NCBI RefSeq assembly: GCF_006715395.1
Contig: NZ_VFNC01000003.1
Span: 496,001-560,000, forward strand
Source: Streptomyces sp. SLBN-31
GTDB lineage: Bacteria > Actinomycetota > Actinomycetes > Streptomycetales > Streptomycetaceae
Reading direction: 5' to 3'
DNA length: 64,000 nucleotides
Made by a program: the position numbers and the translations under genes. Of the stretch, positions 1 to 64,000 are shown in pieces. The stretch's first letter is position 1, and each line of letters opens with the position of its first letter. A model generated the notes under the pieces. The model was not told where the DNA came from. It saw nothing but the letters and a program-made list of their open reading frames with translations, and ran no database searches.

Positions 1-1266
1 GAACAGCTCGCTGTCGGGGCCGGTGCGGGCCGGGTGCTGGAGGACCAGGACCGCCACGTCGTCGTCGTGGTCGGCGGTGACCCCGGCCGAGCGGACCAGG
101 CGGTCGCAGACCACCTGGGGGGTGCCCGTCGCACCGGACAGGGCGGCTTCCAGGGCCTCGATGCCCTCGTCGAGGTCGGCGTCGCGGCGCTCCACCAGCC
201 CGTCCGTGTAGAGCACGGCCGTGGAGCCGGGGCCGAGCGGGACGGAGCCGGAGGCGTGCATCCAGCCGCCCGTGCCGAGGGGCGGGCCGGTCGGCTCGTC
301 GGCGCGCTGGACGGCGCCGGTCTCGTCGCGGACCAGGATGGGGAGGTGGCCGGCGGAGGCGTACACCAGCCGGCCCTCGTTCGGGTCGTGGATGGCGTAG
401 ACGCAGGTGGCGATCTGGTTGGCGTCGATCTCCGCGGCGAGGCCGTCGAGGAGCTGCAGGACCTCGTGCGGGGGCAGGTCCAGGCGGGCGTAGGCGCGCA
501 CCGCCGTACGGAGTTGGCCCATGACGGCGGCGGCGCGGACGCCCCGGCCCATGACGTCGCCGATGACCAGGGCCGTGCGGCCGCCGCCGAGGGTGATGAC
601 GTCGTACCAGTCGCCGCCGACCGCGGCCTCCGTGCCGCCGGGGTGGTAGGTGGCGGCGATGCGCAGGTCGTCGGGCTGTTCGAGCTCCTGGGGGAGGAGG
701 GAGCGCTGGAGGGTGACCGCGGTCTCGCGCTGGCGGCGTTCGCTGGCGCGGAGGCGTTCAGCGGCCTCGGCGTGGTCGGTGACGTCGGTGGCGAAGACGA
801 GCACGCCAGCGTGGTCGGCTTCCGTGACCGGGGTGCAGGTGAACGTGTAGGAGCGGCCGTCGGGGGCCTTGCGGGACTTGAGGGTGCGGGGCTTGCCGCT
901 GCGCAGCACCTGGTCGAGGAGCGGGAGCAGGCCCAGTTCGGCGAGTTCGGGGAGGGACTCGCGGGTGGGCTCGCCGAGGGGGCGCAGGCCGAAGGCGGTC
1001 ACGTAGGAGTCGTTGATGTAGGCGACCCGGTGGTCGTGTCCGTGCACCAGGGCCACCAGGGCGGGGACGCGGTCGAGGACCTCGCGCACGGGGAGTTCGT
1101 CCACGGCGGGCAGGTACGGGGCCTGTTGGGTCAGTTGTTCGGCGCGGGCCGAGGGGACGGAGCCCGCGCCGTCGGCCGGGCGGTCCGGGGCGACCGTGTG
1201 GTCGGTCCGCGCTGCCGCGCGGCGCTGCGTTCCGGGGAGCCGGGCGCTCCAGCGCGTGAAGTTCAC
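1..1266 (-). CDS. PAS-SpoIIE (PP2C-type) serine phosphatase, 3'-truncated by window edge
   Basis: Read on the minus strand from a GTG at 1266, this frame stays open to the window edge, giving about 422 residues without a stop. The N-terminal third contains a PAS-like segment (VALVHGHDHRVAYIND, then TPVTEADHAGVLVFATDVTD). The rest is a SpoIIE/PP2C phosphatase domain with the metal-binding signature GGDWYDV, then VIGDVMGRGVRAAAVMGQLR, LYTDGLVERRD and HDDDVAVLVL near the end. Proteins of this type dephosphorylate anti-sigma-factor antagonists or other regulators in response to a sensed signal. The final residues fit the expected C-terminus of the domain, so little is missing. The start is supported only by a weak AAGG five bases upstream. 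The partner is unknown. Confidence 0.85.
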   Translation of the reverse strand, partial: MNFTRWSARLPGTQRRAAARTDHTVAPDRPADGAGSVPSARAEQLTQQAPYLPAVDELPVREVLDRVPALVALVHGHDHRVAYINDSYVTAFGLRPLGEPTRESLPELAELGLLPLLDQVLRSGKPRTLKSRKAPDGRSYTFTCTPVTEADHAGVLVFATDVTDHAEAAERLRASERRQRETAVTLQRSLLPQELEQPDDLRIAATYHPGGTEAAVGGDWYDVITLGGGRTALVIGDVMGRGVRAAAVMGQLRTAVRAYARLDLPPHEVLQLLDGLAAEIDANQIATCVYAIHDPNEGRLVYASAGHLPILVRDETGAVQRADEPTGPPLGTGGWMHASGSVPLGPGSTAVLYTDGLVERRDADLDEGIEALEAALSGATGTPQVVCDRLVRSAGVTADHDDDVAVLVLQHPARTGPDSELF

Positions 1267-1399
1267 GAATCCTTGCCGAGCCTCTTGGGTTCGAAGGGTG
1301 AGCGGACGCTCGCCCTGGGGCGGGGATCAGTCTGGCAGGTGGCCTACCGGGGCGACATCCGTCAGACGCCCACCCGGTCCGTGGAGTTCCTGGGTCCGG

Positions 1400-2779
1400 T
1401 CAGGACGACCCCTTCGGGTCGTCCGCCGGATCGCCAGGAGGCTTTCCACCGGCCGCGAGTTCGAACTCCGCTCGGGGATGTTCGAGCGAGCCGAGCGAGA
1501 CGATCTCCCGTTTGAAGAGGCCCGAGAGGGTCCATTCCGCGAGGACACGGGCCTTGCGGTTGAAGGTGGGGACCCTGCTCAGGTGGTAGACGCGGTGCAT
1601 GAACCAGGCAGGGTAGCCCTTCAGCTTGCGCCCGTAGACGTGTGCCACGCCCTTGTGCAGACCGAGTGAGGCCACCGAGCCGGCGTACGCGTGGGAGTAC
1701 GTCTCCAGTTCCTCGCCGCGCAGCGAGTGCGCGATGTTGTCGCCGAGGACCCTGGCCTGGCGGACGGCGTGCTGGGCGTTGGGGGCGGTCTCCCTGCCGG
1801 GTTCCGCGGCCGTGACGTCGGGGACGGCCGCCGCGTCGCCGGCCGCCCAAGCGTGCGTGGCGCCGTCGATCGTCAGCTGGGGGGTGCATTTCAGCCGTCC
1901 TCGCGCGGTGAGCGGGAGGTCGGTGGCGGCGAGCAGCGGGCTGGGTCTGACGCCTGCCGTCCAGACGATCGTGCGGGTCGGGAAGCGGGCTCCGTCGCTG
2001 AGTACGGCGATGCGGTCGGCGCAGGACTCCAGGCGTGTGTTCAGCCGTACGTCGATGTTGCGGCGGCGCAGTTCGGTGACCGTGTAGCGGCCCATCTCCT
2101 CGCCGACCTCGGGCAGGATGCGGTCCGAGGCCTCGACGAGGATCCACTTCATGTCCTCGGCCTGGACGTTGTGGTAGTAGCGCGCGGTGTAGCGGGCCAT
2201 GTCCTCCAGCTCGGCGAGCGCCTCGACGCCTGCGAAGCCGCCGCCGACGAAGACGAAGGTGAGGGCCGCGTCGCGGATCTCCGGGTCGCGGGTGGAGGAG
2301 GCGATGTCCATCTGCTCGATGACGTGGTTGCGCAGGCCGATGGCCTCCTCGACCGACTTGAAACCGACGGCGTGCTCGGCGAGGCCGGGGATGGGCAGCG
2401 TGCGGGAGATCGAGCCGGGCGCGAGGACGAGTTCGTCGTACGACAGCTGCTCGGCGCCCGTGCCCTCCTCCTCGGTGGCCAGGGTGGTGAGGGTGGCGGT
2501 GCGTTTGGCGTGGTCGATGGAGCGGACCTCGCCGACGACGACGTGGCAGTGGTCCAGGACGCGGCGCAGCGGGACGACGACGTGCCGCGGGGAGATGGCG
2601 CCGGCCGCCGCCTCGGGAAGGAACGGCTGATAGGTCATGTACGGGTCGGGAGTGACGACCGTGATCTCGGCCTCGCCCCGGGCGAGTTCCCGTTTCAGTC
2701 TGCGCTGCAGACGCAGGGCCGTGTACATCCCGACGTAGCCGCCGCCGACAACGAGAATGCGCGCACGTTCCTTCACCAT
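1400..2779 (-). CDS. ndh: type II NADH dehydrogenase (FAD-dependent pyridine nucleotide oxidoreductase)
   Basis: Single-subunit, non-proton-pumping NADH:quinone oxidoreductase that feeds electrons to menaquinone at the inner face of the membrane. The N-terminus has the FAD-binding Rossmann motif VVGGGYVGMYTA. A second dinucleotide-binding site, FVFVGGGFAGVEALAE, lies mid-protein, followed by TRTIVWTAGV and AWAAGDAAAVPD, both typical of this family. The C-terminal stretch (YPAWFMHRVYHLSRVP) is the membrane-associating region seen in actinobacterial homologues. The ATG at 2779 gives 459 residues, a normal length. The frame is open to 2929 but that extension is low-complexity and unlike the family. 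No strong Shine-Dalgarno marks any of the candidate starts, so the exact N-terminus is uncertain. Confidence 0.9.
   Translation of the reverse strand: MVKERARILVVGGGYVGMYTALRLQRRLKRELARGEAEITVVTPDPYMTYQPFLPEAAAGAISPRHVVVPLRRVLDHCHVVVGEVRSIDHAKRTATLTTLATEEEGTGAEQLSYDELVLAPGSISRTLPIPGLAEHAVGFKSVEEAIGLRNHVIEQMDIASSTRDPEIRDAALTFVFVGGGFAGVEALAELEDMARYTARYYHNVQAEDMKWILVEASDRILPEVGEEMGRYTVTELRRRNIDVRLNTRLESCADRIAVLSDGARFPTRTIVWTAGVRPSPLLAATDLPLTARGRLKCTPQLTIDGATHAWAAGDAAAVPDVTAAEPGRETAPNAQHAVRQARVLGDNIAHSLRGEELETYSHAYAGSVASLGLHKGVAHVYGRKLKGYPAWFMHRVYHLSRVPTFNRKARVLAEWTLSGLFKREIVSLGSLEHPRAEFELAAGGKPPGDPADDPKGSS
1403..1424 (-). terminator. hairpin at the 3' end of the NADH dehydrogenase gene
   Basis: A perfect 9-bp inverted repeat (GGACGACCC / GGGTCGTCC, 4-base loop) overlaps the last codons of the dehydrogenase gene. 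A second hairpin (about 1296-1317, AGGGTGAGCG / CGCTCGCCCT) lies between the gene and the phosphatase downstream. Neither has a U-tract. Either could terminate or stabilise the transcript. Confidence 0.4.
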
Positions 2780-3161
2780 CCCATGACGCACCCAGCTCTT
2801 GAGTTTGTCCACAGCCTCGACAATTTGTGTGACCGCGGGCCGGGGATCTCCGGAGTTGGCCGAATTGCCGGAGTGCCCGGAAGGAGCGCAGGTCAGTGGG
2901 TGTGCGCCGGGGGCGCCCGAGGGGTGCAATCGGGACGTATACGACTCGTGCCCCGATCGGGGGGCGCTCCGTGCGGAACCTGCCCCTTCTGAATTGACCC
3001 CCTCTCAACTATGTTCGTGTGTCGACGGGGTGTAGGGGGATGCGCTTCATCGGATCGGAAGTCCGCGACGGGCGGGCCGACGGTCCTGCTCCTTCGCACG
3101 CTCCGGCTTTCAGTGGCGGGGAGAGTCTCCGGGGGGAGACGTCATTACCGGGGGAACGCTT
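2780..3161. other. intergenic region between divergent ndh and TetR genes
   Basis: About 380 bases separate the divergent dehydrogenase and TetR genes. Open frames across it are compositional shadows with no family resemblance. It must hold the promoters of both genes, but I could not identify a convincing operator palindrome. Confidence 0.4.
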
Positions 3162-3932
3162 ATGCATGTTCAGGACTCTCATTGGTCGTCCGCGTCCGCA
3201 CTCGCGGCCGGCGGCATGATGAGCGCGGCGGCGGGCAACGGACGCGGGGACCAGACGCGTACGACGCCGCTGCGCGTGGACGCACAGCGCAATCTGGAGC
3301 ACGTGCTGCGTGCGGCGCGCGAGGTCTTCGGCGAGCTGGGGTACGGCGCGCCGATGGAGGACGTGGCGCGGCGCGCGCGGGTGGGTGTGGGGACCGTCTA
3401 CCGGCGGTTCCCGAGCAAGGACGTCCTGGTGCGGCGGATAGCCGAGGAGGAGACCTCCCGGCTGACCGACCAGGCCCGGGCGGCGCTCGGGCAGGAGGAC
3501 GAGCCGTGGTCGGCGCTGTCGCGCTTCCTGCGGACGTCCGTGGCGTCGGGTGCCGGCCGGTTGCTGCCGCCCCATGTGCTGCGGGTCGGCGTCGCCGAGG
3601 AACGCGACGGCAGGACCGTGTTCGACGAGGCGCGGGTGCCGCAGCAGCGGATGCAGCCGGGCGCCGGTGAACTGCGGCTGGTTCCCGAGAGCGGTTCCTC
3701 GGGGAGGGTCGGGGACGACGACGCGGGCGCCTCGGCGCTGCTCGAGGTCGTGGGTCAGCTGGTGGAGCGGGCCCGGGCCGCGGGTGAGCTGCGGGCCGAC
3801 GTGTCGGTGTCCGACGTACTGCTGGTGATCGCCACCGCCGCGCCCTCGTTGCCGGATGCGGCGCAGCAGGCCGCGGCGTCCGCGCGGCTGCTGGACATCC
3901 TGCTGGAGGGGCTGCGGTCCCGGCCGGTGTGA
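3162..3932 (+). CDS. TetR/AcrR family transcriptional regulator
   Basis: One-component repressor-type regulator of about 256 residues. After an unconserved leader of some 35 residues comes the TetR DNA-binding domain: an alpha-1 helix (NLEHVLRAAREVFGELGYGA), then MEDVARRARVGVGTVYRRFP as the helix-turn-helix, followed by SKDVLVRRI. The rest is an all-helical ligand-binding or dimerisation domain with no recognisable specificity. The ATG at 3162 is preceded by GGGGGA. An alternative ATG at 3216 would still keep the HTH. It is transcribed away from the NADH dehydrogenase gene, so that gene is the obvious candidate target, though this is inference from position only. Confidence 0.85.
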   Translation: MHVQDSHWSSASALAAGGMMSAAAGNGRGDQTRTTPLRVDAQRNLEHVLRAAREVFGELGYGAPMEDVARRARVGVGTVYRRFPSKDVLVRRIAEEETSRLTDQARAALGQEDEPWSALSRFLRTSVASGAGRLLPPHVLRVGVAEERDGRTVFDEARVPQQRMQPGAGELRLVPESGSSGRVGDDDAGASALLEVVGQLVERARAAGELRADVSVSDVLLVIATAAPSLPDAAQQAAASARLLDILLEGLRSRPV

Positions 3933-4364
3933 CGGTCGCGGGTGGGCGAGCCGCCCGGCTGTCGGCCGGGTCGGGTTCCCACCCGCGCCATCCGTCGGCA
4001 GCCGGAGGTGTTTCGGTCGGTCGGCGCGGTCGCGGGTGGCGGTCGCGGGTGGCGGGTCAATTCGCCAGCACCGGCGACTCACTCGAAAAGGTGACTCCGG
4101 GGCGTGGGCGCCCTGCGGCCCGCGCCTCCCGCGAGCGCCGACACTCCGCACGGGACATACCGAACCAATCGGCCATCCCGACCAACTGCCGCCCCGCAGA
4201 GATCAATTGAGGCTTCCCCGAACGGGTGAAAGCTAGTACTGGTACGCGGCAACTCCCCACGGACGAGTGGAAGGACCACTCGGCAGGGGTCCTGACCAAA
4301 AGCCAATATGGCACTCTGACCCGGTGTTCGGGACCGGTAGGGCAGGCGGCGGGGGCTTTCCGCG
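3933..4364. other. intergenic region upstream of the ECF sigma gene
   Basis: About 430 bases between the TetR gene and the sigma-factor gene. Frames here have no protein-family features. It presumably contains the sigma gene's promoter, but I see no promoter sequence I can defend. Confidence 0.35.
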
Positions 4365-6302
4365 ATGAGCGTTGACGGGCGGGACGAGTCACTCGGCGAC
4401 GGTGACCCGGAAGACGGCGCCACGCCACAGGTACCGCTCCAGGGGGGACGCCCCTCCATCCCGGCTCAGGCCGGGGAGCCCGTCGAGGGAAGCGTCCCGG
4501 CCCAGCGCGACCGGCGGCAGGACAGCGGCGTCCTGCCGCCGCCGAGGGACCTGCCCCCTTCCGACGCCGATCTGATCGAGCGGATGCGTACGGGCGACGA
4601 CAGCGCCTACGAGGCGCTGTACCGGCGTCACGCCGACGCCGTGCGCCGCTACGCCCGCACCTGCTGCCGCGACGGCCACACCGCCGACGACCTGACCGCC
4701 GAGGTCTTCGCCCGCATGCTGCAGGCGGTGCGCAGGGGGCACGGCCCCGAGCACGCCGTACGCCCGTACCTGCTCACCTGCGTCCGGCGCGTGGCCGCCG
4801 GCTGGACCAAGTCCGCCAGGCGTGAGCACCTCGTCGACGACTTCGCGGTGTTCGCCGCGCAGGCGGCACGTTCGTCCGAGGCCGCCGACCAGGACACCCT
4901 GGATCTCGGTGCCGACGTGCGCGCCATGCACGAGGCCGAGCAGTCCATGGCGATGCGGGCCTTCCGGTCGCTGCCCGAGCGCTGGCAGGCCGTGCTGTGG
5001 CACACCGAGGTCGAGGACGAGTCGCCCAGCGAGGTCGCCACGCTCTTCGGGCTGGACGCCAACGGCACGCGCGTGCTCGCCTCCCGCGCCCGCGAGGGCC
5101 TCAAGCAGGCCTATCTGCAGGCGCACGTCAGCGCCACCCTCGTGGCCGACGAGGAGTGCGCCCGCTACGCCGACCGGCTCGGCGCCTACGCGCGCGGCGG
5201 CCTGCGCACCCGTGCGGAGCGCGGGCTGCGCAAGCACCTGGAGGAGTGCGCCAAGTGCCGGCTGGCCGCCGGTCAGATCAAGGAGGTCGCCGGCGGCATC
5301 CCGGCCGTCGTGCCGGTCGCGGTCATCGGCTGGTTCGGCGCCGCCGGGTACGCCAAGGCGCTCGGCCTCGTCGCCGGTTCGGCCGCCGGAGCCGGTGCGG
5401 CGGGCGCGGGCGCGGCCGCGGCGGCCGGCGGCGGCTCGTCCGGCGGAGCGGGCGCGGGTGCCGGAGCGGCCGCCTCGGAGGGACTGGGCGCGCCGGTGAA
5501 GGCCGGCATCGCGGCCGGCGTCGTCGCCGTGGCCGCCGCCGCGGTGGCCCTCGCCCTCGTCGGCGACGACAGCCCCGTCAGAAAGCCCGACGCCAAGCCG
5601 CCCGTCTCCTCGCCGGTCGTAGGGCAGCAGTCGCCGAAGCCCCCGACAAAGCGGCCCGAGCCGCAGCCCCCGGCGATCGTGCCCGCGCACGCGCCCACGC
5701 CCGCGCCGACCCCGCCACCCCGGCCGACCCCCACGCCGACGCCGACGCCCACACCCCCACCGGCGCCGGCGCCGAAGCCCAAGCCGACGCCGACGCCGAT
5801 GCCGACGTCCGCGCCGAAGCCCACGCTCACCCCCACCCCCGTAACGACCCCGCCTCCGCCGCCAGCCCCGGCCGTCTACGAGTGGAGCGAGCTCGCCTAC
5901 GACGTCAGCGGCGACGGCACCGGGCCCGAGATGCGGATCGGCCGGAGCAGCTGGGTGTGGCAGCGCTACGGCCTGTCCGTCGACGACAAGCGGTACACCC
6001 ACGGGGTGAGCGTGCACGGCCACTCCTCCGTCACGATCGACCTCAACCGCAGCTGCACCGCCTACGACGCCCTGGTCGGCATCGACGACATGGCCCTGGG
6101 GCTCGGCAAGGTCTACTTCTCCGTCTACGCCGACGGCACCCGGCTGTGGCGGTCGGGCCTGGTGGAAGCCGGTGAGCCGGCGGTTCCGGTGCATGTGAAC
6201 CTCGCCGGGCACCGGACCGTGCGGCTGGTCGTCGAGCCGCGCGACGGCTTCGACGCGCTCACACTCGCGGACTGGGCCGAGTCGAGGTTCACCTGCTCCT
6301 AG
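4365..6302 (+). CDS. ECF sigma factor fused to zinc finger, membrane segment and NPCBM carbohydrate-binding domain
   Basis: A 645-residue protein, over three times the length of an ordinary ECF sigma factor. Residues about 65-150 match sigma region 2 (YEALYRRHADAVRRYART, then ADDLTAEVFARML). About 190-250 match region 4 (FRSLPERWQAVLWHTEVED, then LASRAREGLKQAYLQ). A zinc-binding anti-sigma-like module follows (Cys near 265, then HLEECAKC near 292-299). An Ala/Gly-rich stretch precedes a hydrophobic helix near 381-402, and a Pro/Thr-rich spacer of about 90 residues leads to a C-terminal NPCBM-type domain (about 504-645, e.g. YTHGVSVHGHSSVTIDL). This fits the ECF52-like class with large C-terminal extensions. 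The polypeptide appears to carry its own membrane anchor and an extracellular sugar-binding sensor. Its stop overlaps the stop of the convergent regulator gene. Confidence 0.88.
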   Translation: MSVDGRDESLGDGDPEDGATPQVPLQGGRPSIPAQAGEPVEGSVPAQRDRRQDSGVLPPPRDLPPSDADLIERMRTGDDSAYEALYRRHADAVRRYARTCCRDGHTADDLTAEVFARMLQAVRRGHGPEHAVRPYLLTCVRRVAAGWTKSARREHLVDDFAVFAAQAARSSEAADQDTLDLGADVRAMHEAEQSMAMRAFRSLPERWQAVLWHTEVEDESPSEVATLFGLDANGTRVLASRAREGLKQAYLQAHVSATLVADEECARYADRLGAYARGGLRTRAERGLRKHLEECAKCRLAAGQIKEVAGGIPAVVPVAVIGWFGAAGYAKALGLVAGSAAGAGAAGAGAAAAAGGGSSGGAGAGAGAAASEGLGAPVKAGIAAGVVAVAAAAVALALVGDDSPVRKPDAKPPVSSPVVGQQSPKPPTKRPEPQPPAIVPAHAPTPAPTPPPRPTPTPTPTPTPPPAPAPKPKPTPTPMPTSAPKPTLTPTPVTTPPPPPAPAVYEWSELAYDVSGDGTGPEMRIGRSSWVWQRYGLSVDDKRYTHGVSVHGHSSVTIDLNRSCTAYDALVGIDDMALGLGKVYFSVYADGTRLWRSGLVEAGEPAVPVHVNLAGHRTVRLVVEPRDGFDALTLADWAESRFTCS

Positions 6303-9300
6303 GGCCTGTCGGCCGCCGTACCGCGCAGGGCCTCGTCGAGGTCGGCGAACAGTTCATCGGGAGCCAGAGCGGCGCCCGCGGCGTACTCCGTCTCCCACCG
6401 CCGGTCGCCCAGCGCGGCGCGGGTGGCCGCCTCCGCGCGCTCGGCCTCGGCGCCCTCCGGGGCCAGGCGGGGATGACCGCCCCGCAGCCGGTCGGCGGCC
6501 GCCAGCAGACGGGCCACGCGCGCGTGGTCGCCGAGGTCGGACAGCACGGCCGCCGTGCCGTCCAGGAGCGTCGCCGTGACCGCGTCGGCACAGCGCCGCT
6601 CCACCGACTCCCGGACGGTGTCGACCAGTTTCGCCAGTCCCAGCCGCGGACCGGACTCGACGACCGTCACCCTCGCGTCGACCGCGTCCAGCATCACCAT
6701 GAACTGCGGGGGCGGCGAACCCCGTTGGGTCTCCGCCCGGGCCGCCTCGCACAGTTCGCGCGCGCGGACCGTGTCCTTGTCGTCCAGGGCGAGATGGGCC
6801 CGCATGAGCAGGACGAACGCCCGGGAGTCGGCCACGCCGTAACGGTCGGCGGCTTCCGACGCCTCGTCCAGCGCCCGCACCGCACCCGGCCGGTCGCCGG
6901 CCCGGTAGGCGAACTCCGCGAGCCGGGCGATCAGGAACGGCGTCTCCGCGTACGCGCCCACCTCGTAGGCCAGGCGCAGCGCCTCCTCGTACTCGCCCTT
7001 GGCCTCCTCGTACCGGGCCCGTGCCATGGCCGCCTCGCCGGCCGCACTGCACACCTGGGCCCGCATCCACCGGTCACCGACGCGCCGGCTGATCGCCCGC
7101 AGCTCGGCGAGGTCCTCGTCGACGCCCTTCATCCCGCCCGGCGAGTCGACCGCCATGTGGGTGCGGAACATCAGGGCCACGCCGACCGCCCAGTCGTCGC
7201 CGTGGGCGCGGCAGTTGGCCACGGTGACGTTCATGGCGGCACGCACCTCCTCCCAGCTGCTCAGGACGAACGCGGTCACCGGCCAGACGAGCCCGGGGAA
7301 GCGGGCCGACTCCGGGCCGCCCGGCTCGAAGAACGCCCGCACCGCGGTGACGTACGCGTGCTTGTCCGGGGTGACGTCCATCGGCTCGGCGTCCGACTTG
7401 AGGAAGAGGTGGAGCATCCGGAGGTTCATCCGGAGGGTGTGCAGGGGGCCCGGCTCCTCGCCGCCCTGGGCGGCCAGGCAGGCGTCCGCGGGGTCGACCG
7501 AGGTGTCGTACGGGTCCACGCCCGCGCCCAGGCGCACGGCCCGGTCGACCCAACTCGTCGCCTCGTGGCGGTAGTTGCGCAGCCACCAGAACCAGCCCAT
7601 GGCCAGGGTGAGGGCGCCCGCCTCCTCCTCGGCGCCGGAGGCCAGGGCGCGGTCGAGGGCGGCACGGATGTTGTCCAGCTCGGTCTCCAGGCGGGATATC
7701 CACGGGAGCTGGCCGGCCGAGCGCAGGCGCGGCTCGGCCTCCGTGACGAGCGCGCGCACCCACGCGCGGTGCCGGCGCTCGGCCTCGGCGCGCTGTTCGG
7801 GGACCTCGGCGGCGCGCTCGGTGGCGTACTCGTGGATGGTCTCCAGCATGCGGTAGCGCATGGTGCCGGAGCCGCTGTCCTCGCACGGGTTCGCGTACGG
7901 GGAGGCCACGATCAGGGACTTGTCGACGAGCGCGCCGACCAGGTCGGCCGCGGGGCCGGTGCACACGGCCTCCGCCGCCTCCAGGTCCCAGCCGCCGGCG
8001 AACACGGAGACCTCGCGCAGGACCGTCCGCTCCCGCTCGTCGAGCAGGTCCCAGGACCAGTCGACGACCGCGCGCAGGGTCTGCTGGCGGGGCAGGACCG
8101 TGCGGCTTCCGGAGGTGAGGAGGCGGAAGCGGTCGTCCAGGCGGTCGGCGATCTGCCTCGGGGTGAGCAGCCTCAGCCGGGCCGCGGCCAGTTCGATGGC
8201 GAGCGGCAGGCCATCCAGGCGGCGGCAGATCTCCTCGACGGCGGCCCGGTCGCCGAGCGCGGCGTCCGCGTCGGGGCGGACGGCGGACGCGCGCTCCTCG
8301 AACAGGCGCCGCGCCTGGTCGGGGACGAGGGGCTCGACCGGGCGCACCGACTCGCCGGGGACGCCCAGGGGTTCGCGGCTGGTGGCGAGGATCGTGAGCC
8401 CGGGGCAGTGGGTGAGCAGCGTCTCGGCGAGGGCGGCCGCCGCTTCGATGACATGTTCGCAGTTGTCAAGGATCAAGAGTTCGCTGCGCGGGGCGCAGTA
8501 CTCGACGAGCAGGGCGAGCGGGTCGTCCTGCGGGGCCGTCAGCTCGGCGGTCATCAGCACGGTCTCGCGCAGACCGAGCGCGCTGACCACCGCTCCCGGC
8601 ACCGCCTCCGGGCGGTCGAGCGGTGCCAGTTCGACCAGCCACGCCTGCGGAAGCCCGGCGGCGGCCTCCTCGGCGAGGCGGGTCTTTCCCGAGCCGCCCG
8701 GTCCGGTGAGGGTGACCAGACGTGCCCTGTGCAATTCGGAACGGATGGCGTCGAGCTCCGGTTCCCGGCCCACGAAAGAGGTAAGCCGCGGACGCAGGTT
8801 GCCGCTACGGGTGGGGGGTTGAGGGCGGCCGGGTGGCAACGGTGGCTCGGGACGGGCCTGGATCTGCGGTGCCGCGAGGAGTTCGGCGTGCAGGGCGCGG
8901 AGCCCGGGGCCCGGGTCGGTGCCGAGGTCTTCGGCCAGGGCCCGGCGGGTGGACTCGTACGCGGCGAGGGCGTCGGCCGTGCGGCCCGTGTCGCGCAGGG
9001 CGCGGATGAGGAGGGCGTGCAGCGGTTCGTCGTACGGGTGGGCGGCGGTGAGTTCCCTCAGCCGCGGTACGGCGGTGTGGGCGCGGCCCAGACGCAGGTC
9101 CGCGTCGACGCGGGCACGGGTCGCCTCCAGGTGGAGGGCGTCGGGGCGGGTGGCGGCGGTGCGGTCGGGGAGGTCGGCGAGGGCGGGGCCGCGCCACAGG
9201 GCGAGGGCCTCGTCGAGGACGTCGGCAGCGGTGCCGGCGTCGTTGCGGGCCAGGGCCGCGGTGCCCCGGTGGACCAGGTCCTCGAAGACGTACAGGTCGA

Positions 9301-9583
9301 CGTCGTGCTCGGTGGCCGTGAGCCGGTAGCCGCCGGGGGCGGAGGTCACGGCGTCCTTGCCGAGGGCGCGGCGCAGACGGCCGACCAGGGCCTGGAGGGC
9401 GGCCGGGGCGTCGTGCGGAGCGGCGTCCGTCCACACCTCGCCGATCAGGGCGTCGGGTGTGGCCACCCGGCCGGGGCGCAGGGCCAGCGCGGTCAGCAGG
9501 GCGCGCAGACGGGGGCCGGGGACGGGCACGACGATGCCGCGCTCGTCCTCGGCCTGGGTGACGCCCAGAATCTTGTACCGCAC
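6299..9583 (-). CDS. AfsR/SARP-type regulator with BTAD, NB-ARC-like ATPase and TPR region
   Basis: Large cytoplasmic regulator of about 1094 residues from a GTG at 9583. The N-terminus is a winged-helix DNA-binding domain (RYKILGV, LLTALALRPGRVATPDALIG) followed by a bacterial transcriptional activation domain (LYVFEDLVHRG, LRLGRAHTAVPRLRELTAAH). A P-loop ATPase follows at about residue 294 (LVTLTGPGGSGKTRLAEEAA), with LILDNCEHVIEAAAALAE and a GLPLAIELAAARLRLL motif typical of NB-ARC/AfsR-like switches. The C-terminal half is helical and repeat-like (TPR). The target is unknown, and no biosynthetic genes are nearby. The frame stays open to 9886, but that extension is encoded by degenerate repeats and is probably leader sequence. 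It ends by sharing bases with the convergent sigma gene's stop codon. Confidence 0.85.
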   Translation of the reverse strand: MRYKILGVTQAEDERGIVVPVPGPRLRALLTALALRPGRVATPDALIGEVWTDAAPHDAPAALQALVGRLRRALGKDAVTSAPGGYRLTATEHDVDLYVFEDLVHRGTAALARNDAGTAADVLDEALALWRGPALADLPDRTAATRPDALHLEATRARVDADLRLGRAHTAVPRLRELTAAHPYDEPLHALLIRALRDTGRTADALAAYESTRRALAEDLGTDPGPGLRALHAELLAAPQIQARPEPPLPPGRPQPPTRSGNLRPRLTSFVGREPELDAIRSELHRARLVTLTGPGGSGKTRLAEEAAAGLPQAWLVELAPLDRPEAVPGAVVSALGLRETVLMTAELTAPQDDPLALLVEYCAPRSELLILDNCEHVIEAAAALAETLLTHCPGLTILATSREPLGVPGESVRPVEPLVPDQARRLFEERASAVRPDADAALGDRAAVEEICRRLDGLPLAIELAAARLRLLTPRQIADRLDDRFRLLTSGSRTVLPRQQTLRAVVDWSWDLLDERERTVLREVSVFAGGWDLEAAEAVCTGPAADLVGALVDKSLIVASPYANPCEDSGSGTMRYRMLETIHEYATERAAEVPEQRAEAERRHRAWVRALVTEAEPRLRSAGQLPWISRLETELDNIRAALDRALASGAEEEAGALTLAMGWFWWLRNYRHEATSWVDRAVRLGAGVDPYDTSVDPADACLAAQGGEEPGPLHTLRMNLRMLHLFLKSDAEPMDVTPDKHAYVTAVRAFFEPGGPESARFPGLVWPVTAFVLSSWEEVRAAMNVTVANCRAHGDDWAVGVALMFRTHMAVDSPGGMKGVDEDLAELRAISRRVGDRWMRAQVCSAAGEAAMARARYEEAKGEYEEALRLAYEVGAYAETPFLIARLAEFAYRAGDRPGAVRALDEASEAADRYGVADSRAFVLLMRAHLALDDKDTVRARELCEAARAETQRGSPPPQFMVMLDAVDARVTVVESGPRLGLAKLVDTVRESVERRCADAVTATLLDGTAAVLSDLGDHARVARLLAAADRLRGGHPRLAPEGAEAERAEAATRAALGDRRWETEYAAGAALAPDELFADLDEALRGTAADRP

Positions 9584-9659
9584 CGGATCATTGTCGCCGT
9601 CGGGCAGGGGCGGGTCACGGCGTTTGAGGGGCGGGGGGTGTCGGACAGGAGTAGGCCAC

Positions 9660-9872
9660 GGACCCCGTCTCACCGGACCGGGCGCGGAAGGCGCCTTGCC
9701 CGGTGCCGACACGAAGCACGCCGCACCTGGGACCGGCACGGGATGCGCCATGCCAGGGACGGACCTGAAGGGTGTGCTTCGCCACCGGGTCGGACCCGGA
9801 ACGTCCTGCCAGGCCCGGCTCCGAAGGACGTCTCGCCCACCGAATCGGGCACGGAAGGCGTCCAGCCCGTGA
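9660..9872. repeat. degenerate short direct repeats upstream of the SARP-type gene
   Basis: About seven imperfect, roughly 27-30 bp units run head to tail. They share variants of GGACCGGGCACGGAAGG followed by GCGTCNTGCC. Examples begin near 9674, 9701, 9729, 9757, 9787, 9817 and 9844. They lie in the leader of the minus-strand regulator gene. Divergence between units suggests an old tandem expansion. Function unknown. Confidence 0.45.
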
Positions 9873-9900
9873 CAGGCAACGCGCACGACTCACGAGGGCG

Positions 9901-10020
9901 GTCGTGAACAAACCCCGCAATCGCGCCTCACGCGACCCCAGGTCGTGAACAAACCCCGCAATCGCGCCTCACGCGACCCCAGGTCGTGAACAGACCCCGC
10001 AATCGCGCCTCACGCGACCC
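9901..10020. repeat. three tandem copies of a 41-bp unit
   Basis: Units begin at 9901, 9942 and 9983, each starting GTCGTGAACA and containing CCGCAATCGCGCCTCACGCG. The first two are identical. The third differs by one A-to-G change and is cut short near 10020. The third copy contains the stop codon of the adjacent minus-strand gene (10010-10012), so the repeat looks like duplication of that gene's 3' end. No gene lies inside it. Confidence 0.85.
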
Positions 10021-12109
10021 CCGCCCCGCCTCCCGAGGCCAGGGCGCCTCGCTTCGGGTGGATGCCCGCGGGGACCGCGCGTTGGCGGGCCGGGGTGCCT
10101 GTCCAGCAGGTGCCTCGGCGGGCGAGGAGGCGGCGTAGCCACAGTTCGAGGGAGACCAGATCGGCCAGGCCGTCGAGGGGCAGCGGCTCGCCCTCCGCCG
10201 CCGCGCGCAGCGCCTTGCGGACGACGCGGGCCTCCACCAGGCCGGCCTCCGCGAGGAGGGGGGTGCCGAACAGGGCCATCAGGGAGTCCGCGGAGACTCT
10301 CAGGCCGGTGCGGGCCGCGACCGCCGCCGGGGCGTGGGAGGGGGCGCCCCAGCCGGGCGGGAGGTCGCGTACACCGGCGCCCTCCAGGACCGTGCGGAGG
10401 ATGGCCGCTCGGGCGCCCGGCTGAACGCGCAGCGCCTCGGGCAGGGCGCGGCAGGCGCGGACGACCTGGTTGTCGAGGAAGGGCGCGTGCAGGCGTTGGG
10501 AGCGGATCTCCGCCGCCTGCTCCAGGACGCGGATGTCGGCGGCCTGGCGGGCCAGCGCGGCACGCGCGCGGTGGTCGCCGGGGCGCTGGCCGGGGCCGAT
10601 GCCCGAGCGGCTCGTCGACGCCTGCAGGCGAACCGATACTTCAGCCAGCGCCTCGCCGGTCAGCCAGCGTGCGGCAGGGCCCGGTCTGGCCCAGGTGAGG
10701 GCGGCCAGGGACGCTCCGACGGCCCCTCCGGGCTCGTCGAAGCGGCGTTGCAGGAGGCGTTCGGCGAGCAGTTCCAGGCCCGCCCCGTACGGGGTGCGGG
10801 CCAGCCGGCGGGCCGCGCCGTACACGCGCGCGGGGACGAACACCGAGCCGTCCGCCTTGGCGAGCGCGGCGACGGGGCGCACGAGATGCCGGCGCTTGCG
10901 GTCCATCAGGAGGTCGGCCAGGCGGGCCGGGTGGGCGTCCAGGACCTGGCGGGCGCCGTAGCCGGTGAGGTGGTCGGCGCTGCCGGACGCCAGACGGACC
11001 CGGTGCCTCGCGGCGGTCACCAGGGACTGGCCAGGCTCGTCGGTCAGGGGGCCGTCCAGGTCGGCGTACGGCAGGGTCTCCTCGCCGCCGGTCACGACCA
11101 CGTGGTGCAGACGGGGGTTGGCCGCGAGGCTGCCCGCGCGTTCCAGTTCCGCCTCGCGGCCGCCGACGGCCAGGTCGTTGAAGGTCACCGCCAGGAGGCG
11201 TTCGCCGGCGCCCGTGCCGTGCCCGAGGACGGTACCCGGCATGCCCGGCAGGCCCGCGGCGAGCAGGGCGAGCGTCCCCGACGCCGGGCCGCCGGAGAGG
11301 TCCGCGCCGATCCCGGCGACCGGCATCCCGCGCGCGGCGCGGCGTTCGGCGGGGCCCATGCCGGGGACGGGGCCGGGGTCTATGTCGGCGCCCGGGACGT
11401 GCCGCGGCGCAGACAGACGCGCGCGTACCGCCTCCACCAGCGCGTCGCGTACGGCGTCCACCGCGCTGTCGGGGTCGGCCGAGGGCGCCGCCACGGCGAG
11501 GGAGGCGACCGGCTCGTAGCCGGCGATCTCGCGTGCGCCGGTGCGCAGGATCAGCGCGTGCCCCGGCGGAATGCGCCGTACGCCGTCGTACGGGGTGGAG
11601 TCGTGCAGCGCGGCCGGGACGTCCGGGGCGGCGAGGAGGGCCGCCAGATGGCCGAAGTCGAGGTTGGCCTCGATGAGGTCGGCGAGGGGGAGCGCGGCGG
11701 TCGCGTAGGCCGTGCCACCCGCCCACGGGGTGTGGAAGACCGGGCGGGCACCTGCCAGATCGCCGCAGACGGTGATGCGGCGGCCCACCTGGACGATGGC
11801 CGTGTAGCTGCCCGGCCAGGCCGTGAGATGACGCAGTGCGCCCCCGCGCGCGGCGAACAGCGCGACGCGCAGCTCTTCGTCGGAGGCGCCGCAGGTGCCC
11901 AGGACCGCGATCCGGGTCTGCGGGTCGGCGCGGACCACCCGCACCTCGTCGGGGCGCCAGTCGCCGACCGCCCACAGTGGGTCGGGGTCGCCCCACAGGA
12001 GTTGGGAGCCGACCGGGTGCACGGTCTCGCCGTCGCTTCCGGTGGCCCCCGCGGTACCGATGCCGGCGGTCGCCGGGGCGGTGCTGCTCCATCCCACCAA
12101 CCACCGCAT
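10010..12109 (-). CDS. asparagine synthetase-like protein with degenerate active sites
   Basis: A 699-residue protein resembling asparagine synthetase B and lasso-peptide cyclases, which activate a carboxylate with ATP. The start is the ATG at 12109, preceded by GGAGG five bases upstream. The N-terminal half has the glutaminase-like fold (LTAWPGSYTAIVQVGRR, CGDLAGARPVFHT) but begins MRWLVGW, so the Cys nucleophile expected at position 2 is missing. The synthetase half has LSGGPASGTLALL where active enzymes have SGGxDS, so the key Asp is replaced by Ala. The later GADE-like loop reads DHLTGYGARQVL. Either it has lost synthetase chemistry or it does something different. No lasso precursor or protease genes adjoin it. 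It is divergent from the sporulation-associated gene. Confidence 0.75.
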   Translation of the reverse strand: MRWLVGWSSTAPATAGIGTAGATGSDGETVHPVGSQLLWGDPDPLWAVGDWRPDEVRVVRADPQTRIAVLGTCGASDEELRVALFAARGGALRHLTAWPGSYTAIVQVGRRITVCGDLAGARPVFHTPWAGGTAYATAALPLADLIEANLDFGHLAALLAAPDVPAALHDSTPYDGVRRIPPGHALILRTGAREIAGYEPVASLAVAAPSADPDSAVDAVRDALVEAVRARLSAPRHVPGADIDPGPVPGMGPAERRAARGMPVAGIGADLSGGPASGTLALLAAGLPGMPGTVLGHGTGAGERLLAVTFNDLAVGGREAELERAGSLAANPRLHHVVVTGGEETLPYADLDGPLTDEPGQSLVTAARHRVRLASGSADHLTGYGARQVLDAHPARLADLLMDRKRRHLVRPVAALAKADGSVFVPARVYGAARRLARTPYGAGLELLAERLLQRRFDEPGGAVGASLAALTWARPGPAARWLTGEALAEVSVRLQASTSRSGIGPGQRPGDHRARAALARQAADIRVLEQAAEIRSQRLHAPFLDNQVVRACRALPEALRVQPGARAAILRTVLEGAGVRDLPPGWGAPSHAPAAVAARTGLRVSADSLMALFGTPLLAEAGLVEARVVRKALRAAAEGEPLPLDGLADLVSLELWLRRLLARRGTCWTGTPARQRAVPAGIHPKRGALASGGGAGVA

Positions 12110-12804
12110 CGACGCCTCCACGGACTGTGGACAACCAGTGCACCGCACGAACCGGTTCACCATGCTGCCATGAAGAACGCGCGGTGGAAGGGCCGTGGAG
12201 CGGCTTGTGATCCCCGGAACGCGCCGGGACGCTCCCCCGCACGAGGGTGATCCGGCGGCCCGGACACCCCTGCCTACCAGGGGGACTGCGACGTGAATGC
12301 GCCCCCGCTGTGCGCCCCGAAAACGCCGTTCGCGCCCTCAAGTGCCATGGTGGGAGCGGTAATCGCCATGTGAACGCGGGGTCGATTTTCAGCCAAATTG
12401 GTGACGCGGGGACAGGTGTGGACACGCTCTGTACATGGTTCGCACACCGTCAACTCCTGCGCGCAGCCCGGGAGACGGAGTCCGCCTCCCGGACCGTTCC
12501 GCCACCCGCGGGGATGGAGGTGGCGGTGTCCCCCAGCCCACTGGATCCAGTACAGCGGGCCGACCCACGCACGGCCCATGGAACCGCTCCCCCGGTGGCC
12601 GGAGAAGAGCGCACGGGCGGGCGCACGGCCACACAGCCGGAGCACGGCGCAACTGCGCGTATCGGACCCGTACTTCAGTACGGACCACAATCCCGCCATC
12701 CGGAACAATGCCCCTTAACGCTTGGGATGCGGCGAACTACGCTGGGTTTACGAATGCCGCGTGGTTATGCCAGCGCGGCAGCCGTCTGTGTCGAGGGGTG
12801 GCGC
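12110..12804. other. long divergent intergenic region
   Basis: Nearly 700 bases lie between the asparagine synthetase-like gene and the sporulation-associated gene. Overlapping frames on both strands show no family features and no conserved start. The region is less GC-rich than its neighbours around 12340-12440 and 12640-12760, which fits promoter DNA. I cannot point to a specific operator or RNA. Confidence 0.35.
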
Positions 12805-14229
12805 ATGTCCAGGGAGCAACGCGGGCCGAACGAAAAACTCGGCGCCGTTCTCGCCCTCGCGGGAATCAGCAACGCAGGCCTCGCGCGTCGCGTCAACGAC
12901 CTTGGCGCACAGCGTGGTCTGACACTTCGCTACGACAAGACGTCGGTGGCGCGCTGGGTGTCGAAGGGCATGGTGCCGCAGGGTGCCGCGCCCCACCTCA
13001 TCGCGGCCGCGATCGGCCAGAAGCTCGGCCGCCCGGTGCCGCTCCACGAGATCGGTCTGGCGGACGCGGATCCCGCACCCGAAGTGGGCCTCGCCTTCCC
13101 CAGGGACGTAGGACAGGCGGTGCGGTCGGCGACCGAGCTGTACCGCCTCGACCTCGCCGGGCGCCGGGCCGGCTCCGGCGGCATCTGGCAGTCGCTGGCC
13201 GGATCGTTCGCAGTAAGCGCGTACGCGACGCCCGCCTCACGGTGGCTGATAACACCGGCCGACAGTTCGGTGGCGCGCGAGGCGAACTCCGCGGAGGGCT
13301 CGGGCGCACCGCTCAAAGTCGGCCACAGCGACGTGCAGAAGTTGCGGGAGGCCGCCGAGGACGCCAGGCGCTGGGACTCCAAGTACGGAGGCGGCGACTG
13401 GCGTTCGTCCATGGTGCCCGAGTGCTTACGGGTGGAGGCGGCGCCGCTGCTGCTCGGCTCGTACTCGGACGAGGTGGGCAGAGCGCTGTTCGGCGCCTCG
13501 GCGGAGCTCACGCGGCTCGCCGGGTGGATGGCGTTCGACACCGGGCAGCAGGAGGCCGCGCAGCGGTACTACATCCAGGCGCTGCGGCTCGCCCGGGCCG
13601 CCGCCGACGTGCCCCTCGGGGGCTACGTGCTGGCATCGATGTCGCTCCAGGCGACCTACCGCGGCTTCGGCGACGAGGGCGTCGATCTCGCGCAGGCCGC
13701 GCTGGAGCGCAACCGCGGACTGGCCACGGCCCGCACCATGAGCTTCTTCCGGCTCGTCGAGGCACGGGCACACGCGCGTGCGGGAGACGCGCAGGCGGCG
13801 GGCGCGGCCCTGAAGGCGGCGGAGGGCTGGCTGGAGCGGTCACGGGAGGGCGACAACGACCCCTCGTGGCTGGGCTTCTACTCCTACGACCGGTTCGCCG
13901 CGGACGCCGCCGAGTGCTACCGCGACCTGAAGGCGCCACGTCAGGTACGGCGCTTCACCGAGCAGGCGCTGTCGAAGCCAACGGAGGAGTTCGTGCGCTC
14001 GCACGGGCTGCGGCTCGTCGTCTCGGCGGTGGCCGAGCTGGAGTCGGGCAACCTCGACGCGTGCTGCGAGCAGGGGGTGCGGGCGGTGGAGGTCGCCGGG
14101 CGCATCTCGTCGGCGCGCACCACGGAGTACGTGAAGGATCTGCTGCACCGGCTGGAGCCGTACGGGGACGAGCCGAGGGTGGTGGAGTTGCGGGAGCGGG
14201 CCCGCCCGCTGCTGATGACGCCGGCGTGA
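12805..14229 (+). CDS. sporulation-associated HTH protein with TPR-like C-terminus; contains a TTA codon
   Basis: A 474-residue protein of the type annotated in S. coelicolor as sporulation-associated. The N-terminus resembles a lambda-repressor-like helix-turn-helix ([20 protein letters not shown], then [16 protein letters not shown]). The C-terminal two-thirds is helical with TPR character ([40 protein letters not shown]). The ATG at 12805 is preceded by GAGGGGTGG. Frames open upstream to 12247 but that extension is non-conserved. Codon 208 (13426-13428) is TTA, the rare leucine codon read in Streptomyces only by the developmentally controlled bldA tRNA, so translation should depend on bldA. 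Its precise molecular role is not evident. Confidence 0.8.
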
Positions 14230-14407
14230 GGGGTGCCCGGCGGGCTTCTGCCGGGTTCGTGCCGGCTTGCGGGTGCGGGTGCGTCGTGGCTTGTCGCGCC
14301 CACGCCGCGGAGCCGCACATCGGTACGGCCCCGCGCCCCTGAGCGGCATGCGCCCGCACCACGTTTGAGGGCACTGTCAGTGGCGCAGTGCACTATCGAG
14401 GTGGGAG

Positions 14408-15628
14408 GTGGTGCAGGTGCGTGCCGAGGTCGCGTACGACTGTGACGTGCTCGTGATCGGTGGGGGGATCGTCGGGCTGTCCACCGCGTATGCGATCACG
14501 CGGGCCGCGCCGGGCACCCGGGTGACCGTGCTGGAGAAGGAGGGCGGCCCGGCCCGGCACCAGACGGGGCGCAACAGCGGGGTCATCCACAGCGGGATCT
14601 ACTACCGGCCCGGGTCGCTGAAGGCGCGGTACGCGGTGCGGGGCGCCGCGGAGATGGTGAAGTTCTGCGCGGAGTACGGCATCGCGCACGCCGTCACCGG
14701 AAAGCTGATCGTGGCCACCGACAAGGCCGAGCTGCCGCGCCTGCACGCGCTGGTGCAGCGCGGCCGGGAGAACGGCATTCCGGTCCGTGAGCTGGGCGCC
14801 CCGCAGATCGCCGAGTACGAGCCGGAGGTGCGGGGGCTGGCGGCCATACACGTCGGCACGACGGGCGTGTGCGACTTCGTCGGCGTGGCCCGGCAGCTGG
14901 CGCACGGCTCCGGAGCGGAGATCCGGTACGGCGCCCGGGTGGAGCGGATCGACCGGCGGGCCGGGCTGGGGGTCGCCGTGCGCACCCGGACCGGCGACGT
15001 CGTCCGCGCGCGGGTGCTGGTGAACTGCGCCGGGCTGTACTGCGACGAGGTGGCCCGGATGACCGGGGACGACCCGGAGATGCGGATCGTGCCGTTCCGG
15101 GGCGAGTACTACGAGCTGGCCCGGCCCGAGCTGGTGCGGGGGCTGGTGTACCCGGTGCCGGACCCGGCGTTCCCGTTCCTCGGGGTGCACCTCACACGCG
15201 GGATCGACGGGGGCGTGCACATCGGGCCGAACGCGGTGCCGGCGCTGGCCCGGGAGGGCTACGGCTGGGGCGTCGTACGGCCGCGGGAGCTGGCGGGCAC
15301 GCTAGCGTGGCCCGGGTCCTGGCAGCTGGCCCGGCGGCACTGGCGGTACGGGGCGGGAGAGCTGCGCCGGTCGGTGTCCACAGCGGCGTTCACGACGGCG
15401 GTGCGCAGGCTGCTGCCTGCGGTGACGGCGGACGACCTGGTGCCGACGGCCGCCGGTGTGCGGGCGCAGGCGGTGCTGCGGGACGGGTCACTGGTGGACG
15501 ACTTCATGATCAAGGAGGGGCCGCGGGCGGTGCACGTGCTGAACGCGCCCTCACCGGCGGCCACCGCCTCGCTGCCGATCGGCCGGGAGGTGGCCAGGAG
15601 GGCGCTGACGATGCTGGGCTCGGTGTGA
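14408..15628 (+). CDS. lhgO: L-2-hydroxyglutarate oxidase (LhgO-like FAD oxidoreductase)
   Basis: FAD-dependent oxidase expected to oxidise L-2-hydroxyglutarate back to 2-oxoglutarate, a metabolite-repair reaction. The protein (about 406 residues) starts with the Rossmann motif DVLVIGGGIVGLSTAYAI, then VTVLEKEGGPARHQTGRNSG and HSGIYYRPGSLKA, which are characteristic of this DAO-superfamily branch. VLVNCAGLYCDEVARM and VHIGPNAVPALAREGYGW follow. The length is normal. Several in-frame GTG codons (14408, 14411, 14417) follow GGGAGG, so the exact first residue is uncertain by a few codons. The gene stands alone between the sporulation-associated gene and trmB. Confidence 0.85.
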   Translation: MVQVRAEVAYDCDVLVIGGGIVGLSTAYAITRAAPGTRVTVLEKEGGPARHQTGRNSGVIHSGIYYRPGSLKARYAVRGAAEMVKFCAEYGIAHAVTGKLIVATDKAELPRLHALVQRGRENGIPVRELGAPQIAEYEPEVRGLAAIHVGTTGVCDFVGVARQLAHGSGAEIRYGARVERIDRRAGLGVAVRTRTGDVVRARVLVNCAGLYCDEVARMTGDDPEMRIVPFRGEYYELARPELVRGLVYPVPDPAFPFLGVHLTRGIDGGVHIGPNAVPALAREGYGWGVVRPRELAGTLAWPGSWQLARRHWRYGAGELRRSVSTAAFTTAVRRLLPAVTADDLVPTAAGVRAQAVLRDGSLVDDFMIKEGPRAVHVLNAPSPAATASLPIGREVARRALTMLGSV

Positions 15629-15696
15629 GGACGCAGCGGCCCGGGTGAGGAGGGGCGGTCCGGACGGGTGGCCGTCCCCGTAAAATCGACCCCACT

Positions 15697-16569
15697 GTGT
15701 CTGACTCCCACAATGCCCCCGAAGCCCCCCGGCCCGCCGCTCCCGCCTCCGCGGAGCCCGCCGGGCGACCCGCGCACGTCCCCGGTGTCTCCGTCCGGCA
15801 CACCAGGGCCAAGGGGGAGCCCCGCTTCCCGGACGGGCCCAGGGCCGACCCCGCCGGTTCGCACTTCGAGCGGCGGATCCGGAGCTTCCAGCCGCGGCGC
15901 AGCCGGGTGACCGCGGGGCAGGCGGACGCGCTGCAGCGGCTGTGGCCCAAGTGGGGGCTGGACATCGACGGACAGCGTGTCATCGACCTCGCGGAGCTCT
16001 TCGGCAACGACAACCCCGTCGTCCTGGAGATCGGCTTCGGGATGGGAGAGGCCACCGCGCAGATGGCCTCCGCCGATCCAGGCACGAACATCCTCGCCGT
16101 CGACGTGCACACCCCCGGCCAGGGCAACCTGCTCAACCTCGCCGACCAGAACGGACTGTCCAACGTCCGGGTCGGCAACGGCGACGCCATCATCCTGCTG
16201 CGCGAGATGCTCACGCCCGACGCGCTGGACGGGCTGCGCGTGTACTTCCCCGACCCCTGGCCGAAGAAGCGCCACCACAAGCGGCGGCTGATCCAGCCGG
16301 AGTTCCTCGACCTCGTCGCCACCCGGATCAGACCGGGCGGGATCGTGCACTGCGCGACGGACTGGGAGCCGTACGCCGAACAGATGCTCGAAGTCCTCAC
16401 CGCGCATCCGGAATTCGAGAACACGCGGTCCGACGGCGGTTTCTCGCCCCGTCCGGACTTCCGGCCGCTGACCCGGTTCGAGGGCCAGGGACTGGACAAG
16501 GGACATGTCGTGAACGACCTGCTCTTCCGTCGCGTACAGCACCACAACCAGCTCCCCACAGACGCCTGA
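15697..16569 (+). CDS. trmB: tRNA (guanine-N7)-methyltransferase
   Basis: SAM-dependent enzyme that methylates G46 in the tRNA variable loop. Conserved motifs are VVLEIGFGMGEATAQMA (SAM-binding glycine loop), NILAVDVHTPG, VRVGNGDAIILLREML, and the family signature VYFPDPWPKKRHHKRRLIQP. The product is 290 residues from a GTG at 15697. About 65 N-terminal residues rich in Pro and Ala precede the catalytic domain, as is common in actinobacterial homologues. It is followed 63 bases later by the PrsW-like gene on the same strand, so the two may be co-transcribed. Confidence 0.93.
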   Translation: MSDSHNAPEAPRPAAPASAEPAGRPAHVPGVSVRHTRAKGEPRFPDGPRADPAGSHFERRIRSFQPRRSRVTAGQADALQRLWPKWGLDIDGQRVIDLAELFGNDNPVVLEIGFGMGEATAQMASADPGTNILAVDVHTPGQGNLLNLADQNGLSNVRVGNGDAIILLREMLTPDALDGLRVYFPDPWPKKRHHKRRLIQPEFLDLVATRIRPGGIVHCATDWEPYAEQMLEVLTAHPEFENTRSDGGFSPRPDFRPLTRFEGQGLDKGHVVNDLLFRRVQHHNQLPTDA

Positions 16570-16632
16570 GGCTCCCGCGGTCAACGCGATACGCCATCGC
16601 GGGCGGCGCCTTCGCTCGTTAGGGTCAATGCC

Positions 16633-17979
16633 GTGGCCACCTTTCCCCCGTACCCGACATACCCGCCGCAGCCGCCGCACCCCGGTGGTCCGGCGGGCAG
16701 GGCGCTCGGGCACGCGCACTGGTGGCAGCGCAGGGGGGTGCGCTACGGGGCGCTCAGCACGCTGCTCGCGCTCTCCGGGCTCGTCATCCTCGCCCTGGTG
16801 CGCCAACAGACCGGCACCGAGGGATTCCTGGTCGGGCTGGGCCTCGCCGTACTGCCCGTACCGCTGCTCATAGCCGCCTTCCGGTGGCTCGACCGGGTCG
16901 CCCCCGGCCCCTGGCGGAACCTGCTGTTCTCCTTCGCCTGGGGGGCTTGCGCGGCGGCGCTGATAGCGATCGTCGCCAACAGTTTCGCGACCAGATGGAT
17001 AGCGACGGCGACCGCGGACCCGTCGAGCGCCGACACCCTCGGCGCGACCGTGATAGCGCCGGTCGTCGAGGAGTCCGCCAAGGCCGCCGCCGTCCTGCTC
17101 GTCTTCCTCTTCCGCAGACGGGACTTCACGGGCATCGTCGACGGGGTGGTGATAGCCGGCATCACCGCGACCGGCTTCGCGTTCACCGAGAACATCCTCT
17201 ACCTGGGCACCGCCTTCGGCACCGACCAGCTCACCGGCGACCGGGGCATCGCCTCCGTGACGGCGGCGACGTTCTTCGTACGCGTCATCATGTCGCCGTT
17301 CGCGCACCCCCTCTTCACCGTCCTGACCGGCATCGGCTTCGGCCTCGCCGCGACGGCGGCCGACCGGCAGCACGCCCGGCGCGTCCTGGTCCCGCTGTGC
17401 GGCCTGCTGCTCGCGATGGGCATGCACGCCATGTGGAACGGCTCGTCCACGTTCGGCGAGTTCGGGTTCTTCGCCGTGTACGCCGTCTTCATGGTGCCCG
17501 CGTTCGGACTGCTGACCTGGCTGGTCATCTGGACGCGGCAGCGTGAGCTGCGCACCGTCCGCGAGGAACTGCCCGCGTACGCCGCCGCGGGCTGGCTGAC
17601 GCCGGCCGAGCCGTTCGCGCTGGGCTCGATGCGGGCGCGGCGGCTGGCCCGCGACTACGCCGCCCACCACTTCGGCAAGCCGGCCGCGCGGACGGTCCTG
17701 CAGTACGAGGCGTACGCCACGTCGCTGGCGTTCCTGCGGCACCGGGGGCGCCGGGGGCGGGCGGGCGCCGACTTCTCCGTACGGGAGCGGGAGTTGCTGG
17801 CCGAGCTGTGGAACCGGCGGGAGATCGCGGGACCGGCGCTGGGGTACGCGGCGCGGGCGACGGCCCCGCCGGTGCCGGTGATGGCACCGCCGTGGCCGAT
17901 GCCCGGGACGTACGGCGCGTACGGCCACCCCGGGTACCCGGCAGGGCCGTATCCCGCGTACAACCCGTACCAGTCGTAG
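16633..17979 (+). CDS. PrsW family intramembrane protease
   Basis: Polytopic membrane protein of 448 residues with a Pro-rich N-terminus (PPYPTYPPQPP) and about eight hydrophobic segments. The PrsW family's catalytic-type motifs are present: EESAK near residue 146, FTENILY near 185, and MHAMWN near 264. In Bacillus, PrsW performs site-1 cleavage of an anti-sigma factor, and actinobacterial members may do similar work. The C-terminal cytoplasmic tail is Tyr/Pro/Gly-rich. The GTG start has only a weak AGGG upstream. The sigma-zinc finger fusion 10 kb away is a conceivable but purely speculative substrate. Confidence 0.85.
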   Translation: MATFPPYPTYPPQPPHPGGPAGRALGHAHWWQRRGVRYGALSTLLALSGLVILALVRQQTGTEGFLVGLGLAVLPVPLLIAAFRWLDRVAPGPWRNLLFSFAWGACAAALIAIVANSFATRWIATATADPSSADTLGATVIAPVVEESAKAAAVLLVFLFRRRDFTGIVDGVVIAGITATGFAFTENILYLGTAFGTDQLTGDRGIASVTAATFFVRVIMSPFAHPLFTVLTGIGFGLAATAADRQHARRVLVPLCGLLLAMGMHAMWNGSSTFGEFGFFAVYAVFMVPAFGLLTWLVIWTRQRELRTVREELPAYAAAGWLTPAEPFALGSMRARRLARDYAAHHFGKPAARTVLQYEAYATSLAFLRHRGRRGRAGADFSVRERELLAELWNRREIAGPALGYAARATAPPVPVMAPPWPMPGTYGAYGHPGYPAGPYPAYNPYQS

Positions 17980-18024
17980 AAGGCGCGAAGGACACGGCAC
18001 CGCCGGCCCGCCCCGGCGGCCCGG

Positions 18025-18969
18025 TCAGGCCGATGCCTCCGTCAGGCGGGTGATCTCCGCGTCCGTCAGGGTCAGGTTCGCCACGTCCAGCAGGGCCGGG
18101 AGCTGTTCCGGGGTGCGGGCCGAGGCGATCGGGGCGGCCACCGTCGGTTGGGCCGCGAGCCAGGCCAGGGCGACCGTGGCGACGGGTGCGCCGTGCGCCT
18201 CGGCGACCTCGTCCAGGGCCGCCAGCACCTTCCGGCCGCGCTCGGTCCGCAGGTGCTTTCCGGCGCCCGCGGCCCGCGCGCCCTCGACCGTCGTACCGGG
18301 CCGGTACTTGCCGGTGAGGAAGCCGGAGGCCAGGGCGTAGTACGGGACGGTGGCCAGGCCCTGGCGGGAGGCGAGGTCCCGCAGGGGACCCTCGTAGGTG
18401 TCGCGGGAGACCAGGTTGTAGTGCGGCTGGAGGGCGACGTACTTGGCCAGGCCCTCTCGGTCGGAGAACTCCAGGGACTCGGCGAGGCGCTCGGCGGAGA
18501 TGTTGGACGCGGCGATCGCCCGCACCTTGCCCGCCCGCACCAGCTCGTCCAGCGCGCCGATGATCTCCTCGACGGGCGTCTCCGTCTTGTCGAAGTGGGT
18601 GTAGTAGAGGTCGATGCGGTCGGTGCCGAGGCGGCGCAGCGAGGCCTCCGCGGCGGCCTTGATGTTGGCGGCCGACAGGCCCGGGAACTCGGGGTGCTGG
18701 CTGACCTTCGTCGCGACCACGACGTCGTCGCGGTTGCCGCGCGCCGCCATCCACCTGCCGATGATCGTCTCGGACTCGCCGCCGCTGTTGCCCTCGACCC
18801 AGGCGGAGTAGGAGTCGGCGGTGTCGACGAAGTTGCCGCCCACCGCCGTGTAGGCGTCCAGGACGGCGAAGGAGGTGGCCTCGTCGGCCGTCCAGCCGAA
18901 GACGTTGCCGCCGAGGGAGAGCGGGAAGACCTCGAGGCCGGAGTTGCCGAGCTTGCGAAGAGAAGTCAT
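18025..18969 (-). CDS. aldo/keto reductase
   Basis: NADPH-dependent oxidoreductase with a TIM-barrel fold, 314 residues, the usual length. The catalytic tetrad can be read: Asp and Tyr in FVDTADSYSAW, Lys in VVVATKVSQ, His in IDLYYTHFDKT. The cofactor-binding C-terminal region (PIASARTPEQLPALLDVANL) is also present. The substrate cannot be inferred. It ends convergently with the PrsW-like gene about 45 bases away. Confidence 0.9.
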   Translation of the reverse strand: MTSLRKLGNSGLEVFPLSLGGNVFGWTADEATSFAVLDAYTAVGGNFVDTADSYSAWVEGNSGGESETIIGRWMAARGNRDDVVVATKVSQHPEFPGLSAANIKAAAEASLRRLGTDRIDLYYTHFDKTETPVEEIIGALDELVRAGKVRAIAASNISAERLAESLEFSDREGLAKYVALQPHYNLVSRDTYEGPLRDLASRQGLATVPYYALASGFLTGKYRPGTTVEGARAAGAGKHLRTERGRKVLAALDEVAEAHGAPVATVALAWLAAQPTVAAPIASARTPEQLPALLDVANLTLTDAEITRLTEASA

Positions 18970-19067
18970 GTCCTACGTCAACGAAGACCCCGCAGAGCGG
19001 TCTTCCGGAACGGCCGCAAACTTCCCGTAAACAATCGGAGGCAGCCGTTCCGGGGACGTGCGGACCG

Positions 19068-20087
19068 TCAGGGGTTGAGGCCCTTGCCGCGCAGCCACGT
19101 CATCGGGTCGATCCCGGTGGCCTGGCCGTCCGGGTGGACCTCGAGGTGCAGGTGCGGGCCGGTCACGTTGCCGGTGGCGCCGACGCGGCCGATGACGTCA
19201 CCGGTGGCGACCTTCTGGCCGACCTTGACGCTGATCGACGACTGGTGGCAGAACCACAGCTCGGTGCCGTCGTCGAGGGTGAGGATCGTGCGGTAGCCGT
19301 ACGATCCGGCCCAGCCGGCCTCGGTGATGGTGCCGCTGTGGATGGCCTTGATGAGCGTGCCCGTGGGGGCGGCGAAGTCGAGACCCGTGTGGTAGCCGGA
19401 GGACCACATGGAGCCGGCCTGGCCGAAGGTGCCGGTGATCGTGTACGACCCGACCGGCAGTTTGAACTGCTTGGCCAGCTCGGCCAGCCGCGCCTGCTCT
19501 TCCTTCTTCTTGGCCTCGGCCTCGGCCTTCTGCTTGGCGTCGGCGGCCTTGGCGGCGGCGTCCTGCTCCGCCTTGGCCGCGGCGGCGTCGACCTGCTTGG
19601 CGAAGGACGCCTCGGTGACCGCCTGGGCCTTGCTGTCGACCTGGACCTGCTGTGCCTCGGCCTGGGCCATGATCCGGTCGCGCAGCGCCTCGCCCGCGTC
19701 CCTGGCGCCCTGCGCGGTGTCCTCGGTGGTCACGCCGACGCTGCTGAGCGCCGTGGCGGAACCCTTCGGGGCCTCGTCATCGCCGAACACATGGCTCACG
19801 GAGGCCAGGTCGGGCATCGAGATGGAGACCGGGGGCTTGCCGGTGTTGGCGCTGGCCATGCCGCCCGCACCGACGGCGGCTATGACGCCGACGCCGAGAA
19901 CCGTGGAGCTGCGGGCCAGCCCGCCGCCGCGCTGCTTGGCCACGCGGTGCTTGCCCCGTACCGGGCGTACGGACTCCGCGGTGGGATTCCACTCCTCCCA
20001 CTGGCCCTCGTCGGTGCGGGGGGCGAAGCCGAAGGGCTCGGTGCTCGGCACGAACGGCGCTGCCGGGGCAGGCGGGTTGGACGCCAC
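19068..20087 (-). CDS. M23 family (LytM) cell-wall endopeptidase
   Basis: Secreted or membrane-anchored peptidoglycan hydrolase of about 339 residues. The GTG at 20087 follows AAGGAG by nine bases. A hydrophobic segment (STVLGVGVIAAVGAGGMASA) near residues 60-80 serves as a signal or anchor. A Lys/Glu/Ala-rich coiled coil follows (about 140-205). The C-terminal M23 domain has the zinc ligands in GYHTGLDFAAPTGT (near 231) and GPHLHLEVHPDG. Such enzymes cut stem-peptide cross-links during growth, sporulation or germination. The leader carries a c-di-AMP riboswitch, so expression should follow c-di-AMP levels. Confidence 0.9.
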   Translation of the reverse strand: MASNPPAPAAPFVPSTEPFGFAPRTDEGQWEEWNPTAESVRPVRGKHRVAKQRGGGLARSSTVLGVGVIAAVGAGGMASANTGKPPVSISMPDLASVSHVFGDDEAPKGSATALSSVGVTTEDTAQGARDAGEALRDRIMAQAEAQQVQVDSKAQAVTEASFAKQVDAAAAKAEQDAAAKAADAKQKAEAEAKKKEEQARLAELAKQFKLPVGSYTITGTFGQAGSMWSSGYHTGLDFAAPTGTLIKAIHSGTITEAGWAGSYGYRTILTLDDGTELWFCHQSSISVKVGQKVATGDVIGRVGATGNVTGPHLHLEVHPDGQATGIDPMTWLRGKGLNP

Positions 20088-20104
20088 GTGGGCGTGCTCC
20101 TTTC

Positions 20105-20265
20105 CTTCCTTCTCGCCTACCGGGTTAGCTGACGGGTTCGGAGCAGGAAGGTCTCCTACGCGCGTATACCGGCCGTGGGTCCACGGTGGCATCCGCGCGA
20201 TTCACCCCAGGGTGGTGGTTCCCCGGTTCCCTTGCGGGATTCGGCGCGTGAGCACGGAGCCGCCT
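20105..20265 (-). promoter_or_regulatory. ydaO/yuaA-type c-di-AMP riboswitch
   Basis: Reading the minus strand toward the M23 gene, the conserved ydaO blocks appear in order: CGCCGAATCC, GGGGAACCACC, GGGGTGAATCGCGCGG, a variable hairpin, then CCTGCTCCGAACCCGTCAGC, TAACCCGGTAGGCGAGAAGG. The 3' end lies about 20 bases upstream of the start codon, just before the AAGGAG ribosome-binding site. In Streptomyces this class controls several cell-wall hydrolase genes, normally as a genetic off switch when c-di-AMP is high. Exact ends are approximate. Confidence 0.88.
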
Positions 20266-20472
20266 CTTGTGACGGCTGGGACGACCGCGCTGCGTTATCG
20301 TACGTTAATAGACCCGGGGTGTGGATTCCAAGCAGTTCGGCTTGATCATTAACGTTTCCGGGCTGGACGTACAGGTCCATGACCGGCGAAAAACGGGCGA
20401 GTTGACCCCTTCTCAGGATCTTCACGACCACTGACGGTCCGTCAGTTGTTATGCGGAGGGCGGCCATCCCAT

Positions 20473-20720
20473 CACCTGGCGTGACGTCGTACGGCGAGCA
20501 TCGCCATGTCGTCCGTCGCGCCGTCCCCGGTGTGCCGGTGCACCTCCCGGGCGAGGGTGGCGATCAGCCCGGCGGGATCGGCGAAGAGACGGCCCTCCAG
20601 ACTCGCCGCGGATCCACTGGCGAGGATCGTGCCCCCGCGCGAGTAGAGCGGGGCGGGGACGGCGGGCGAGCCGTGAGGGCGATGGGGGGAAACACCGAGG
20701 GCCGGAACCCGTTTCCGGAT
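20473..20720 (-). pseudogene. C-terminal remnant of a SpoIIE/PP2C phosphatase
   Basis: Minus-strand codons ending in a TGA at 20473 read RLFADPAGLIATLAREVHRH followed by TGDGATDDMAMLAVRR, the typical last 40 residues of a Streptomyces PP2C/SpoIIE phosphatase domain. Upstream in the same frame (to about 20700) the sequence no longer resembles the family and there is no start or upstream catalytic domain. This is a broken gene end stranded on the 3' side of the tRNA-fMet gene. Confidence 0.6.
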
Positions 20721-20732
20721 TCCGGCCCTCGG
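20695..20732 (-). terminator. hairpin terminator after tRNA-fMet
   Basis: Perfect 13-bp inverted repeat (CCGAGGGCCGGAA / TTCCGGCCCTCGG) with a 12-base loop, eight bases downstream of the tRNA 3' end on the minus strand. No strong U-tract. Confidence 0.7.
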
Positions 20733-20739
20733 CCTTCAG

Positions 20740-20813
20740 TAGCGGGGACAGGATTTGAACCTGCGACCTCTGGGTTATGAGCCCAGCGAGCTACCGAGCT
20801 GCTCCACCCCGCG
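20740..20813 (-). tRNA. tRNA-fMet (CAU), initiator
   Basis: Cloverleaf on the minus strand with acceptor CGCGGGG paired to CCCCGCT, anticodon loop CTCATAA (anticodon CAU) and T-loop GGTTCAAATCC. Two features mark it as the initiator rather than elongator: an unpaired first position (C1 opposite U72), and three consecutive G:C pairs at the base of the anticodon stem (GGG/CCC). CCA is not encoded. Confidence 0.93.
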
Positions 20814-20890
20814 TCGTTGTGACTCCAGTGTACGCCATCCGCGGGACGCCCAGCACCAGGGTTTCGATCCGGCCCCTTCGCCTGGGGTTC

Positions 20891-22024
20891 TCAGCCGCCC
20901 AGCAGATGGGTGTTCGGCGCCTTGGCCGCTGCCTCGTGCTCCTCCAGCAGGACGACGTCCACCCCGGCCGCCGCCAGCAGTCCGTTCCCGTCGGCCTCCT
21001 CGACGAAGGTGTCCGGCTCGCGCCAGGCGGTCACCACCCGCCGTACCCCGGCCTCCAGGATCAGCCGGGAACACGGCTTCGGCCGGGACGCGCGCCGCGC
21101 GCAGGGCTCCAGGCTGCTGTAGACGGTCGCGTCCGCCAGCCGCGGATCGGCCGGATCGATCTTCGCGAGCGCCGCCTCCTCGGCGTGCACCGTGGGGTCG
21201 CCGGCCTCGCGCGAATGGCCGCGGGCGAGTTCCGTGCCGTCGGCGGAGACGACGAGCGCCCCGACGCTGAAGGCCGTCCGTGAGGGCGGGCACTGGGCCG
21301 CCAGCGCGCAGGCCAGCCGCAGCCAGTGGTGGTCGGCGGCGGACGGGACCGGGCCCGTGCCGGGTGCGGTGGGCTCGTAGCGCATCAGCACCACGTCCTC
21401 GATACGGCGGCTCTCCACCAGTCTGAGCCGGCCGCCCTGGTAGCCGCCCGGCCCGAAGAGCCGGGGCGCCTTCTCGTCGCCGACGAACACCGGGGCCAGC
21501 ACCAGCTGCAGCTCGTCCGCGAGCCCCTGGAGCAGCAGCTGCGTGTGGATGGTGCCGCCGCCCTCGACCATCAGGCGCTCGACGCCTCGTACGTCGTGCA
21601 GGTGCTCCAGGAGGCGGCGCCAGTCGAGGCCGGGGCCCAGGGGGACGACGACGTCGGCGAGGCCGAGGGCGACGGCCCGGTGTGCGCCCTCGTCGGTCGT
21701 GTAGAGCACCTTCTCGCCGCCGGTGTGCCAGAACTTCGCCGTCGGGTCGAGGTCACCGGAGCCGCTGACGGTGACCTTGAGGGGGTACTCCGGCTTCCCC
21801 TCGGCCGTGCGGGCGGCGCGCCGCTCGGGTGAGTTGACCAGCAGGCGCGGGTTGTCGGCGCGGATCGTGCCGGCGCCGACCAGGATGGCGTCCACGGACG
21901 CCCGTACCTCGTCCACCCGGTCGAAGTCTGCCGGGGACGAGAGCAGCAGCCGCTCGGGGCCGGTGTCGTCGAGGTAGCCGTCGAGGGAGACGGCGGCGGA
22001 CAGCAGGACGTGGGGGTACGGCAT
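20891..22024 (-). CDS. RibD-like reductase-deaminase fusion with reversed domain order
   Basis: A 377-residue protein. Residues 1 to about 225 are a RibD C-terminal type (dihydrofolate reductase-like) pyrimidine reductase: LLSAAVSLDGYLDDTG, ILVGAGTIRADNPRLLVNSP, LMVEGGGTIHTQLL. Residues about 245-377 are a cytidine-deaminase-type domain with zinc ligands in VHAEEAALAKI (near 280) and [15 protein letters not shown]. In canonical RibD the deaminase comes first and the reductase second; here the order is swapped. The predicted reactions are steps two and three of riboflavin synthesis on the product of GTP cyclohydrolase II, whose gene lies 0.8 kb away. The ATG at 22024 has only a weak ribosome-binding site. 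The gene is divergent from a MarR regulator. Confidence 0.82.
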   Translation of the reverse strand: MPYPHVLLSAAVSLDGYLDDTGPERLLLSSPADFDRVDEVRASVDAILVGAGTIRADNPRLLVNSPERRAARTAEGKPEYPLKVTVSGSGDLDPTAKFWHTGGEKVLYTTDEGAHRAVALGLADVVVPLGPGLDWRRLLEHLHDVRGVERLMVEGGGTIHTQLLLQGLADELQLVLAPVFVGDEKAPRLFGPGGYQGGRLRLVESRRIEDVVLMRYEPTAPGTGPVPSAADHHWLRLACALAAQCPPSRTAFSVGALVVSADGTELARGHSREAGDPTVHAEEAALAKIDPADPRLADATVYSSLEPCARRASRPKPCSRLILEAGVRRVVTAWREPDTFVEEADGNGLLAAAGVDVVLLEEHEAAAKAPNTHLLGG

Positions 22025-22112
22025 CGGGCGTGCTCGCTCTCGGAGGCCGGGGATGCTGGGTAAGGGGGCGCTTGGCAAAGAGGATGCTTGGCAAAGGGGA
22101 CTCTTGGTTAAA

Positions 22113-22125
22113 GTTTGAAACAAAC
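22113..22125. promoter_or_regulatory. probable MarR autoregulatory operator
   Basis: GTTTG-AAA-CAAAC palindrome 13 bases upstream of the MarR start codon, in the short space shared with the divergent RibD-like gene. It shares the TTTGAA/TTCAAA core with two palindromes upstream of ribA. The operator role is inference. Confidence 0.5.
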
Positions 22126-22138
22126 CTACACTGGTCGT

Positions 22139-22669
22139 ATGACGACTCGCTGGCTCACCGGCAAGGAGCAGCGCGCCTGGCGCGCGTACATCGCGGCGAC
22201 GCACCTCCTGGAGGACGCGATCGACCGCCAGCTCCAGCAGGACGCCGGCATGCCCCATCTCTACTACTCCATCCTGGCCAACCTCTCCGAGGCGCCGGAA
22301 CGCAAGCTGCGGATGACCGATCTCGCCGAGAAGTCGAAGATCACGCGCAGCAGGCTGACATACGCCGTGACGCGACTGGAGAAGGACGGGCTGATCCGGC
22401 GCGAGGACTGCCAGTGGGACAAGCGGAGCAGCTTCGCGGCCCTCACCGACGAGGGGATGGCGGTTCTGGAGCGCACGGCGCCGGGGCATGTGGAGACCGT
22501 ACGGGCGGCGGTGTTCGACCATCTCTCCGAGGAGCAGGTGGAGCGGCTGGAGGAGATCAGCTCCGCGATCGTGCGCGCGCTGGAGGGCGCGGAGACGCCG
22601 CGGCCGACCTCCGACGAGGTGCCGTGGCGGCGGCGGTCGTCGCCGTGCTCGGGCTCGGGCTCGTCGTGA
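22139..22669 (+). CDS. MarR family transcriptional regulator
   Basis: Winged-helix regulator of 176 residues. Recognisable parts are LEDAIDRQLQQDAGMPHLYY, KLRMTDLAEKSKITRSRLTY (recognition helix), VTRLEKDGLIRREDC and the wing WDKRSSFAALTDEGMAVLER. The ATG at 22139 is only about 20 bases from AT-rich, promoter-like DNA with a GTTTG-AAA-CAAAC palindrome. The gene sits between the divergent RibD-like gene and the downstream ribA, and similar palindromes occur in front of ribA. It therefore probably controls these flavin-pathway genes in response to a small ligand. The C-terminus (RRRSSPCSGSGSS) is low-complexity. Confidence 0.85.
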   Translation: MTTRWLTGKEQRAWRAYIAATHLLEDAIDRQLQQDAGMPHLYYSILANLSEAPERKLRMTDLAEKSKITRSRLTYAVTRLEKDGLIRREDCQWDKRSSFAALTDEGMAVLERTAPGHVETVRAAVFDHLSEEQVERLEEISSAIVRALEGAETPRPTSDEVPWRRRSSPCSGSGSS

Positions 22670-22715
22670 GGACACTCTCGTGAACTTCCCCGCGTGAGCC
22701 GGGTCGCAAATCTGT

Positions 22716-22776
22716 TGCTTCAAATTTAAAGCACGGGTAGGGTTCCAGCCGTGGATCTGCTTCAAATCTGAAGCAG
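22716..22776. promoter_or_regulatory. paired palindromes upstream of ribA, probable MarR operators
   Basis: Two related inverted repeats lie 40-100 bases before ribA: TGCTT-CAAATTTA-AAGCA at 22716-22733, and the perfect CTGCTTCA-AATC-TGAAGCAG at 22757-22776. Both contain TTCAAAT and are spaced about four helical turns centre to centre. Two such sites bracketing a promoter fit repression by the adjacent MarR protein, though binding is inferred. Confidence 0.6.
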
Positions 22777-22816
22777 CACTCCGCACGGTCCTGCACCCGG
22801 ACACAGGAGAACCCCC

Positions 22817-23458
22817 ATGCCCGACTTCCCCGCCGCCACGCCGCGCTCCCGCGTCCGGGTACCGCTGCGCTTCGACGACGGCTACAGCGTCGACGCCGAA
22901 CTCGTCACCTTCCACGGCCTGGTCGACGGCCAGGAACACGTCGCCGTCGTCCTCGGCGACCCCGTCCCCGGCACCGTCCCGCTGGTCCGCCTGCACTCCG
23001 AGTGCCTGACCGGCGACGTCTTCGGCTCCGCCCGCTGCGACTGCGGTCCGCAGCTGCGGGAGGCGGTGGAGCGCATCGCGGCCCGTGGCGGCGTCCTGCT
23101 CTACCTCCGCCAGGAGGGCCGTGGCATCGGCCTCTACAACAAGCTCGACGCGTACGCCCTGCAGGACCAGGGCCTCGACACCTACGAGGCGAACGCCGCC
23201 CTGGGCCTGCCCGAGGACGCCCGCGACTACACGGCCGCCGCCCAGATGCTGCGCTCGCTCGGCGTCACCGAACTGGACCTGCTGTCCAACAACCCCGACA
23301 AGGCAGGGCAGTTGCGCGACCTGGGCATCACGGTCCACGACCGGGTCCCGACCGGCGTCTTCACCACCGCCCACAACGTCCGCTACCTGCGCGCGAAGGT
23401 CCTCCAGACCCAGCACACGCTCCCCCTGGGCGAACTGACGGAACTCAGCGCGGGCTGA
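22817..23458 (+). CDS. ribA: GTP cyclohydrolase II
   Basis: First committed enzyme of riboflavin-type biosynthesis: opens GTP to 2,5-diamino-6-ribosylamino-4-pyrimidinone 5'-phosphate plus formate and pyrophosphate. The protein is 213 residues, a stand-alone RibA with no RibB domain. Zinc ligands and catalytic motifs are clear: RLHSECLTGDVFGSARCDCG, LYLRQEGRGIGLYNKLDAYA, and the C-terminal LLSNNPDKAGQLRDLGI. The start codon follows AGGAGAACCCCC. Operon partners ribB/ribH are absent, so this looks like a second, inducible RibA working with the swapped RibD-like protein nearby. Confidence 0.93.
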   Translation: MPDFPAATPRSRVRVPLRFDDGYSVDAELVTFHGLVDGQEHVAVVLGDPVPGTVPLVRLHSECLTGDVFGSARCDCGPQLREAVERIAARGGVLLYLRQEGRGIGLYNKLDAYALQDQGLDTYEANAALGLPEDARDYTAAAQMLRSLGVTELDLLSNNPDKAGQLRDLGITVHDRVPTGVFTTAHNVRYLRAKVLQTQHTLPLGELTELSAG

Positions 23459-23719
23459 GGACGCGCCGGCCGTCCAGGGCCGTAACCGGGCGTCGTATGC
23501 CCAGCAGGCCCGAGCCGCGGGTTTCGCCGGCGCCGCCCCGGCCCTCGTCGGCGACCCGCGCCCGCAGCCCCGCTTCAGCCGGACGAGCCGGACCGTGACG
23601 CGGGCCGAGCCGCCGCGCTTCGCCGTGTTGGTGGGGGCCCCGGCGACCACGAAGTAGGCGGTACCCCGACGGCGGCCGGGGCCCGCGGCCCGTCCTGCGC
23701 CCGCCCCTCCACCTCCACC
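23459..23719. other. probable gene debris downstream of ribA
   Basis: No intact gene. On the minus strand one frame reads YFVVAGAPTNTAKRGGSARV and then VTVRLVRLK, which looks like the tail of an extracellular or membrane protein, but it has no start and no recognisable family. Composition is GC-rich with atypical codon periodicity. I treat it as decayed coding sequence. Confidence 0.3.
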
Positions 23720-24000
23720 TACCGGCCAGGGCGCCGTAGAAGCAGTCGGCGACCGTCCAGCGCAGGTCGGTGGAGGTGCCGGGTTCGCGGAGTGCCGTGC
23801 GGATGCGCTCGCGCAGCTTCCCGGTGAGCGGCCGGTACGCCGTCGGGCTCCTCTGCCCGGTCCAGCCGGCCGTCATGGCCCGCTTGGCGTCGGCGATCCG
23901 CCGCCGGAGCAGCACGGTCCCGGGCAGCAGCCAGGCGCCGCCCCCGGCGATCGTGCCGACGAACCGTCCACGCCCGAACCATCGCGGCCGGTCAGCCGCC
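23720..24000 (-). pseudogene. fragment resembling the sensor region of an actinobacterial histidine kinase
   Basis: Minus-strand codons read GTIAGGGAWLLPGTVLLRRR, then IADAKRAMTAGW, SPTAYRPLTGKLRERIRTAL and STDLRWTVADCFYGALAG. This hydrophobic segment, basic linker and PYRPL-type motif resemble the membrane-embedded sensor domain found at the N-terminus of many Streptomyces histidine kinases. No kinase domain follows, and the frame continues only as low-complexity sequence to a stop at 23445. It is probably a remnant. The family match is weak. Confidence 0.4.
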
Positions 24001-24216
24001 GACCGCGGGTTTCACCAACCTTCTTCCACGCCCGCATTGGGACTTCTCGCGCCCAAATTCCCAGCCGATTGCGGGAGTTGACATACTCTCCTCCCGGAGA
24101 AGGGCCGTCCGCCGCCGGCCCGTGGGCCCACCGGCCGGCCGGGTCGGCGAATCGACGCCCCGTCACGTGCGCGTTCTCCGCAGCCATCCGAGTCGACACA
24201 GGTCCGGGATCCCTTG

Positions 24217-26136
24217 ATGACCACACACAGTGACAGACGCGGGCACGCGTCCCGCCTCCACCGTCCGGCCCTGCTCGCCGCTGTCGCCGCACTGGCCGCC
24301 GCGGGCGCGACGACCGTGCCGGTGACGGCGGCGGCAGCCGACGCCTCCGGCCGCCCGGCACCCTCGCTGGAGCGGGCCTTCACCGCCGCCGCCGACGCGT
24401 ACCACGTGCCGCGCCAGGTGCTGCTGGCCGTGTCGTACCAGGAGTCCGCCTGGGACACCCGCCCCGGGCAGCACAGCACGGACGGCGGCTACGGCCCGAT
24501 GCACCTGACGGACGTCACCCCCGCCATGCTGGCCGCGGGCCCCGCGGGAGCCGCCGGACGCGGCGATCTGGCGTACATGGCCGCCGACCCCGCACTGCAC
24601 ACGCTTCGGGCCGCCGCGAAACTGACGGGCCTGTCCGCCGAGAGCCTGCGCACCGACCCGGCCGCCAACATCCGCGGCGGCGCGGCCCTGCTCGCCGACT
24701 ACCAGAGGAAGACGACCGGCAGCGCGTCCACCGACCCCGGCAACTGGTACGGGGCCGTGGCCCGTTACAGCCAGTCCTCGCAGCGCCAGGGCGCCGCGGC
24801 CTTCGCCGACCGCGTCTTCGCCTCCATACGAAAGGGCGCCGCCCGCACCACCTCCGACGGCCGGCGCATGAGCCTGGCGGCCGACAGCGGTGTCCGCCCC
24901 GCGACCGGCCAACTGGCCGCCCTGCACCTGAAGTCGGCGGCCGTCACGGACGTCGAGTGCCCGCCCACCCTGGACTGCGCCTTCGTCCCGGCGGCGGCCT
25001 CCAACGGCCAGGTCTCGAACCGCCCCGCGAACGGCATCAGGATCGACACCATCGTCATCCACGACACCGAGAGCTCCTACGACGCCGCCATCAGGACCGC
25101 CCAGGCGGCGGGCGGCGCCGCCGCGCACTACGTGATGCGCTCCGCCGACGGCGCGGTGACGCAGATGGTGCCCACGAAGGACCTCGCCTTCCACGCGGGC
25201 AACTACACGACCAACATGCACTCGATCGGCATCGAGCACGAGGGCTACGCCGCGCACGGCGCGACCTGGTACACCGAGGCCCAGTACGAGGCCACGGCCG
25301 AACTGGTCGAGTACCTCGCCGCCCGGTACGACATCCCGCTGGACCGCGAGCACGTCATCGGCCACGACAACGTCGCCGGGCCGAAGTCGTCCCTCGTCTC
25401 CGGCATGCACTGGGACCCGGGCCCGTCCTGGGACTGGAACCACTTCATGAACCTGCTCGGCGTCCACACCCGCGCGCACGGCGTCGGCCCGGTCGGCTCG
25501 GTGGTCACCATCGCGCCCCGGTTCGAGGACAACCTGCAGACCGTCCAGATCTGCCCCGCCGACGACCCGACCGGCGCCACCACCGCCTGCACGGAGACCC
25601 CGCAGCCGTCGAACTTCGTCTACCTGCGCACCGCGCCCGACGACTCGGCGCCCCTCTTCGGCGACCAGGCCGTCCACCCGGGCACGGCCGGCACCGACCG
25701 GATCAACGACTGGGGCAGCACCGCGGCGGCCGGCCAGCAGTTCGTGGTCGCGGGCCAGGACGGCGACTGGACCGCGATCTGGTACAGCGGCGCGAAGGTG
25801 TGGTTCTACAACCCGCACGGCTGCAACACCGCGCCCGCCCACGGCGTTCAGGTGATCGGCGCGGCCGGCACCTCACCGGTCGCGGTGTACGGCTCCGGCT
25901 ACCCGGACGCCGCCGAGTACCCCTCGGGCCTGTCCCCCTCGACGCAGGCCCCGCTGAGCATGTACACGATCCCCGCAGGCCAGGCCTACGTGGCGACCGA
26001 GCCGCCGTCCGCCACGCAGGACTTCTTCCCGTCCAGCGGCACGGTCGTCACCGGCGCCAAGTCGATGTACACCATCCAGTACAACCACCGGGTCGCCCTG
26101 GTCTACGCCGGGGACGTCACGGCGGCCGCGGGATGA
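24217..26136 (+). CDS. secreted N-acetylmuramoyl-L-alanine amidase with N-terminal lysozyme-like domain
   Basis: Exported cell-wall hydrolase of about 639 residues. A classical signal peptide ([20 protein letters not shown], cut near AAAADA) is followed by a goose-lysozyme/SLT-like region ([20 protein letters not shown], then [10 protein letters not shown]). After about 240 residues comes an Amidase_2 (PGRP-type) domain, with zinc and catalytic residues in [33 protein letters not shown] and [13 protein letters not shown]. The last 200 residues look SH3-like ([14 protein letters not shown]) and may bind the wall. The combination suggests a protein that cleaves both glycan and stem peptide. The start is ATG 24217, directly after an in-frame TTG. 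Confidence 0.85.
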
Positions 26137-26163
26137 CCCCCGGCTGACCCGTACAGCACACGA

Positions 26164-26198
26164 AAGCCCCAGGTCGTGATCTTTCCGACCTGGGGCTT
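26164..26198. terminator. bidirectional terminator between amidase and tRNA-Lys
   Basis: Perfect 13-bp stem (AAGCCCCAGGTCG / CGACCTGGGGCTT) with a 9-base loop. It lies 27 bases after the amidase stop and 5 bases after the tRNA-Lys 3' end, so it serves the two converging transcripts. Confidence 0.8.
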
Positions 26199-26203
26199 CT
26201 GCG

Positions 26204-26276
26204 TAGGCCCTGTGGGACTCGAACCCACAACCAATGGATTAAAAGTCCACTGCTCTGCCAATTGAGCTAAGGGCCC
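26204..26276 (-). tRNA. tRNA-Lys (UUU)
   Basis: Cloverleaf on the minus strand: acceptor GGGCCCT paired with AGGGCCT, D-arm GCTCAATTGGCAGAGC, anticodon loop CTTTTAA (UUU), T-arm GTGGGTTCGAGTCCCAC, discriminator A. CCA is not encoded. Confidence 0.95.
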
Positions 26277-26308
26277 TCGGCGATGTTGCCTCCCCGAGCA
26301 TAGCCGGA

Positions 26309-26349
26309 CACGGCCGTGTCTCCGATCGGGTATCGGGGACACGGCCGTG
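26309..26349 (-). terminator. terminator of the amino acid permease gene
   Basis: An 18-bp inverted repeat (CACGGCCGTGTCTCCGAT / ATCGGGGACACGGCCGTG) with one G-U-type mismatch and a 5-base loop, 28 bases downstream of the permease stop codon on the minus strand. Confidence 0.75.
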
Positions 26350-26376
26350 CCGTGGCGCGCGGGGACGCCGGGAGTG

Positions 26377-27930
26377 TTACGGATCCACCTTTTGCGCACC
26401 GCCCGCGCTGCCCGCGCGCGCCGCCTCACGGGCCTGTGTGCGGGCGTGGGACGGGTTGAGGAACCAGTGCCGGGCCGACGCCGCCCACCACGCGGCCGCG
26501 AAGCCGAGGACCACCAGGACGGCGACGGGCGCGTAGTTGAAGGTCTCCGAGGTGACCGGGGAGACCTGGGGCAGCATGAACAGGACCGTGATGACACCGA
26601 CCCACACCACCGACACCCAGCCGATCAGCGTCGACCAGCGGCCCAGGTGCCACGGTCCCCGCTCGAAGGCGTCCCCCTTGCGCACCCGCAGCAGCGTCGG
26701 GATGACGTAGGCGATGTAGAGGCCGATGACCGCGATCGACGTCACCGCCGCGTACGCCGTGACATTGATCAGGTACGGCAGCCCCAGCACCAGCGCCCCC
26801 ACCGCCGCCAGCCACACGGCCGCTACGGGCGTCCGGGTGCGCGGGCTGACGGTGTGCCAGACACGGGAGAAGGGAAGCGCGCCGTCGCGCGAAAAGGCGT
26901 AGATCATACGGCTGTTGGCGGTCACGGACGCCATCCCGCAGAACAGCTGCGCCCCGATCACGACCAGGAGCAGCAGCTTCCCGGCCGTCGCCCCCAGCGC
27001 GTCCAGCAGGATCTGGGCCGGCGGCGCACCCGTCGCGGACCCGAGCTCCTTGTCGTAGGACTGGATGGCGAAGGTGAAGCCGAGGAGCAGGACGAAGCCC
27101 GCGATCCACGACGTCCAGATCGACTGCACGATGCCCTTCGGGCCCGCGGTGGACGCGTCGTGGGTCTCCTCCGTCATATGGGCGGAGGCGTCGTAGCCGG
27201 TGAAGGTGTACTGGGCCATCAGCAGGCCCAGCAACACGACGTACACCCCGCTGCCCCAGCCCGTGTTGTTGACGAACTTCCCGAACACGAAGGAAGCCGA
27301 CTGGTGATGGTCGGGTACGAAGGCCAGCGCGCCGACGATCACGCCGACGCCCAGCACGTGCCACCACACGCTGATGTCGTTGAGCAGGGCGACGATCTTC
27401 ACGCCGAAGGTGTTCAGCAGGCCGTGCAGCAGCAGGATCGCGGCGAACAGCAGGACCGTCCGCCCCTTCGTCACCTCGAAGCCGAACTGCAGGTTCAGGT
27501 ACGCGCCGAGGAAGGAGGCGGCACCGAAGTCGATGCCGGCCGTCACCGCCACCTGGCCCAGCACGTTGAACCAGCCCGTGAACCACGCCCAGGCGGCGGC
27601 GGTGCGCGGTGGCGCGAGCCGGTGCGCCCAGAAGTACAGGCCGGCCGAGGTCGGGTAGGCCGAACAGATCTCGGCCATCGACAGCCCCACGAACAGCGTC
27701 ATCAGGCCCACGGCCACCCAACCCCAGGTGATCACCGCCGGACCACCCGTGTTCATGCCGAAGGCGTAGAGGGTCAGGCAGCCCGACAGGACCGAGATGA
27801 TCGTGAAGGAGACCGCGTAGTTGCTGAACGCCGACATCCGGCGGGCAAGGACCTGCGTGTAGCCGAGCTGGGCAAGCCGCTCTTCGTCGGAAAGGCCCGA
27901 CTGCCCGCTCGCTATGGCGTCATCTGTCAT
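26377..27930 (-). CDS. APC superfamily amino acid permease
   Basis: Integral membrane transporter of 517 residues with about twelve hydrophobic segments. Family motifs are SAFSNYAVSFTIISVLSG in the first helix, MAEICSAYPTSAGLYFWA, and FTGYDASAHMTEETHDAS, typical of the amino acid/GABA-choline type APC permeases. It is expected to import an amino acid or amine by proton symport, but the substrate cannot be read from sequence. It is a single-gene unit on the minus strand with its own hairpin terminator. Confidence 0.88.
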   Translation of the reverse strand: MTDDAIASGQSGLSDEERLAQLGYTQVLARRMSAFSNYAVSFTIISVLSGCLTLYAFGMNTGGPAVITWGWVAVGLMTLFVGLSMAEICSAYPTSAGLYFWAHRLAPPRTAAAWAWFTGWFNVLGQVAVTAGIDFGAASFLGAYLNLQFGFEVTKGRTVLLFAAILLLHGLLNTFGVKIVALLNDISVWWHVLGVGVIVGALAFVPDHHQSASFVFGKFVNNTGWGSGVYVVLLGLLMAQYTFTGYDASAHMTEETHDASTAGPKGIVQSIWTSWIAGFVLLLGFTFAIQSYDKELGSATGAPPAQILLDALGATAGKLLLLVVIGAQLFCGMASVTANSRMIYAFSRDGALPFSRVWHTVSPRTRTPVAAVWLAAVGALVLGLPYLINVTAYAAVTSIAVIGLYIAYVIPTLLRVRKGDAFERGPWHLGRWSTLIGWVSVVWVGVITVLFMLPQVSPVTSETFNYAPVAVLVVLGFAAAWWAASARHWFLNPSHARTQAREAARAGSAGGAQKVDP

Positions 27931-28028
27931 GCCCCCAGCGATTCCCTCGGCAGAGGCGTGACATGCGTCACAAGATAGGTGCTTTGGCCAAAAGTTTTCC
28001 GTGGCCGGTAAGCGCCCTGCGAACGCGG

Positions 28029-28062
28029 GAGGGCCCGTACGACCGAAGTCGTACGGGCCCTC
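28029..28062 (-). terminator. terminator of the DEAD-box helicase gene
   Basis: Perfect 15-bp stem (GAGGGCCCGTACGAC / GTCGTACGGGCCCTC) closed by a CGAA tetraloop, 18 bases after the helicase stop on the minus strand. Confidence 0.82.
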
Positions 28063-28079
28063 GTTCAGCTCACTCGGTG

Positions 28080-30188
28080 TCAGCCGTTGCGCTTCCAGCG
28101 CGGCTTGTCATCCCGGCGCCCGAAGGAACCGGTGCCACGGTGGTCGTCACGGCGACCGTAGGGGCGGTCGTGGCCGCCGGAGCGGAAGCCCGGGCGGTCG
28201 TCACGGCGGTCGCGGTTGAACGGACGGTCGCTGCCACGGTGACCGCCGCGGTCGTCCCGGCGCTCGAAGGAACGGCCGGCCGGACGGTCGTCACGGCGGA
28301 AGCCGCCGCGCTCGTTGTCCCGGCGCTCGAAGGAGCGGCCGGCCGGGCGGTCGTCACGACGCTCGAAGGAACGACCACCACGGTCGTCACGACGCTCGTC
28401 ACGGCGGAAGCCGCCACGGTCACCGCGGTCGTTGTCCCGGCGCTCGAAGGAGCGGCCGGCCGGGCGGTCGTCACGGCGCTCGAAGGAACGCCCACCACGG
28501 TCGTCACGACGCTCGTCACGGCGGAAGCCGCCACGGTCACCGCGGTCGTTGTCCCGGCGCTCGAAGGAGCGGCCACCACGGTCGTCACGACGCTCGAAGG
28601 AACGACCACCACGGTCGTCACGGCGGAAGCCGCCACGGTCACCGCGGTCGTTGTCCCGGCGCTCACGACGCTCGTACGACGGGGCCGGCTCCGCGCGCTC
28701 GACGTCCTGCGCGACCGGCTGCTCCGGCACGGACGCCTCGGTCACGGTCCCGGCGGCCTCGGTGACCGCCGCCTGCGCCTCGGCCACCGCCGTCTCGGGG
28801 TCCTCTCCGCGCTCGCGGGCGACCCGGGCGACGAGCCGGTCGGCCTCCTCGCGCAGCTCGGTCGCGCGCCGCTGCGCCCGCTCCAGCTGCTTGGTGAGGT
28901 GGGCGACCTCGCGCTCCGCCAGCTGAGCCGCGTTGGCCGCGGACTCGGACTGGACCTCGGTCATCGAACGGGCGCCGGTGATCTCGGCGACCTCGGGCTC
29001 GAAGGCCGTCCCGGAGTTGATGATGTGACGCCCGGCGTCGACGCCCGCGTCCTCCATCAGGCGGAAGATCTGGCGGCGCTGGTGCGGCAGCGACAGGGAC
29101 ACGACCGTACCGGTGCGGCCGGCACGAGCGGTACGCCCGGCGCGGTGCAGGTAGTCCTTGTGGTCGCCGGCCGGGTCCACGTTCAGGACGAGGTCGATGC
29201 CGTCGACGTGGATGCCGCGGGCGGCGACGTCGGTGGCGACGAGCGCGTTGACGTAACCGTCCTTGAAGTCGGCCAGCGTGCGGGTGCGCGCGCCCTGGGT
29301 CATGCCGCCGTGCAGCGCGTCGGCCTTCACGCCCGCCTCGCGCAGCTGCTCGGCGATGCGGTCCGCGCCCAGCTGGGTGCGGACGAAGATGATGGTGCGG
29401 CCCTTGCGGGAGGCGATGGCCGCGGTGACCGGCGCCTTGTCCTTGGGCTTCACGATCAGGATGTGGTGCGACATGGTCGTGACGTTGCCCTGGGCGCTGT
29501 CGACCTCGTGCGTGACCGGCTCGCTCAGGTAGCGCTTGACCAGGGTGGAGATCTCGTTCTCCATCGTGGCCGAGAACAGCATCCGCTGGCCGCCGGCCGG
29601 GATCTGGTCGAGCAGTTCGGTGACCTCGGGCAGGAAGCCCAGGTCCGACATCTGGTCGGCCTCGTCGAGGACGGCGACCTCGACGTTCTCCAGGGAGCAG
29701 GCGCCGCGGTTGATGATGTCTCGCAGCCGGCCCGGGGTGGCGACGAGGATGTCGACGCCGCGCTCCAGGGCGTAGATCTGGTTGCCCATCGACGTACCGC
29801 CGCAGACGACCTTCATCTTGAGGCCGAGGACGTCGCCGTAGGGCTGGAGGGCGTCCGCGACCTGCATCGCGAGCTCACGGGTCGGGGTGAGGATGACGGC
29901 GCGCGGCTTGTGCTTCTCGGTGCGGCCACCGGCGAGACGCGCCATGGTCGGCAGACCGAAGGAGAGGGTCTTGCCGGAGCCGGTGCGGCCACGGCCGAGG
30001 ATGTCCTTGCCGGCCAGGGCGTCCGGGATGGTCGCGGCCTGGATCGGGAAGGGGGTGGTCACGCCGTTCTGGGCGAGCTTGCGCACGACGCCCTCGGGGA
30101 GGCCGAGGTCCGAGAAGGTGACCTCGACGGCGTCCTCGGTGCCCTCGTTCTCGGGCACGACGACGTGATCAGTACTGGAAATGGACAT
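28080..30188 (-). CDS. DEAD-box RNA helicase with long RGG/RDDR repeat tail
   Basis: ATP-dependent RNA helicase of 702 residues from the ATG at 30188. Core motifs in order: Q-motif region (GVTTPFPIQAATIPDALAGK), Walker A GRTGSGKT near residue 70, PTRELAMQVA, DEAD (VLDEADQMSDLGF near 176), SAT (MLFSATM), and HRAGRTARAGRTG. After a helical, Ala/Glu-rich linker, the last 200 residues (about 503-702) are repeats of RRDNDRGDRGGFRRDERR and DDRGGRSFERR, an arginine-glycine-rich tail that should bind RNA non-specifically. Likely roles are ribosome assembly, mRNA turnover or cold adaptation. GGAAGG lies 12 bases before the start. Confidence 0.92.
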   Translation of the reverse strand: MSISSTDHVVVPENEGTEDAVEVTFSDLGLPEGVVRKLAQNGVTTPFPIQAATIPDALAGKDILGRGRTGSGKTLSFGLPTMARLAGGRTEKHKPRAVILTPTRELAMQVADALQPYGDVLGLKMKVVCGGTSMGNQIYALERGVDILVATPGRLRDIINRGACSLENVEVAVLDEADQMSDLGFLPEVTELLDQIPAGGQRMLFSATMENEISTLVKRYLSEPVTHEVDSAQGNVTTMSHHILIVKPKDKAPVTAAIASRKGRTIIFVRTQLGADRIAEQLREAGVKADALHGGMTQGARTRTLADFKDGYVNALVATDVAARGIHVDGIDLVLNVDPAGDHKDYLHRAGRTARAGRTGTVVSLSLPHQRRQIFRLMEDAGVDAGRHIINSGTAFEPEVAEITGARSMTEVQSESAANAAQLAEREVAHLTKQLERAQRRATELREEADRLVARVARERGEDPETAVAEAQAAVTEAAGTVTEASVPEQPVAQDVERAEPAPSYERRERRDNDRGDRGGFRRDDRGGRSFERRDDRGGRSFERRDNDRGDRGGFRRDERRDDRGGRSFERRDDRPAGRSFERRDNDRGDRGGFRRDERRDDRGGRSFERRDDRPAGRSFERRDNERGGFRRDDRPAGRSFERRDDRGGHRGSDRPFNRDRRDDRPGFRSGGHDRPYGRRDDHRGTGSFGRRDDKPRWKRNG
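28083..28680. repeat. imperfect tandem repeats encoding the RGG tail
   Basis: Roughly 33-90 bp in-frame units, each encoding variants of RGGRSFERRDD and RGDRGGFRRDERRDD, recur through the last 600 bases of the helicase gene. Long stretches are near-identical, for example around 28380-28450 and 28495-28570. Such arrays are prone to copy-number change, so tail length probably varies between strains. Confidence 0.85.
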
Positions 30189-30426
30189 GCGTATGCGAAA
30201 CCTTCCGGAGTCTCGTCGGCACGCGCCCGTCAACTCCGTGATTCGCAATACGACCGCCTCTATGCGGTCAGCCACGGCAAGGGAGAGAACGCGCCACACG
30301 GCGCTCTCTGCAATGGCGCCGGGCAATGGGATCAAACGATCTACCACCATACGCACCCACCAGCCCCCAGGGCAAACCGAACCCCACGGACGTAGGCGAC
30401 ATCACACTCCCGCCCCGCCGCGCGCT

Positions 30427-30951
30427 CTACACCGGTGCCCCCGCCGTCGGCGCGGGCTCCCGCTGCGCCAGCTGTGGCCCCGGGTCCGGGTGCGCCGACG
30501 AGGACGGCTCGGCCGACGGCGGGGGTTCGGGGGCGGAGGACGTCGGCTGCTCGGTCGGCGTGGGCGGCTGCGGGTCGGTGTGCGTGGGGGTGGGCGTCGC
30601 CCGCGTCGGCGTGGGAGCGCCGGGCCGGTCGGTCCTGCCCGCCCCGCCCCGCGCGGGCGCGGAGGCGGTCGCACCGGCGGACGGCGAGGCCGAGGGGGAG
30701 TCGGACTTCCCACCGTGCTTGCCCTTGCCCTTCCTGCCCGGGTGCTTGCCGTCGGCCGCCGCTCCCAGCCCCCATCCGCCGCCGGAGATCGCCGTGCCCC
30801 CGTCGGGTGCCTCGCCGCCGTGCGGCCCCGCCGAGTGCGAGGGCCTCGCGCCGTCGCCCCCCGCGTCCTCACCCACGCTCATGCAGCCGGCGGCGGTGGC
30901 GACGGCCATGACGGTGGCGGCCAGACGGACGGGTACGTACATGGGGCGCAC
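30427..30951 (-). CDS. putative secreted lipoprotein, Pro/Ser/Thr-rich
   Basis: About 174 residues from a GTG at 30951, which sits nine bases after AGAGG. The N-terminus (VPVRLAATVMAVATAAGCMS) is a lipoprotein signal ending in a lipobox-like TAAGC, so the mature protein should be lipidated at Cys. The remainder is low-complexity: Gly-rich, a basic GRKGKGKHGGK patch, and a Pro/Thr tail (TPTHTDPQPPTPTEQPT). There is no recognisable domain and no assigned function. It is divergent from the VOC-domain gene. Confidence 0.6.
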   Translation of the reverse strand: MRPMYVPVRLAATVMAVATAAGCMSVGEDAGGDGARPSHSAGPHGGEAPDGGTAISGGGWGLGAAADGKHPGRKGKGKHGGKSDSPSASPSAGATASAPARGGAGRTDRPGAPTPTRATPTPTHTDPQPPTPTEQPTSSAPEPPPSAEPSSSAHPDPGPQLAQREPAPTAGAPV

Positions 30952-31090
30952 GGGAAGCCACCTCTCAGGCGGGAAAGACGTCAACATGCCCAACTCCCGC
31001 CGCCCACGGGAGGACACGCGCCCCGCCCGGCACGGCGCTACCGTGGCCGCGCACCGACCGTCCGAAAACGGCGCCCAAGGAGAACGTCTC

Positions 31091-31501
31091 ATGCAGATCG
31101 CGGCCGCACGGAAGATCACCACGTTCCTGATGTTCGAGGGCGACGCGGAGAACGCGATGAACTTCTACGTCTCGCTCTTCGACGACGCCGAGATCGTCGG
31201 CCTCACCCGCTACGGCGCCGACGGCCCCGGCAAGGAGGGAAGCGTGCAGCACGCCACCTTCTCCCTCGCCGGCACGCAGTTCATGTGCATCGACAGCCCC
31301 GCCCACCACGAGTTCACCTTCACGCCCGCGGCCTCCCTGTTCGTGCAGTGCGAGGACGAGGCCGAGCTCGACCGGCTGCACGCGGCCCTCTCCGAAGGGG
31401 GCGGCGAGCTCATGCCGCCGGGCGACTACGGCTTCAGCCGGAAGTTCACCTGGGTCAACGACCGCTTCGGCGTCTCCTGGCAACTGAACCTGCCCGCCTG
31501 A
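31091..31501 (+). CDS. VOC (glyoxalase-like, PhnB-type) superfamily protein
   Basis: Small cytoplasmic protein of 136 residues with the vicinal-oxygen-chelate fold. Diagnostic segments are TFLMFEGDAENAMNFYVSLF, HATFSLAGTQFMCID, TPAASLFVQCEDEAELDRL and FGVSWQLN, typical of PhnB-like proteins. AAGGAG precedes the ATG at 31091. Metal-binding positions are only partly conserved and the substrate is unknown. Two more short genes follow on the same strand, within 50-70 bases each. Confidence 0.85.
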   Translation: MQIAAARKITTFLMFEGDAENAMNFYVSLFDDAEIVGLTRYGADGPGKEGSVQHATFSLAGTQFMCIDSPAHHEFTFTPAASLFVQCEDEAELDRLHAALSEGGGELMPPGDYGFSRKFTWVNDRFGVSWQLNLPA

Positions 31502-31546
31502 GCCCCCAAGCTCCGCCACGGGCGCCCCGTCCCCGACAATGGGCCT

Positions 31547-31897
31547 GTGCTGGAGATGACACGCGAATCGTTCGAGGAACTCGTCAGCCAGGCCCTGGAC
31601 CGGATCCCGTCCGAACTGACCCGGGTCATGGACAACGTCGCCGTGTTCGTCGAGGACGAACCTCCAGCCGACGACCCCGAGCTCCTGGGCCTGTACGAGG
31701 GAACCCCGCTCACCGACCGCGGCGAGTGGTACGCGGGGGTCCTGCCCGACCGCATCTCGATCTACATGGGCCCGACCCTGCGCCACTGCGAGACACGGGA
31801 GGACGTGGTCCACGAGGTCGCCGTGACCGTGATCCACGAGATCGCGCACCACTTCGGGATCGACGACGCGCGCCTGCACGAACTGGGCTGGGGCTGA
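31547..31897 (+). CDS. zincin-like metallopeptidase family protein
   Basis: Compact protein of 116 residues, matching in size and motif the small zincin-like metallopeptidase family common in actinobacteria. The zinc motif HEIAHHFGI (HExxH) lies near the C-terminus, followed by the expected third ligand region DDARLHELGWG. LGLYEGTPLTDRG and YAGVLPDRISIYMGP are also family features. Start is GTG at 31547; an in-frame ATG at 31556 is possible. Substrate unknown. Confidence 0.85.
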   Translation: MLEMTRESFEELVSQALDRIPSELTRVMDNVAVFVEDEPPADDPELLGLYEGTPLTDRGEWYAGVLPDRISIYMGPTLRHCETREDVVHEVAVTVIHEIAHHFGIDDARLHELGWG

Positions 31898-31964
31898 GCC
31901 GCGCGTCCGCGAACTCCTCACGCGGGCCCGCATATCGACGCCCGGACTTGGGCATACGGGACCA

Positions 31965-33554
31965 ATGGCCCGCGTCCCCGCCGTTGCCGTGACCGTCGTG
32001 AACCGCATACGGAAGTCCCCGCACATCCTGAACCGCCGCCAGCGCCGCACCCGTCGCCCGACCCCGTCCCTCGAACTGGTCCAGCAGCCGCGCCCCTGGG
32101 TCCGCGCCCTCGGACTCGTCGCCGTCGTGCTGCTGGGCGCCTGGCTGGGACTGCTGATCGTCGGCAACGTCCGGGTGCCGGTCGGGCCGATGAACACGAC
32201 GATGACCCTGCGGCCGTCCCTGTCCGGCGGCACGAAGATCAACGTCTCGCCGCTCGGCGCCCTCGAACTCAACACCCACCACGCGCCCGTCCGCCTCGAC
32301 GTCAACGTCGACCAGCTCGACGCGGCCCGCGCCCAGGCCCTGGTCGACCATCCCGAACGGCTCTCCGGCCTCCAGGACGAGGTCGTCCACGACGTCGAAC
32401 ACGGCACCCTCGACCTGGCCCTGCGCTCCTGCGTCGCGGTGGTCGCCGGCGCCTCGGCCCTGGGCCTCGCCGTCTACCGCCGCCCCCGCCGGGCCCTCGC
32501 CGCCGGCGGCACCGCCCTCGCCCTGCTGATGGCCTCCGGCGCGTCCGCGTACGCCACCTGGAACCCGGACTCGGTCCTCGAACCGAAGTACTCGGGCCTG
32601 CTCTCCTCGGCCCCCTCGCTCGTCGGCAACGCCCGCAACATCGTCACCGAGTTCGACGTCTACCAGAAGGAGCTGGCCCGCCTGGTGACGAACGTGACCA
32701 AGCTGTACGACGTCACCTCCACCCTCCCCGCCTACCAGCCGGACCCGACCACCATCCGGGTCCTGCACGTCTCGGACATCCACCTCAACCCGGCGAGCTG
32801 GAAGATCATCGCGTCGCTCGTGCGGCAGTACAGGGTGAACGTCATCGTCGACACCGGCGACACCATGGACCACGGCACGGCGGCCGAGAACGGCTTCCTG
32901 GACCCGATCGCGAACCTGGGAGCGCCGTACGTCTGGGTCCGCGGCAACCACGACTCCCATGTCACCCAGCGCTACCTGGAGCGCATGAAGAACGTCCACG
33001 TCCTCGACGAGGGCCGCGCCGAGACGGTCGCCGGACTGCGTTTCGCGGGCCTGGGCGACCCGCAGTTCACCCCCGACCGCTCCACGGTGACGGGTGCCGC
33101 CCAGTCGGAGGAACTGGCGGGGGCGCAGCTGGCCTCGGCCCTCGACGACCAGAAGGCGGCCGGCACCCCGGTCGACGTCGCGATGATCCACGAGCCCTCC
33201 GCCGCCCGCGAGGTCGACGGCACGGTCCCGCTGGTCCTCTGCGGCCATCTGCACCACGAGGGCGACGAGATCCTGAAGTACGGCACCCGGCTGCGGATGG
33301 AGGGCTCCACCGGCGGCAGCGGCCTGCGCGCCCTCGAGCACAAATACCCCGCGCCCATCGAGGCCTCGGTCCTCTACTTCGACCGCGACACCCGCCGCCT
33401 GCAGGCCTGGGACTCGATCAAACTGGGCGGTCTGGGCGAGACGACGGCCGAGGTCACCCGGCACCTGCCCAAGGAGAACCGGCCCGGAGCGACCCCCTCC
33501 CCGTCCGGCTCGTCCACGCCCGGCACCCCCTCGCCCTCTCCCTCGGGCTCGTAA
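31965..33554 (+). CDS. membrane-anchored metallophosphoesterase
   Basis: A 529-residue calcineurin-like phosphoesterase. The N-terminus is basic, followed by a membrane helix (VRALGLVAVVLLGAWLGLLI), and a second hydrophobic pair lies near residues 150-190. The catalytic domain carries all five metal-site motifs: VLHVSDIHLN, IVDTGDTMDHG, WVRGNHDSH, AMIHEPS and LCGHLHHEGDE. It ends in a Pro/Ser-rich tail. The catalytic domain is probably extracytoplasmic, or at least membrane-tethered. The substrate is not evident. Confidence 0.88.
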   Translation: MARVPAVAVTVVNRIRKSPHILNRRQRRTRRPTPSLELVQQPRPWVRALGLVAVVLLGAWLGLLIVGNVRVPVGPMNTTMTLRPSLSGGTKINVSPLGALELNTHHAPVRLDVNVDQLDAARAQALVDHPERLSGLQDEVVHDVEHGTLDLALRSCVAVVAGASALGLAVYRRPRRALAAGGTALALLMASGASAYATWNPDSVLEPKYSGLLSSAPSLVGNARNIVTEFDVYQKELARLVTNVTKLYDVTSTLPAYQPDPTTIRVLHVSDIHLNPASWKIIASLVRQYRVNVIVDTGDTMDHGTAAENGFLDPIANLGAPYVWVRGNHDSHVTQRYLERMKNVHVLDEGRAETVAGLRFAGLGDPQFTPDRSTVTGAAQSEELAGAQLASALDDQKAAGTPVDVAMIHEPSAAREVDGTVPLVLCGHLHHEGDEILKYGTRLRMEGSTGGSGLRALEHKYPAPIEASVLYFDRDTRRLQAWDSIKLGGLGETTAEVTRHLPKENRPGATPSPSGSSTPGTPSPSPSGS

Positions 33555-33634
33555 ACCGTTTTGGCGATAGGTCCCGGCATCCCATATGCTTCTCACGTCC
33601 CCGACGCGCCGCAAGGCGCCCAGGCGGGCCGATA

Positions 33635-33707
33635 GCCCTCATCGTCTAGCGGCCTAGGACGCCGCCCTTTCAAGGCGGTAGCACGGGTTCGAATCCCGTT
33701 GGGGGCA
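33635..33707 (+). tRNA. tRNA-Glu (UUC)
   Basis: Acceptor GCCCTCA pairs with TGGGGGC, anticodon loop CTTTCAA (UUC), T-arm ACGGGTTCGAATCCCGT, discriminator A. First of a cluster of three tRNAs on the plus strand. Confidence 0.95.
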
Positions 33708-33754
33708 CGCAAAACGGTGTGCGACACTAGGTTCACTGGTTCGCACAACAGCAA

Positions 33755-33829
33755 GGTCCTGTGGAGCAGTTTGGAGTGCTCGCCACCCTGTCAAGGTGGA
33801 GGCCGCGGGTTCAAATCCCGTCAGGACCG
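33755..33829 (+). tRNA. tRNA-Asp (GUC), copy 1
   Basis: Acceptor GGTCCTG pairs with CAGGACC, anticodon loop CTGTCAA (GUC), T-loop GGTTCAAATCC, discriminator G. Identical over its full length to the copy at 38085-38159 on the far side of hrpA. Confidence 0.95.
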
Positions 33830-33854
33830 CCAAGGCCTCGCAAGAGGCCTTGAT

Positions 33855-33928
33855 GGCTGGGTAGCTCAGTTGGTACGAGCGATCGCCTGAAAAGCGATAG
33901 GTCGCCGGTTCGACCCCGGCCCCAGCCA
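33855..33928 (+). tRNA. tRNA-Phe (GAA)
   Basis: Acceptor GGCTGGG pairs with CCCAGCC, D-arm GCTCAGTTGGTACGAGC, anticodon loop CTGAAAA (GAA), T-loop GGTTCGACCCC, discriminator A. A hairpin terminator follows at once. Confidence 0.95.
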
Positions 33929-33934
33929 CAACCA

Positions 33935-33960
33935 AGGCCCCGATCCTCGGATCGGGGCCT
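33935..33960 (+). terminator. terminator of the Glu-Asp-Phe tRNA cluster
   Basis: Inverted repeat AGGCCCCGATCC / GGATCGGGGCCT with a minimal loop, seven bases after tRNA-Phe. Confidence 0.75.
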
Positions 33961-34036
33961 CGTTGTATGCCCGGCCACCCACCCCGGTACAAATCGTTCG
34001 CCACGGATTTCCCGGGGATGAGATCCTGGATCGCGT

Positions 34037-37000
34037 ATGTCTACGCACCCTGCCCCCGATGCCCCGGCCCTCGGCACCCTCGCCTCCCGCCTGACCGAGC
34101 TGTCCCTGCGCGACGCGCACCGGCTCGGGCGCAGGCTCGAAGGCGCGCGCAAGATCCGTAAGCCGGAGGCCCGTGCCGCCGTGCTCGGCGAGATCGAGGC
34201 GGAGGTCGCCCGGGCCGAGGAGCGCATCCGCGGGCGGCGAGGTCGCGTGCCCGCGATCACCTACCCCGAGCAGCTGCCGGTCAGCCAGAAGAAGGACGTC
34301 ATCGCGGAGGCCATCCGCGACCACCAGGTCGTCATCGTGGCCGGTGAGACCGGGTCCGGCAAGACGACCCAGATCCCGAAGATCTGCCTGGAACTGGGCC
34401 GGGGCGTGCGCGGCATGATCGGCCACACCCAGCCCCGTCGTATCGCCGCGCGCACGGTCGCGGAGCGGGTGGCGGAGGAGATGGACACCCCCCTCGGCGA
34501 GGCCGTCGGCTGGAAGGTCCGCTTCACCGACCAGGTCAACCCGGACGCCACCTTCATCAAGCTGATGACGGACGGCATCCTGCTCGCCGAGATCCAGACC
34601 GACCGCGAGCTGCGCGCCTACGACACGATCATCATCGACGAGGCCCACGAGCGGTCCCTCAACATCGACTTCCTGCTCGGGTATCTCGCCCAGCTGCTGC
34701 CCAAGCGGCCCGACCTGAAGGTCGTCATCACCTCGGCGACCATCGACCCCGAGCGTTTCTCCCGGCACTTCGGCGACGCTCCGATCATCGAGGTCAGCGG
34801 GCGGACTTATCCGGTGGAGGTGCGCTACCGCCCTCTGCTGGAGGAGGACTCCGAGGACGCCGACCGGGACCAGATCACCGCGATCACGGACGCCGTCGAG
34901 GAGCTGATGGGCGAGGGGAAGGGCGACATCCTGGTATTCCTCTCCGGTGAGCGGGAGATCCGGGACACGGCGGACGCGCTCACGAAGAAGCAGTACCGCT
35001 TCACCGAGGTTCTGCCGCTCTACGCCCGGCTCTCGCACGCCGAGCAGCACCGCGTCTTCCAGCAGCACACCGGGCGCAGGATCGTTCTGGCGACCAACGT
35101 CGCCGAGACGTCCCTGACGGTCCCCGGCATCAAGTACGTCATCGACCCGGGCTTCGCCCGGATCAGCCGCTACAGCCACCGCACCAAGGTGCAGCGGCTG
35201 CCCATCGAACCGATCAGCCAGGCCAGCGCCAACCAGCGCAAGGGGCGCTGCGGTCGTACCAGCGACGGCATCTGCATCCGGCTGTACTCCGAGGACGACT
35301 TCCTCGCCCGCCCGGAGTTCACGGACGCGGAGATCCTCCGTACGAACCTCGCCTCCGTCATCCTGCAGATGACCGCGGCCGGCCTCGGCGACATCGAGAA
35401 GTTCCCCTTCATCGATCCGCCGGACCACCGCAACATCCGCGACGGTGTGCAGCTGCTGCAGGAGCTGGGGGCGCTCGACGCGGCCGAGAAGGACCCGCGC
35501 AAGCGGCTGACGCAGACCGGCCGCAAGCTCGCCCAGCTGCCCGTCGACCCCCGGCTGGCACGGATGGTCCTGGAGGCCGACAAGAACGGCTGTGTCCGCG
35601 AGGTCATGGTCATAGCCGCGGCGCTGTCCATCCAGGACCCGCGCGAACGGCCCGCGGACAAGCAGGCGCAGGCCGACCAGCAGCACGCCCGCTTCAAGGA
35701 CGAGACCAGCGACTTCCTGGCCTACCTCAACCTCTGGCGGTACATCCGCGAACAGCAGAAGGAGCGGGGCTCCAGCTCCTTCCGCCGGATGTGCAAGCAG
35801 GAGTATCTGAACTTCCTGCGCATCCGCGAATGGCAGGACATCTACTCCCAACTGCGCACCGTCGCCAAGCAGATGGGCATCCACCTCAACGAGGACGACG
35901 CCCCCGGCGACCGCGTCCACGTCTCGCTGCTGGCCGGTCTGCTCTCGCACATCGGCATGAAGGACGTCAAGGACGGCGCGAAGAACGAGTACCTGGGCGC
36001 CCGCAACGCCAAGTTCGCGATCTTCCCCGGTTCGGCGCTGTTCAAGAAGCCGCCGCGGTTCGTGATGTCGGCGGAACTGGTGGAGACCTCGCGCCTGTGG
36101 GCCCGCGTCAACGCGAAGATCGAGCCCGAGTGGGTCGAACCCCTCGCCGGCCACCTCCTCAAGCGCACCTACAGCGAACCGCACTGGGAGAAGGACCAGG
36201 CGGCCGTCATGGCGTACGAGAAGGTCACGCTCTACGGCGTCCCGATCATCGCCCAGCGCAAGGTGAACTACGGCCGTATCGACCCCGAGGCCTCCCGCGA
36301 GCTGTTCATCCGCAACGCTCTCGTCGAGGGCGACTGGCGCACCCACCACAAGTTCTTCGCCGACAACCGCAGGCTGCTGAGCGAGGTGGAGGAGCTCGAA
36401 CACCGCGCCCGGCGCCGGGACATCGTCGTCGACGACGAGACGCTCTTCGACTTCTACGACGCCCGGGTGCCCGAACACGTGGTCTCCGGCGCCCACTTCG
36501 ACTCCTGGTGGAAGCGCAAGCGGCACGAGCAGCCGGAGTACCTGGACTTCGAGCGCGAGATGCTCATCCGGGAGTCGGCGGAGGCGGTCACCAAGGCCGA
36601 CTACCCGGACTCCTGGCGGCAGGGCGGCCTGAAGTTCCGGGTGACGTACCAGTTCGAGCCGGGCGCGGACGCGGACGGTGTGACGGTCCACATCCCGCTG
36701 CATGTCCTCAACCAGGTCGAGGACGAGGGATTCGACTGGCAGATCCCGGGCCTGAGGGAGGAGTTGGTGACGGAGCTGATCCGCTCCCTGCCGAAGCCGA
36801 TCCGCCGCCACTACGTGCCGGCCCCGAACTTCGCCAAGAGGTTCCTGGACGCGGCCGTACCCCTCCAGGAGCCGCTGACGACGACCATGGCGCGCGAGCT
36901 GAGGCGCATGGTCGGTGTCCCCTTCACCGCCGAGGACTTCGACTGGTCGAGGGTGCCGGACCATCTGCGCGTCACCTTCCGGATCGTGGACGAACGGCGT

Positions 37001-37990
37001 CGCAAACTGGCCGAGGACAAGGACCTGGAGGTGCTGCGGCTGCGACTGCGGCCCAAGGCACGCCAGGCCCTGTCCCAGGCGGCCGCGGCGACGGCGGAGC
37101 GTACCGGCGGGGAGTCGCTGGAACGCTCCGGCCTGACCGACTGGACGATCGGCTCCCTCACCCGCGTCTTCGAGACGCGCCGCGCCGGGCAGCCGGTGAA
37201 GGCGTTCCCGGCGCTGGTCGACGACGGCGACACCGTCTCCGTACGCCTCTTCGACACGGAGGCGGAGCAGGCGGAGGCGATGTGGAAGGGCACGCGCCGC
37301 CTCATCCTGCGCAACATCCCGGTGAACCCGGCGAAGTTCGCGTCCGAGAAGCTGACGAACGCCCAGAAGCTCGCCCTGTCCGCCAATCCGCACGGCTCCA
37401 TCCAGGCCCTCTTCGACGACTGCGCGATGGCCGCGGCCGACAAGCTGATCCGGGACTTCGGGGGGCCGGTGTGGGACGAGGAGTCGTACCGGAAGCTGTA
37501 CGAGAAGGTCCGCGCCGAGATCGTGGACACCACGGTCCGCACCGTGGGCCAGGTGCAGCAGGTGCTGGCCGCCTGGCAGGCCTGTGAGCGCCGTCTGAAG
37601 GCCGTCCGCAGTCCGGTCCTGCTGCCGAACCTGCAGGACGTACGCGCCCAGCTGGACGCCCTCGTGAAGCCCGGCTTCGTCACCGAGGCCGGTCTGCGCC
37701 GCCTTCCCGATCTGATGCGGTATCTGGTCGCCGCGGACCGCCGCCTCCAGCAGATGCCGACCAACGTCCAGCGCGACACCACGCGCATGGAGAAGGTCCA
37801 CGAGATGCGGGACGAGTACGCCTGGCTTCTGGAGCAGCTGCCCCAGGGCCGCCCGGTGCCGTCCTCCGTCACCGACATCCGCTGGATGCTGGAGGAGCTC
37901 CGGGTCAGCTATTTCGCGCACGCGTTGGGCACGGCGTACCCGATCTCGGACAAGCGGATCGTGAAGGCGATCGACGCGGCCGCACCGTAA
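34037..37990 (+). CDS. hrpA: ATP-dependent RNA helicase HrpA (DEAH-box)
   Basis: A 1317-residue DEAH-box helicase, normal for the family. Motifs in order: Walker A AGETGSGKTTQIPKICLEL, TQPRRIAARTVAERVAEEM, DEAHERSLNIDFLLGYL, VITSATIDPERFSRHFG, ATNVAETSLTVPGIKYVID and QRKGRCGRTSDGICIRLYSE. The C-terminal half is the HrpA-specific region with an OB-fold and the long DUF3418-type domain (FEPGADADGVTVHIPLHVLN). HrpA acts on mRNA and on stalled ribosomes in E. coli. The ATG at 34037 starts a single-gene unit. Identical tRNA-Asp genes lie upstream and downstream. Confidence 0.95.
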   Translation: MSTHPAPDAPALGTLASRLTELSLRDAHRLGRRLEGARKIRKPEARAAVLGEIEAEVARAEERIRGRRGRVPAITYPEQLPVSQKKDVIAEAIRDHQVVIVAGETGSGKTTQIPKICLELGRGVRGMIGHTQPRRIAARTVAERVAEEMDTPLGEAVGWKVRFTDQVNPDATFIKLMTDGILLAEIQTDRELRAYDTIIIDEAHERSLNIDFLLGYLAQLLPKRPDLKVVITSATIDPERFSRHFGDAPIIEVSGRTYPVEVRYRPLLEEDSEDADRDQITAITDAVEELMGEGKGDILVFLSGEREIRDTADALTKKQYRFTEVLPLYARLSHAEQHRVFQQHTGRRIVLATNVAETSLTVPGIKYVIDPGFARISRYSHRTKVQRLPIEPISQASANQRKGRCGRTSDGICIRLYSEDDFLARPEFTDAEILRTNLASVILQMTAAGLGDIEKFPFIDPPDHRNIRDGVQLLQELGALDAAEKDPRKRLTQTGRKLAQLPVDPRLARMVLEADKNGCVREVMVIAAALSIQDPRERPADKQAQADQQHARFKDETSDFLAYLNLWRYIREQQKERGSSSFRRMCKQEYLNFLRIREWQDIYSQLRTVAKQMGIHLNEDDAPGDRVHVSLLAGLLSHIGMKDVKDGAKNEYLGARNAKFAIFPGSALFKKPPRFVMSAELVETSRLWARVNAKIEPEWVEPLAGHLLKRTYSEPHWEKDQAAVMAYEKVTLYGVPIIAQRKVNYGRIDPEASRELFIRNALVEGDWRTHHKFFADNRRLLSEVEELEHRARRRDIVVDDETLFDFYDARVPEHVVSGAHFDSWWKRKRHEQPEYLDFEREMLIRESAEAVTKADYPDSWRQGGLKFRVTYQFEPGADADGVTVHIPLHVLNQVEDEGFDWQIPGLREELVTELIRSLPKPIRRHYVPAPNFAKRFLDAAVPLQEPLTTTMARELRRMVGVPFTAEDFDWSRVPDHLRVTFRIVDERRRKLAEDKDLEVLRLRLRPKARQALSQAAAATAERTGGESLERSGLTDWTIGSLTRVFETRRAGQPVKAFPALVDDGDTVSVRLFDTEAEQAEAMWKGTRRLILRNIPVNPAKFASEKLTNAQKLALSANPHGSIQALFDDCAMAAADKLIRDFGGPVWDEESYRKLYEKVRAEIVDTTVRTVGQVQQVLAAWQACERRLKAVRSPVLLPNLQDVRAQLDALVKPGFVTEAGLRRLPDLMRYLVAADRRLQQMPTNVQRDTTRMEKVHEMRDEYAWLLEQLPQGRPVPSSVTDIRWMLEELRVSYFAHALGTAYPISDKRIVKAIDAAAP

Positions 37991-38084
37991 TCGGCTACGT
38001 ACGGAGGGTGAGTTCGACCAGGGGGCTCACCCTCCTGTACAGTCTCTTCTCGCAGCGCAACGCACGAATAGCGCCGCGAAACCT

Positions 38085-38159
38085 GGTCCTGTGGAGCAGT
38101 TTGGAGTGCTCGCCACCCTGTCAAGGTGGAGGCCGCGGGTTCAAATCCCGTCAGGACCG
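38085..38159 (+). tRNA. tRNA-Asp (GUC), copy 2
   Basis: Same 75-base sequence as the copy at 33755-33829, with acceptor GGTCCTG / CAGGACC and anticodon GUC. It stands alone downstream of hrpA. Confidence 0.95.
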
Positions 38160-38170
38160 CAGTGAAGAAG

Positions 38171-38206
38171 GAAGGGCCCGCACCCTACGGGGGTTGCGGG
38201 CCCTTC
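38171..38206 (+). terminator. terminator after tRNA-Asp copy 2
   Basis: 12-bp perfect stem (GAAGGGCCCGCA / TGCGGGCCCTTC) starting 12 bases after the tRNA, with a 12-base loop. Confidence 0.78.
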
Positions 38207-38234
38207 TTCATGCCCCGCCAACTCGCCACCCTGT

Positions 38235-38263
38235 AGCCCGGATCTTCGGATCCGGGCTCTTTT
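38235..38263 (+). terminator. second intrinsic terminator, UUCG tetraloop
   Basis: AGCCCGGATC / GATCCGGGCT stem closed by a TTCG tetraloop and followed by CTTTTG. It is a textbook rho-independent terminator, backing up the one just upstream. Confidence 0.85.
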
Positions 38264-38381
38264 GCACTTTCGGTTCCGTGTTCACACAGACCCCCCGGCG
38301 CCCCACGCCGTCTTGACGGCGTCTTCATCCGTCGGTACCCAGAAACCAGGGCCCTTTCCCCGTGGGTCCTGGAGGTGGCGT

Positions 38382-38573
38382 ATGGCGGCTTCGGTGAGGC
38401 ATGAGACGCGAGCCCTGCTCCGTGCGCATCTGTCGGCCGCCTCGTCGTACCGCCATCTGACCCGTCACTGCCCGATCTGCCACCACCTGCAGCGGCTGGC
38501 GATGGACTCCGCGCCGAGGGCCGCGGAAGCGCCGGACGCGGTGGCCGGGGAAGAGACTCCCGCCGGTGCGTGA
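38382..38573 (+). CDS. small conserved Streptomyces protein (DUF6274-like)
   Basis: A 63-residue protein with an ATG at 38382 preceded by GGAGGTGGCGT, an excellent ribosome-binding site. The sequence has a helix (RHETRALLRAHLSAASSYRH) and a CPICHHLQRL stretch that could bind a metal with nearby His residues. I recognise it as resembling a small uncharacterised Streptomyces family. No function is known. The longer frame from 38262 runs through terminator DNA and is not the real start. Confidence 0.65.
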   Translation: MAASVRHETRALLRAHLSAASSYRHLTRHCPICHHLQRLAMDSAPRAAEAPDAVAGEETPAGA

Positions 38574-39045
38574 GCGCGTGCTTCGCCCAACACCCGTACG
38601 CCCGGGGGACGCTGGAGCGTCCGCCTCCTTTAGCGCACTCGCGGCGGCAGCAACAAGCGGCGCGCCGTGTGACGGGTGTCACCGCATGAGTTTCTGAAAC
38701 CGAGGTACTTACACCTCACCTACAACAGGTCAATTTAATATGTGCAATTGCACCACCCTGGGCGGGTCCCCCCGAGGCCGCCCACAGGAGATCCGACAGC
38801 CCTCCCCAGACTCCGACAAGCCCGCTCACAGGGCCGGCCGGGAGATCGGACCGCGCGCACAAAAAAGATCGCGCTGGACCCGGCGGAGTCCAGCGCGATC
38901 GACGACGCACCCTGTTGCTTGCTCGAAAAGTCCCGATGGGCTTGGGCGTGGGTCCTGTTGGGGCAGAACCCGCGTCGCTTGGAGCTAGGGTTCGGGCAAC
39001 TCGGCGCAGTTTGGGGACCTGCCGGTTTGCCCTGTTATGGAGTTG
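38574..39045. other. non-coding stretch between the small gene and bldC
   Basis: About 470 bases without a supported gene. It contains the bldC 3' untranslated region and its terminator (38861-38900). An AT-rich patch at 38700-38745 could be a promoter, but no gene follows it convincingly. Confidence 0.5.
38861..38900 (-). terminator. rho-independent terminator of bldC
   Basis: On the minus strand a perfect 13-bp stem (GATCGCGCTGGAC / GTCCAGCGCGATC, 8-base loop) is followed by six T residues. It lies about 145 bases beyond the bldC stop codon. Confidence 0.88.
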
Positions 39046-39252
39046 TCAGGCCTCGCTGCGCTGCTGGGGGATGCCCGCGAGCAGAGCACGGACCTCCGCC
39101 TCGCGGTAGCGGCGGTGCCCGCCGAGCGTACGGATCGAAGTGAGCTTTCCGGCCTTCGCCCACCGCGTGACCGTCTTGGGGTCGACGCGGAACATGGTGG
39201 CGACCTCAGCCGGGGTCAGCAGCGGCTCGGCATCAGGGGTGCGAGCGGTCAT
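39046..39252 (-). CDS. bldC: developmental regulator BldC (MerR-like winged helix)
   Basis: A 68-residue DNA-binding protein consisting of little more than a MerR-type winged helix. The helix-turn-helix is LLTPAEVATMFRVDPKTVTR, followed by WAKAGKLTSIRTLGGHRRYR and the short C-terminal helix EAEVRALLAGIPQQ. In Streptomyces BldC holds back development and binds direct repeats cooperatively, controlling many sporulation genes. The length and sequence match the known protein closely. It is a single-gene transcript with a long 5' intergenic region and a long 3' untranslated region. Confidence 0.97.
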   Translation of the reverse strand: MTARTPDAEPLLTPAEVATMFRVDPKTVTRWAKAGKLTSIRTLGGHRRYREAEVRALLAGIPQQRSEA

Positions 39253-39760
39253 GAGCGGCCTCCTCGGGAGAACCGAACCTTCTCGGTTCTTTCCTCTAAA
39301 TTCTGCACCTTGACCCGCGTTGCCCGAAATGGTGGACGCGGGTCGAGTCGGTTATAGGACGAACGGCTTGTCCTCGGCACTACAACTACACCATCTGTCC
39401 AGCCGCGTCGGCCAAACCGATGGAATTGCCCTCCAGGTGTTCATCAGCGACGGAACCCGATGGACCATGCCATAGCGGACAGTCACGCCACTGTGACGAT
39501 CAGTCACAGGACGATCAGGAGTCACCAGACCCCCCAAAGCGTGCAATGCGGACGGAGTCCTCCCCGGACTCCTTGTCCTATTTTGGCATGAGGAGGGGCA
39601 AGCGACGCAAGGGCCGGGAACGTGCGGTCCGTCACGCTCGACACATAAGCCCGGATCGGGCCGTACGTCCGATGTTGACGACACCTCAGTAACCTCGGTG
39701 CGAGGACGAAACCCCAAAACGGGCGATTCGTCAAACGCCAGTTCGTTACCTAAGGCGGCG
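39253..39760. other. bldC upstream region
   Basis: About 500 bases between the bldC start and the next gene's stop. It is AT-richer than its surroundings at 39260-39310 and 39350-39440, as expected for the bldC promoter. Short frames (39420-39692 plus, 39352-39717 minus) show no family features, good starts or codon bias, so I call no gene. Confidence 0.45.
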
Positions 39761-40603
39761 CTAGTTCGCCGACCGCCGGTCCCTGACGGACCGCCAACGC
39801 TCCACCAGCCGCGCGTACGCCTCCCCCGCGGCCGCCCCGTCCCCGCGACGCAGCGCCTCGATGCCCTCGGCCACGTCGGCCGCCGAGTGGTCGTCCTCCA
39901 GCTCGCCGGCCGGCAGGGTGTGCACCAGGCCTCCGTAGTCCAGTTCCACCAGCGAGCGGGGGTGGAACTCCTCCAGCCAGCGCCCCACGTCCAGCAGACC
40001 GTCGATGAGCGGCCCCTCGTCGAAGGCCTCCTTCAGCGCCCGCAGGGCCCGCGCCACGCGCCGCCGGGCCTGCACCATCGGCGTGCGGTAGCGCAGCATC
40101 GGCGGGATGTCGCCGGAGCCCTTGTCGAAGCGCCGCTCCTCGTCGGCGACCAGCACGAACCAGTGCAGCGGCACCTGCCAGGTCCCCGTGCGGATCCAGG
40201 GCCGCGCGTCCGGGTTGCGCACCAGCCAGCGCTCGTAGTCCTGGGTCGCCTGCCGTCGTACGACCTCCGGCAGCACCGCGTCCAGGACCGGTGCGGGCAG
40301 TTCCCCGGCCAGCTCCTGCAGCGCCTGCCAGCCGCGCAGCCGGGTGCGCCACGGGCACACGCACACCACGCCGTCCACCTCCAGCACGAACGCGTCGCTG
40401 CTCTCGTGCACCGGCACCGGGACGGGCGGGGTGGGCAGCAGGTCGGCGAGGGAGCGGCGCAGTTCGTCCTGGTACGAGGGTCGGTCGGGGCGGCTGGCGT
40501 AGCGGGCCCAGTGGCCGCGCTCGGGCTCGGGGAAGGCGGCCAGCGGTTCGTAGACGCGCAGATACGTCGCGTACGGGACGATCACCGAGGACACCTTGGG
40601 CAC
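39761..40603 (-). CDS. conserved actinobacterial protein of unknown function
   Basis: A 280-residue soluble protein, from the GTG at 40603, which follows GGGAGGGAGCAGGC. It has no signal peptide or membrane segment. Distinct stretches are [20 protein letters not shown] near the start, [20 protein letters not shown] and [13 protein letters not shown] in the middle, and [14 protein letters not shown] near the C-terminus. It occupies the conserved position between bldC and vdh in streptomycetes. I recognise no domain. The frame extends to 40672 but without a comparable start site. Confidence 0.75.
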
Positions 40604-40824
40604 GCCTGCTCCCTCCCCCGCCCACCACCGGGAAAACCTGCGGAACCCGCCACGAATCCACGGGAAATCCATGCAAATCGTCGCACGGGCCCTCCCGTGG
40701 GGTGAGTGATCCCCACCACTGCCCCGATGGCGGTCCCCGCAGGCTCTACCCTCGTCCTCACAGGCCCCGCCACCCGTACGGGAGCCCAGTCCACCCGCCG
40801 CTCTTTACCTCAGGAGTCACCACA

Positions 40825-41928
40825 GTGACCGACGTGACCGGCGCACCTGCTGATGTACTGCACACCCTGTTCCACTCGGACCAGGGCGGACATGAGCAAG
40901 TCGTGCTCTGCCAGGACCGTGCCAGCGGTCTGAAGGCCGTCATCGCCATCCACTCCACCGCCCTGGGCCCGGCCCTCGGCGGCACGCGTTTCTACCCCTA
41001 CGCCACCGAGGCGGAGGCCGTCGCCGACGCGCTGAACCTCGCGCGCGGGATGTCGTACAAGAACGCCATGGCCGGTCTCGACCACGGCGGCGGCAAGGCC
41101 GTGATCATCGGCGATCCGGAGCGCGACAAGACCGAGGAGCTGCTGCTCGCCTACGGGCGGATGGTCGCCTCCCTCGGCGGCCGGTACGTCACCGCCTGCG
41201 ACGTCGGCACCTATGTCGCCGACATGGACGTCGTCGCCCGCGAGTGCCGCTGGACCACGGGCCGCTCGCCCGAGAACGGCGGCGCCGGCGACTCCTCCGT
41301 GCTGACCGCCTACGGCGTCTACCAGGGCATGCGGGCCAGCGCCCAGCACCTGTGGGGCGACCCCTCGCTGCGCGGCCGCAAGGTCGGCATCGCGGGCGTC
41401 GGCAAGGTCGGCCACCACCTGGTGCGGCACCTGCGCGACGAGGGCGCCGAGGTCGTGATCACGGACGTCCGCGAAGAGGCCGTGGGGCGGATCCTGGCGG
41501 CCCATCCGGAGGGCGTGACGGCCGTCGCCGACACCGCCACCCTGATCCGGGTCCAGGACCTGGACATCTACGCCCCGTGCGCGCTCGGCGGAGCCCTGAA
41601 CGACGACACCGTGCCGGCGCTCACCGCCAAGGTGGTCTGCGGGGCGGCCAACAACCAGCTCGCCCATCCGGGCGTGGAGAAGGACCTCGCCGACCGCGCG
41701 ATCCTCTACGCGCCGGACTACGTGGTGAACGCCGGCGGTGTCATCCAGGTCGCCGACGAGCTGCACGGCTTCGACTTCGAGCGGTGCAGGGCGAAGGCGG
41801 CGAAGATCTTCGACACCACGCTCGCCATATTCGCTCGTGCGAAGACGGACGGGATTCCGCCGGCCGCCGCGGCCGACCGGATCGCGGAACAGCGGATGCA
41901 CGAGGCCACCACGAAGCGGGCGCTCTGA
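40825..41928 (+). CDS. vdh: valine/leucine (branched-chain amino acid) dehydrogenase
   Basis: NAD-dependent oxidative deamination of valine (and leucine/isoleucine) to the 2-oxo acid, supplying branched-chain precursors for fatty acids and polyketides. The protein is 367 residues from a GTG at 40825, with AGGAG upstream. The Glu/Leu/Phe/Val dehydrogenase domain shows [20 protein letters not shown], the catalytic Lys region [17 protein letters not shown], the NAD-binding [13 protein letters not shown] and [17 protein letters not shown]. It matches Streptomyces Vdh in length and position. Confidence 0.93.
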
Positions 41929-42208
41929 CGTTTGGCCGGTACCCGTCGGCGGGCACTTAGAGAGAACTCTCACGTTCGTCGGCGGGTCGGCCGCCGAGAA
42001 GTGGTTAAAATCGCGATTGACCAGCGAGGACAGGGCGCCTCGAGGGTCCTGGGCACACGCTGCCCCTGCGGGCGACGTACCGTATGGGCGTGGGCTCAGG
42101 TACCGTGGAAGCCCTACGGACCGGCCTCTCCACGGAGAGTCCGTTCCAGATCATGAACGCGTGTCAGACTCTGGGGCCGTCGAGCCCCGTCGTTGAGGGG
42201 GTCGAGCC

Positions 42209-42466
42209 ATGGGGCGCGGCCGGGCCAAGGCCAAGCAGACGAAGGTCGCCCGCCAGCTGAAGTACAACAGCGGCGGGACTGACCTCTCACGCCTGGCCGA
42301 GGAGCTGGGCGCATCGTCGACATCGAATCAGTCACCCAACGGTGACCATTTCGAGGACGATGGGCAGGACGACGACGACCTGTACTCACGTTATGCCGAC
42401 CTCTATGAGGACGACGACGACGAGGACGAGGGCGGAAACCCTTCACAACAGCGTCGCGGCGCTTGA
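42209..42466 (+). CDS. DUF3073 family small acidic protein
   Basis: An 85-residue protein conserved in actinobacteria. The basic N-terminus (GRGRAKAKQTKVARQLKYNS) is followed by an acidic C-terminal half (EDDGQDDDDLYSRYADLYED). The split charge distribution suggests a nucleic-acid or ribosome-associated role, but none is established. It sits between vdh and the convergent purM, and shares a bidirectional terminator with purM. Confidence 0.9.
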   Translation: MGRGRAKAKQTKVARQLKYNSGGTDLSRLAEELGASSTSNQSPNGDHFEDDGQDDDDLYSRYADLYEDDDDEDEGGNPSQQRRGA

Positions 42467-42483
42467 CGTTGCATTGAGCACCT

Positions 42484-42515
42484 ACCCGGTCGGTGACCTC
42501 GGTCACCGACCGGGT
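42484..42515. terminator. bidirectional terminator between the DUF3073 gene and purM
   Basis: Perfect 15-bp stem ACCCGGTCGGTGACC / GGTCACCGACCGGGT with a 2-base centre, placed 18-20 bases from both stop codons of the converging genes. Confidence 0.8.
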
Positions 42516-42535
42516 TCTGTGCTGCCCGCCTCGGA

Positions 42536-43603
42536 TCAGCCGGCGTAGTCCCCGACGAGGGCGGCACCGGTGGTGTGCTCGCCCCGCTCGGTGATCTCGC
42601 CCGCGACCCACGCCTCGACACCCCGGTCCGCCAGTGTGGCCAGCGCCACGTCCGTGGACTCCTCGGGCACGATCGCGATCATGCCGACGCCCATGTTGAG
42701 CGTCTTCTCCAGCTCCAGCCGCTCGACCTGCCCCGTCTTTCCGACCAGGTCGAAGATCGGGGCCGGGGTCCAGGTGGAGCGGTCCACGATCGCGTGCAGG
42801 CCGTCCGGGATCACCCGGGCCAGGTTGGCGGCGAGCCCGCCACCGGTGACGTGGCTGAACGCGTGCACGTCCGTGGTGCGCGTCAGGGCCAGGCAGTCCA
42901 GGGAGTAGATCCTGGTCGGCTCCAGCAGTTCCTCGCCGAGGGTGCGGCCGAGTTCCTCGACCCGCGCCTCCAGGGACAGGCCCGCCTGGTTCAGCAGGAC
43001 GTGCCGGACGAGCGAGTACCCGTTCGAGTGAAGCCCGGAGGCGGCCATGGCGATGACCGTGTCGCCCGTACGGATGCGATCCGCGCCCAGCAGCCGGTCG
43101 GCCTCCACGACGCCCGTACCGGCTCCGGCGACGTCGAAGTCGTCCTCGCCGAGCAGACCCGGGTGTTCGGCCGTCTCGCCGCCCACCAGGGCGCACCCGG
43201 CCAGCACACAGCCCTCCGCGATGCCCTTGACGATCGCGGCGACCCGCTCGGGGTGGACCTTGCCCACGCAGATGTAGTCGGTCATGAACAGCGGCTCGGC
43301 ACCGCACACCACGATGTCGTCCATGACCATCGCGACCAGGTCGTGGCCGATGGTGTCGTACACGCCCAGCTGACGGGCGATGTCGACCTTCGTGCCCACG
43401 CCGTCGGTGGCGGAGGCGAGCAGCGGGCGCTCGTAGTTCTTCAGGGCGGAGGCGTCGAAGAGGCCGGCGAAGCCGCCGAGGCCGCCGAGGACCTCGGGGC
43501 GCTGCGTCTTCTTCACCCACTCCTTCATGAGCTCCACGGCGCGGTCGCCCGCTTCGATGTCGACGCCCGCGGCTGCGTAGCTGGCACCAGTTGTCTCAGA
43601 CAT
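42536..43603 (-). CDS. purM: phosphoribosylformylglycinamidine cyclo-ligase (AIR synthetase)
   Basis: Fifth step of de novo purine synthesis: ATP-dependent closure of FGAM to aminoimidazole ribotide. The protein is 355 residues, the normal length. Motifs include SYAAAGVDIEAGDRAVELMK, the substrate-binding LLASATDGVGTKVDIARQLG, ALVGGETAEHPGLLGEDDFD and FSHVTGGGLAANLARVIPDG. It lies 45 bases downstream of purF on the same strand, so the two form an operon. Confidence 0.97.
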   Translation of the reverse strand: MSETTGASYAAAGVDIEAGDRAVELMKEWVKKTQRPEVLGGLGGFAGLFDASALKNYERPLLASATDGVGTKVDIARQLGVYDTIGHDLVAMVMDDIVVCGAEPLFMTDYICVGKVHPERVAAIVKGIAEGCVLAGCALVGGETAEHPGLLGEDDFDVAGAGTGVVEADRLLGADRIRTGDTVIAMAASGLHSNGYSLVRHVLLNQAGLSLEARVEELGRTLGEELLEPTRIYSLDCLALTRTTDVHAFSHVTGGGLAANLARVIPDGLHAIVDRSTWTPAPIFDLVGKTGQVERLELEKTLNMGVGMIAIVPEESTDVALATLADRGVEAWVAGEITERGEHTTGAALVGDYAG

Positions 43604-43648
43604 GGCAGTAGAGAACTTTCGTGTCGTACGGCAGGTGTTTCGGGCGGT

Positions 43649-45178
43649 CTACGGGCGACGGATGGCGTCGGCCGCGGCCGTGGCGGCGGGCCCTGCGGCC
43701 AGCTCGGTCTCCAGGAGCTGCTTGCCGAGCAGCTCGGGGTCGGGGAGTTCCATGGGGTACTCGCCGTCGAAGCAGGCGCGGCACAGGTTCGGCTTGGCGA
43801 TCGTCGTCGCCTCGATCATGCCGTCGATGGAGATGTACGCCAGGGAGTCGGCGCCCAGCGAGGTGCCGATCTCCTCGATCGTCATGCCGTTGGCGATGAG
43901 CTCCGCGCGCGTGGCGAAGTCGATGCCGAAGAAGCAGGGCCACTTCACGGGCGGCGAGGAGATCCGGATGTGGACCTCGGCCGCGCCCGCCTCGCGGAGC
44001 ATCCGCACCAGGGCGCGCTGGGTGTTGCCGCGCACGATCGAGTCGTCGACGACGACCAGGCGCTTGCCCTTGATGACTTCCTTCAGCGGGTTCAGCTTCA
44101 GGCGGATGCCGAGCTGCCGGATGGTCTGCGAGGGCTGGATGAAGGTCCGGCCGACATAGGCGTTCTTGACCAGGCCGGCACCGAAGGGAATGCCGGAGGC
44201 CTCCGCGTAGCCGATGGCCGCGGGCGTTCCGGACTCCGGGGTCGCTATGACCAGATCGGCCTCGACCGGGGCCTCCTTCGCCAGCCTGCGGCCCATCTCC
44301 ACGCGGGAGAGGTACACGTTCCGGCCGGCGATGTCGGTGTCCGGGCGGGCCAGGTACACGTACTCGAAGACACAGCCCTTGGGCTTCGCTTCCGCGAATC
44401 GAGAGGTGCGCAGGCCGTTCTCGTCGATGGCGACGAACTCGCCCGGCTCGATCTCACGGACGTAGCTGGCGCCGCAGATGTCGAGGGCGGCGGACTCGGA
44501 GGCGACCACCCAGCCGCGCTCCAGGCGGCCGAGGACCAGCGGGCGGATGCCCTGCGGGTCGCGGGCGGCGTAGAGGGTGTGCTCGTCCATGAAGACGAGG
44601 GAGAAGGCGCCGCGCACCTTGGGCAGCACCGTGTGGGCCGCCTCCTCGATGGTCAGCGGCTTGCCGTCCGCGTCCTCCTGGGCGGCGAGCAGCGCCGTCA
44701 GCAGGTCGGTGTCGTTGGTGGCCGCCACGCGCGGGGCGCGGCCGCCCTCCTTCTTCGGCAGGTCGGCGACCATCTCGGCGAGCTGCGCCGTGTTGACCAG
44801 GTTGCCGTTGTGGCCGAGCGCGATCGAGCCGTGCGCGGTGGCGCGGAACGTCGGCTGGGCGTTCTCCCACACGGAGGCGCCGGTGGTCGAGTAGCGGGCG
44901 TGTCCGACCGCGATGTGACCCTGGAGCGAACCGAGAGAGGTCTCGTCGAAGACCTGGGAGACCAGGCCCATGTCCTTGAAGACGAGGATCTGGGAGCCGT
45001 TGCTGACCGCGATACCCGCGGATTCCTGGCCCCGATGCTGGAGGGCGTAGAGCCCGAAGTAAGTGAGCTTGGCGACCTCTTCGCCCGGAGCCCAGACTCC
45101 GAAGACGCCGCAGGCGTCCTGGGGGCCTTTCTCACCGGGGAGCAGATCATGATTGAGTCGACCGTCACCACGTGGCAC
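43649..45178 (-). CDS. purF: amidophosphoribosyltransferase
   Basis: Committing step of purine synthesis: converts PRPP and glutamine to phosphoribosylamine. A 509-residue protein. The N-terminal nucleophile is the Cys in QDACGVFGVWAPG, exposed after removal of a propeptide of about 22 residues. The glutaminase half follows (YALQHRGQESAGIAV, VGHARYSTTGAS), then the PRPP-binding motif RLVVVDDSIVRGNTQRALV. Cysteines in KWPCFFGIDF and NLCRACFDGEYP suggest the iron-sulfur cluster type seen in Bacillus PurF. The start is GTG 45178. It is the first gene of a purF-purM operon. Confidence 0.97.
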   Translation of the reverse strand: MPRGDGRLNHDLLPGEKGPQDACGVFGVWAPGEEVAKLTYFGLYALQHRGQESAGIAVSNGSQILVFKDMGLVSQVFDETSLGSLQGHIAVGHARYSTTGASVWENAQPTFRATAHGSIALGHNGNLVNTAQLAEMVADLPKKEGGRAPRVAATNDTDLLTALLAAQEDADGKPLTIEEAAHTVLPKVRGAFSLVFMDEHTLYAARDPQGIRPLVLGRLERGWVVASESAALDICGASYVREIEPGEFVAIDENGLRTSRFAEAKPKGCVFEYVYLARPDTDIAGRNVYLSRVEMGRRLAKEAPVEADLVIATPESGTPAAIGYAEASGIPFGAGLVKNAYVGRTFIQPSQTIRQLGIRLKLNPLKEVIKGKRLVVVDDSIVRGNTQRALVRMLREAGAAEVHIRISSPPVKWPCFFGIDFATRAELIANGMTIEEIGTSLGADSLAYISIDGMIEATTIAKPNLCRACFDGEYPMELPDPELLGKQLLETELAAGPAATAAADAIRRP

Positions 45179-45239
45179 GCCACCGAGTGTAGGCGAGATC
45201 GACCACTGGTCCGAATTGGGGTTACTCGTCAGTAGTGGA

Positions 45240-45686
45240 TCACTGCCGGGCGACGGCCCGGACCGTCATGCCGTTTGCGCTGGTCAGCGTGAGGGTGTCG
45301 TGATCGACCCGGTAGCGGACCGTGTGCTCGAACAGGCCCAGCAGGGCCCGTTCGGTCTGCATGAGTGAGGCGTCGCACATCATTCGGGTGGTCATCGGTC
45401 GCCCGAGCGTGATGTGTCCGGCGCGTACGGTCGCCGCGGCGTTGACGTGGTTGCAGCCCAGCCGGCCGGCCGCCTTGTGGGTCTTGGCGTCGAAGGCGAG
45501 GTACGGGCTGCCGTGCGCGGCGGTGGTCGTGCCGTTCACGGTGATGTCCTTCACGCGCCAGTCGAGGCCGGTGACGGGCCGCTCGACGGCAACCGAGCCG
45601 CTGCCGCCGTCCGCCTTCTCGCTGCCGCACGCCACCACGAGCGGCACGACTGTCAGGACGGCGAGGGTGAGTCGCTGTTTGTCCAT
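45240..45686 (-). CDS. META domain (HslJ-like) lipoprotein
   Basis: A 148-residue exported protein. The signal LAVLTVVPLVVACGSEK ends in a lipobox (VVAC), so the mature protein should be lipid-anchored. The body is one META/HslJ-like domain (LDWRVKDITVNGTTTAAHGS, AAGRLGCNHVNAAATVRAGH, MMCDASLMQTERALLGLFEH). Members are often stress-linked but their biochemical role is unknown. It lies between purF and the maleylpyruvate-isomerase-like gene, on the same strand as both. Confidence 0.85.
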   Translation of the reverse strand: MDKQRLTLAVLTVVPLVVACGSEKADGGSGSVAVERPVTGLDWRVKDITVNGTTTAAHGSPYLAFDAKTHKAAGRLGCNHVNAAATVRAGHITLGRPMTTRMMCDASLMQTERALLGLFEHTVRYRVDHDTLTLTSANGMTVRAVARQ

Positions 45687-45723
45687 GGGGATGGGACGGG
45701 TGGGACCGGCACCCGGTTCCGGC

Positions 45724-46521
45724 TCAGCTCATCACGGGCAGCAGCCCGCCGAGGTCCGCCCGCTCCCCGCTCGCGCTGACCTTGGCGTCCTCCAGCGCGT
45801 CCTTCCAGGCCAGCCGCCCCGTAGCCAGCCGGATCCAGGTCAGCGGGTCGGTCTCGACGACGCTCGGCGGGGTGCCGCGGGTGTGCCGGGGCCCCTCGAC
45901 GCACTGCACCACGGCGTACGGCGGTACGCGCACCTCGGTGGAACCGCCGGGCGCCTTCGCGGCGAGGGCGTCCGCGAGCAGCCGGGTGCAGGCGGCGAGC
46001 GCCTGCCGGTCGCAGGGCACCTGGAGCCCCGGCACCGCGGCGTTCAGGTCGTCGGTGTGGACGACGAGTTCCACGGTGCGGGTGACCAGCAGGTCGGCGA
46101 GGGTGATGGCGCCGGTGCGGAAGGCGAGGACGCGGCCGTCGGGCGTCCCGGCGAGCGGGCCGGCCAGGCGCTCGGCGACGGCGGTCAGGGAGGCGTCCGC
46201 GTCGGAGTCGCGCCCGGCGATCTCATGGGCGGCCTCGGACAGCAGCGAGGCGTTCGCGGCGGTGCCGAACACCCAGTCCAGCACGGTGATCTCCGCCGTG
46301 GCCGGCTCGGGCCGGTCGACGAGACGGGGGACGACGTCGACACACATGCCGACGTGCGCGACCAGTTCCCGCACGGACCAGTCGCCGAGCCGGGTGGGCA
46401 GGGCTAGCTGCTCGGGGCCGAGCGTGCGGACGGCTTCGCGGACGTGGTCGAACTGTGCCGCCACGGCCTTGCGGACCTTGGCGGAGTCGTACGTACGGGC
46501 GCGTTTCCTGGCCGGTGACAT
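45724..46521 (-). CDS. maleylpyruvate isomerase/DinB-like protein with SCP-type C-terminus
   Basis: A 265-residue cytoplasmic protein. The N-terminal half is a four-helix DinB/mycothiol-dependent type domain (KAVAAQFDHVREAVRTLG, LGDWSVRELVAHVGMC, LVTRTVELVVHTDDLN), with His residues in the positions used for metal binding in this family. The C-terminal part resembles a sterol-carrier-like domain (VRVPPYAVVQCVEGP, DPLTWIRLATGRLAW). Such proteins are linked to mycothiol-dependent reactions in actinobacteria. The substrate is unknown. It ends 37 bases before the lipoprotein gene. Confidence 0.8.
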   Translation of the reverse strand: MSPARKRARTYDSAKVRKAVAAQFDHVREAVRTLGPEQLALPTRLGDWSVRELVAHVGMCVDVVPRLVDRPEPATAEITVLDWVFGTAANASLLSEAAHEIAGRDSDADASLTAVAERLAGPLAGTPDGRVLAFRTGAITLADLLVTRTVELVVHTDDLNAAVPGLQVPCDRQALAACTRLLADALAAKAPGGSTEVRVPPYAVVQCVEGPRHTRGTPPSVVETDPLTWIRLATGRLAWKDALEDAKVSASGERADLGGLLPVMS

Positions 46522-46560
46522 GGGGTCAGCCTAGAGCGGCCGGGAAGCTGGCCGGTCACG

Positions 46561-46599
46561 CCGAAGGCCCCGTCCGTTCGTCACGGACGGGGCCTTCGG
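46561..46599 (-). terminator. terminator of the purSQL operon
   Basis: Perfect 16-bp stem CCGAAGGCCCCGTCCG / CGGACGGGGCCTTCGG with a 7-base loop, 14 bases downstream of the purL stop on the minus strand. Confidence 0.85.
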
Positions 46600-46613
46600 C
46601 GTCGTACGGGCGG

Positions 46614-48872
46614 CTACTTCAGCAGCGCGGGGATGGTCTCCTCGTGCGCCCGGCGCAGCTCCTCCAGGGAGAGCTCGAACTCGCCCTGGAGCTCCACCGA
46701 CTCGCCGTCGACGACACCGATGCGGGTCACGGGCAGACCGCGGGCGCCGCACATGTCGTTGAAGCGGAGCTCCTCGGAGCGCGGCACGGCGACGACCGCG
46801 CGTCCCGCCGACTCGGAGAAGAGGAAGGTGAACGCGTCCAGGCCGTCCGGTACGACCAGACGCGCGCCCTTGCCGCCGAGCAGCGCCGACTCCACGACCG
46901 CCTGGATCAGACCGCCGTCGGACAGGTCGTGCGCCGAGTCGATCATGCCGTCGCGGCTGGCGGAGATCAGGATCTCGCCGAGCAGCCGCTCCCGCTCCAG
47001 GTCGACCTTGGGCGGCAGACCGCCGAGGTGGTCGTGGACGACCTGCGACCAGGCCGATCCGCCGAACTCCTCACGGGTGTCGCCGAGGAGGTACAGCAGC
47101 TGGCCCTCCTCCTGGAAGGCGACCGGGGTGCGCCGGGCCACGTCGTCGATCACACCGAGGACCGCGACGACCGGGGTCGGGTGGATGGCGGCCTCGCCCG
47201 TCTGGTTGTAGAGCGAGACGTTGCCGCCGGTCACCGGGGTACCGAGCTGCAGGCAGCCGTCGGCGAGACCACGGATGGCCTCGGCGAACTGCCACATCAC
47301 GGCCGGGTCCTCGGGCGAGCCGAAGTTCAGGCAGTCGGAGACGGCGAGCGGCTTGGCGCCGGTGGTGGCGACGTTGCGGTACGCCTCCGCCAGCGCCAGC
47401 TGGGCGCCGGTGTACGGGTCGAGCTTGGCGTACCGGCCATTGCCGTCGGTCGCGATGGCGACGCCGAGGCCGGACTCCTCGTCGATGCGGATCATGCCGG
47501 AGTCCTCCGGCTGGGCCAGCACCGTGTTGCCCTGCACGAAGTGGTCGTACTGCGAGGTGATCCACTTCTTCGAGGCCTGGTTGGGAGAGGCCACCAGCTT
47601 CAGGACCTGGTCCTTCAGCTCCTCGGACGTCGTCGGCCGAGGCAGCTTGCCGGCGTCGTCGGCCTGCAGCGCGTCCTGCCAGGACGGGCGGGCGTAGGGG
47701 CGCTCGTAGACCGGGCCGTCGTGGGCGACGGTGCGCGGGTCGACGTCGACGATCTTGCCGCCGTGCCAGTAGATCTCCAGGCGGTCGCCGTCGGTCACCT
47801 CACCGATGACGGTGGCGATGACGTCCCACTTCTCGCAGATCTCCAGGAACCGCTCGACCTTCTCCGGCTCCACGACCGCGCACATGCGCTCCTGCGACTC
47901 GCTCATGAGGATCTCCTCGGGCGAGAGCGTGGAGTCGCGCAGCGGTACGTCGTCCAGGGTGACCCGCATGCCGCCGGAGCCGTTGGAGGCCAGCTCGGAG
48001 GTGGCGCAGGACAGACCGGCGGCGCCGAGGTCCTGGATGCCGACGACCAGCTTCTCCTTGAAGGCCTCCAGGGTGCACTCGATGAGGAGCTTCTCCTGGA
48101 AGGGGTCGCCGACCTGGACGGCGGGGCGCTTGGACGGCTTGGCGTCGTCGAAGGTCTCGGAGGCCAGGATCGAGGCGCCGCCGATGCCGTCGCCGCCGGT
48201 CCGGGCCCCGTAGAGGATGACCTTGTTGCCGGCGCCGGACGCCTTCGCGAGGTGGATGTCCTCGTGCCGCATCACACCGATGGCACCGGCGTTGACCAGC
48301 GGGTTGCCCTGGTAGCAGGCGTCGAAGACGACCTCGCCGCCGATGTTGGGCAGGCCCAGGCAGTTGCCGTAGCCGCCGATGCCCGCGACGACACCCGGCA
48401 GCACGCGCTTGGTGTCGGGGTGGTCGGCCGCGCCGAAACGCAGCGGGTCCACGACCGCGACCGGACGGGCGCCCATCGCGATGATGTCGCGGACGATGCC
48501 GCCGACACCGGTGGCCGCGCCCTGGTAGGGCTCGACGTACGACGGGTGGTTGTGCGACTCGACCTTGAAGGTGACCGCGTAGCCCTGGCCGACGTCGACG
48601 ACGCCGGCGTTCTCGCCGATGCCGACGAGCAGCGCGTCGGACTGCGGGGCCTTCTCGCCGAACTGGCGCAGGTGGACCTTGCTGCTCTTGTACGAGCAGT
48701 GCTCGGACCACATGACGGAGTACATGGCGAGCTCGGCACCGGTGGGCCGGCGGCCGAGGATCTCGACGACCCGCTCGTACTCGTCCTTCTTCAGGCCGAG
48801 TTCGGCCCAGGGCAGCTCGACGTCGGGGGTCGCGGCCGCGTTCTCGACCGTGTCCAGAGGCGTCCTGCTCAT
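46614..48872 (-). CDS. purL: phosphoribosylformylglycinamidine synthase subunit PurL
   Basis: Synthetase subunit of the fourth purine step (FGAR to FGAM), working with PurQ, which supplies ammonia, and PurS. The protein is 752 residues, the small-PurL type that requires PurS. Motifs include [60 protein letters not shown] and [20 protein letters not shown]. Its start overlaps the purQ stop by four bases (ATGA), showing translational coupling. Confidence 0.97.
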
Positions 48873-49549
48873 GCGTTGACCAGCTTCTTGAGGATCGAGG
48901 TGAAGAAGGGGAGGCCGTCGGTGCGGCCCGTGCCGATCAGCGGCTCGGTGGCGTGCTCGGGGTGCGGCATCAGGCCGACGACGTTCCCGGCCTCGTTGGT
49001 GATGCCCGCGATGTCGCGGAGCGAGCCGTTCGGATTGAAGTCCACGTACCGGAAGGCGACGCGGCCCTCGGCCTCGAGCTTGTCGAGGGTGTACTCGTCG
49101 GCGACGTACCGGCCGTCCATGTTCTTCAGCGGGATGTGGATCTCCTGGCCCGCCTCGTAGTCCACGGTCCAGGCCGTCTCCGCGTTCTCCACCCGCAGCT
49201 TCTGGTCGCGGCAGATGAAGTGCAGGTGGTCGTTGCCGAGCATGCCACCCGGCAGGAGGTGGGCCTCGGTGAGGATCTGGAAGCCGTTGCAGATGCCGAG
49301 GACCGGCAGCCCGGCCTTCGCCTGCTCGATGACCGTCTCCATCACGGGCGAGAAGCGGGAGATGGCGCCGGCCCGCAGATAGTCGCCGTAGGAGAAACCA
49401 CCGGGGAGGACCACCGCGTCCACCTGGTGGAGGTCCTTGTCCTTGTGCCAGAGGGCGACCGGTTCGGAGCCCGCGAGGCGGATCGCGCGCTGGGTGTCCC
49501 GGTCGTCCAGGCTGCCCGGGAAAGTGACGACGCCAATACGAGCGGTCAC
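48869..49549 (-). CDS. purQ: phosphoribosylformylglycinamidine synthase subunit PurQ (glutaminase)
   Basis: Class I glutamine amidotransferase of 226 residues, delivering ammonia to PurL. The nucleophile Cys is in [20 protein letters not shown] and the His-Glu pair in [14 protein letters not shown]. The N-terminal [20 protein letters not shown] is typical of the family. It overlaps purS upstream and purL downstream by four bases each, so the three subunits are co-translated. Confidence 0.97.
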
Positions 49550-49815
49550 TTCACGGCCTCCGCGACTTCCTCGACCCGCACGGTGAAGTTCTCGATCACG
49601 GTGTTGGCCAGGAAGGATTCGGCGAGATCGTGGATGCGGGCGAGCGCGGCCTCGTCGACCGGGCCGTCAACTTCCAGTTCGAATCGCTTTCCCTGACGTA
49701 CATCGGAGATGCCTTCGAAACCCAGTCGCGGCAGTGCGCGCTGGACCGCCTGGCCCTGGGGGTCGAGGATCTCCGGCTTGAGCATGACGTCGACTACGAC
49801 GCGTGCCACTGGCAC
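49546..49815 (-). CDS. purS: phosphoribosylformylglycinamidine synthase subunit PurS
   Basis: An 89-residue structural subunit that bridges PurL and PurQ. The characteristic N-terminus [20 protein letters not shown], then [20 protein letters not shown], identifies it. It is first in the purS-purQ-purL operon and overlaps purQ by four bases. Confidence 0.95.
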
Positions 49816-49918
49816 TCCCGATGGTGTGGTGCTGAGCAGGTTCCTGAAGGTGTCTCCGACAGGCTTCTTCAGACTACCGGCACAAAATTTCTACGCGCGT
49901 CGACTTGTAGGAATCTAC

Positions 49919-49932
49919 GTGACCACGGTCAC
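49919..49932. promoter_or_regulatory. palindrome in the purS-lsrL divergent region
   Basis: GTGACC-AC-GGTCAC, a perfect 6-bp-arm palindrome about 105 bases upstream of purS and 160 bases upstream of lsrL, in unusually AT-rich DNA. It could be an operator for either direction; nothing ties it to a particular regulator. Confidence 0.35.
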
Positions 49933-50089
49933 GATCGGCCTCTCGGCGTCCTGTTCACCAAAATTTCCCGGATCCGCGCCCGGTACCTATTGCGCTCGGA
50001 CACGCCAAAGGATTTAGTCGGGCTTCACAATGCTTTGCCGGGCACTGTACAAATAATTTGGCACGTGCCGAATGAAGGGACCGATATTC

Positions 50090-50407
50090 GTGGCGCAGAA
50101 GGTCGTGGTCACTCTCTTTGACGACATCGACGGCTCGGAAGCGGCGGAAACGATCGCCTTCGGACTCGACGGCAAGTCGTACGAGATCGACCTGAATCAA
50201 GCCAATGCCGAGAAACTGCGTAAGGCGCTCGAGCCCTACGTGGAGGCCGGCCGCAAGCGGTCGAAGTCGGGCAAGGCCTACCGGCAGACCGAGGTCGCCC
50301 CCGACCCCGCCGCCGTCCGCGCCTGGGCGCAGGCCAACAAGATGGACGTCCCGGCCCGCGGGCGCATCCCCAAGAAGGTCTACGAGGCGTTCGGCGAGGC
50401 CCAGTAG
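50090..50407 (+). CDS. lsrL: Lsr2-like nucleoid protein (LsrL paralogue)
   Basis: A 105-residue H-NS-like xenogeneic silencer that binds AT-rich DNA. The N-terminal oligomerisation domain reads KVVVTLFDDIDGSEAAETIA, then FGLDGKSYEIDLNQANAEKL. The C-terminal DNA-binding domain has VRAWAQANKMDVPARGRIPK, including the RGR AT-hook-like motif. The GTG at 50090 follows AAGGGA by nine bases. Streptomycetes have two Lsr2 proteins. The position next to purSQL matches the second one in S. coelicolor, from memory. Its promoter region is AT-rich, compatible with autoregulation. Confidence 0.9.
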   Translation: MAQKVVVTLFDDIDGSEAAETIAFGLDGKSYEIDLNQANAEKLRKALEPYVEAGRKRSKSGKAYRQTEVAPDPAAVRAWAQANKMDVPARGRIPKKVYEAFGEAQ

Positions 50408-50543
50408 CGCAGGGACCGGCCCCCGACCGACGGCCGGTCAGCCGCCCCTCGGGAGAACCGACTTGCGCTGCACCCCTCCGGGTCGGCTAGAGTCTGGAGC
50501 ACGCCGAGGGGCAAGGCCGAAAGGCCCACCTCACGGAGTACAT

Positions 50544-50615
50544 GCGGGTGTAGTTCAGTAGCAGAACATCCCCCTTCCAGGGGGAAGGCGCAGTGTGCAA
50601 TTCCTGTCACCCGCT
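50544..50615 (+). tRNA. tRNA-Gly (UCC), with aberrant D-loop and T-arm
   Basis: Acceptor GCGGGTG pairs perfectly with CACCCGC, discriminator U, D-stem GTTC/GAAC, anticodon stem TCCCC/GGGGA with loop CTTCCAG (anticodon UCC). The rest is abnormal. The D-loop AGTAGCA lacks the conserved G18-G19 pair of residues. The T-arm CAGTG-TGCAATT-CCTGT has almost no canonical pairing in the standard register, and the near-universal GTTC is replaced by GTGC. A one-base slip gives a four-pair stem with an eight-base loop. Acceptor and anticodon identity elements for glycyl-tRNA synthetase are retained. See findings. Confidence 0.8.
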
Positions 50616-50696
50616 CTGCACCGCCGGTCCGGACCACTGTTGTGGATCAGGTAGGCTGGTGCTCGTGCCGATCGGTGGGAGCCGGTCGGAGGCAAT

Positions 50697-50769
50697 GCGG
50701 ACGTAGCTCAGTTGGTAGAGCGCAACCTTGCCAAGGTTGAGGTCGCGAGTTCGAGCCTCGTCGTCCGCT
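50697..50769 (+). tRNA. tRNA-Gly (GCC), copy 1
   Basis: Acceptor GCGGACG pairs with CGTCCGC, D-arm GCTCAGTTGGTAGAGC with canonical GG, anticodon loop TTGCCAA (GCC), T-arm GCGAGTTCGAGCCTCGT, discriminator U. Identical to the copy at 54504-54576. Confidence 0.96.
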
Positions 50770-50778
50770 CTGGAAACA

Positions 50779-50808
50779 AGCCCCCCGGCTTCGGCCGAGG
50801 GGCTTTTT
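50779..50808 (+). terminator. intrinsic terminator after tRNA-Gly(GCC) copy 1
   Basis: Stem AGCCCCCCGGC / GCCGAGGGGCT (one mismatch) with a TTCG loop followed by four further T residues. Confidence 0.85.
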
Positions 50809-50910
50809 CATGTCCGCGTCCCCACAAGGCCGTCTCCGTCTGACATTTGTCACGCCGAGCAATGACAGCGCGCACTGCTGACCGGCCCCCGGCGCCGGGA
50901 CGCTGGGGAC

Positions 50911-51843
50911 ATGGACACGAACGAACACGTGATTGAGGTCACTGACCTGCGGCGTGTGTACGGGGGCGGGTTCGAGGCGGTGCGCGGAATCACCTTTTCC
51001 GTGGACCGCGGCGAGATCTTCGCGCTGCTCGGCACCAACGGCGCGGGCAAGACGTCGACGGTGGAACTGCTGGAGGGGCTCGCGCGGCCGGCCGGCGGCC
51101 GGGTGCGGGTGCTCGGGCACGACCCGCACCGGGAACGGGCCGCCGTACGGCCCCGCACGGGCGTGATGCTGCAGGAGGGCGGGTTCCCGTCCGAGCTGAC
51201 CGTCGCCGAGACCGCGCGGATGTGGGCAGGGTGCGTGAGCGGGGCGCGGCCGGAGGCCGAGGCGCTGGAGCTGGTCGGGCTCGCGGGGCGGACCGGCGTA
51301 CGCGTCAAGCAGTTGTCCGGGGGTGAGCGGCGGCGCCTGGATCTGGCGCTCGCGCTGCTCGGCCGGCCCGAGGTCCTGTTCCTGGACGAGCCGACGACCG
51401 GCCTGGACGCCGAAGGGCGCCGGGACACCTGGGAGTTGGTACGGGCACTGCGCGAGACGGGCACGACGGTGCTGCTGACCACGCACTACCTGGAGGAGGC
51501 CGAGGGTCTCGCCGACCGGCTGGCCATCCTCCACGAGGGGCGCATCGCGACGAGCGGCACGCCCGCCGAGGTGACGGCCGCGCAGCCCGGCCGCATCTCC
51601 TTCCGGCTGCCCGACGGCTACTTCCTGGGTGACCTGCCGCCGCTCGGCGAGCTGGGCGTGTGCGGGCACGAACTGGAGGGCGGGGTCGTACGGCTGCGGA
51701 CCCGGGAGCTGCAGCGGGCGGCCACCGCGCTGCTGGTGTGGGCCCAGCGGGAGCGGGTGGAGCTGCCGGGGCTCGACGTGCGGTCGGCCTCGCTGGAGGA
51801 GGCGTTCCTCGGGATCGCCCGGGAGCGGGAGGTGACGGCGTGA
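50911..51843 (+). CDS. ABC transporter ATP-binding protein
   Basis: A 310-residue nucleotide-binding subunit of an ABC-2 type exporter. Walker A is GTNGAGKTST, the Q-loop region is VMLQEGGFPS, the signature is KQLSGGERRRLDLALAL and Walker B is VLFLDEPTTGLDAEGRR, followed by the switch His (LLTTHYLEEAEGLADRL). The C-terminal extension (LEEAFLGIAREREV) is of the drug-export type. The stop overlaps the permease start by four bases. Export of a drug, lipid or peptide is likely, but the substrate is unknown. Confidence 0.93.
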   Translation: MDTNEHVIEVTDLRRVYGGGFEAVRGITFSVDRGEIFALLGTNGAGKTSTVELLEGLARPAGGRVRVLGHDPHRERAAVRPRTGVMLQEGGFPSELTVAETARMWAGCVSGARPEAEALELVGLAGRTGVRVKQLSGGERRRLDLALALLGRPEVLFLDEPTTGLDAEGRRDTWELVRALRETGTTVLLTTHYLEEAEGLADRLAILHEGRIATSGTPAEVTAAQPGRISFRLPDGYFLGDLPPLGELGVCGHELEGGVVRLRTRELQRAATALLVWAQRERVELPGLDVRSASLEEAFLGIAREREVTA

Positions 51844-52619
51844 GCGCGCTCGCCCTCGCTCCGGCCGGGCGACGGCTGCGCGCCCTGGCGCGGGCGGAAC
51901 TGACCCTGCTGGGACGCAACCGCAGTGCGGTGACCACGGCTCTGCTGGCGCCGCTCGCGCTGCCGTTCAGCGTCCGGCCCGTGCTGGACCAGATGGATCT
52001 CAAGGGGACCGGGCTGAACGCCGGCACGGTGATGCTGACGGCGGCGATCGGCTTCTCGTTCCTGTTCTCCGTCTACACCGGCCTGGTGAGCGCCTTCGTC
52101 GCCCGCCGTGAGGAACTCGTCCTCAAACGCCTGCGGACCGGCGAACTCGGCGACACCGAGATCCTCCTCGGCACCGCCCTGCCCGCCGCATGCCTCGGCC
52201 TGGCCCAGTCGCTGGTGCTGACGCTCGGCTGCGTGCTGTTCCTCGACGCGGGGGCACCGCGGGCGCCGTATCTGACCGTGCTCGGCCTCCTCGTGGGTCT
52301 GATGCTGTGCGCCGCGCTGGCCGCGCTCACCGCCTCCTTCACCCGGACCGCGGAGAGCGCCCAGATCACCGCTTTGCCGTTGGTGCTGGTCTCGATGATG
52401 GGTTCGGGCATCACGGTCCCGGTCCAGGCGCTGCCCGACCGGCTCGCCTCCGTGTGCGCGCTGCTGCCGCTGTCCCCCGTGATCCGGCTGGTGAGCGGCG
52501 GGTTCACCGGACGGCTGAGCGCCGCCGAAGCACTGGCCTCCGCGGCGGTCGCACTGGCCTGGCTCGTGGCCGCGGTGTTTGCTGTACGGCGGTGGTTCCG
52601 GTGGGAGCCCCGGCGTTGA
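51840..52619 (+). CDS. ABC-2 type transporter permease
   Basis: A 259-residue membrane protein with six hydrophobic segments, the permease half of the transporter. The cytoplasmic N-terminus (RRLRALARAELTLLGRNRSA) and the segment VSAFVARREELVLKRLRTGE are typical ABC-2 features. It starts at GTG 51840, overlapping the ATPase stop. Its own stop overlaps the likely TTG start of the sensor kinase, so all four genes of the cassette are translationally coupled. Confidence 0.9.
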   Translation: MSALALAPAGRRLRALARAELTLLGRNRSAVTTALLAPLALPFSVRPVLDQMDLKGTGLNAGTVMLTAAIGFSFLFSVYTGLVSAFVARREELVLKRLRTGELGDTEILLGTALPAACLGLAQSLVLTLGCVLFLDAGAPRAPYLTVLGLLVGLMLCAALAALTASFTRTAESAQITALPLVLVSMMGSGITVPVQALPDRLASVCALLPLSPVIRLVSGGFTGRLSAAEALASAAVALAWLVAAVFAVRRWFRWEPRR

Positions 52620-53869
52620 CGGACGGGGGAGCGGTGCTCGGGCGGATACGGGGATGGCAGCGGCGCCACTGGCGGGAGCGGAGCAAGGCCGAGCGGGTCG
52701 AGCTGCAGAGCGTGATCACCTGGTACGTCACGACCTGGCTCTTCTCCGTCTCCTGGCTCGGGCTGCCCCTGGTGGGCGCGCTGGCACGGCGGCCCGCGCC
52801 ACTGGCCGTCGGCTGCCTGCTGCTCCTCGTCGGCGCCCTGCAGTGCGTCGAGGCCAACCGGCGCACCCGGCCCGTGCTCGACCACTACCTGGGCCGGGCC
52901 GCCCTTGCGCCCCACGCGCTGCGCCCCGCCGCCGTGCTGCTCTCCCTGGCGCTGGCCCTGACGCTGGTGCTGGCGTCGCTGGACGGCGCCGACCCGGTGG
53001 CCGTCCGGCTCTTCGCCGGCGCCGCGCTGCTGCCCTTCGGGCTGCTGTACGGACTGGTGGCGCCCATCGGGGTGTTCGTGCGCCGGTCCGCCGTGCTCGC
53101 CGTCGTGCTGATGGCCGCCTTCGGCGCGTTCGACCACGAGCCCGCCGGGATTCTCATGATCGGGGTCATGACCGTCTTCGGCGCGCTCTTCTCGCTGCTC
53201 GCCTGCCGCTGCGGTGCCTGGACCCTGTCCGTGCTGTGGGAGGCCGAGCGGGCCCGCGAGGTCGAGGCCCGGCTCGCCGTCGCCGAGGAGCGGCTGCGGT
53301 TCGGGCGCGACCTGCACGACGTGGTGGGACGGAACCTGGCCGTCATTGCGCTCAAGAGCGAACTGGCCGTGCAGTTGGCGCGGCGCGGACGGCCCGAGGC
53401 GGTCGAGCAGATGATCGAGGTGCAGCGGATCGCCCAGGAGTCGCAGCGGGAGGTGCGGGAGGTCGTCCGGGGATACCGGAAGGCCGACCTGGGGATCGAA
53501 CTCGCGGGCGCGCAAGGGGTGTTGAGTGCTGCCGGGATCGAGTGCGAGGTGCGCGGAGCGGCCGCCGAGCTGGCTCCCGAGGTGCAGTCCGCGCTCGGCT
53601 GGGTCGTGCGCGAGGCGACGACGAACGTGCTGCGGCACGGCGACACCAGACGGTGCGCGGTCGTCCTGACGGTGGAGGAAGGACGTGTGGTGCTGACCGT
53701 GGAGAACGACGGGGCCTCGGCTCCCGCGGGCGCGGGCGGCTCGGGGCTGGCGGGGCTGCGGGAGCGGCTGTCGGCGGTGGGCGGGACCCTGGAGGCCGGC
53801 CGGGTCGCAGGAGACCTGTTCCGGGTGGTGGCCGAAGTGCCCGTGCAGGTGAGCGAGGTCACGGCATGA
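52616..53869 (+). CDS. two-component sensor histidine kinase (HisKA_3, DesK/NarX-like)
   Basis: A 417-residue membrane kinase. The N-terminal half has five or six hydrophobic segments (TWLFSVSWLGLPLVGALA, AVLLSLALALTLVLASL). A dimerisation/phosphoacceptor domain follows with His in LRFGRDLHDVVGRNLAVIAL, then the HATPase_c domain (WVVREATTNVLRHGDTRRCA, GGSGLAGLRERLSAVGGTLE). I prefer the TTG start at 52616, because GGGAG lies eight bases upstream and TTGA overlaps the permease stop; GTG at 52601 or 52634 is possible. The kinase probably senses the membrane or a transported compound and controls the adjacent exporter. Confidence 0.88.
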   Translation: MTDGGAVLGRIRGWQRRHWRERSKAERVELQSVITWYVTTWLFSVSWLGLPLVGALARRPAPLAVGCLLLLVGALQCVEANRRTRPVLDHYLGRAALAPHALRPAAVLLSLALALTLVLASLDGADPVAVRLFAGAALLPFGLLYGLVAPIGVFVRRSAVLAVVLMAAFGAFDHEPAGILMIGVMTVFGALFSLLACRCGAWTLSVLWEAERAREVEARLAVAEERLRFGRDLHDVVGRNLAVIALKSELAVQLARRGRPEAVEQMIEVQRIAQESQREVREVVRGYRKADLGIELAGAQGVLSAAGIECEVRGAAAELAPEVQSALGWVVREATTNVLRHGDTRRCAVVLTVEEGRVVLTVENDGASAPAGAGGSGLAGLRERLSAVGGTLEAGRVAGDLFRVVAEVPVQVSEVTA

Positions 53870-54480
53870 CCGGTCCCGTGCGGCTGCTGCTGGCCGACGA
53901 CGAGCATCTGATCCGGGGTGCGCTGGTCGCGCTGCTCGGGCTGGAGGACGACCTCGTGGTCGTCGCCGAGGCGGCGAGCGGGCCGGAGGCGCTGGCGATG
54001 GCGAGGGCGCACGAACCGGACGTGGCCGTGCTGGACCTTCAGATGCCGGGCGCCGACGGTGTGAAGGTCGCCACATCCCTGCGGACCGAACTGCCCGGCT
54101 GCCGGGTGCTGATCGTGACCGGTCACGGGCGGCCCGGGCATCTCAAGCGGGCCCTCGCTGCGGGGGTGCGCGGGTTCGTCCCCAAGACGGTGAGCGCCCA
54201 GCGCCTCGCCGAGATCATCCGGACCGTGCACTCCGGACAGCGCTACGTCGACCCCGAGTTGGCCGCCGACGCCATCGCCGCCGGGGACTCCCCGCTGACC
54301 ACGCGGGAGGCCGAGGTGCTGGAACTGGCCGCCGACGGGGCGCCCGTCGCGGAGATCGCCGAGCGAGCCGCGCTGTCGCAGGGGACCGTGCGGAACTATC
54401 TCTCGTCGGCGGTCTCGAAGCTCGGTGCGGAGAACCGGCACGCGGCCGTGCGACTCGCACGGGAGCGAGGTTGGGTATAG
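53866..54480 (+). CDS. LuxR/NarL-type response regulator
   Basis: A 204-residue partner of the preceding kinase; its ATG overlaps the kinase stop (ATGA). The receiver domain has the acidic pair in LLLADDEHLI, the phosphoacceptor Asp in VAVLDLQMPGADG and the conserved Lys in FVPKTVSAQRL. The C-terminal LuxR helix-turn-helix is LTTREAEVLELAADGAPVAE, then IAERAALSQGTVRNYLSSAV. It likely regulates its own operon. Confidence 0.93.
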   Translation: MTGPVRLLLADDEHLIRGALVALLGLEDDLVVVAEAASGPEALAMARAHEPDVAVLDLQMPGADGVKVATSLRTELPGCRVLIVTGHGRPGHLKRALAAGVRGFVPKTVSAQRLAEIIRTVHSGQRYVDPELAADAIAAGDSPLTTREAEVLELAADGAPVAEIAERAALSQGTVRNYLSSAVSKLGAENRHAAVRLARERGWV

Positions 54481-54503
54481 TTGGCGTCGCGCCACGGCGC
54501 ACT

Positions 54504-54576
54504 GCGGACGTAGCTCAGTTGGTAGAGCGCAACCTTGCCAAGGTTGAGGTCGCGAGTTCGAGCCTCGTCGTCCGCT
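54504..54576 (+). tRNA. tRNA-Gly (GCC), copy 2
   Basis: Identical over all 73 bases to copy 1 at 50697-50769, with anticodon GCC. It begins 23 bases after the response-regulator stop. Confidence 0.96.
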
Positions 54577-54583
54577 CCACTGC

Positions 54584-54614
54584 GAAGGCCCCGGTCGAGT
54601 CGACCGGGGCCTTC
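54584..54614. terminator. terminator between tRNA-Gly copy 2 and purC
   Basis: 15-bp inverted repeat GAAGGCCCCGGTCGA / TCGACCGGGGCCTTC around a single base. It lies between the tRNA and the convergent purC stop (54624), so it may serve both. Confidence 0.8.
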
Positions 54615-54623
54615 GTCATGGGG

Positions 54624-55523
54624 TCAGCTCCAGCTGGTGCCCGTCAGACGCTCGTAGGCCTCGATGTACTTCGCCCGCGTCGCGTCCACGACCTGCTGCG
54701 GCAGCGGCGGCGGAGGCTGCTCGCTCCTGCGGTCCCAGCCGGACTCCGGCGAGGTCAGCCAGTCCCGCACGAACTGCTTGTCGTACGACGGCTGCGCGCG
54801 CCCCGGCTGCCACTGGTCGGCCGGCCAGAACCGGGAGGAGTCCGGGGTGAGGATCTCGTCGGCGAGGACCAGGTTGTCGCCGTCGAAGCCGAACTCGAAC
54901 TTGGTGTCCGCGAGGATGATGCCGCGGTCGCGGGCGATGTCCCGGCCGCGACCGTAGACGGCGAGGGTGGCCTGGCGCAGCTGGGCCGCGGTGTCGGCGC
55001 CGACGCGGCGGGCGACCTCCTCGTACGAGACGTTCTCGTCGTGCTCGCCGACCTCGGCCTTGGTGGCCGGGGTGAAGATCGGGGCGGGCAGCTCGCTGCC
55101 GTCGACCAGGCCCTCGGGGAGGGCGAGGCCGCAGACCGTGCGGGAGTCGTTGTACTCCAGCAGACCCGAGCCGGTCAGGTAGCCGCGGGCGACCGCCTCC
55201 ACCGGGACCATCCGCAGCGACTTGCACACGAGCGTCCGGCCGGCCCAGTCGGCGGGGGCGCCGGCCGGCAGTTCGGTGCTCAGCACGTGGTTGGGGATCA
55301 GATCGGCGATCTGGTCGAACCACCACAGGGACAGCTGGGTCAGCACCCGGCCCTTGTCGGTGATTTCCGTCGGCAGCACCCAGTCGAAGGCGGAGATGCG
55401 GTCACTGGCGACCATCACGAGGTCACCGGCCTCGTTCTGGTAGAGCTCGCGCACCTTGCCGGTGTGGAGGTGAACCAGGCCCGGAACCTGAAGCGGCTCG
55501 GGCTTTTCTACGAATCCGGACAC
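54624..55523 (-). CDS. purC: phosphoribosylaminoimidazole-succinocarboxamide (SAICAR) synthase
   Basis: Joins aspartate to CAIR in an ATP-dependent reaction, the eighth purine step. The protein is 299 residues. Motifs are VHLHTGKVRELYQNEAGDLV, MVASDRISAFDWVLPTEITD, VPVEAVARGYLTGSGLLEYN, FTPATKAEVGEHDENVSYEE and LILADTKFEFGFDGDNLVLA. It is a single gene on the minus strand, apart from the other purine genes. Confidence 0.97.
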   Translation of the reverse strand: MSGFVEKPEPLQVPGLVHLHTGKVRELYQNEAGDLVMVASDRISAFDWVLPTEITDKGRVLTQLSLWWFDQIADLIPNHVLSTELPAGAPADWAGRTLVCKSLRMVPVEAVARGYLTGSGLLEYNDSRTVCGLALPEGLVDGSELPAPIFTPATKAEVGEHDENVSYEEVARRVGADTAAQLRQATLAVYGRGRDIARDRGIILADTKFEFGFDGDNLVLADEILTPDSSRFWPADQWQPGRAQPSYDKQFVRDWLTSPESGWDRRSEQPPPPLPQQVVDATRAKYIEAYERLTGTSWS

Positions 55524-55630
55524 GGTTCCTCCCCGTAGTTCTGTCCTATGGCTCGATTCTCCCGTATGCCGGGGATCGCCCAGGGGGTGGGGTGTGCTCT
55601 GGAGGGGCGGTGACGTGGGCGTACGTGAGC

Positions 55631-57133
55631 TCAGTCACGTTTGCAGATGCGGTCCAGGAGATTGGCGGTGGCGCGCTGGACCCGCTGGTCGACGTGGCCC
55701 GGACGGTCCAGGGCGGGCGACCAGGCGAAGGTCCCGGACGCGAACACCAGGGCGCCGGAGGGGGCGCGGTAGAGCGAGGTCTCCTGGTGGCGCAGGACGC
55801 CCTCGGATTCGGTGTACGGGGAGTGCGCCAGCAGGATGCGGTCCTCGTGGTCGGGCAGCGGGGTGCGCGGGAAGTAGCGGTCGGCCTCGCCCGCGACCAG
55901 GCCCTGGATCGGGTCGCCCTCGTGCGCGCCGGTCGCCTCCCACAGCCAGTGGTCGGCGTTGCGGACGATCAGGGGATGGGGTTCGGGGACCCGGCCCGCG
56001 TACTGGATGCCGACCACCTGCTGCTCGGGGCGGTCGATCTCCCGCCACAGGACGGGTTTGCCGGGGCCCTTGCGTTTTCGGCAGGTCAGCAGGCGGTCGG
56101 GCACCCCGGACGGGGACGGCCCGAGCTCCACCTGCCAGTACATGGTGTTGGCGGACAGGAAGACCAGGGACGTGCCGTTCTCGCGGGCGATCTCGACGGT
56201 GCGGCGCATGTTCGCCGACCAGTACTCGTCGTGCCCGGGGAAGACCAGGCCCCGGTAGCGGGTGGGGTCGACATGGCCCGCATGCAGGTCGCGGGCGTCG
56301 GCATAGGCGAGGTCGTAGCCGTAGCGCTCGGCGAAGCGGATGAAGTCGTAGGCGTGGCCCACGTGAAGGGGGAGGCCGGCGCCGGCGTAGGGGCGGTCGA
56401 AGGAGACGGTCGTGGCCGCGTCGGACTCGCCGAGGAGACGGCCCTGCTCGTCCCAGGCGTGGTACAGGCTGGCGCCGGTGTGGCCGTCCTCCGGGTAGAG
56501 GTTGTACGCCTGCCAGGTCACGTCGGGCAGGAGGAGGAGCAGGTCGGCGGGGTGGTCGTCGCGGACCGTGAAGGGGATGTGGGAGCGGTAGCCGTCGAGG
56601 GTGGTCAGGACGGCCACGTACGCCCCGATGCTCCAGTGGCTCGGGATCTGCAGCCGCCACGACAGCCACCAGTGGTGGCAGGAGACTGTGCGGTCGGCGG
56701 TGAGCGGCGGGGGCTGCACTATGCCGGAGAGACGGGGGCTGGTGGTGATCTTGGCCGCGCCGTCGCCGCCGTAGTGGCCGATGCGGTAGATGTCCACGGC
56801 GAACTCCTGCGGCGGGTCGACCGTGATGTGGAAGTCGACGGCCTGGCCCGGGGCGACCGCGCCGGTGGAGATGAAGCCCTTGATCTGGCGGTGCACGTCG
56901 TCGGCGGAGCGTGGGCCGCCGGCGCTCCGGGGGCCCGGGACCCGATGGGTGCCGGGCGTCGGGGGGTGGGCCTGGCCGTCCACGTACCAGGGGACGACCT
57001 GCCCGGTGTCGTCGAAGTAGGTGACGTTTCCGCGCAGCCAGGGGACGGGGCCCTGGCCGAAGGGATCGGTGACGGCGTGTGCCAGCGCTCCGGACTCCCA
57101 GCGGCGGATCTGCTCCGATCGCTTCCGTTCCAT
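55631..57133 (-). CDS. N,N-dimethylformamidase beta-subunit-like protein
   Basis: A 500-residue protein resembling the C-terminal region of the large subunit of N,N-dimethylformamidase, an iron-dependent amidohydrolase. Conserved-looking stretches are PWYVDGQAHPPTPGTHRVPG, IYRIGHYGGDGAAKI, LLPDVTWQAYNLYPEDGHTG and YRGLVFPGHDEYWSANMRRT. The last contains a Tyr/Glu/His combination expected for metal binding in the DMFase fold. The ATG at 57133 is preceded by GAGGGAGGGGAGCGATC. No small (alpha) subunit gene is nearby, and there is no signal peptide. The substrate is unknown. Confidence 0.75.
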   Translation of the reverse strand: MERKRSEQIRRWESGALAHAVTDPFGQGPVPWLRGNVTYFDDTGQVVPWYVDGQAHPPTPGTHRVPGPRSAGGPRSADDVHRQIKGFISTGAVAPGQAVDFHITVDPPQEFAVDIYRIGHYGGDGAAKITTSPRLSGIVQPPPLTADRTVSCHHWWLSWRLQIPSHWSIGAYVAVLTTLDGYRSHIPFTVRDDHPADLLLLLPDVTWQAYNLYPEDGHTGASLYHAWDEQGRLLGESDAATTVSFDRPYAGAGLPLHVGHAYDFIRFAERYGYDLAYADARDLHAGHVDPTRYRGLVFPGHDEYWSANMRRTVEIARENGTSLVFLSANTMYWQVELGPSPSGVPDRLLTCRKRKGPGKPVLWREIDRPEQQVVGIQYAGRVPEPHPLIVRNADHWLWEATGAHEGDPIQGLVAGEADRYFPRTPLPDHEDRILLAHSPYTESEGVLRHQETSLYRAPSGALVFASGTFAWSPALDRPGHVDQRVQRATANLLDRICKRD

Positions 57134-57301
57134 GATCGCTCCCCTCCCTCGTGCCCCCGTGGTCGCGTGTCCTGTGCCGCAAGCCCTTGCCATGTGCCCG
57201 ATCGGTCCCAGCACATCACATTACGCACGCAGGTGGTCACAGTTCGTTGCGAATTGGCCGAAAGTGGAACAGCCCGTTCCGGTACGGCGGGGAGGGCGGG
57301 G

Positions 57302-59068
57302 TCAGACGAGCCGCACGGGTTTCTCCGGGCGTATGCCGGACTCCCGCAGCCAGGCCCGCAGGGGGGCGGGGTCGCCGTCCTCCACGAGGCTGAGGACCCG
57401 GGGGGTGAGGTCGGCGGCCCGGTCGCCGTCGATGAGGAGGGTGGGGCCGTCCAGCCAGTCCAGGCCCGGGGTCGCGCCGGCGGTGTCCATCGCGGCGCAG
57501 CAGACCATCGCGGTCACGTGGTCGGTGAGCAGTTCGCGGGCCGTGCGGGGCGGCTGGAGCGGGAAGAGGGGCAGTGCCGTGTCGTCCCAGGGCGCGAGGT
57601 CGGCGGCGGTGGGCCGGGGAGCGGGGGCGGCCTCTTCCCGGGCGAGCTGGGCGGTGAGGGCCGCGGCGAGGGCGGCCGCGCGTTCGTTCTCGACCTCGGC
57701 ATCGTCCTCACCCTCGGGGGGCACGGGAGATCTGGGCGCGGTTCCCCCGCTCTCCGACGGGATGGGGACCGGGACCGGGGGTGTCGACAGGTGGGCCAGG
57801 ACCCTGGTCAGGGTGGGGCCGTCCGGGGCCGGGGCCGCGGGGTTCGTGGAGCGGGTGACGCCGAGGGTGTCCAGCACCCGGTGCAGGCGGGCCGCGTCCG
57901 TGCGCCACTTGCGGTCCACGACCTCCTCCGGGTACTCCTGCCAGTCCACCGGGGACCAGTCCGGGCCGGTCTCCGCGGGGCCGCCGTGGAAGAGCCGGGC
58001 GGCGAGAAGGGAGACGGCCTCGTCGACCGCGCCGGGCTCCTCCAGCAGGTCGCAGGCCGGCCGCTCACCCAGACGGGAGGCGAACCCCTCGGCCAGGCGG
58101 TCACGGCGGGACAGCTCCGTCAAGGCCGCCACCACCCCCGCGTCCAGCCGGGACGGCCAGCGGCCCATCCGCCACGCGGGCAGCGCCACGCGGGTCAGGA
58201 GGCGGTCCCAGCCCGCATAGGCCAGGCCCACCTGTTCCTGGGCGACGATGCGCAGGCCGTAGTCGACGGCCTGTGCGCGCTCCGCCGCCGCGGCCGCAAC
58301 GCCGCGCTCCATCAGCGCCGCGTGCTCCCGGCAGCTGCGGAGCAGCAGCCGGGCGACCGCGCCGAGTCCGGCGCAGACACCTCGGGTCAGCGGGCAGCGG
58401 TTGGGTGTGGAGGCGACGGCCACCGCGGCGTCCAGCCCGCGCACGAAGCGGCGGGCGGCTGCTATGTCGGGGTGGGCGGAGGGGCCGGTACCGGCGACCA
58501 CCGGGGCGAGGACCGCGCGCAGTTCGCCGACCCGCATCCACCACAGGAACGGCGAGCCGATGACCAGGACGGGGGCCGTGGCCGCCCGGCGGTGCGCGGT
58601 GCGCGCCCCGGCTATCTCGTCGCGGTTCTCGTGCTCGGGCGGGCCGTGGGAGGGATGGGTGCGGTCCTCCAGCCAGCTGTCGCAGTCCGGGGTGAGCGCT
58701 ATCGCGGAGGGGGCCGGCACGTCCAGGCGGTCGGCGAGGTCCCGCACCATCCGGTACAGGTCCGGCGCCGAGTCCTCGGAGACGGGGACGGTCGGGGTCA
58801 CGGCGGGGCGGGCCCGGGCGACGACCAGGGCGATGACTGCGGCGGCGAGCAGCACGAGGACGGCGACGGGGGTCACCGCCCAGCGGACGGCGTGCCAGAA
58901 CGGGCCCACGAGATGGCCCGTGGAGTCGCCGGCGAGCAGGATCACGGCGACCGCAGCGGGCAGCAGCGCCACGGCCAGCGCGCGGCTGCGGATGCGCAGC
59001 ACGGCGAGAGCCCTCGAGCGCGCGGCCTGCGCGCCCGCTTCCACACCCATGCCGGTACCGGTCACCAC
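57302..59068 (-). CDS. membrane protein resembling an M48 peptidase without its zinc motif
   Basis: A 588-residue protein with two adjacent membrane helices (ALAVALLPAAVAVILLAG, VTPVAVLVLLAAAVIALVVA), then a cytoplasmic-looking body. The layout copies M48/HtpX-like metallopeptidases: LYRMVRDLADRLDVPAPSAI, VLVIGSPFLWWMRVGELRAV, then a long insert and a family-like helix AARRFVRGLDAAVA. Where active enzymes have HExxH, this protein reads LAPVVAGTG. The C-terminus adds a 150-residue Ala/Pro-rich region. It is probably a pseudo-protease. It lies between the DMFase-like gene and purD, all on the minus strand. Confidence 0.65.
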   Translation of the reverse strand: MVTGTGMGVEAGAQAARSRALAVLRIRSRALAVALLPAAVAVILLAGDSTGHLVGPFWHAVRWAVTPVAVLVLLAAAVIALVVARARPAVTPTVPVSEDSAPDLYRMVRDLADRLDVPAPSAIALTPDCDSWLEDRTHPSHGPPEHENRDEIAGARTAHRRAATAPVLVIGSPFLWWMRVGELRAVLAPVVAGTGPSAHPDIAAARRFVRGLDAAVAVASTPNRCPLTRGVCAGLGAVARLLLRSCREHAALMERGVAAAAAERAQAVDYGLRIVAQEQVGLAYAGWDRLLTRVALPAWRMGRWPSRLDAGVVAALTELSRRDRLAEGFASRLGERPACDLLEEPGAVDEAVSLLAARLFHGGPAETGPDWSPVDWQEYPEEVVDRKWRTDAARLHRVLDTLGVTRSTNPAAPAPDGPTLTRVLAHLSTPPVPVPIPSESGGTAPRSPVPPEGEDDAEVENERAAALAAALTAQLAREEAAPAPRPTAADLAPWDDTALPLFPLQPPRTARELLTDHVTAMVCCAAMDTAGATPGLDWLDGPTLLIDGDRAADLTPRVLSLVEDGDPAPLRAWLRESGIRPEKPVRLV

Positions 59069-59407
59069 CGGATCTCACCCCCTCGCCAGCTGTCCTGAAT
59101 GCCCTGCTGTCCTGGCTTTGGTCACTCCCCCACTGTGGCACCCGACACCGACATCGCAATGCCGGTGGGCCAAGTGCCGGAAAGCTTGCGCCGCACCCTA
59201 GTTGGGCCCTCGGCCCCCGTCAGCCGGATGGGGGAGCGGTCACTCGATGGAATGGCTTTGGTCAGAGGTGGATGACGGATAGCGACGATCAGGCCCCTGT
59301 TCTTGACTCAGATTCGATGAACGCCGGTGGCAGAACGACGCAGGCCCCGCATCCGAAGACGGACGCGGGGCCGGCGGGGTTCACCCGGGCACACGGGCAT
59401 ACGGGCG
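59069..59407. other. intergenic region upstream of the M48-like gene and after purD
   Basis: About 340 bases holding the purD terminator and presumably the promoter of the membrane-protein gene. There is no supported open reading frame. Confidence 0.4.
59343..59372 (-). terminator. terminator of purD
   Basis: GGCCCCGC / GCGGGGCC outer stem extended by TCCG...CGGA-type inner pairs, 36 bases after the purD stop on the minus strand. Confidence 0.7.
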
Positions 59408-60658
59408 TCAGGTGCCCGCCGCCCCGGCCGCGATGTCGGTGCGGTGCTGGGAGCCGTCCAGGTGGATGCGGGAGACCGCCCTGTACGCGCGCTCGCGGGC
59501 CTTGGCGAGGTCCTTGCCGGTCGCCGTGACGGACAGGACCCGGCCGCCGGCGCTGACGACCGCGTCGCCGTCGCGCCTGGTGCCGGCGTGCAGGACGTAC
59601 GCGTGCGGGGCGTCCTCGGCGGCCACCTCGTCGAGGCCGGTGATCGGGTCGCCGGTGCGCGGGGTGCCGGGGTAGTTGTGCGAGGCGACGACCACGGTGA
59701 CCGCGGCGTCGTCGCTCCAGCGCAGGGGTTCCAGGTCGGCGAGGGTGCCGTTCGCCGCGGCCAGCAGGACGCCGGCCAGCGGCGTCTTCAGGCGGGCCAG
59801 GACCACCTGGGTCTCCGGGTCGCCGAAGCGGGCGTTGAACTCGATGACCCGGACGCCGCGGGAGGTGATCGCCAGGCCCGCGTAGAGGAGGCCGGAGAAG
59901 GGGGTGCCGCGGCGGCGCATCTCGTCGACGGTCGGCTGCAGGACCGTCTGCAGCACTTCCTCGACCAGCTTCGGGTCGGCCCACGGGAGCGGGGAGTACG
60001 CGCCCATGCCGCCGGTGTTGGGGCCCTCGTCGCCGTCGAGGGCGCGCTTGAAGTCCTGGGCGGGCTGGAGCGGGAGGACCGTCTGCCCGTCGGTGACGGC
60101 GAAGAGGGAGACCTCGGGGCCGTCCAGGTACTCCTCGATGACGACGCGCTCGCAGGAGTTGGCGTGGGCGCGGGCCGCGTCGAGGTCGGAGGTGACGACG
60201 ACGCCCTTGCCGGCGGCGAGGCCGTCGTCCTTGACGACGTACGGAGCGCCGAAGGCGTCGAGGGCGGCGTCGACCTCGTCCGGGGCCGTGCAGACGTAGG
60301 AGCGGGCCGTGGGGACGCCGGCCCCCGCCATCACGTCCTTCGCGAAGGCCTTGGAGCCCTCGATCTGCGCGGCCTCCTGGGAGGGGCCGAAGACCGGGAT
60401 GCCCGCCTCGCGCACGGCGTCGGCGACCCCGGCGACGAGCGGGGCCTCCGGGCCCACCACCACGAGGTCGGCGCCGAGCCGTTCGGCCAGGGCGGACACC
60501 GCTTTGCCGTCGAGGGCGTCGACCTCGTGCAGCTCGGCCACCTCGGCGATGCCGGCGTTGCCGGGGGCGCAGTGCAGGGCGGTGACGTCGGGATCGTGGG
60601 AGAGGGAGTGGCACAGGGCGTGTTCGCGGGCGCCGCTACCGATGACGAGGACCTTCAC
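59408..60658 (-). CDS. purD: phosphoribosylamine-glycine ligase (GAR synthetase)
   Basis: Second purine step, an ATP-grasp ligase joining glycine to phosphoribosylamine. The protein is 416 residues. Motifs are [20 protein letters not shown], the ATP-grasp segment [40 protein letters not shown] and [20 protein letters not shown]. It lies just downstream of dnaX on the same strand, with a 109-base gap. Confidence 0.97.
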
Positions 60659-60767
60659 GGGGGTCAGCCTAACGGGGTTTTTGTGCGGGGTTCCGAGGGG
60701 CCGGGCCTTGGCGAGCTGTACTTTCCTCCAAGTCGGGCCCGGCCGCGGTGGGATTCGCCGCCGGCCG

Positions 60768-63134
60768 CTACTCGTTCGTGAACTCCTCGACCACCGTCGC
60801 CCCCAGCTCCCGCACGATCAGCTCGCGGCCGGACAGGGCCGACTCGTTGAGGTCGGGGTCGTCGTCCTCGGGGATGTCGTCCTCGATGGAGACCGGGGGC
60901 GGGGGCTCCGGAGCGGTGGGCCGGGCCGCCGGGGACGGACTCGGGCCCGGGCCCGGTGAGAAGGACGCGGAAGGGGCGGTCGGCGCGGACTGGGCGGGCG
61001 CCGGGCGCTGGGCGGTGGCGGTACCGCCGTAGCCGCCCGCCCCACCGCCGCCGTAGGCAACCGGGCCGGCGCCGGCGGGGCCACCGCCGCCGCCCGCGCC
61101 GTAGCCGCCGCCGAAGCCGGAGGGCCCGGTGGGGCCGCCCGACGGCGGCGGGCCGGAGCCGCCGCTCGGGTCGACGACCGGCTCGATCTTCCACTGGACG
61201 TTGAACTGCTCGGCCAGCGCGGCCTTCAGGACGTCCTCGCTGCCGCTGCTGACGAAGTTGTCGCGGGCGCCGGCGTTGACGAAGCCGAGTTGCAGGGTGG
61301 TGCCGTCGAAGCCGGCCACCTGGGCGTTCTGGCTGAGCAGGATCCAGGTGAAGCGGCGGCGGTTCTTGACCGCTTCGAGGATGTTCGGCCAGAGCATGCG
61401 GGGGTCGAGCCCGCCGCTCGGCGGGGCGTAGCCCTGGGCCGCCGGGTCGGGCGCGGGGGCCGCGGCCGGAGCCGGCGCCTGGGCGCCGGGCGTGGCCGCC
61501 GGGGGCTGTCCGGCACCGCCGCCCGCCGGGGCCGCCGTGGGCCAGCCACCGGGCCGGCGGCCGCCGCCCGCGGAGGCGGCGGTGGGCCAGGCGCCGGGGG
61601 CGGAGGCGGCGGCAGGAGCCGGAGCGGCCGCAGCCGGCATGGGCGGCGGCGAGGACTGGGGCTGAGGCGCCGGCTCCGGTGCCTGCTGAGGCTGGGGCGC
61701 CGCGGGGGACGGCACGGCGGGGCCCGCCTGCCCGGGAGCACCCGCTCCCGCTCCAGGGCCCGGCCCCGCGGCGCCGGGCGCGCCCGAAGCCCGTACCGCC
61801 GCACGGGCCGCGGCGGGGCCCCCACCGGGCTGCACGGGGGCGCCTACGGGCGTTCCAGGGCCTGCGGGGCCGCCGGGACCCCCTGGGCCGCCCTGGCCGC
61901 CCGGCGCCGCTCCCGCGTGCGCCTCGGGGCCCGGGGCGTAGCCCGCCGTGGGCAGTGCGCCGCCGGCCGAGAAGTTCACGCCCCGCTCCAGGCGGTCGAG
62001 GCGGGCCATCACCGCCCGCTCGTCCCCGTACGCGGCTGGCAGCAGCACGCGCGCGCAGATCAGCTCCAGCTGGAGGCGGGGCGAGTTGGCGCCGCGCATC
62101 TCGGTCAGGCCCTCGTTGACCAGGTCGGCGGCGCGGCTGAGCTCGGCGGCGCCGAATGTGCTCGCCTGTGCCTGCATCCGCTCGATGACGTCGACGGGGG
62201 CGTCGATGAGGCCCTTCTCGGCGGCGTCCGGCACGGCAGCGAGGATGACCAGGTCGCGCAGCCGCTCCAGCAGGTCGGCGACGAAGCGGCGCGGGTCGTT
62301 GCCGCCCTCGATGACACGGTCCACGACCTCGAAGGCGGCGGCGCCGTCACCGGTGGCGAAGGCCTCGACGACGGAGTCGAGGAGCGAGCCGTCCGTGTAG
62401 CCGAGGAGGGAGGTGGCCATGGCGTATGTCACACCATCCTCCCGCGCTCCGGCGAGCAGCTGGTCCATGACCGACATGGAGTCACGCACGGAGCCCTGAC
62501 CGGCCCGGACGACGAGCGGCAGGACGCCGTCCTCGACGGGGATGTCCTCCTTGCCGCACACCTCACCGAGGTAGTCGCGCAGGGTCCCCGGCGGCACCAG
62601 CCGGAACGGATAGTGATGGGTTCGGGAGCGGATCGTCCCGATGACCTTCTCGGGCTCGGTCGTGGCGAAGATGAACTTGAGGTGCTCCGGGGGCTCCTCG
62701 ACGACCTTCAGCAGCGCGTTGAAGCCCGCCGACGTGACCATGTGCGCCTCGTCGATGATGTAGATCTTGTAGCGACTGGCGGCGGGGCCGAAGAAGGCCT
62801 TCTCGCGCAGTTCACGGGCGTCGTCCACACCACCGTGCGAGGCCGCGTCGATCTCGATGACGTCGATGGAGCCGGGGCCGTTGCGCGCCAGGTCGCGGCA
62901 GGACTGGCACTCGCCGCACGGGGTGGGCGTGGGGCCCTGCTCGCAGTTCAGACAGCGCGCCAGGATGCGGGCGCTCGTCGTCTTGCCGCAGCCGCGCGGA
63001 CCGCTGAACAGGTACGCGTGATTGACCCGGTTGTTGCGCAGCGCCTGCTGCAACGGGTCGGTGACATGCTCCTGCCCGATGACCTCGGCGAACGACTCCG
63101 GGCGATAGCGGCGGTACAGCGCGAGAGACGACAC
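60768..63134 (-). CDS. dnaX: DNA polymerase III subunits gamma and tau
   Basis: Clamp-loader ATPase of 788 residues from the GTG at 63134. The AAA+ domain reads [20 protein letters not shown], Walker [21 protein letters not shown] (near residue 43), the zinc module [16 protein letters not shown], Walker [18 protein letters not shown] and the arginine-finger region [17 protein letters not shown]. Residues about 400-590 are a very Pro/Ala/Gly-rich linker, followed by the tau-specific domain ([20 protein letters not shown]). The C-terminus carries another Gly/Pro-rich stretch. I see no obvious slippery frameshift site. The SRP RNA gene lies immediately upstream. Confidence 0.95.
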
Positions 63135-63186
63135 GCCTACGAGGTTATAGGCGCCCACTGACAAGCCGACCCGCTCGGGAACGCAA

Positions 63187-63281
63187 GCGCCCCCCACGCA
63201 CCCGCCAGAGCCGACCTACCCTTGCTGCCTTCCGGCCCTGGGGGAGTTCAGTCAGATAGCGCCGCGTGAGGGGCTGCGCAC
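63187..63281 (-). ncRNA. ffs: signal recognition particle RNA (4.5S type)
   Basis: The minus strand contains the bacterial SRP RNA core: a long helix from GCAGCCCCTCACGCGG to GGGTGCGTGGGGGGCGC, enclosing the conserved CCAGGGCCGGAAGGCAGCAA block with its GGAA tetraloop, which binds Ffh. It is placed just upstream of dnaX in the same direction. Ends are approximate. Confidence 0.92.
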
Positions 63282-63350
63282 AGGCTACCTGATCCGAGGG
63301 GGTGGGAACGAGTTCGCGAGCACTCCTCTCGGTCATGTAATGTTTCCGGC

Positions 63351-63435
63351 GGAGGATTCGCCTAGAGGCCTAGGGCGCACGCTTGGAAAGCGTGTTGGGG
63401 GCAACCCCTCACGAGTTCGAATCTCGTATCCTCCG
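63351..63435 (+). tRNA. tRNA-Ser (GGA)
   Basis: Class II tRNA of 85 bases with acceptor GGAGGAT / ATCCTCC, anticodon loop TTGGAAA (GGA), a long variable arm (TTGGGGGCAACCCCTC), T-arm ACGAGTTCGAATCTCGT and discriminator G. It diverges from the SRP RNA gene. Confidence 0.95.
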
Positions 63436-63440
63436 CCGGC

Positions 63441-63478
63441 CCAGAGGCCCGGACCGCGTCAGCGGTCCGGGCCTCTGG
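63441..63478 (+). terminator. terminator after tRNA-Ser
   Basis: Perfect 17-bp stem CCAGAGGCCCGGACCGC / GCGGTCCGGGCCTCTGG with a GTCA loop, six bases after the tRNA. It is also 32 bases from the convergent glycosylase stop. Confidence 0.85.
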
Positions 63479-63509
63479 CGTTTCGCCCGGCCCCAAGGGC
63501 CGTCGTTCC

Positions 63510-64000
63510 TCACGTACCGCCCGGCTGGCACCGGGGGCACCACACCGTGCCCCGGCCTCCCACGCGCGTGCGCCGCAGCGGGGTGCCGCAGCGCGGGCAG
63601 TGGGGGTCGGGGGCGTCGCGGTGGCCGGTGAGCCAGGAGGTGCGGGGCGGGACGCGGCCGGTCGGGACGGCGGCGCGCAGGGTGCGGCGCATCTGGGTGT
63701 GGAGGTGGCGGCGGTCGGCCTCGGTGAGGTCGCTCACAGAAGCCGTGGGGCGCAGGCCGGCCCGCCACAGGATCTCGTCGGCCAGCAGGTTGCCCAGGCC
63801 CGCCAGGACGGACTGGTCGGTCAGCGCCGTCTTGACGCTTCCGCGGCGGGAGGCCAGCGCCGCCTCGAACGCCCCGCGGTCCACCGTCAGCGCGTCCGGG
63901 CCCAGTCCCGCCAGCAGCCGGGCCGTCTCCGCGTCGTCGTGCGCCAGCCACAGGCCCCGGAGCTTGCGCTGGTCCCGGTAGCGCAGCTCGCGGTCGCGGG
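63510..64000 (-). CDS. Fpg/Nei family DNA glycosylase, 5'-truncated by window edge
   Basis: Only the C-terminal part (about 163 residues) is in the window; the frame is open to the edge. It contains the helix-two-turn-helix DNA-binding region of bifunctional oxidised-base glycosylases (SVKTALTDQSVLAGLGNLLA, DEILWRAGLRPTASVSDL) and the C-terminal zinc finger CPRCGTPLRR...TVWCPRCQPG. The N-terminal catalytic Pro lies outside the window, so Fpg and Nei cannot be separated with certainty. The upstream sequence (LGPDALTVDRGAFEAALASR) looks more Nei-like. Confidence 0.85.
   Translation of the reverse strand, partial: RDRELRYRDQRKLRGLWLAHDDAETARLLAGLGPDALTVDRGAFEAALASRRGSVKTALTDQSVLAGLGNLLADEILWRAGLRPTASVSDLTEADRRHLHTQMRRTLRAAVPTGRVPPRTSWLTGHRDAPDPHCPRCGTPLRRTRVGGRGTVWCPRCQPGGT

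Follow-up and report, generated by a model that had tools for sequence, protein, structure and literature searches.

One tRNA-Gly(UCC) of Staphylococcus aureus, whose D and T loops are altered, is described as efficiently charged, as poorly recognised by EF-Tu and as having a part in the pentaglycine bridge (PMC8007984). Of the five S. aureus isoacceptors, three are reported to lack strong EF-Tu pairs, having A49-U65 and A51-U63 there instead, and to show UU or CU where G18-G19 would normally stand (PMC4052509; similarly PMC9976931). How wall enzymes obtain aminoacyl-tRNA as against protein synthesis is said to be somewhat unclear in most instances (PMC4052509). Another described case is tRNAOther of Bacillus cereus, a non-translating tRNA-like RNA reported to affect the cell wall and antibiotic resistance; it lies beside a genomic island of one strain (PMC3399842), whereas the RNA analysed here is a glycine tRNA conserved throughout its genus. 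In Streptomyces coelicolor, the peptide branch is given as a single glycine added by FemX, or by VanK in the case of D-Ala-D-Lac precursors (PMC4790382), and femX is given as SCO3904 (PMC3123327). No such tRNA was found for Streptomyces in the titles and abstract openings of the mainly open literature covered.

We analysed a window of 64,000 nucleotides, which is the whole stretch of DNA studied, from the 9.47-Mb genome of Streptomyces sp. SLBN-31. The original prediction had recognised in it a tRNA-Gly(UCC) whose acceptor, D and anticodon stems are perfect and had proposed that this tRNA may be a non-translating donor of wall glycine.

The odd tRNA-Gly(UCC) gene and its surroundings

The sequence and coordinates of the predicted gene proved correct. 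The gene (50544..50615, + strand; hereafter the odd tRNA) is 72 nt long, against 71 nt for the normal tRNA-Gly(UCC), ends with the discriminator T at 50615, does not encode CCA and has perfect acceptor (7 bp), D (4 bp) and anticodon (5 bp) stems. It scores 51.1 bits with the Rfam model RF00005, the gathering score of which is 29, and the eight other tRNAs listed in the window range from 61.7 to 74.1 bits; genome-wide, there are 70 RF00005 matches, two of them with still lower scores (50.8 and 41.0 bits). The ARAGORN run did not report the odd tRNA at 50544-50615.

The anticodon loop CTTCCAG (50574..50580, + strand) contains the UCC anticodon at 50576-50578 and is closed by a Watson-Crick pair, C32-G38, at positions where the normal tRNA-Gly(UCC) has C and A. 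The D-loop AGTAGCA corresponds to A14-G15-U16-A18-G19-C20-A21 when the gene is aligned with the other tRNA-Gly genes of the genome. By this alignment, which also sets the numbering, the predicted lack of the G18-G19 pair holds for G18, replaced by an A at 50560 (+ strand) that is invariant in the copies examined, but not for G19, which is kept. Reading C20 as a C19 that pairs with G56 was rejected: other copies have U at this place (AGTAGTA), and the alignment pairs G19 with C56. A D-loop without GG is found in two of the 70 tRNAs of the genome, the odd tRNA and an 84-nt tRNA at C2:3879939-3880022 (L253), whose D-loop is AATGCAGACA.

The T-arm (50590..50607, + strand) is formed by G49-U65, C50-G64, A51-U63, G52-C62 and G53-C61, with one extra U at 50594, between 52 and 53. 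Its stem, which had been called poorly paired, has four to five standard pairs besides this extra nucleotide. The T-loop is U54-G55-C56-A57-A58. The GTGC expected in place of GTTC is present and is the sole case among the 70 tRNA genes of the genome (RF00005 matches), 69 of which have GTTCRA. In the alignment with the genome's glycine tRNAs, G18 is replaced by A, U55 by G and G51-C63 by A51-U63. The odd tRNA retains G19, C56, R57, A58 and G49-U65, together with G1-C72, C2-G71, U73, C35 and C36, which last five we take to be glycine identity elements.

Bases of the variable loop and T-loop, GCGC-AGU-GUGC at 50588-50598, can also form a hairpin that competes with the T-arm. Calculated folding energies make this alternative (GCRC-AGU-GUGC) more stable than the T-arm in 30 of 31 sequences, the difference being 1.4 to 2.9 kcal/mol, and it is kept as GCAC-AGU-GUGC in the second genus of the family that has the odd tRNA. 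Its outer pair is broken by an A in 2 of 35 distinct sequences. The program's best fold of the normal tRNA-Gly(UCC) is not a cloverleaf either, so that the energy comparison is a weak test; we tentatively prefer the T-arm.

Looking for a second, normal tRNA-Gly(UCC), a check that the original prediction had put forward, we located one in the same genome at C2:3269247-3269317. All 101 genomes of the genus that were tested contain the canonical pattern, one of them with a mismatch and the others listed with none. In the same genomes, the canonical and odd tRNAs are alike in acceptor end and anticodon; the canonical one differs in having GG in the D-loop, GTTC, C32 with A38, G51-C63 and a length of 71 nt. 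Since this normal tRNA-Gly(UCC) is also present, decoding of GGA does not depend on the odd tRNA.

Upstream of the odd tRNA lies an Lsr2-family gene (50072..50407, + strand; PF11774, 97.4 bits; PF23359, 55.5 bits), which we take to be LsrL-like and which serves as a context marker; an Lsr2-family gene is likewise found upstream of the copy in the second genus (genome G503, contig C84). Downstream, a normal tRNA-Gly(GCC) (50697..50769, + strand), detected by ARAGORN and Rfam, is the syntenic partner. It begins after a gap of 81 bases, in agreement with the predicted 80 or so, and a GCC-tRNA-like sequence follows the odd tRNA within 500 nt in 155 of 158 genomic contexts. The tRNA-Gly(GCC) genes at 50697-50769 and 54504-54576, 3.8 kb apart, are identical in sequence.

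Between the Lsr2-family gene and the odd tRNA, a promoter-like stretch TTGC ... TAGAGT (50463..50493, + strand) is followed by a conserved 5' leader of about 50 nt (CTGGAGCACGCCGAGGGGCAAGGCCGAAAGGCC..., 50494..50543, + strand) with the core CACGCCGAGGGGCAAGGCCGAAAGGCC. For the alignment of this region, 129 of the 158 upstream stretches were anchored on the -10-like motif, so that most of the -10 is set by the anchoring; the letters TTGC are conserved at 98-100%, and 25 of the 29 leader positions from +7 to +35 at 80% or more. A scan of the region upstream of the odd tRNA for the sigma-70 consensus found no promoter. In S. coelicolor, DasR is reported to bind upstream of glyS as well as at a tRNA-Gly gene lying upstream of SCO3679 (PMC4398421).

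Conservation, covariation and distribution

The odd tRNA was found in 391 of the 392 sampled Streptomyces genomes, by similarity to the present copy and with a best E-value of at most 2.9e-15 in each, and the copies of part of these 391 genomes were read; the CCC isoacceptor of the genome reaches only 1.7e-4. Renewed searching of 76 genomes with weaker matches recovered the odd tRNA in 75, some of which have two or three tandem copies. Arrays of three copies, about 114-119 nt from start to start, were seen at L081, L083, L084, L085, L088, L091, L093 and L132. The single genome without the odd tRNA, G157, gave only a weak match of 37.4 bits and contains neither the LsrL-like gene nor the downstream ABC gene, whose best matches reach 56% and 40%, respectively. 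The joint absence of these three neighbours indicates that the whole block is missing from the assembly, through a gap or a deletion. In a gapped search, the odd-type matches all span 72 nt except that of G375, a genome 55% complete, whose copy has a shorter anticodon stem; we suspect a homopolymer error, and this copy was excluded from the 72-nt counts.

A similarity scan without a GTGC filter gave 173 copies with overlapping loci counted twice, corresponding to 35 distinct sequences in 158 genomic contexts. None of these departs from A18, the extra U, GTGC or the UCC anticodon, the scan being ungapped and therefore detecting only copies that have the extra U. All copies scored 64-72 of 72 and all have GTGC; the sole other window scoring at least 50 (52) was a staphylococcal tRNA. 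Within the T-arm, only positions 49, 57 and 60 vary among distinct sequences. Alignment across Streptomyces had been suggested as a check of the odd positions, and these are invariant in the copies examined. Neither this check nor the search for a normal tRNA-Gly(UCC) thus contradicted the original prediction.

Pairing was analysed in an alignment of 31 distinct sequences, built from copies chosen by GTGC, which is thus invariant there by construction, and skewed toward the genomes most and least similar to the query. G1, C2, C35, C36, G71, C72 and U73 are invariant in it. Over the 22 cloverleaf pairs, counting 32-38, 99.4% of cells are paired, the exceptions being pair 27-43, unpaired in 4 of 31 sequences, and two U-G cells. 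Double changes occur in 8 of the 22 pairs, compared with a mean of 4.0 after shuffling and 1-2 when the pairs are slid. Four of five covariation measures lie above every shuffle; the fifth, which concerns further pair types, lies below (10 against a mean of 13.2, with 500 of 500 shuffles at least as high). Compensation mostly accompanies variation in the acceptor, D and anticodon stems, while the T-stem pairs are nearly invariant and hence carry little covariation information. Pair 3-70 is G-C in 30 sequences and A-U in one; pair 32-38 is C-G in 16 and U-A in 15, with no exception. A51-U63 is present in all 31 and G49-U65 in 30, A49-U65 being found only in the second-genus genome G503.

Among 197 genomes of the order, the odd tRNA is present in 181 of 181 Streptomyces and in G503, the one genome of a second genus of the family; there its neighbours are the same, pair 3-70 has changed with compensation and pair 49-65 is A49-U65. 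The 15 genomes from two other families of the order gave no match of comparable strength, and the weaker match in G392 is a normal tRNA-Gly(UCC) (L126). A DNA search covered 394 genomes of the class, with no more than two top candidates scored in each; the 40 Streptomyces genomes alone gave scores above 80 bits, and elsewhere the scores reached at most 55.4 bits. A pattern combining the acceptor, UCC and GTGCRANYC matched all 40 Streptomyces genomes and 1 of the other 354; a reversed control pattern matched 5 of the 394. The match outside the genus, in G735, was rejected as not tRNA-like in appearance. The order and class searches detect tRNAs like the odd one and could miss an analogue with other changes. 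A mobile origin was considered and rejected, the odd tRNA with its flanks being unmatched in phage and plasmid records.

Comparison with staphylococcal tRNA-Gly(UCC)

The original prediction had stated that staphylococcal tRNA-Gly isoacceptors show similar changes, a parallel that holds against real sequences and extends to A51-U63 and the 32-38 pair. The staphylococcal set was obtained with a 24-base T-arm piece, which led to nine stretches, eight from Staphylococcus and one from Mammaliicoccus, containing 28 tRNA-Gly(UCC) genes. All 28 have G55, A51-U63 and C32-G38 and lack GG at 18-19; 13 of them match the search pattern and thus have G55 and A51-U63 by construction, and the other 15 are their neighbours. 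None of the 28 genes is of the normal type, so these stretches provide no internal contrast.

The odd tRNA and the staphylococcal tRNA-Gly(UCC) have in common the UCC anticodon, G55, A51-U63, the loss of G18 and a Watson-Crick 32-38 pair, as well as the acceptor end G1-C72, C2-G71 and U73. The 32-38 pair as a feature common to both groups is our own observation. The staphylococcal tRNAs have an 8-nt D-loop in which G18 and G19 are both replaced, A49-U65 and a 5-bp T-stem without extra U; their CCA is encoded and they lie within a tRNA array. In contrast, the odd tRNA has A18-G19, G49-U65 in the genus and an extra U, lacks an encoded CCA and adjoins an Lsr2-family gene. Since A49-U65 is absent from the genus and the replacement of G18-G19 is only half present, we keep the odd tRNA apart from the staphylococcal group. 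It is 74% identical to the CCC isoacceptor of its own genome, from which we infer an origin independent of staphylococci; its resemblance to local tRNA-Gly genes would thus point to convergence. By analogy, the odd tRNA may work like the staphylococcal non-proteinogenic tRNA-Gly.

Possible roles of the odd tRNA

The genome encodes a 384-residue FemAB protein at about C3:686.4-687.6 kb (PF02388, 152.9 bits), whose best solved relative is 6snr, a lipid II:glycine glycyltransferase (E 1e-30). This femX-like gene is unlinked to the odd tRNA, at a distance of about 140 kb, and a second FemAB-family gene is present at C2:2638760-2639806. A search of 20 genomes detected FemAB proteins in every one, among them 11 order-level outgroups without a detected odd tRNA, which shows that Fem-type enzymes do not need it.

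We consider that the odd tRNA is probably a dedicated, largely non-translating Gly-tRNA that donates wall glycine through a FemX-type glycyltransferase. It would be transcribed from its own conserved promoter-like site and processed, with CCA, which the gene does not encode, presumably added by an enzyme. GlyRS would be expected to charge it, since G1-C72, C2-G71, U73, C35 and C36 are all kept. A51-U63, the extra U of the T-stem, the A18/G55 elbow and the closed 32-38 pair may then weaken EF-Tu delivery and decoding, the effect proposed for A51-U63 on EF-Tu being drawn from published staphylococcal work. The glycylated odd tRNA would be left for the FemX-type glycyltransferase, which may use it for the single glycine branch on peptidoglycan precursors, and GGA would be decoded by the normal tRNA-Gly(UCC).

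In favour of the wall-donor role we count the near-universality of the odd tRNA, its invariant odd positions and co-varying stems, the normal UCC isoacceptor, the staphylococcal parallel, the tandem copies and the FemAB protein related to 6snr. Against it stand the retention in the genus of G49-U65, a strong EF-Tu pair, and of G19, the FemAB proteins in outgroups without a detected odd tRNA, the unlinked femX-like gene, the predicted energy in favour of the other hairpin and the fifth covariation measure, which lies below the shuffles. Of the original proposal, escape from translation appears well supported by comparison, through the normal UCC isoacceptor, the invariant odd positions and the staphylococcal parallel; the wall part draws on published statements about FemX (PMC4790382) and on what we infer from them. 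Very likely the odd tRNA acts either as a wall donor, as another non-translational donor or in regulation, these roles being taken together.

A non-translating Gly-tRNA might instead supply an enzyme other than the housekeeping FemX, such as a VanK-type Fem protein, a GNAT-type transferase or an unknown user of Gly-tRNA. The second FemAB-family gene would suit such a role, which nevertheless seems unlikely to us, the only genus-wide glycine branch known to us being that of the cell wall. Streptomyces pathways that use Gly-tRNA, with DhpK and Orf11, have been reviewed and also speak for it, but they are described for single producer strains (PMC12945691), whereas nearly all genomes of the genus have the odd tRNA. 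That the odd tRNA could be a working GGA elongator with an unusual elbow, perhaps for special growth conditions, would agree with its perfect anticodon stem, its UCC anticodon and the retention of G49-U65, G19 and C56. We find this quite improbable in view of the normal UCC isoacceptor in 101 of 101 genomes, of GTTC in 69 of 70 tRNA genes of the genome, and of the Watson-Crick 32-38 pair and extra T-stem nucleotide, both fixed in the copies examined.

We give little credence to a tRNA-derived regulatory RNA, whether it yields fragments or is recognised by a protein by way of the alternative hairpin and leader. This hairpin is predicted to be the more stable form in 30 of 31 sequences and the leader is conserved, but the hairpin's outer pair is broken in 2 of 35 distinct sequences, and the cloverleaf stems co-vary and the glycine identity positions are fixed, neither of which a mere fragment source would need. 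Finally, the low covariance score and the ARAGORN miss could suggest a decaying pseudogene or a chance tRNA-like sequence. The original prediction had argued against random decay, and the presence of the odd tRNA in 391 of 392 genomes of the genus, the covariation and the synteny contradict such a relic so strongly that we regard it as scarcely credible.

Whether Streptomyces independently evolved a dedicated, non-translating wall glycine tRNA, converging with staphylococci on G55, a broken 18-55 contact, A51-U63 and a closed 32-38 pair, is in our estimate evenly balanced. If this is the case, the convergence would amount to a repeatable sequence rule by which a charged tRNA is withdrawn from translation, and the positions that matter would be revealed by the recurrence of the changes in a second, independent lineage. 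Tractable soil bacteria would become available as a test system, and a fixed trait of a major genus of antibiotic producers would be explained; for tRNA annotators, the implication would be that low-scoring genes of this kind are functional.

Small RNAs elsewhere in the window, all on the - strand, are Scr4115 (12462-12570), a c-di-AMP riboswitch (20099-20256) and a small SRP RNA (63180-63278).
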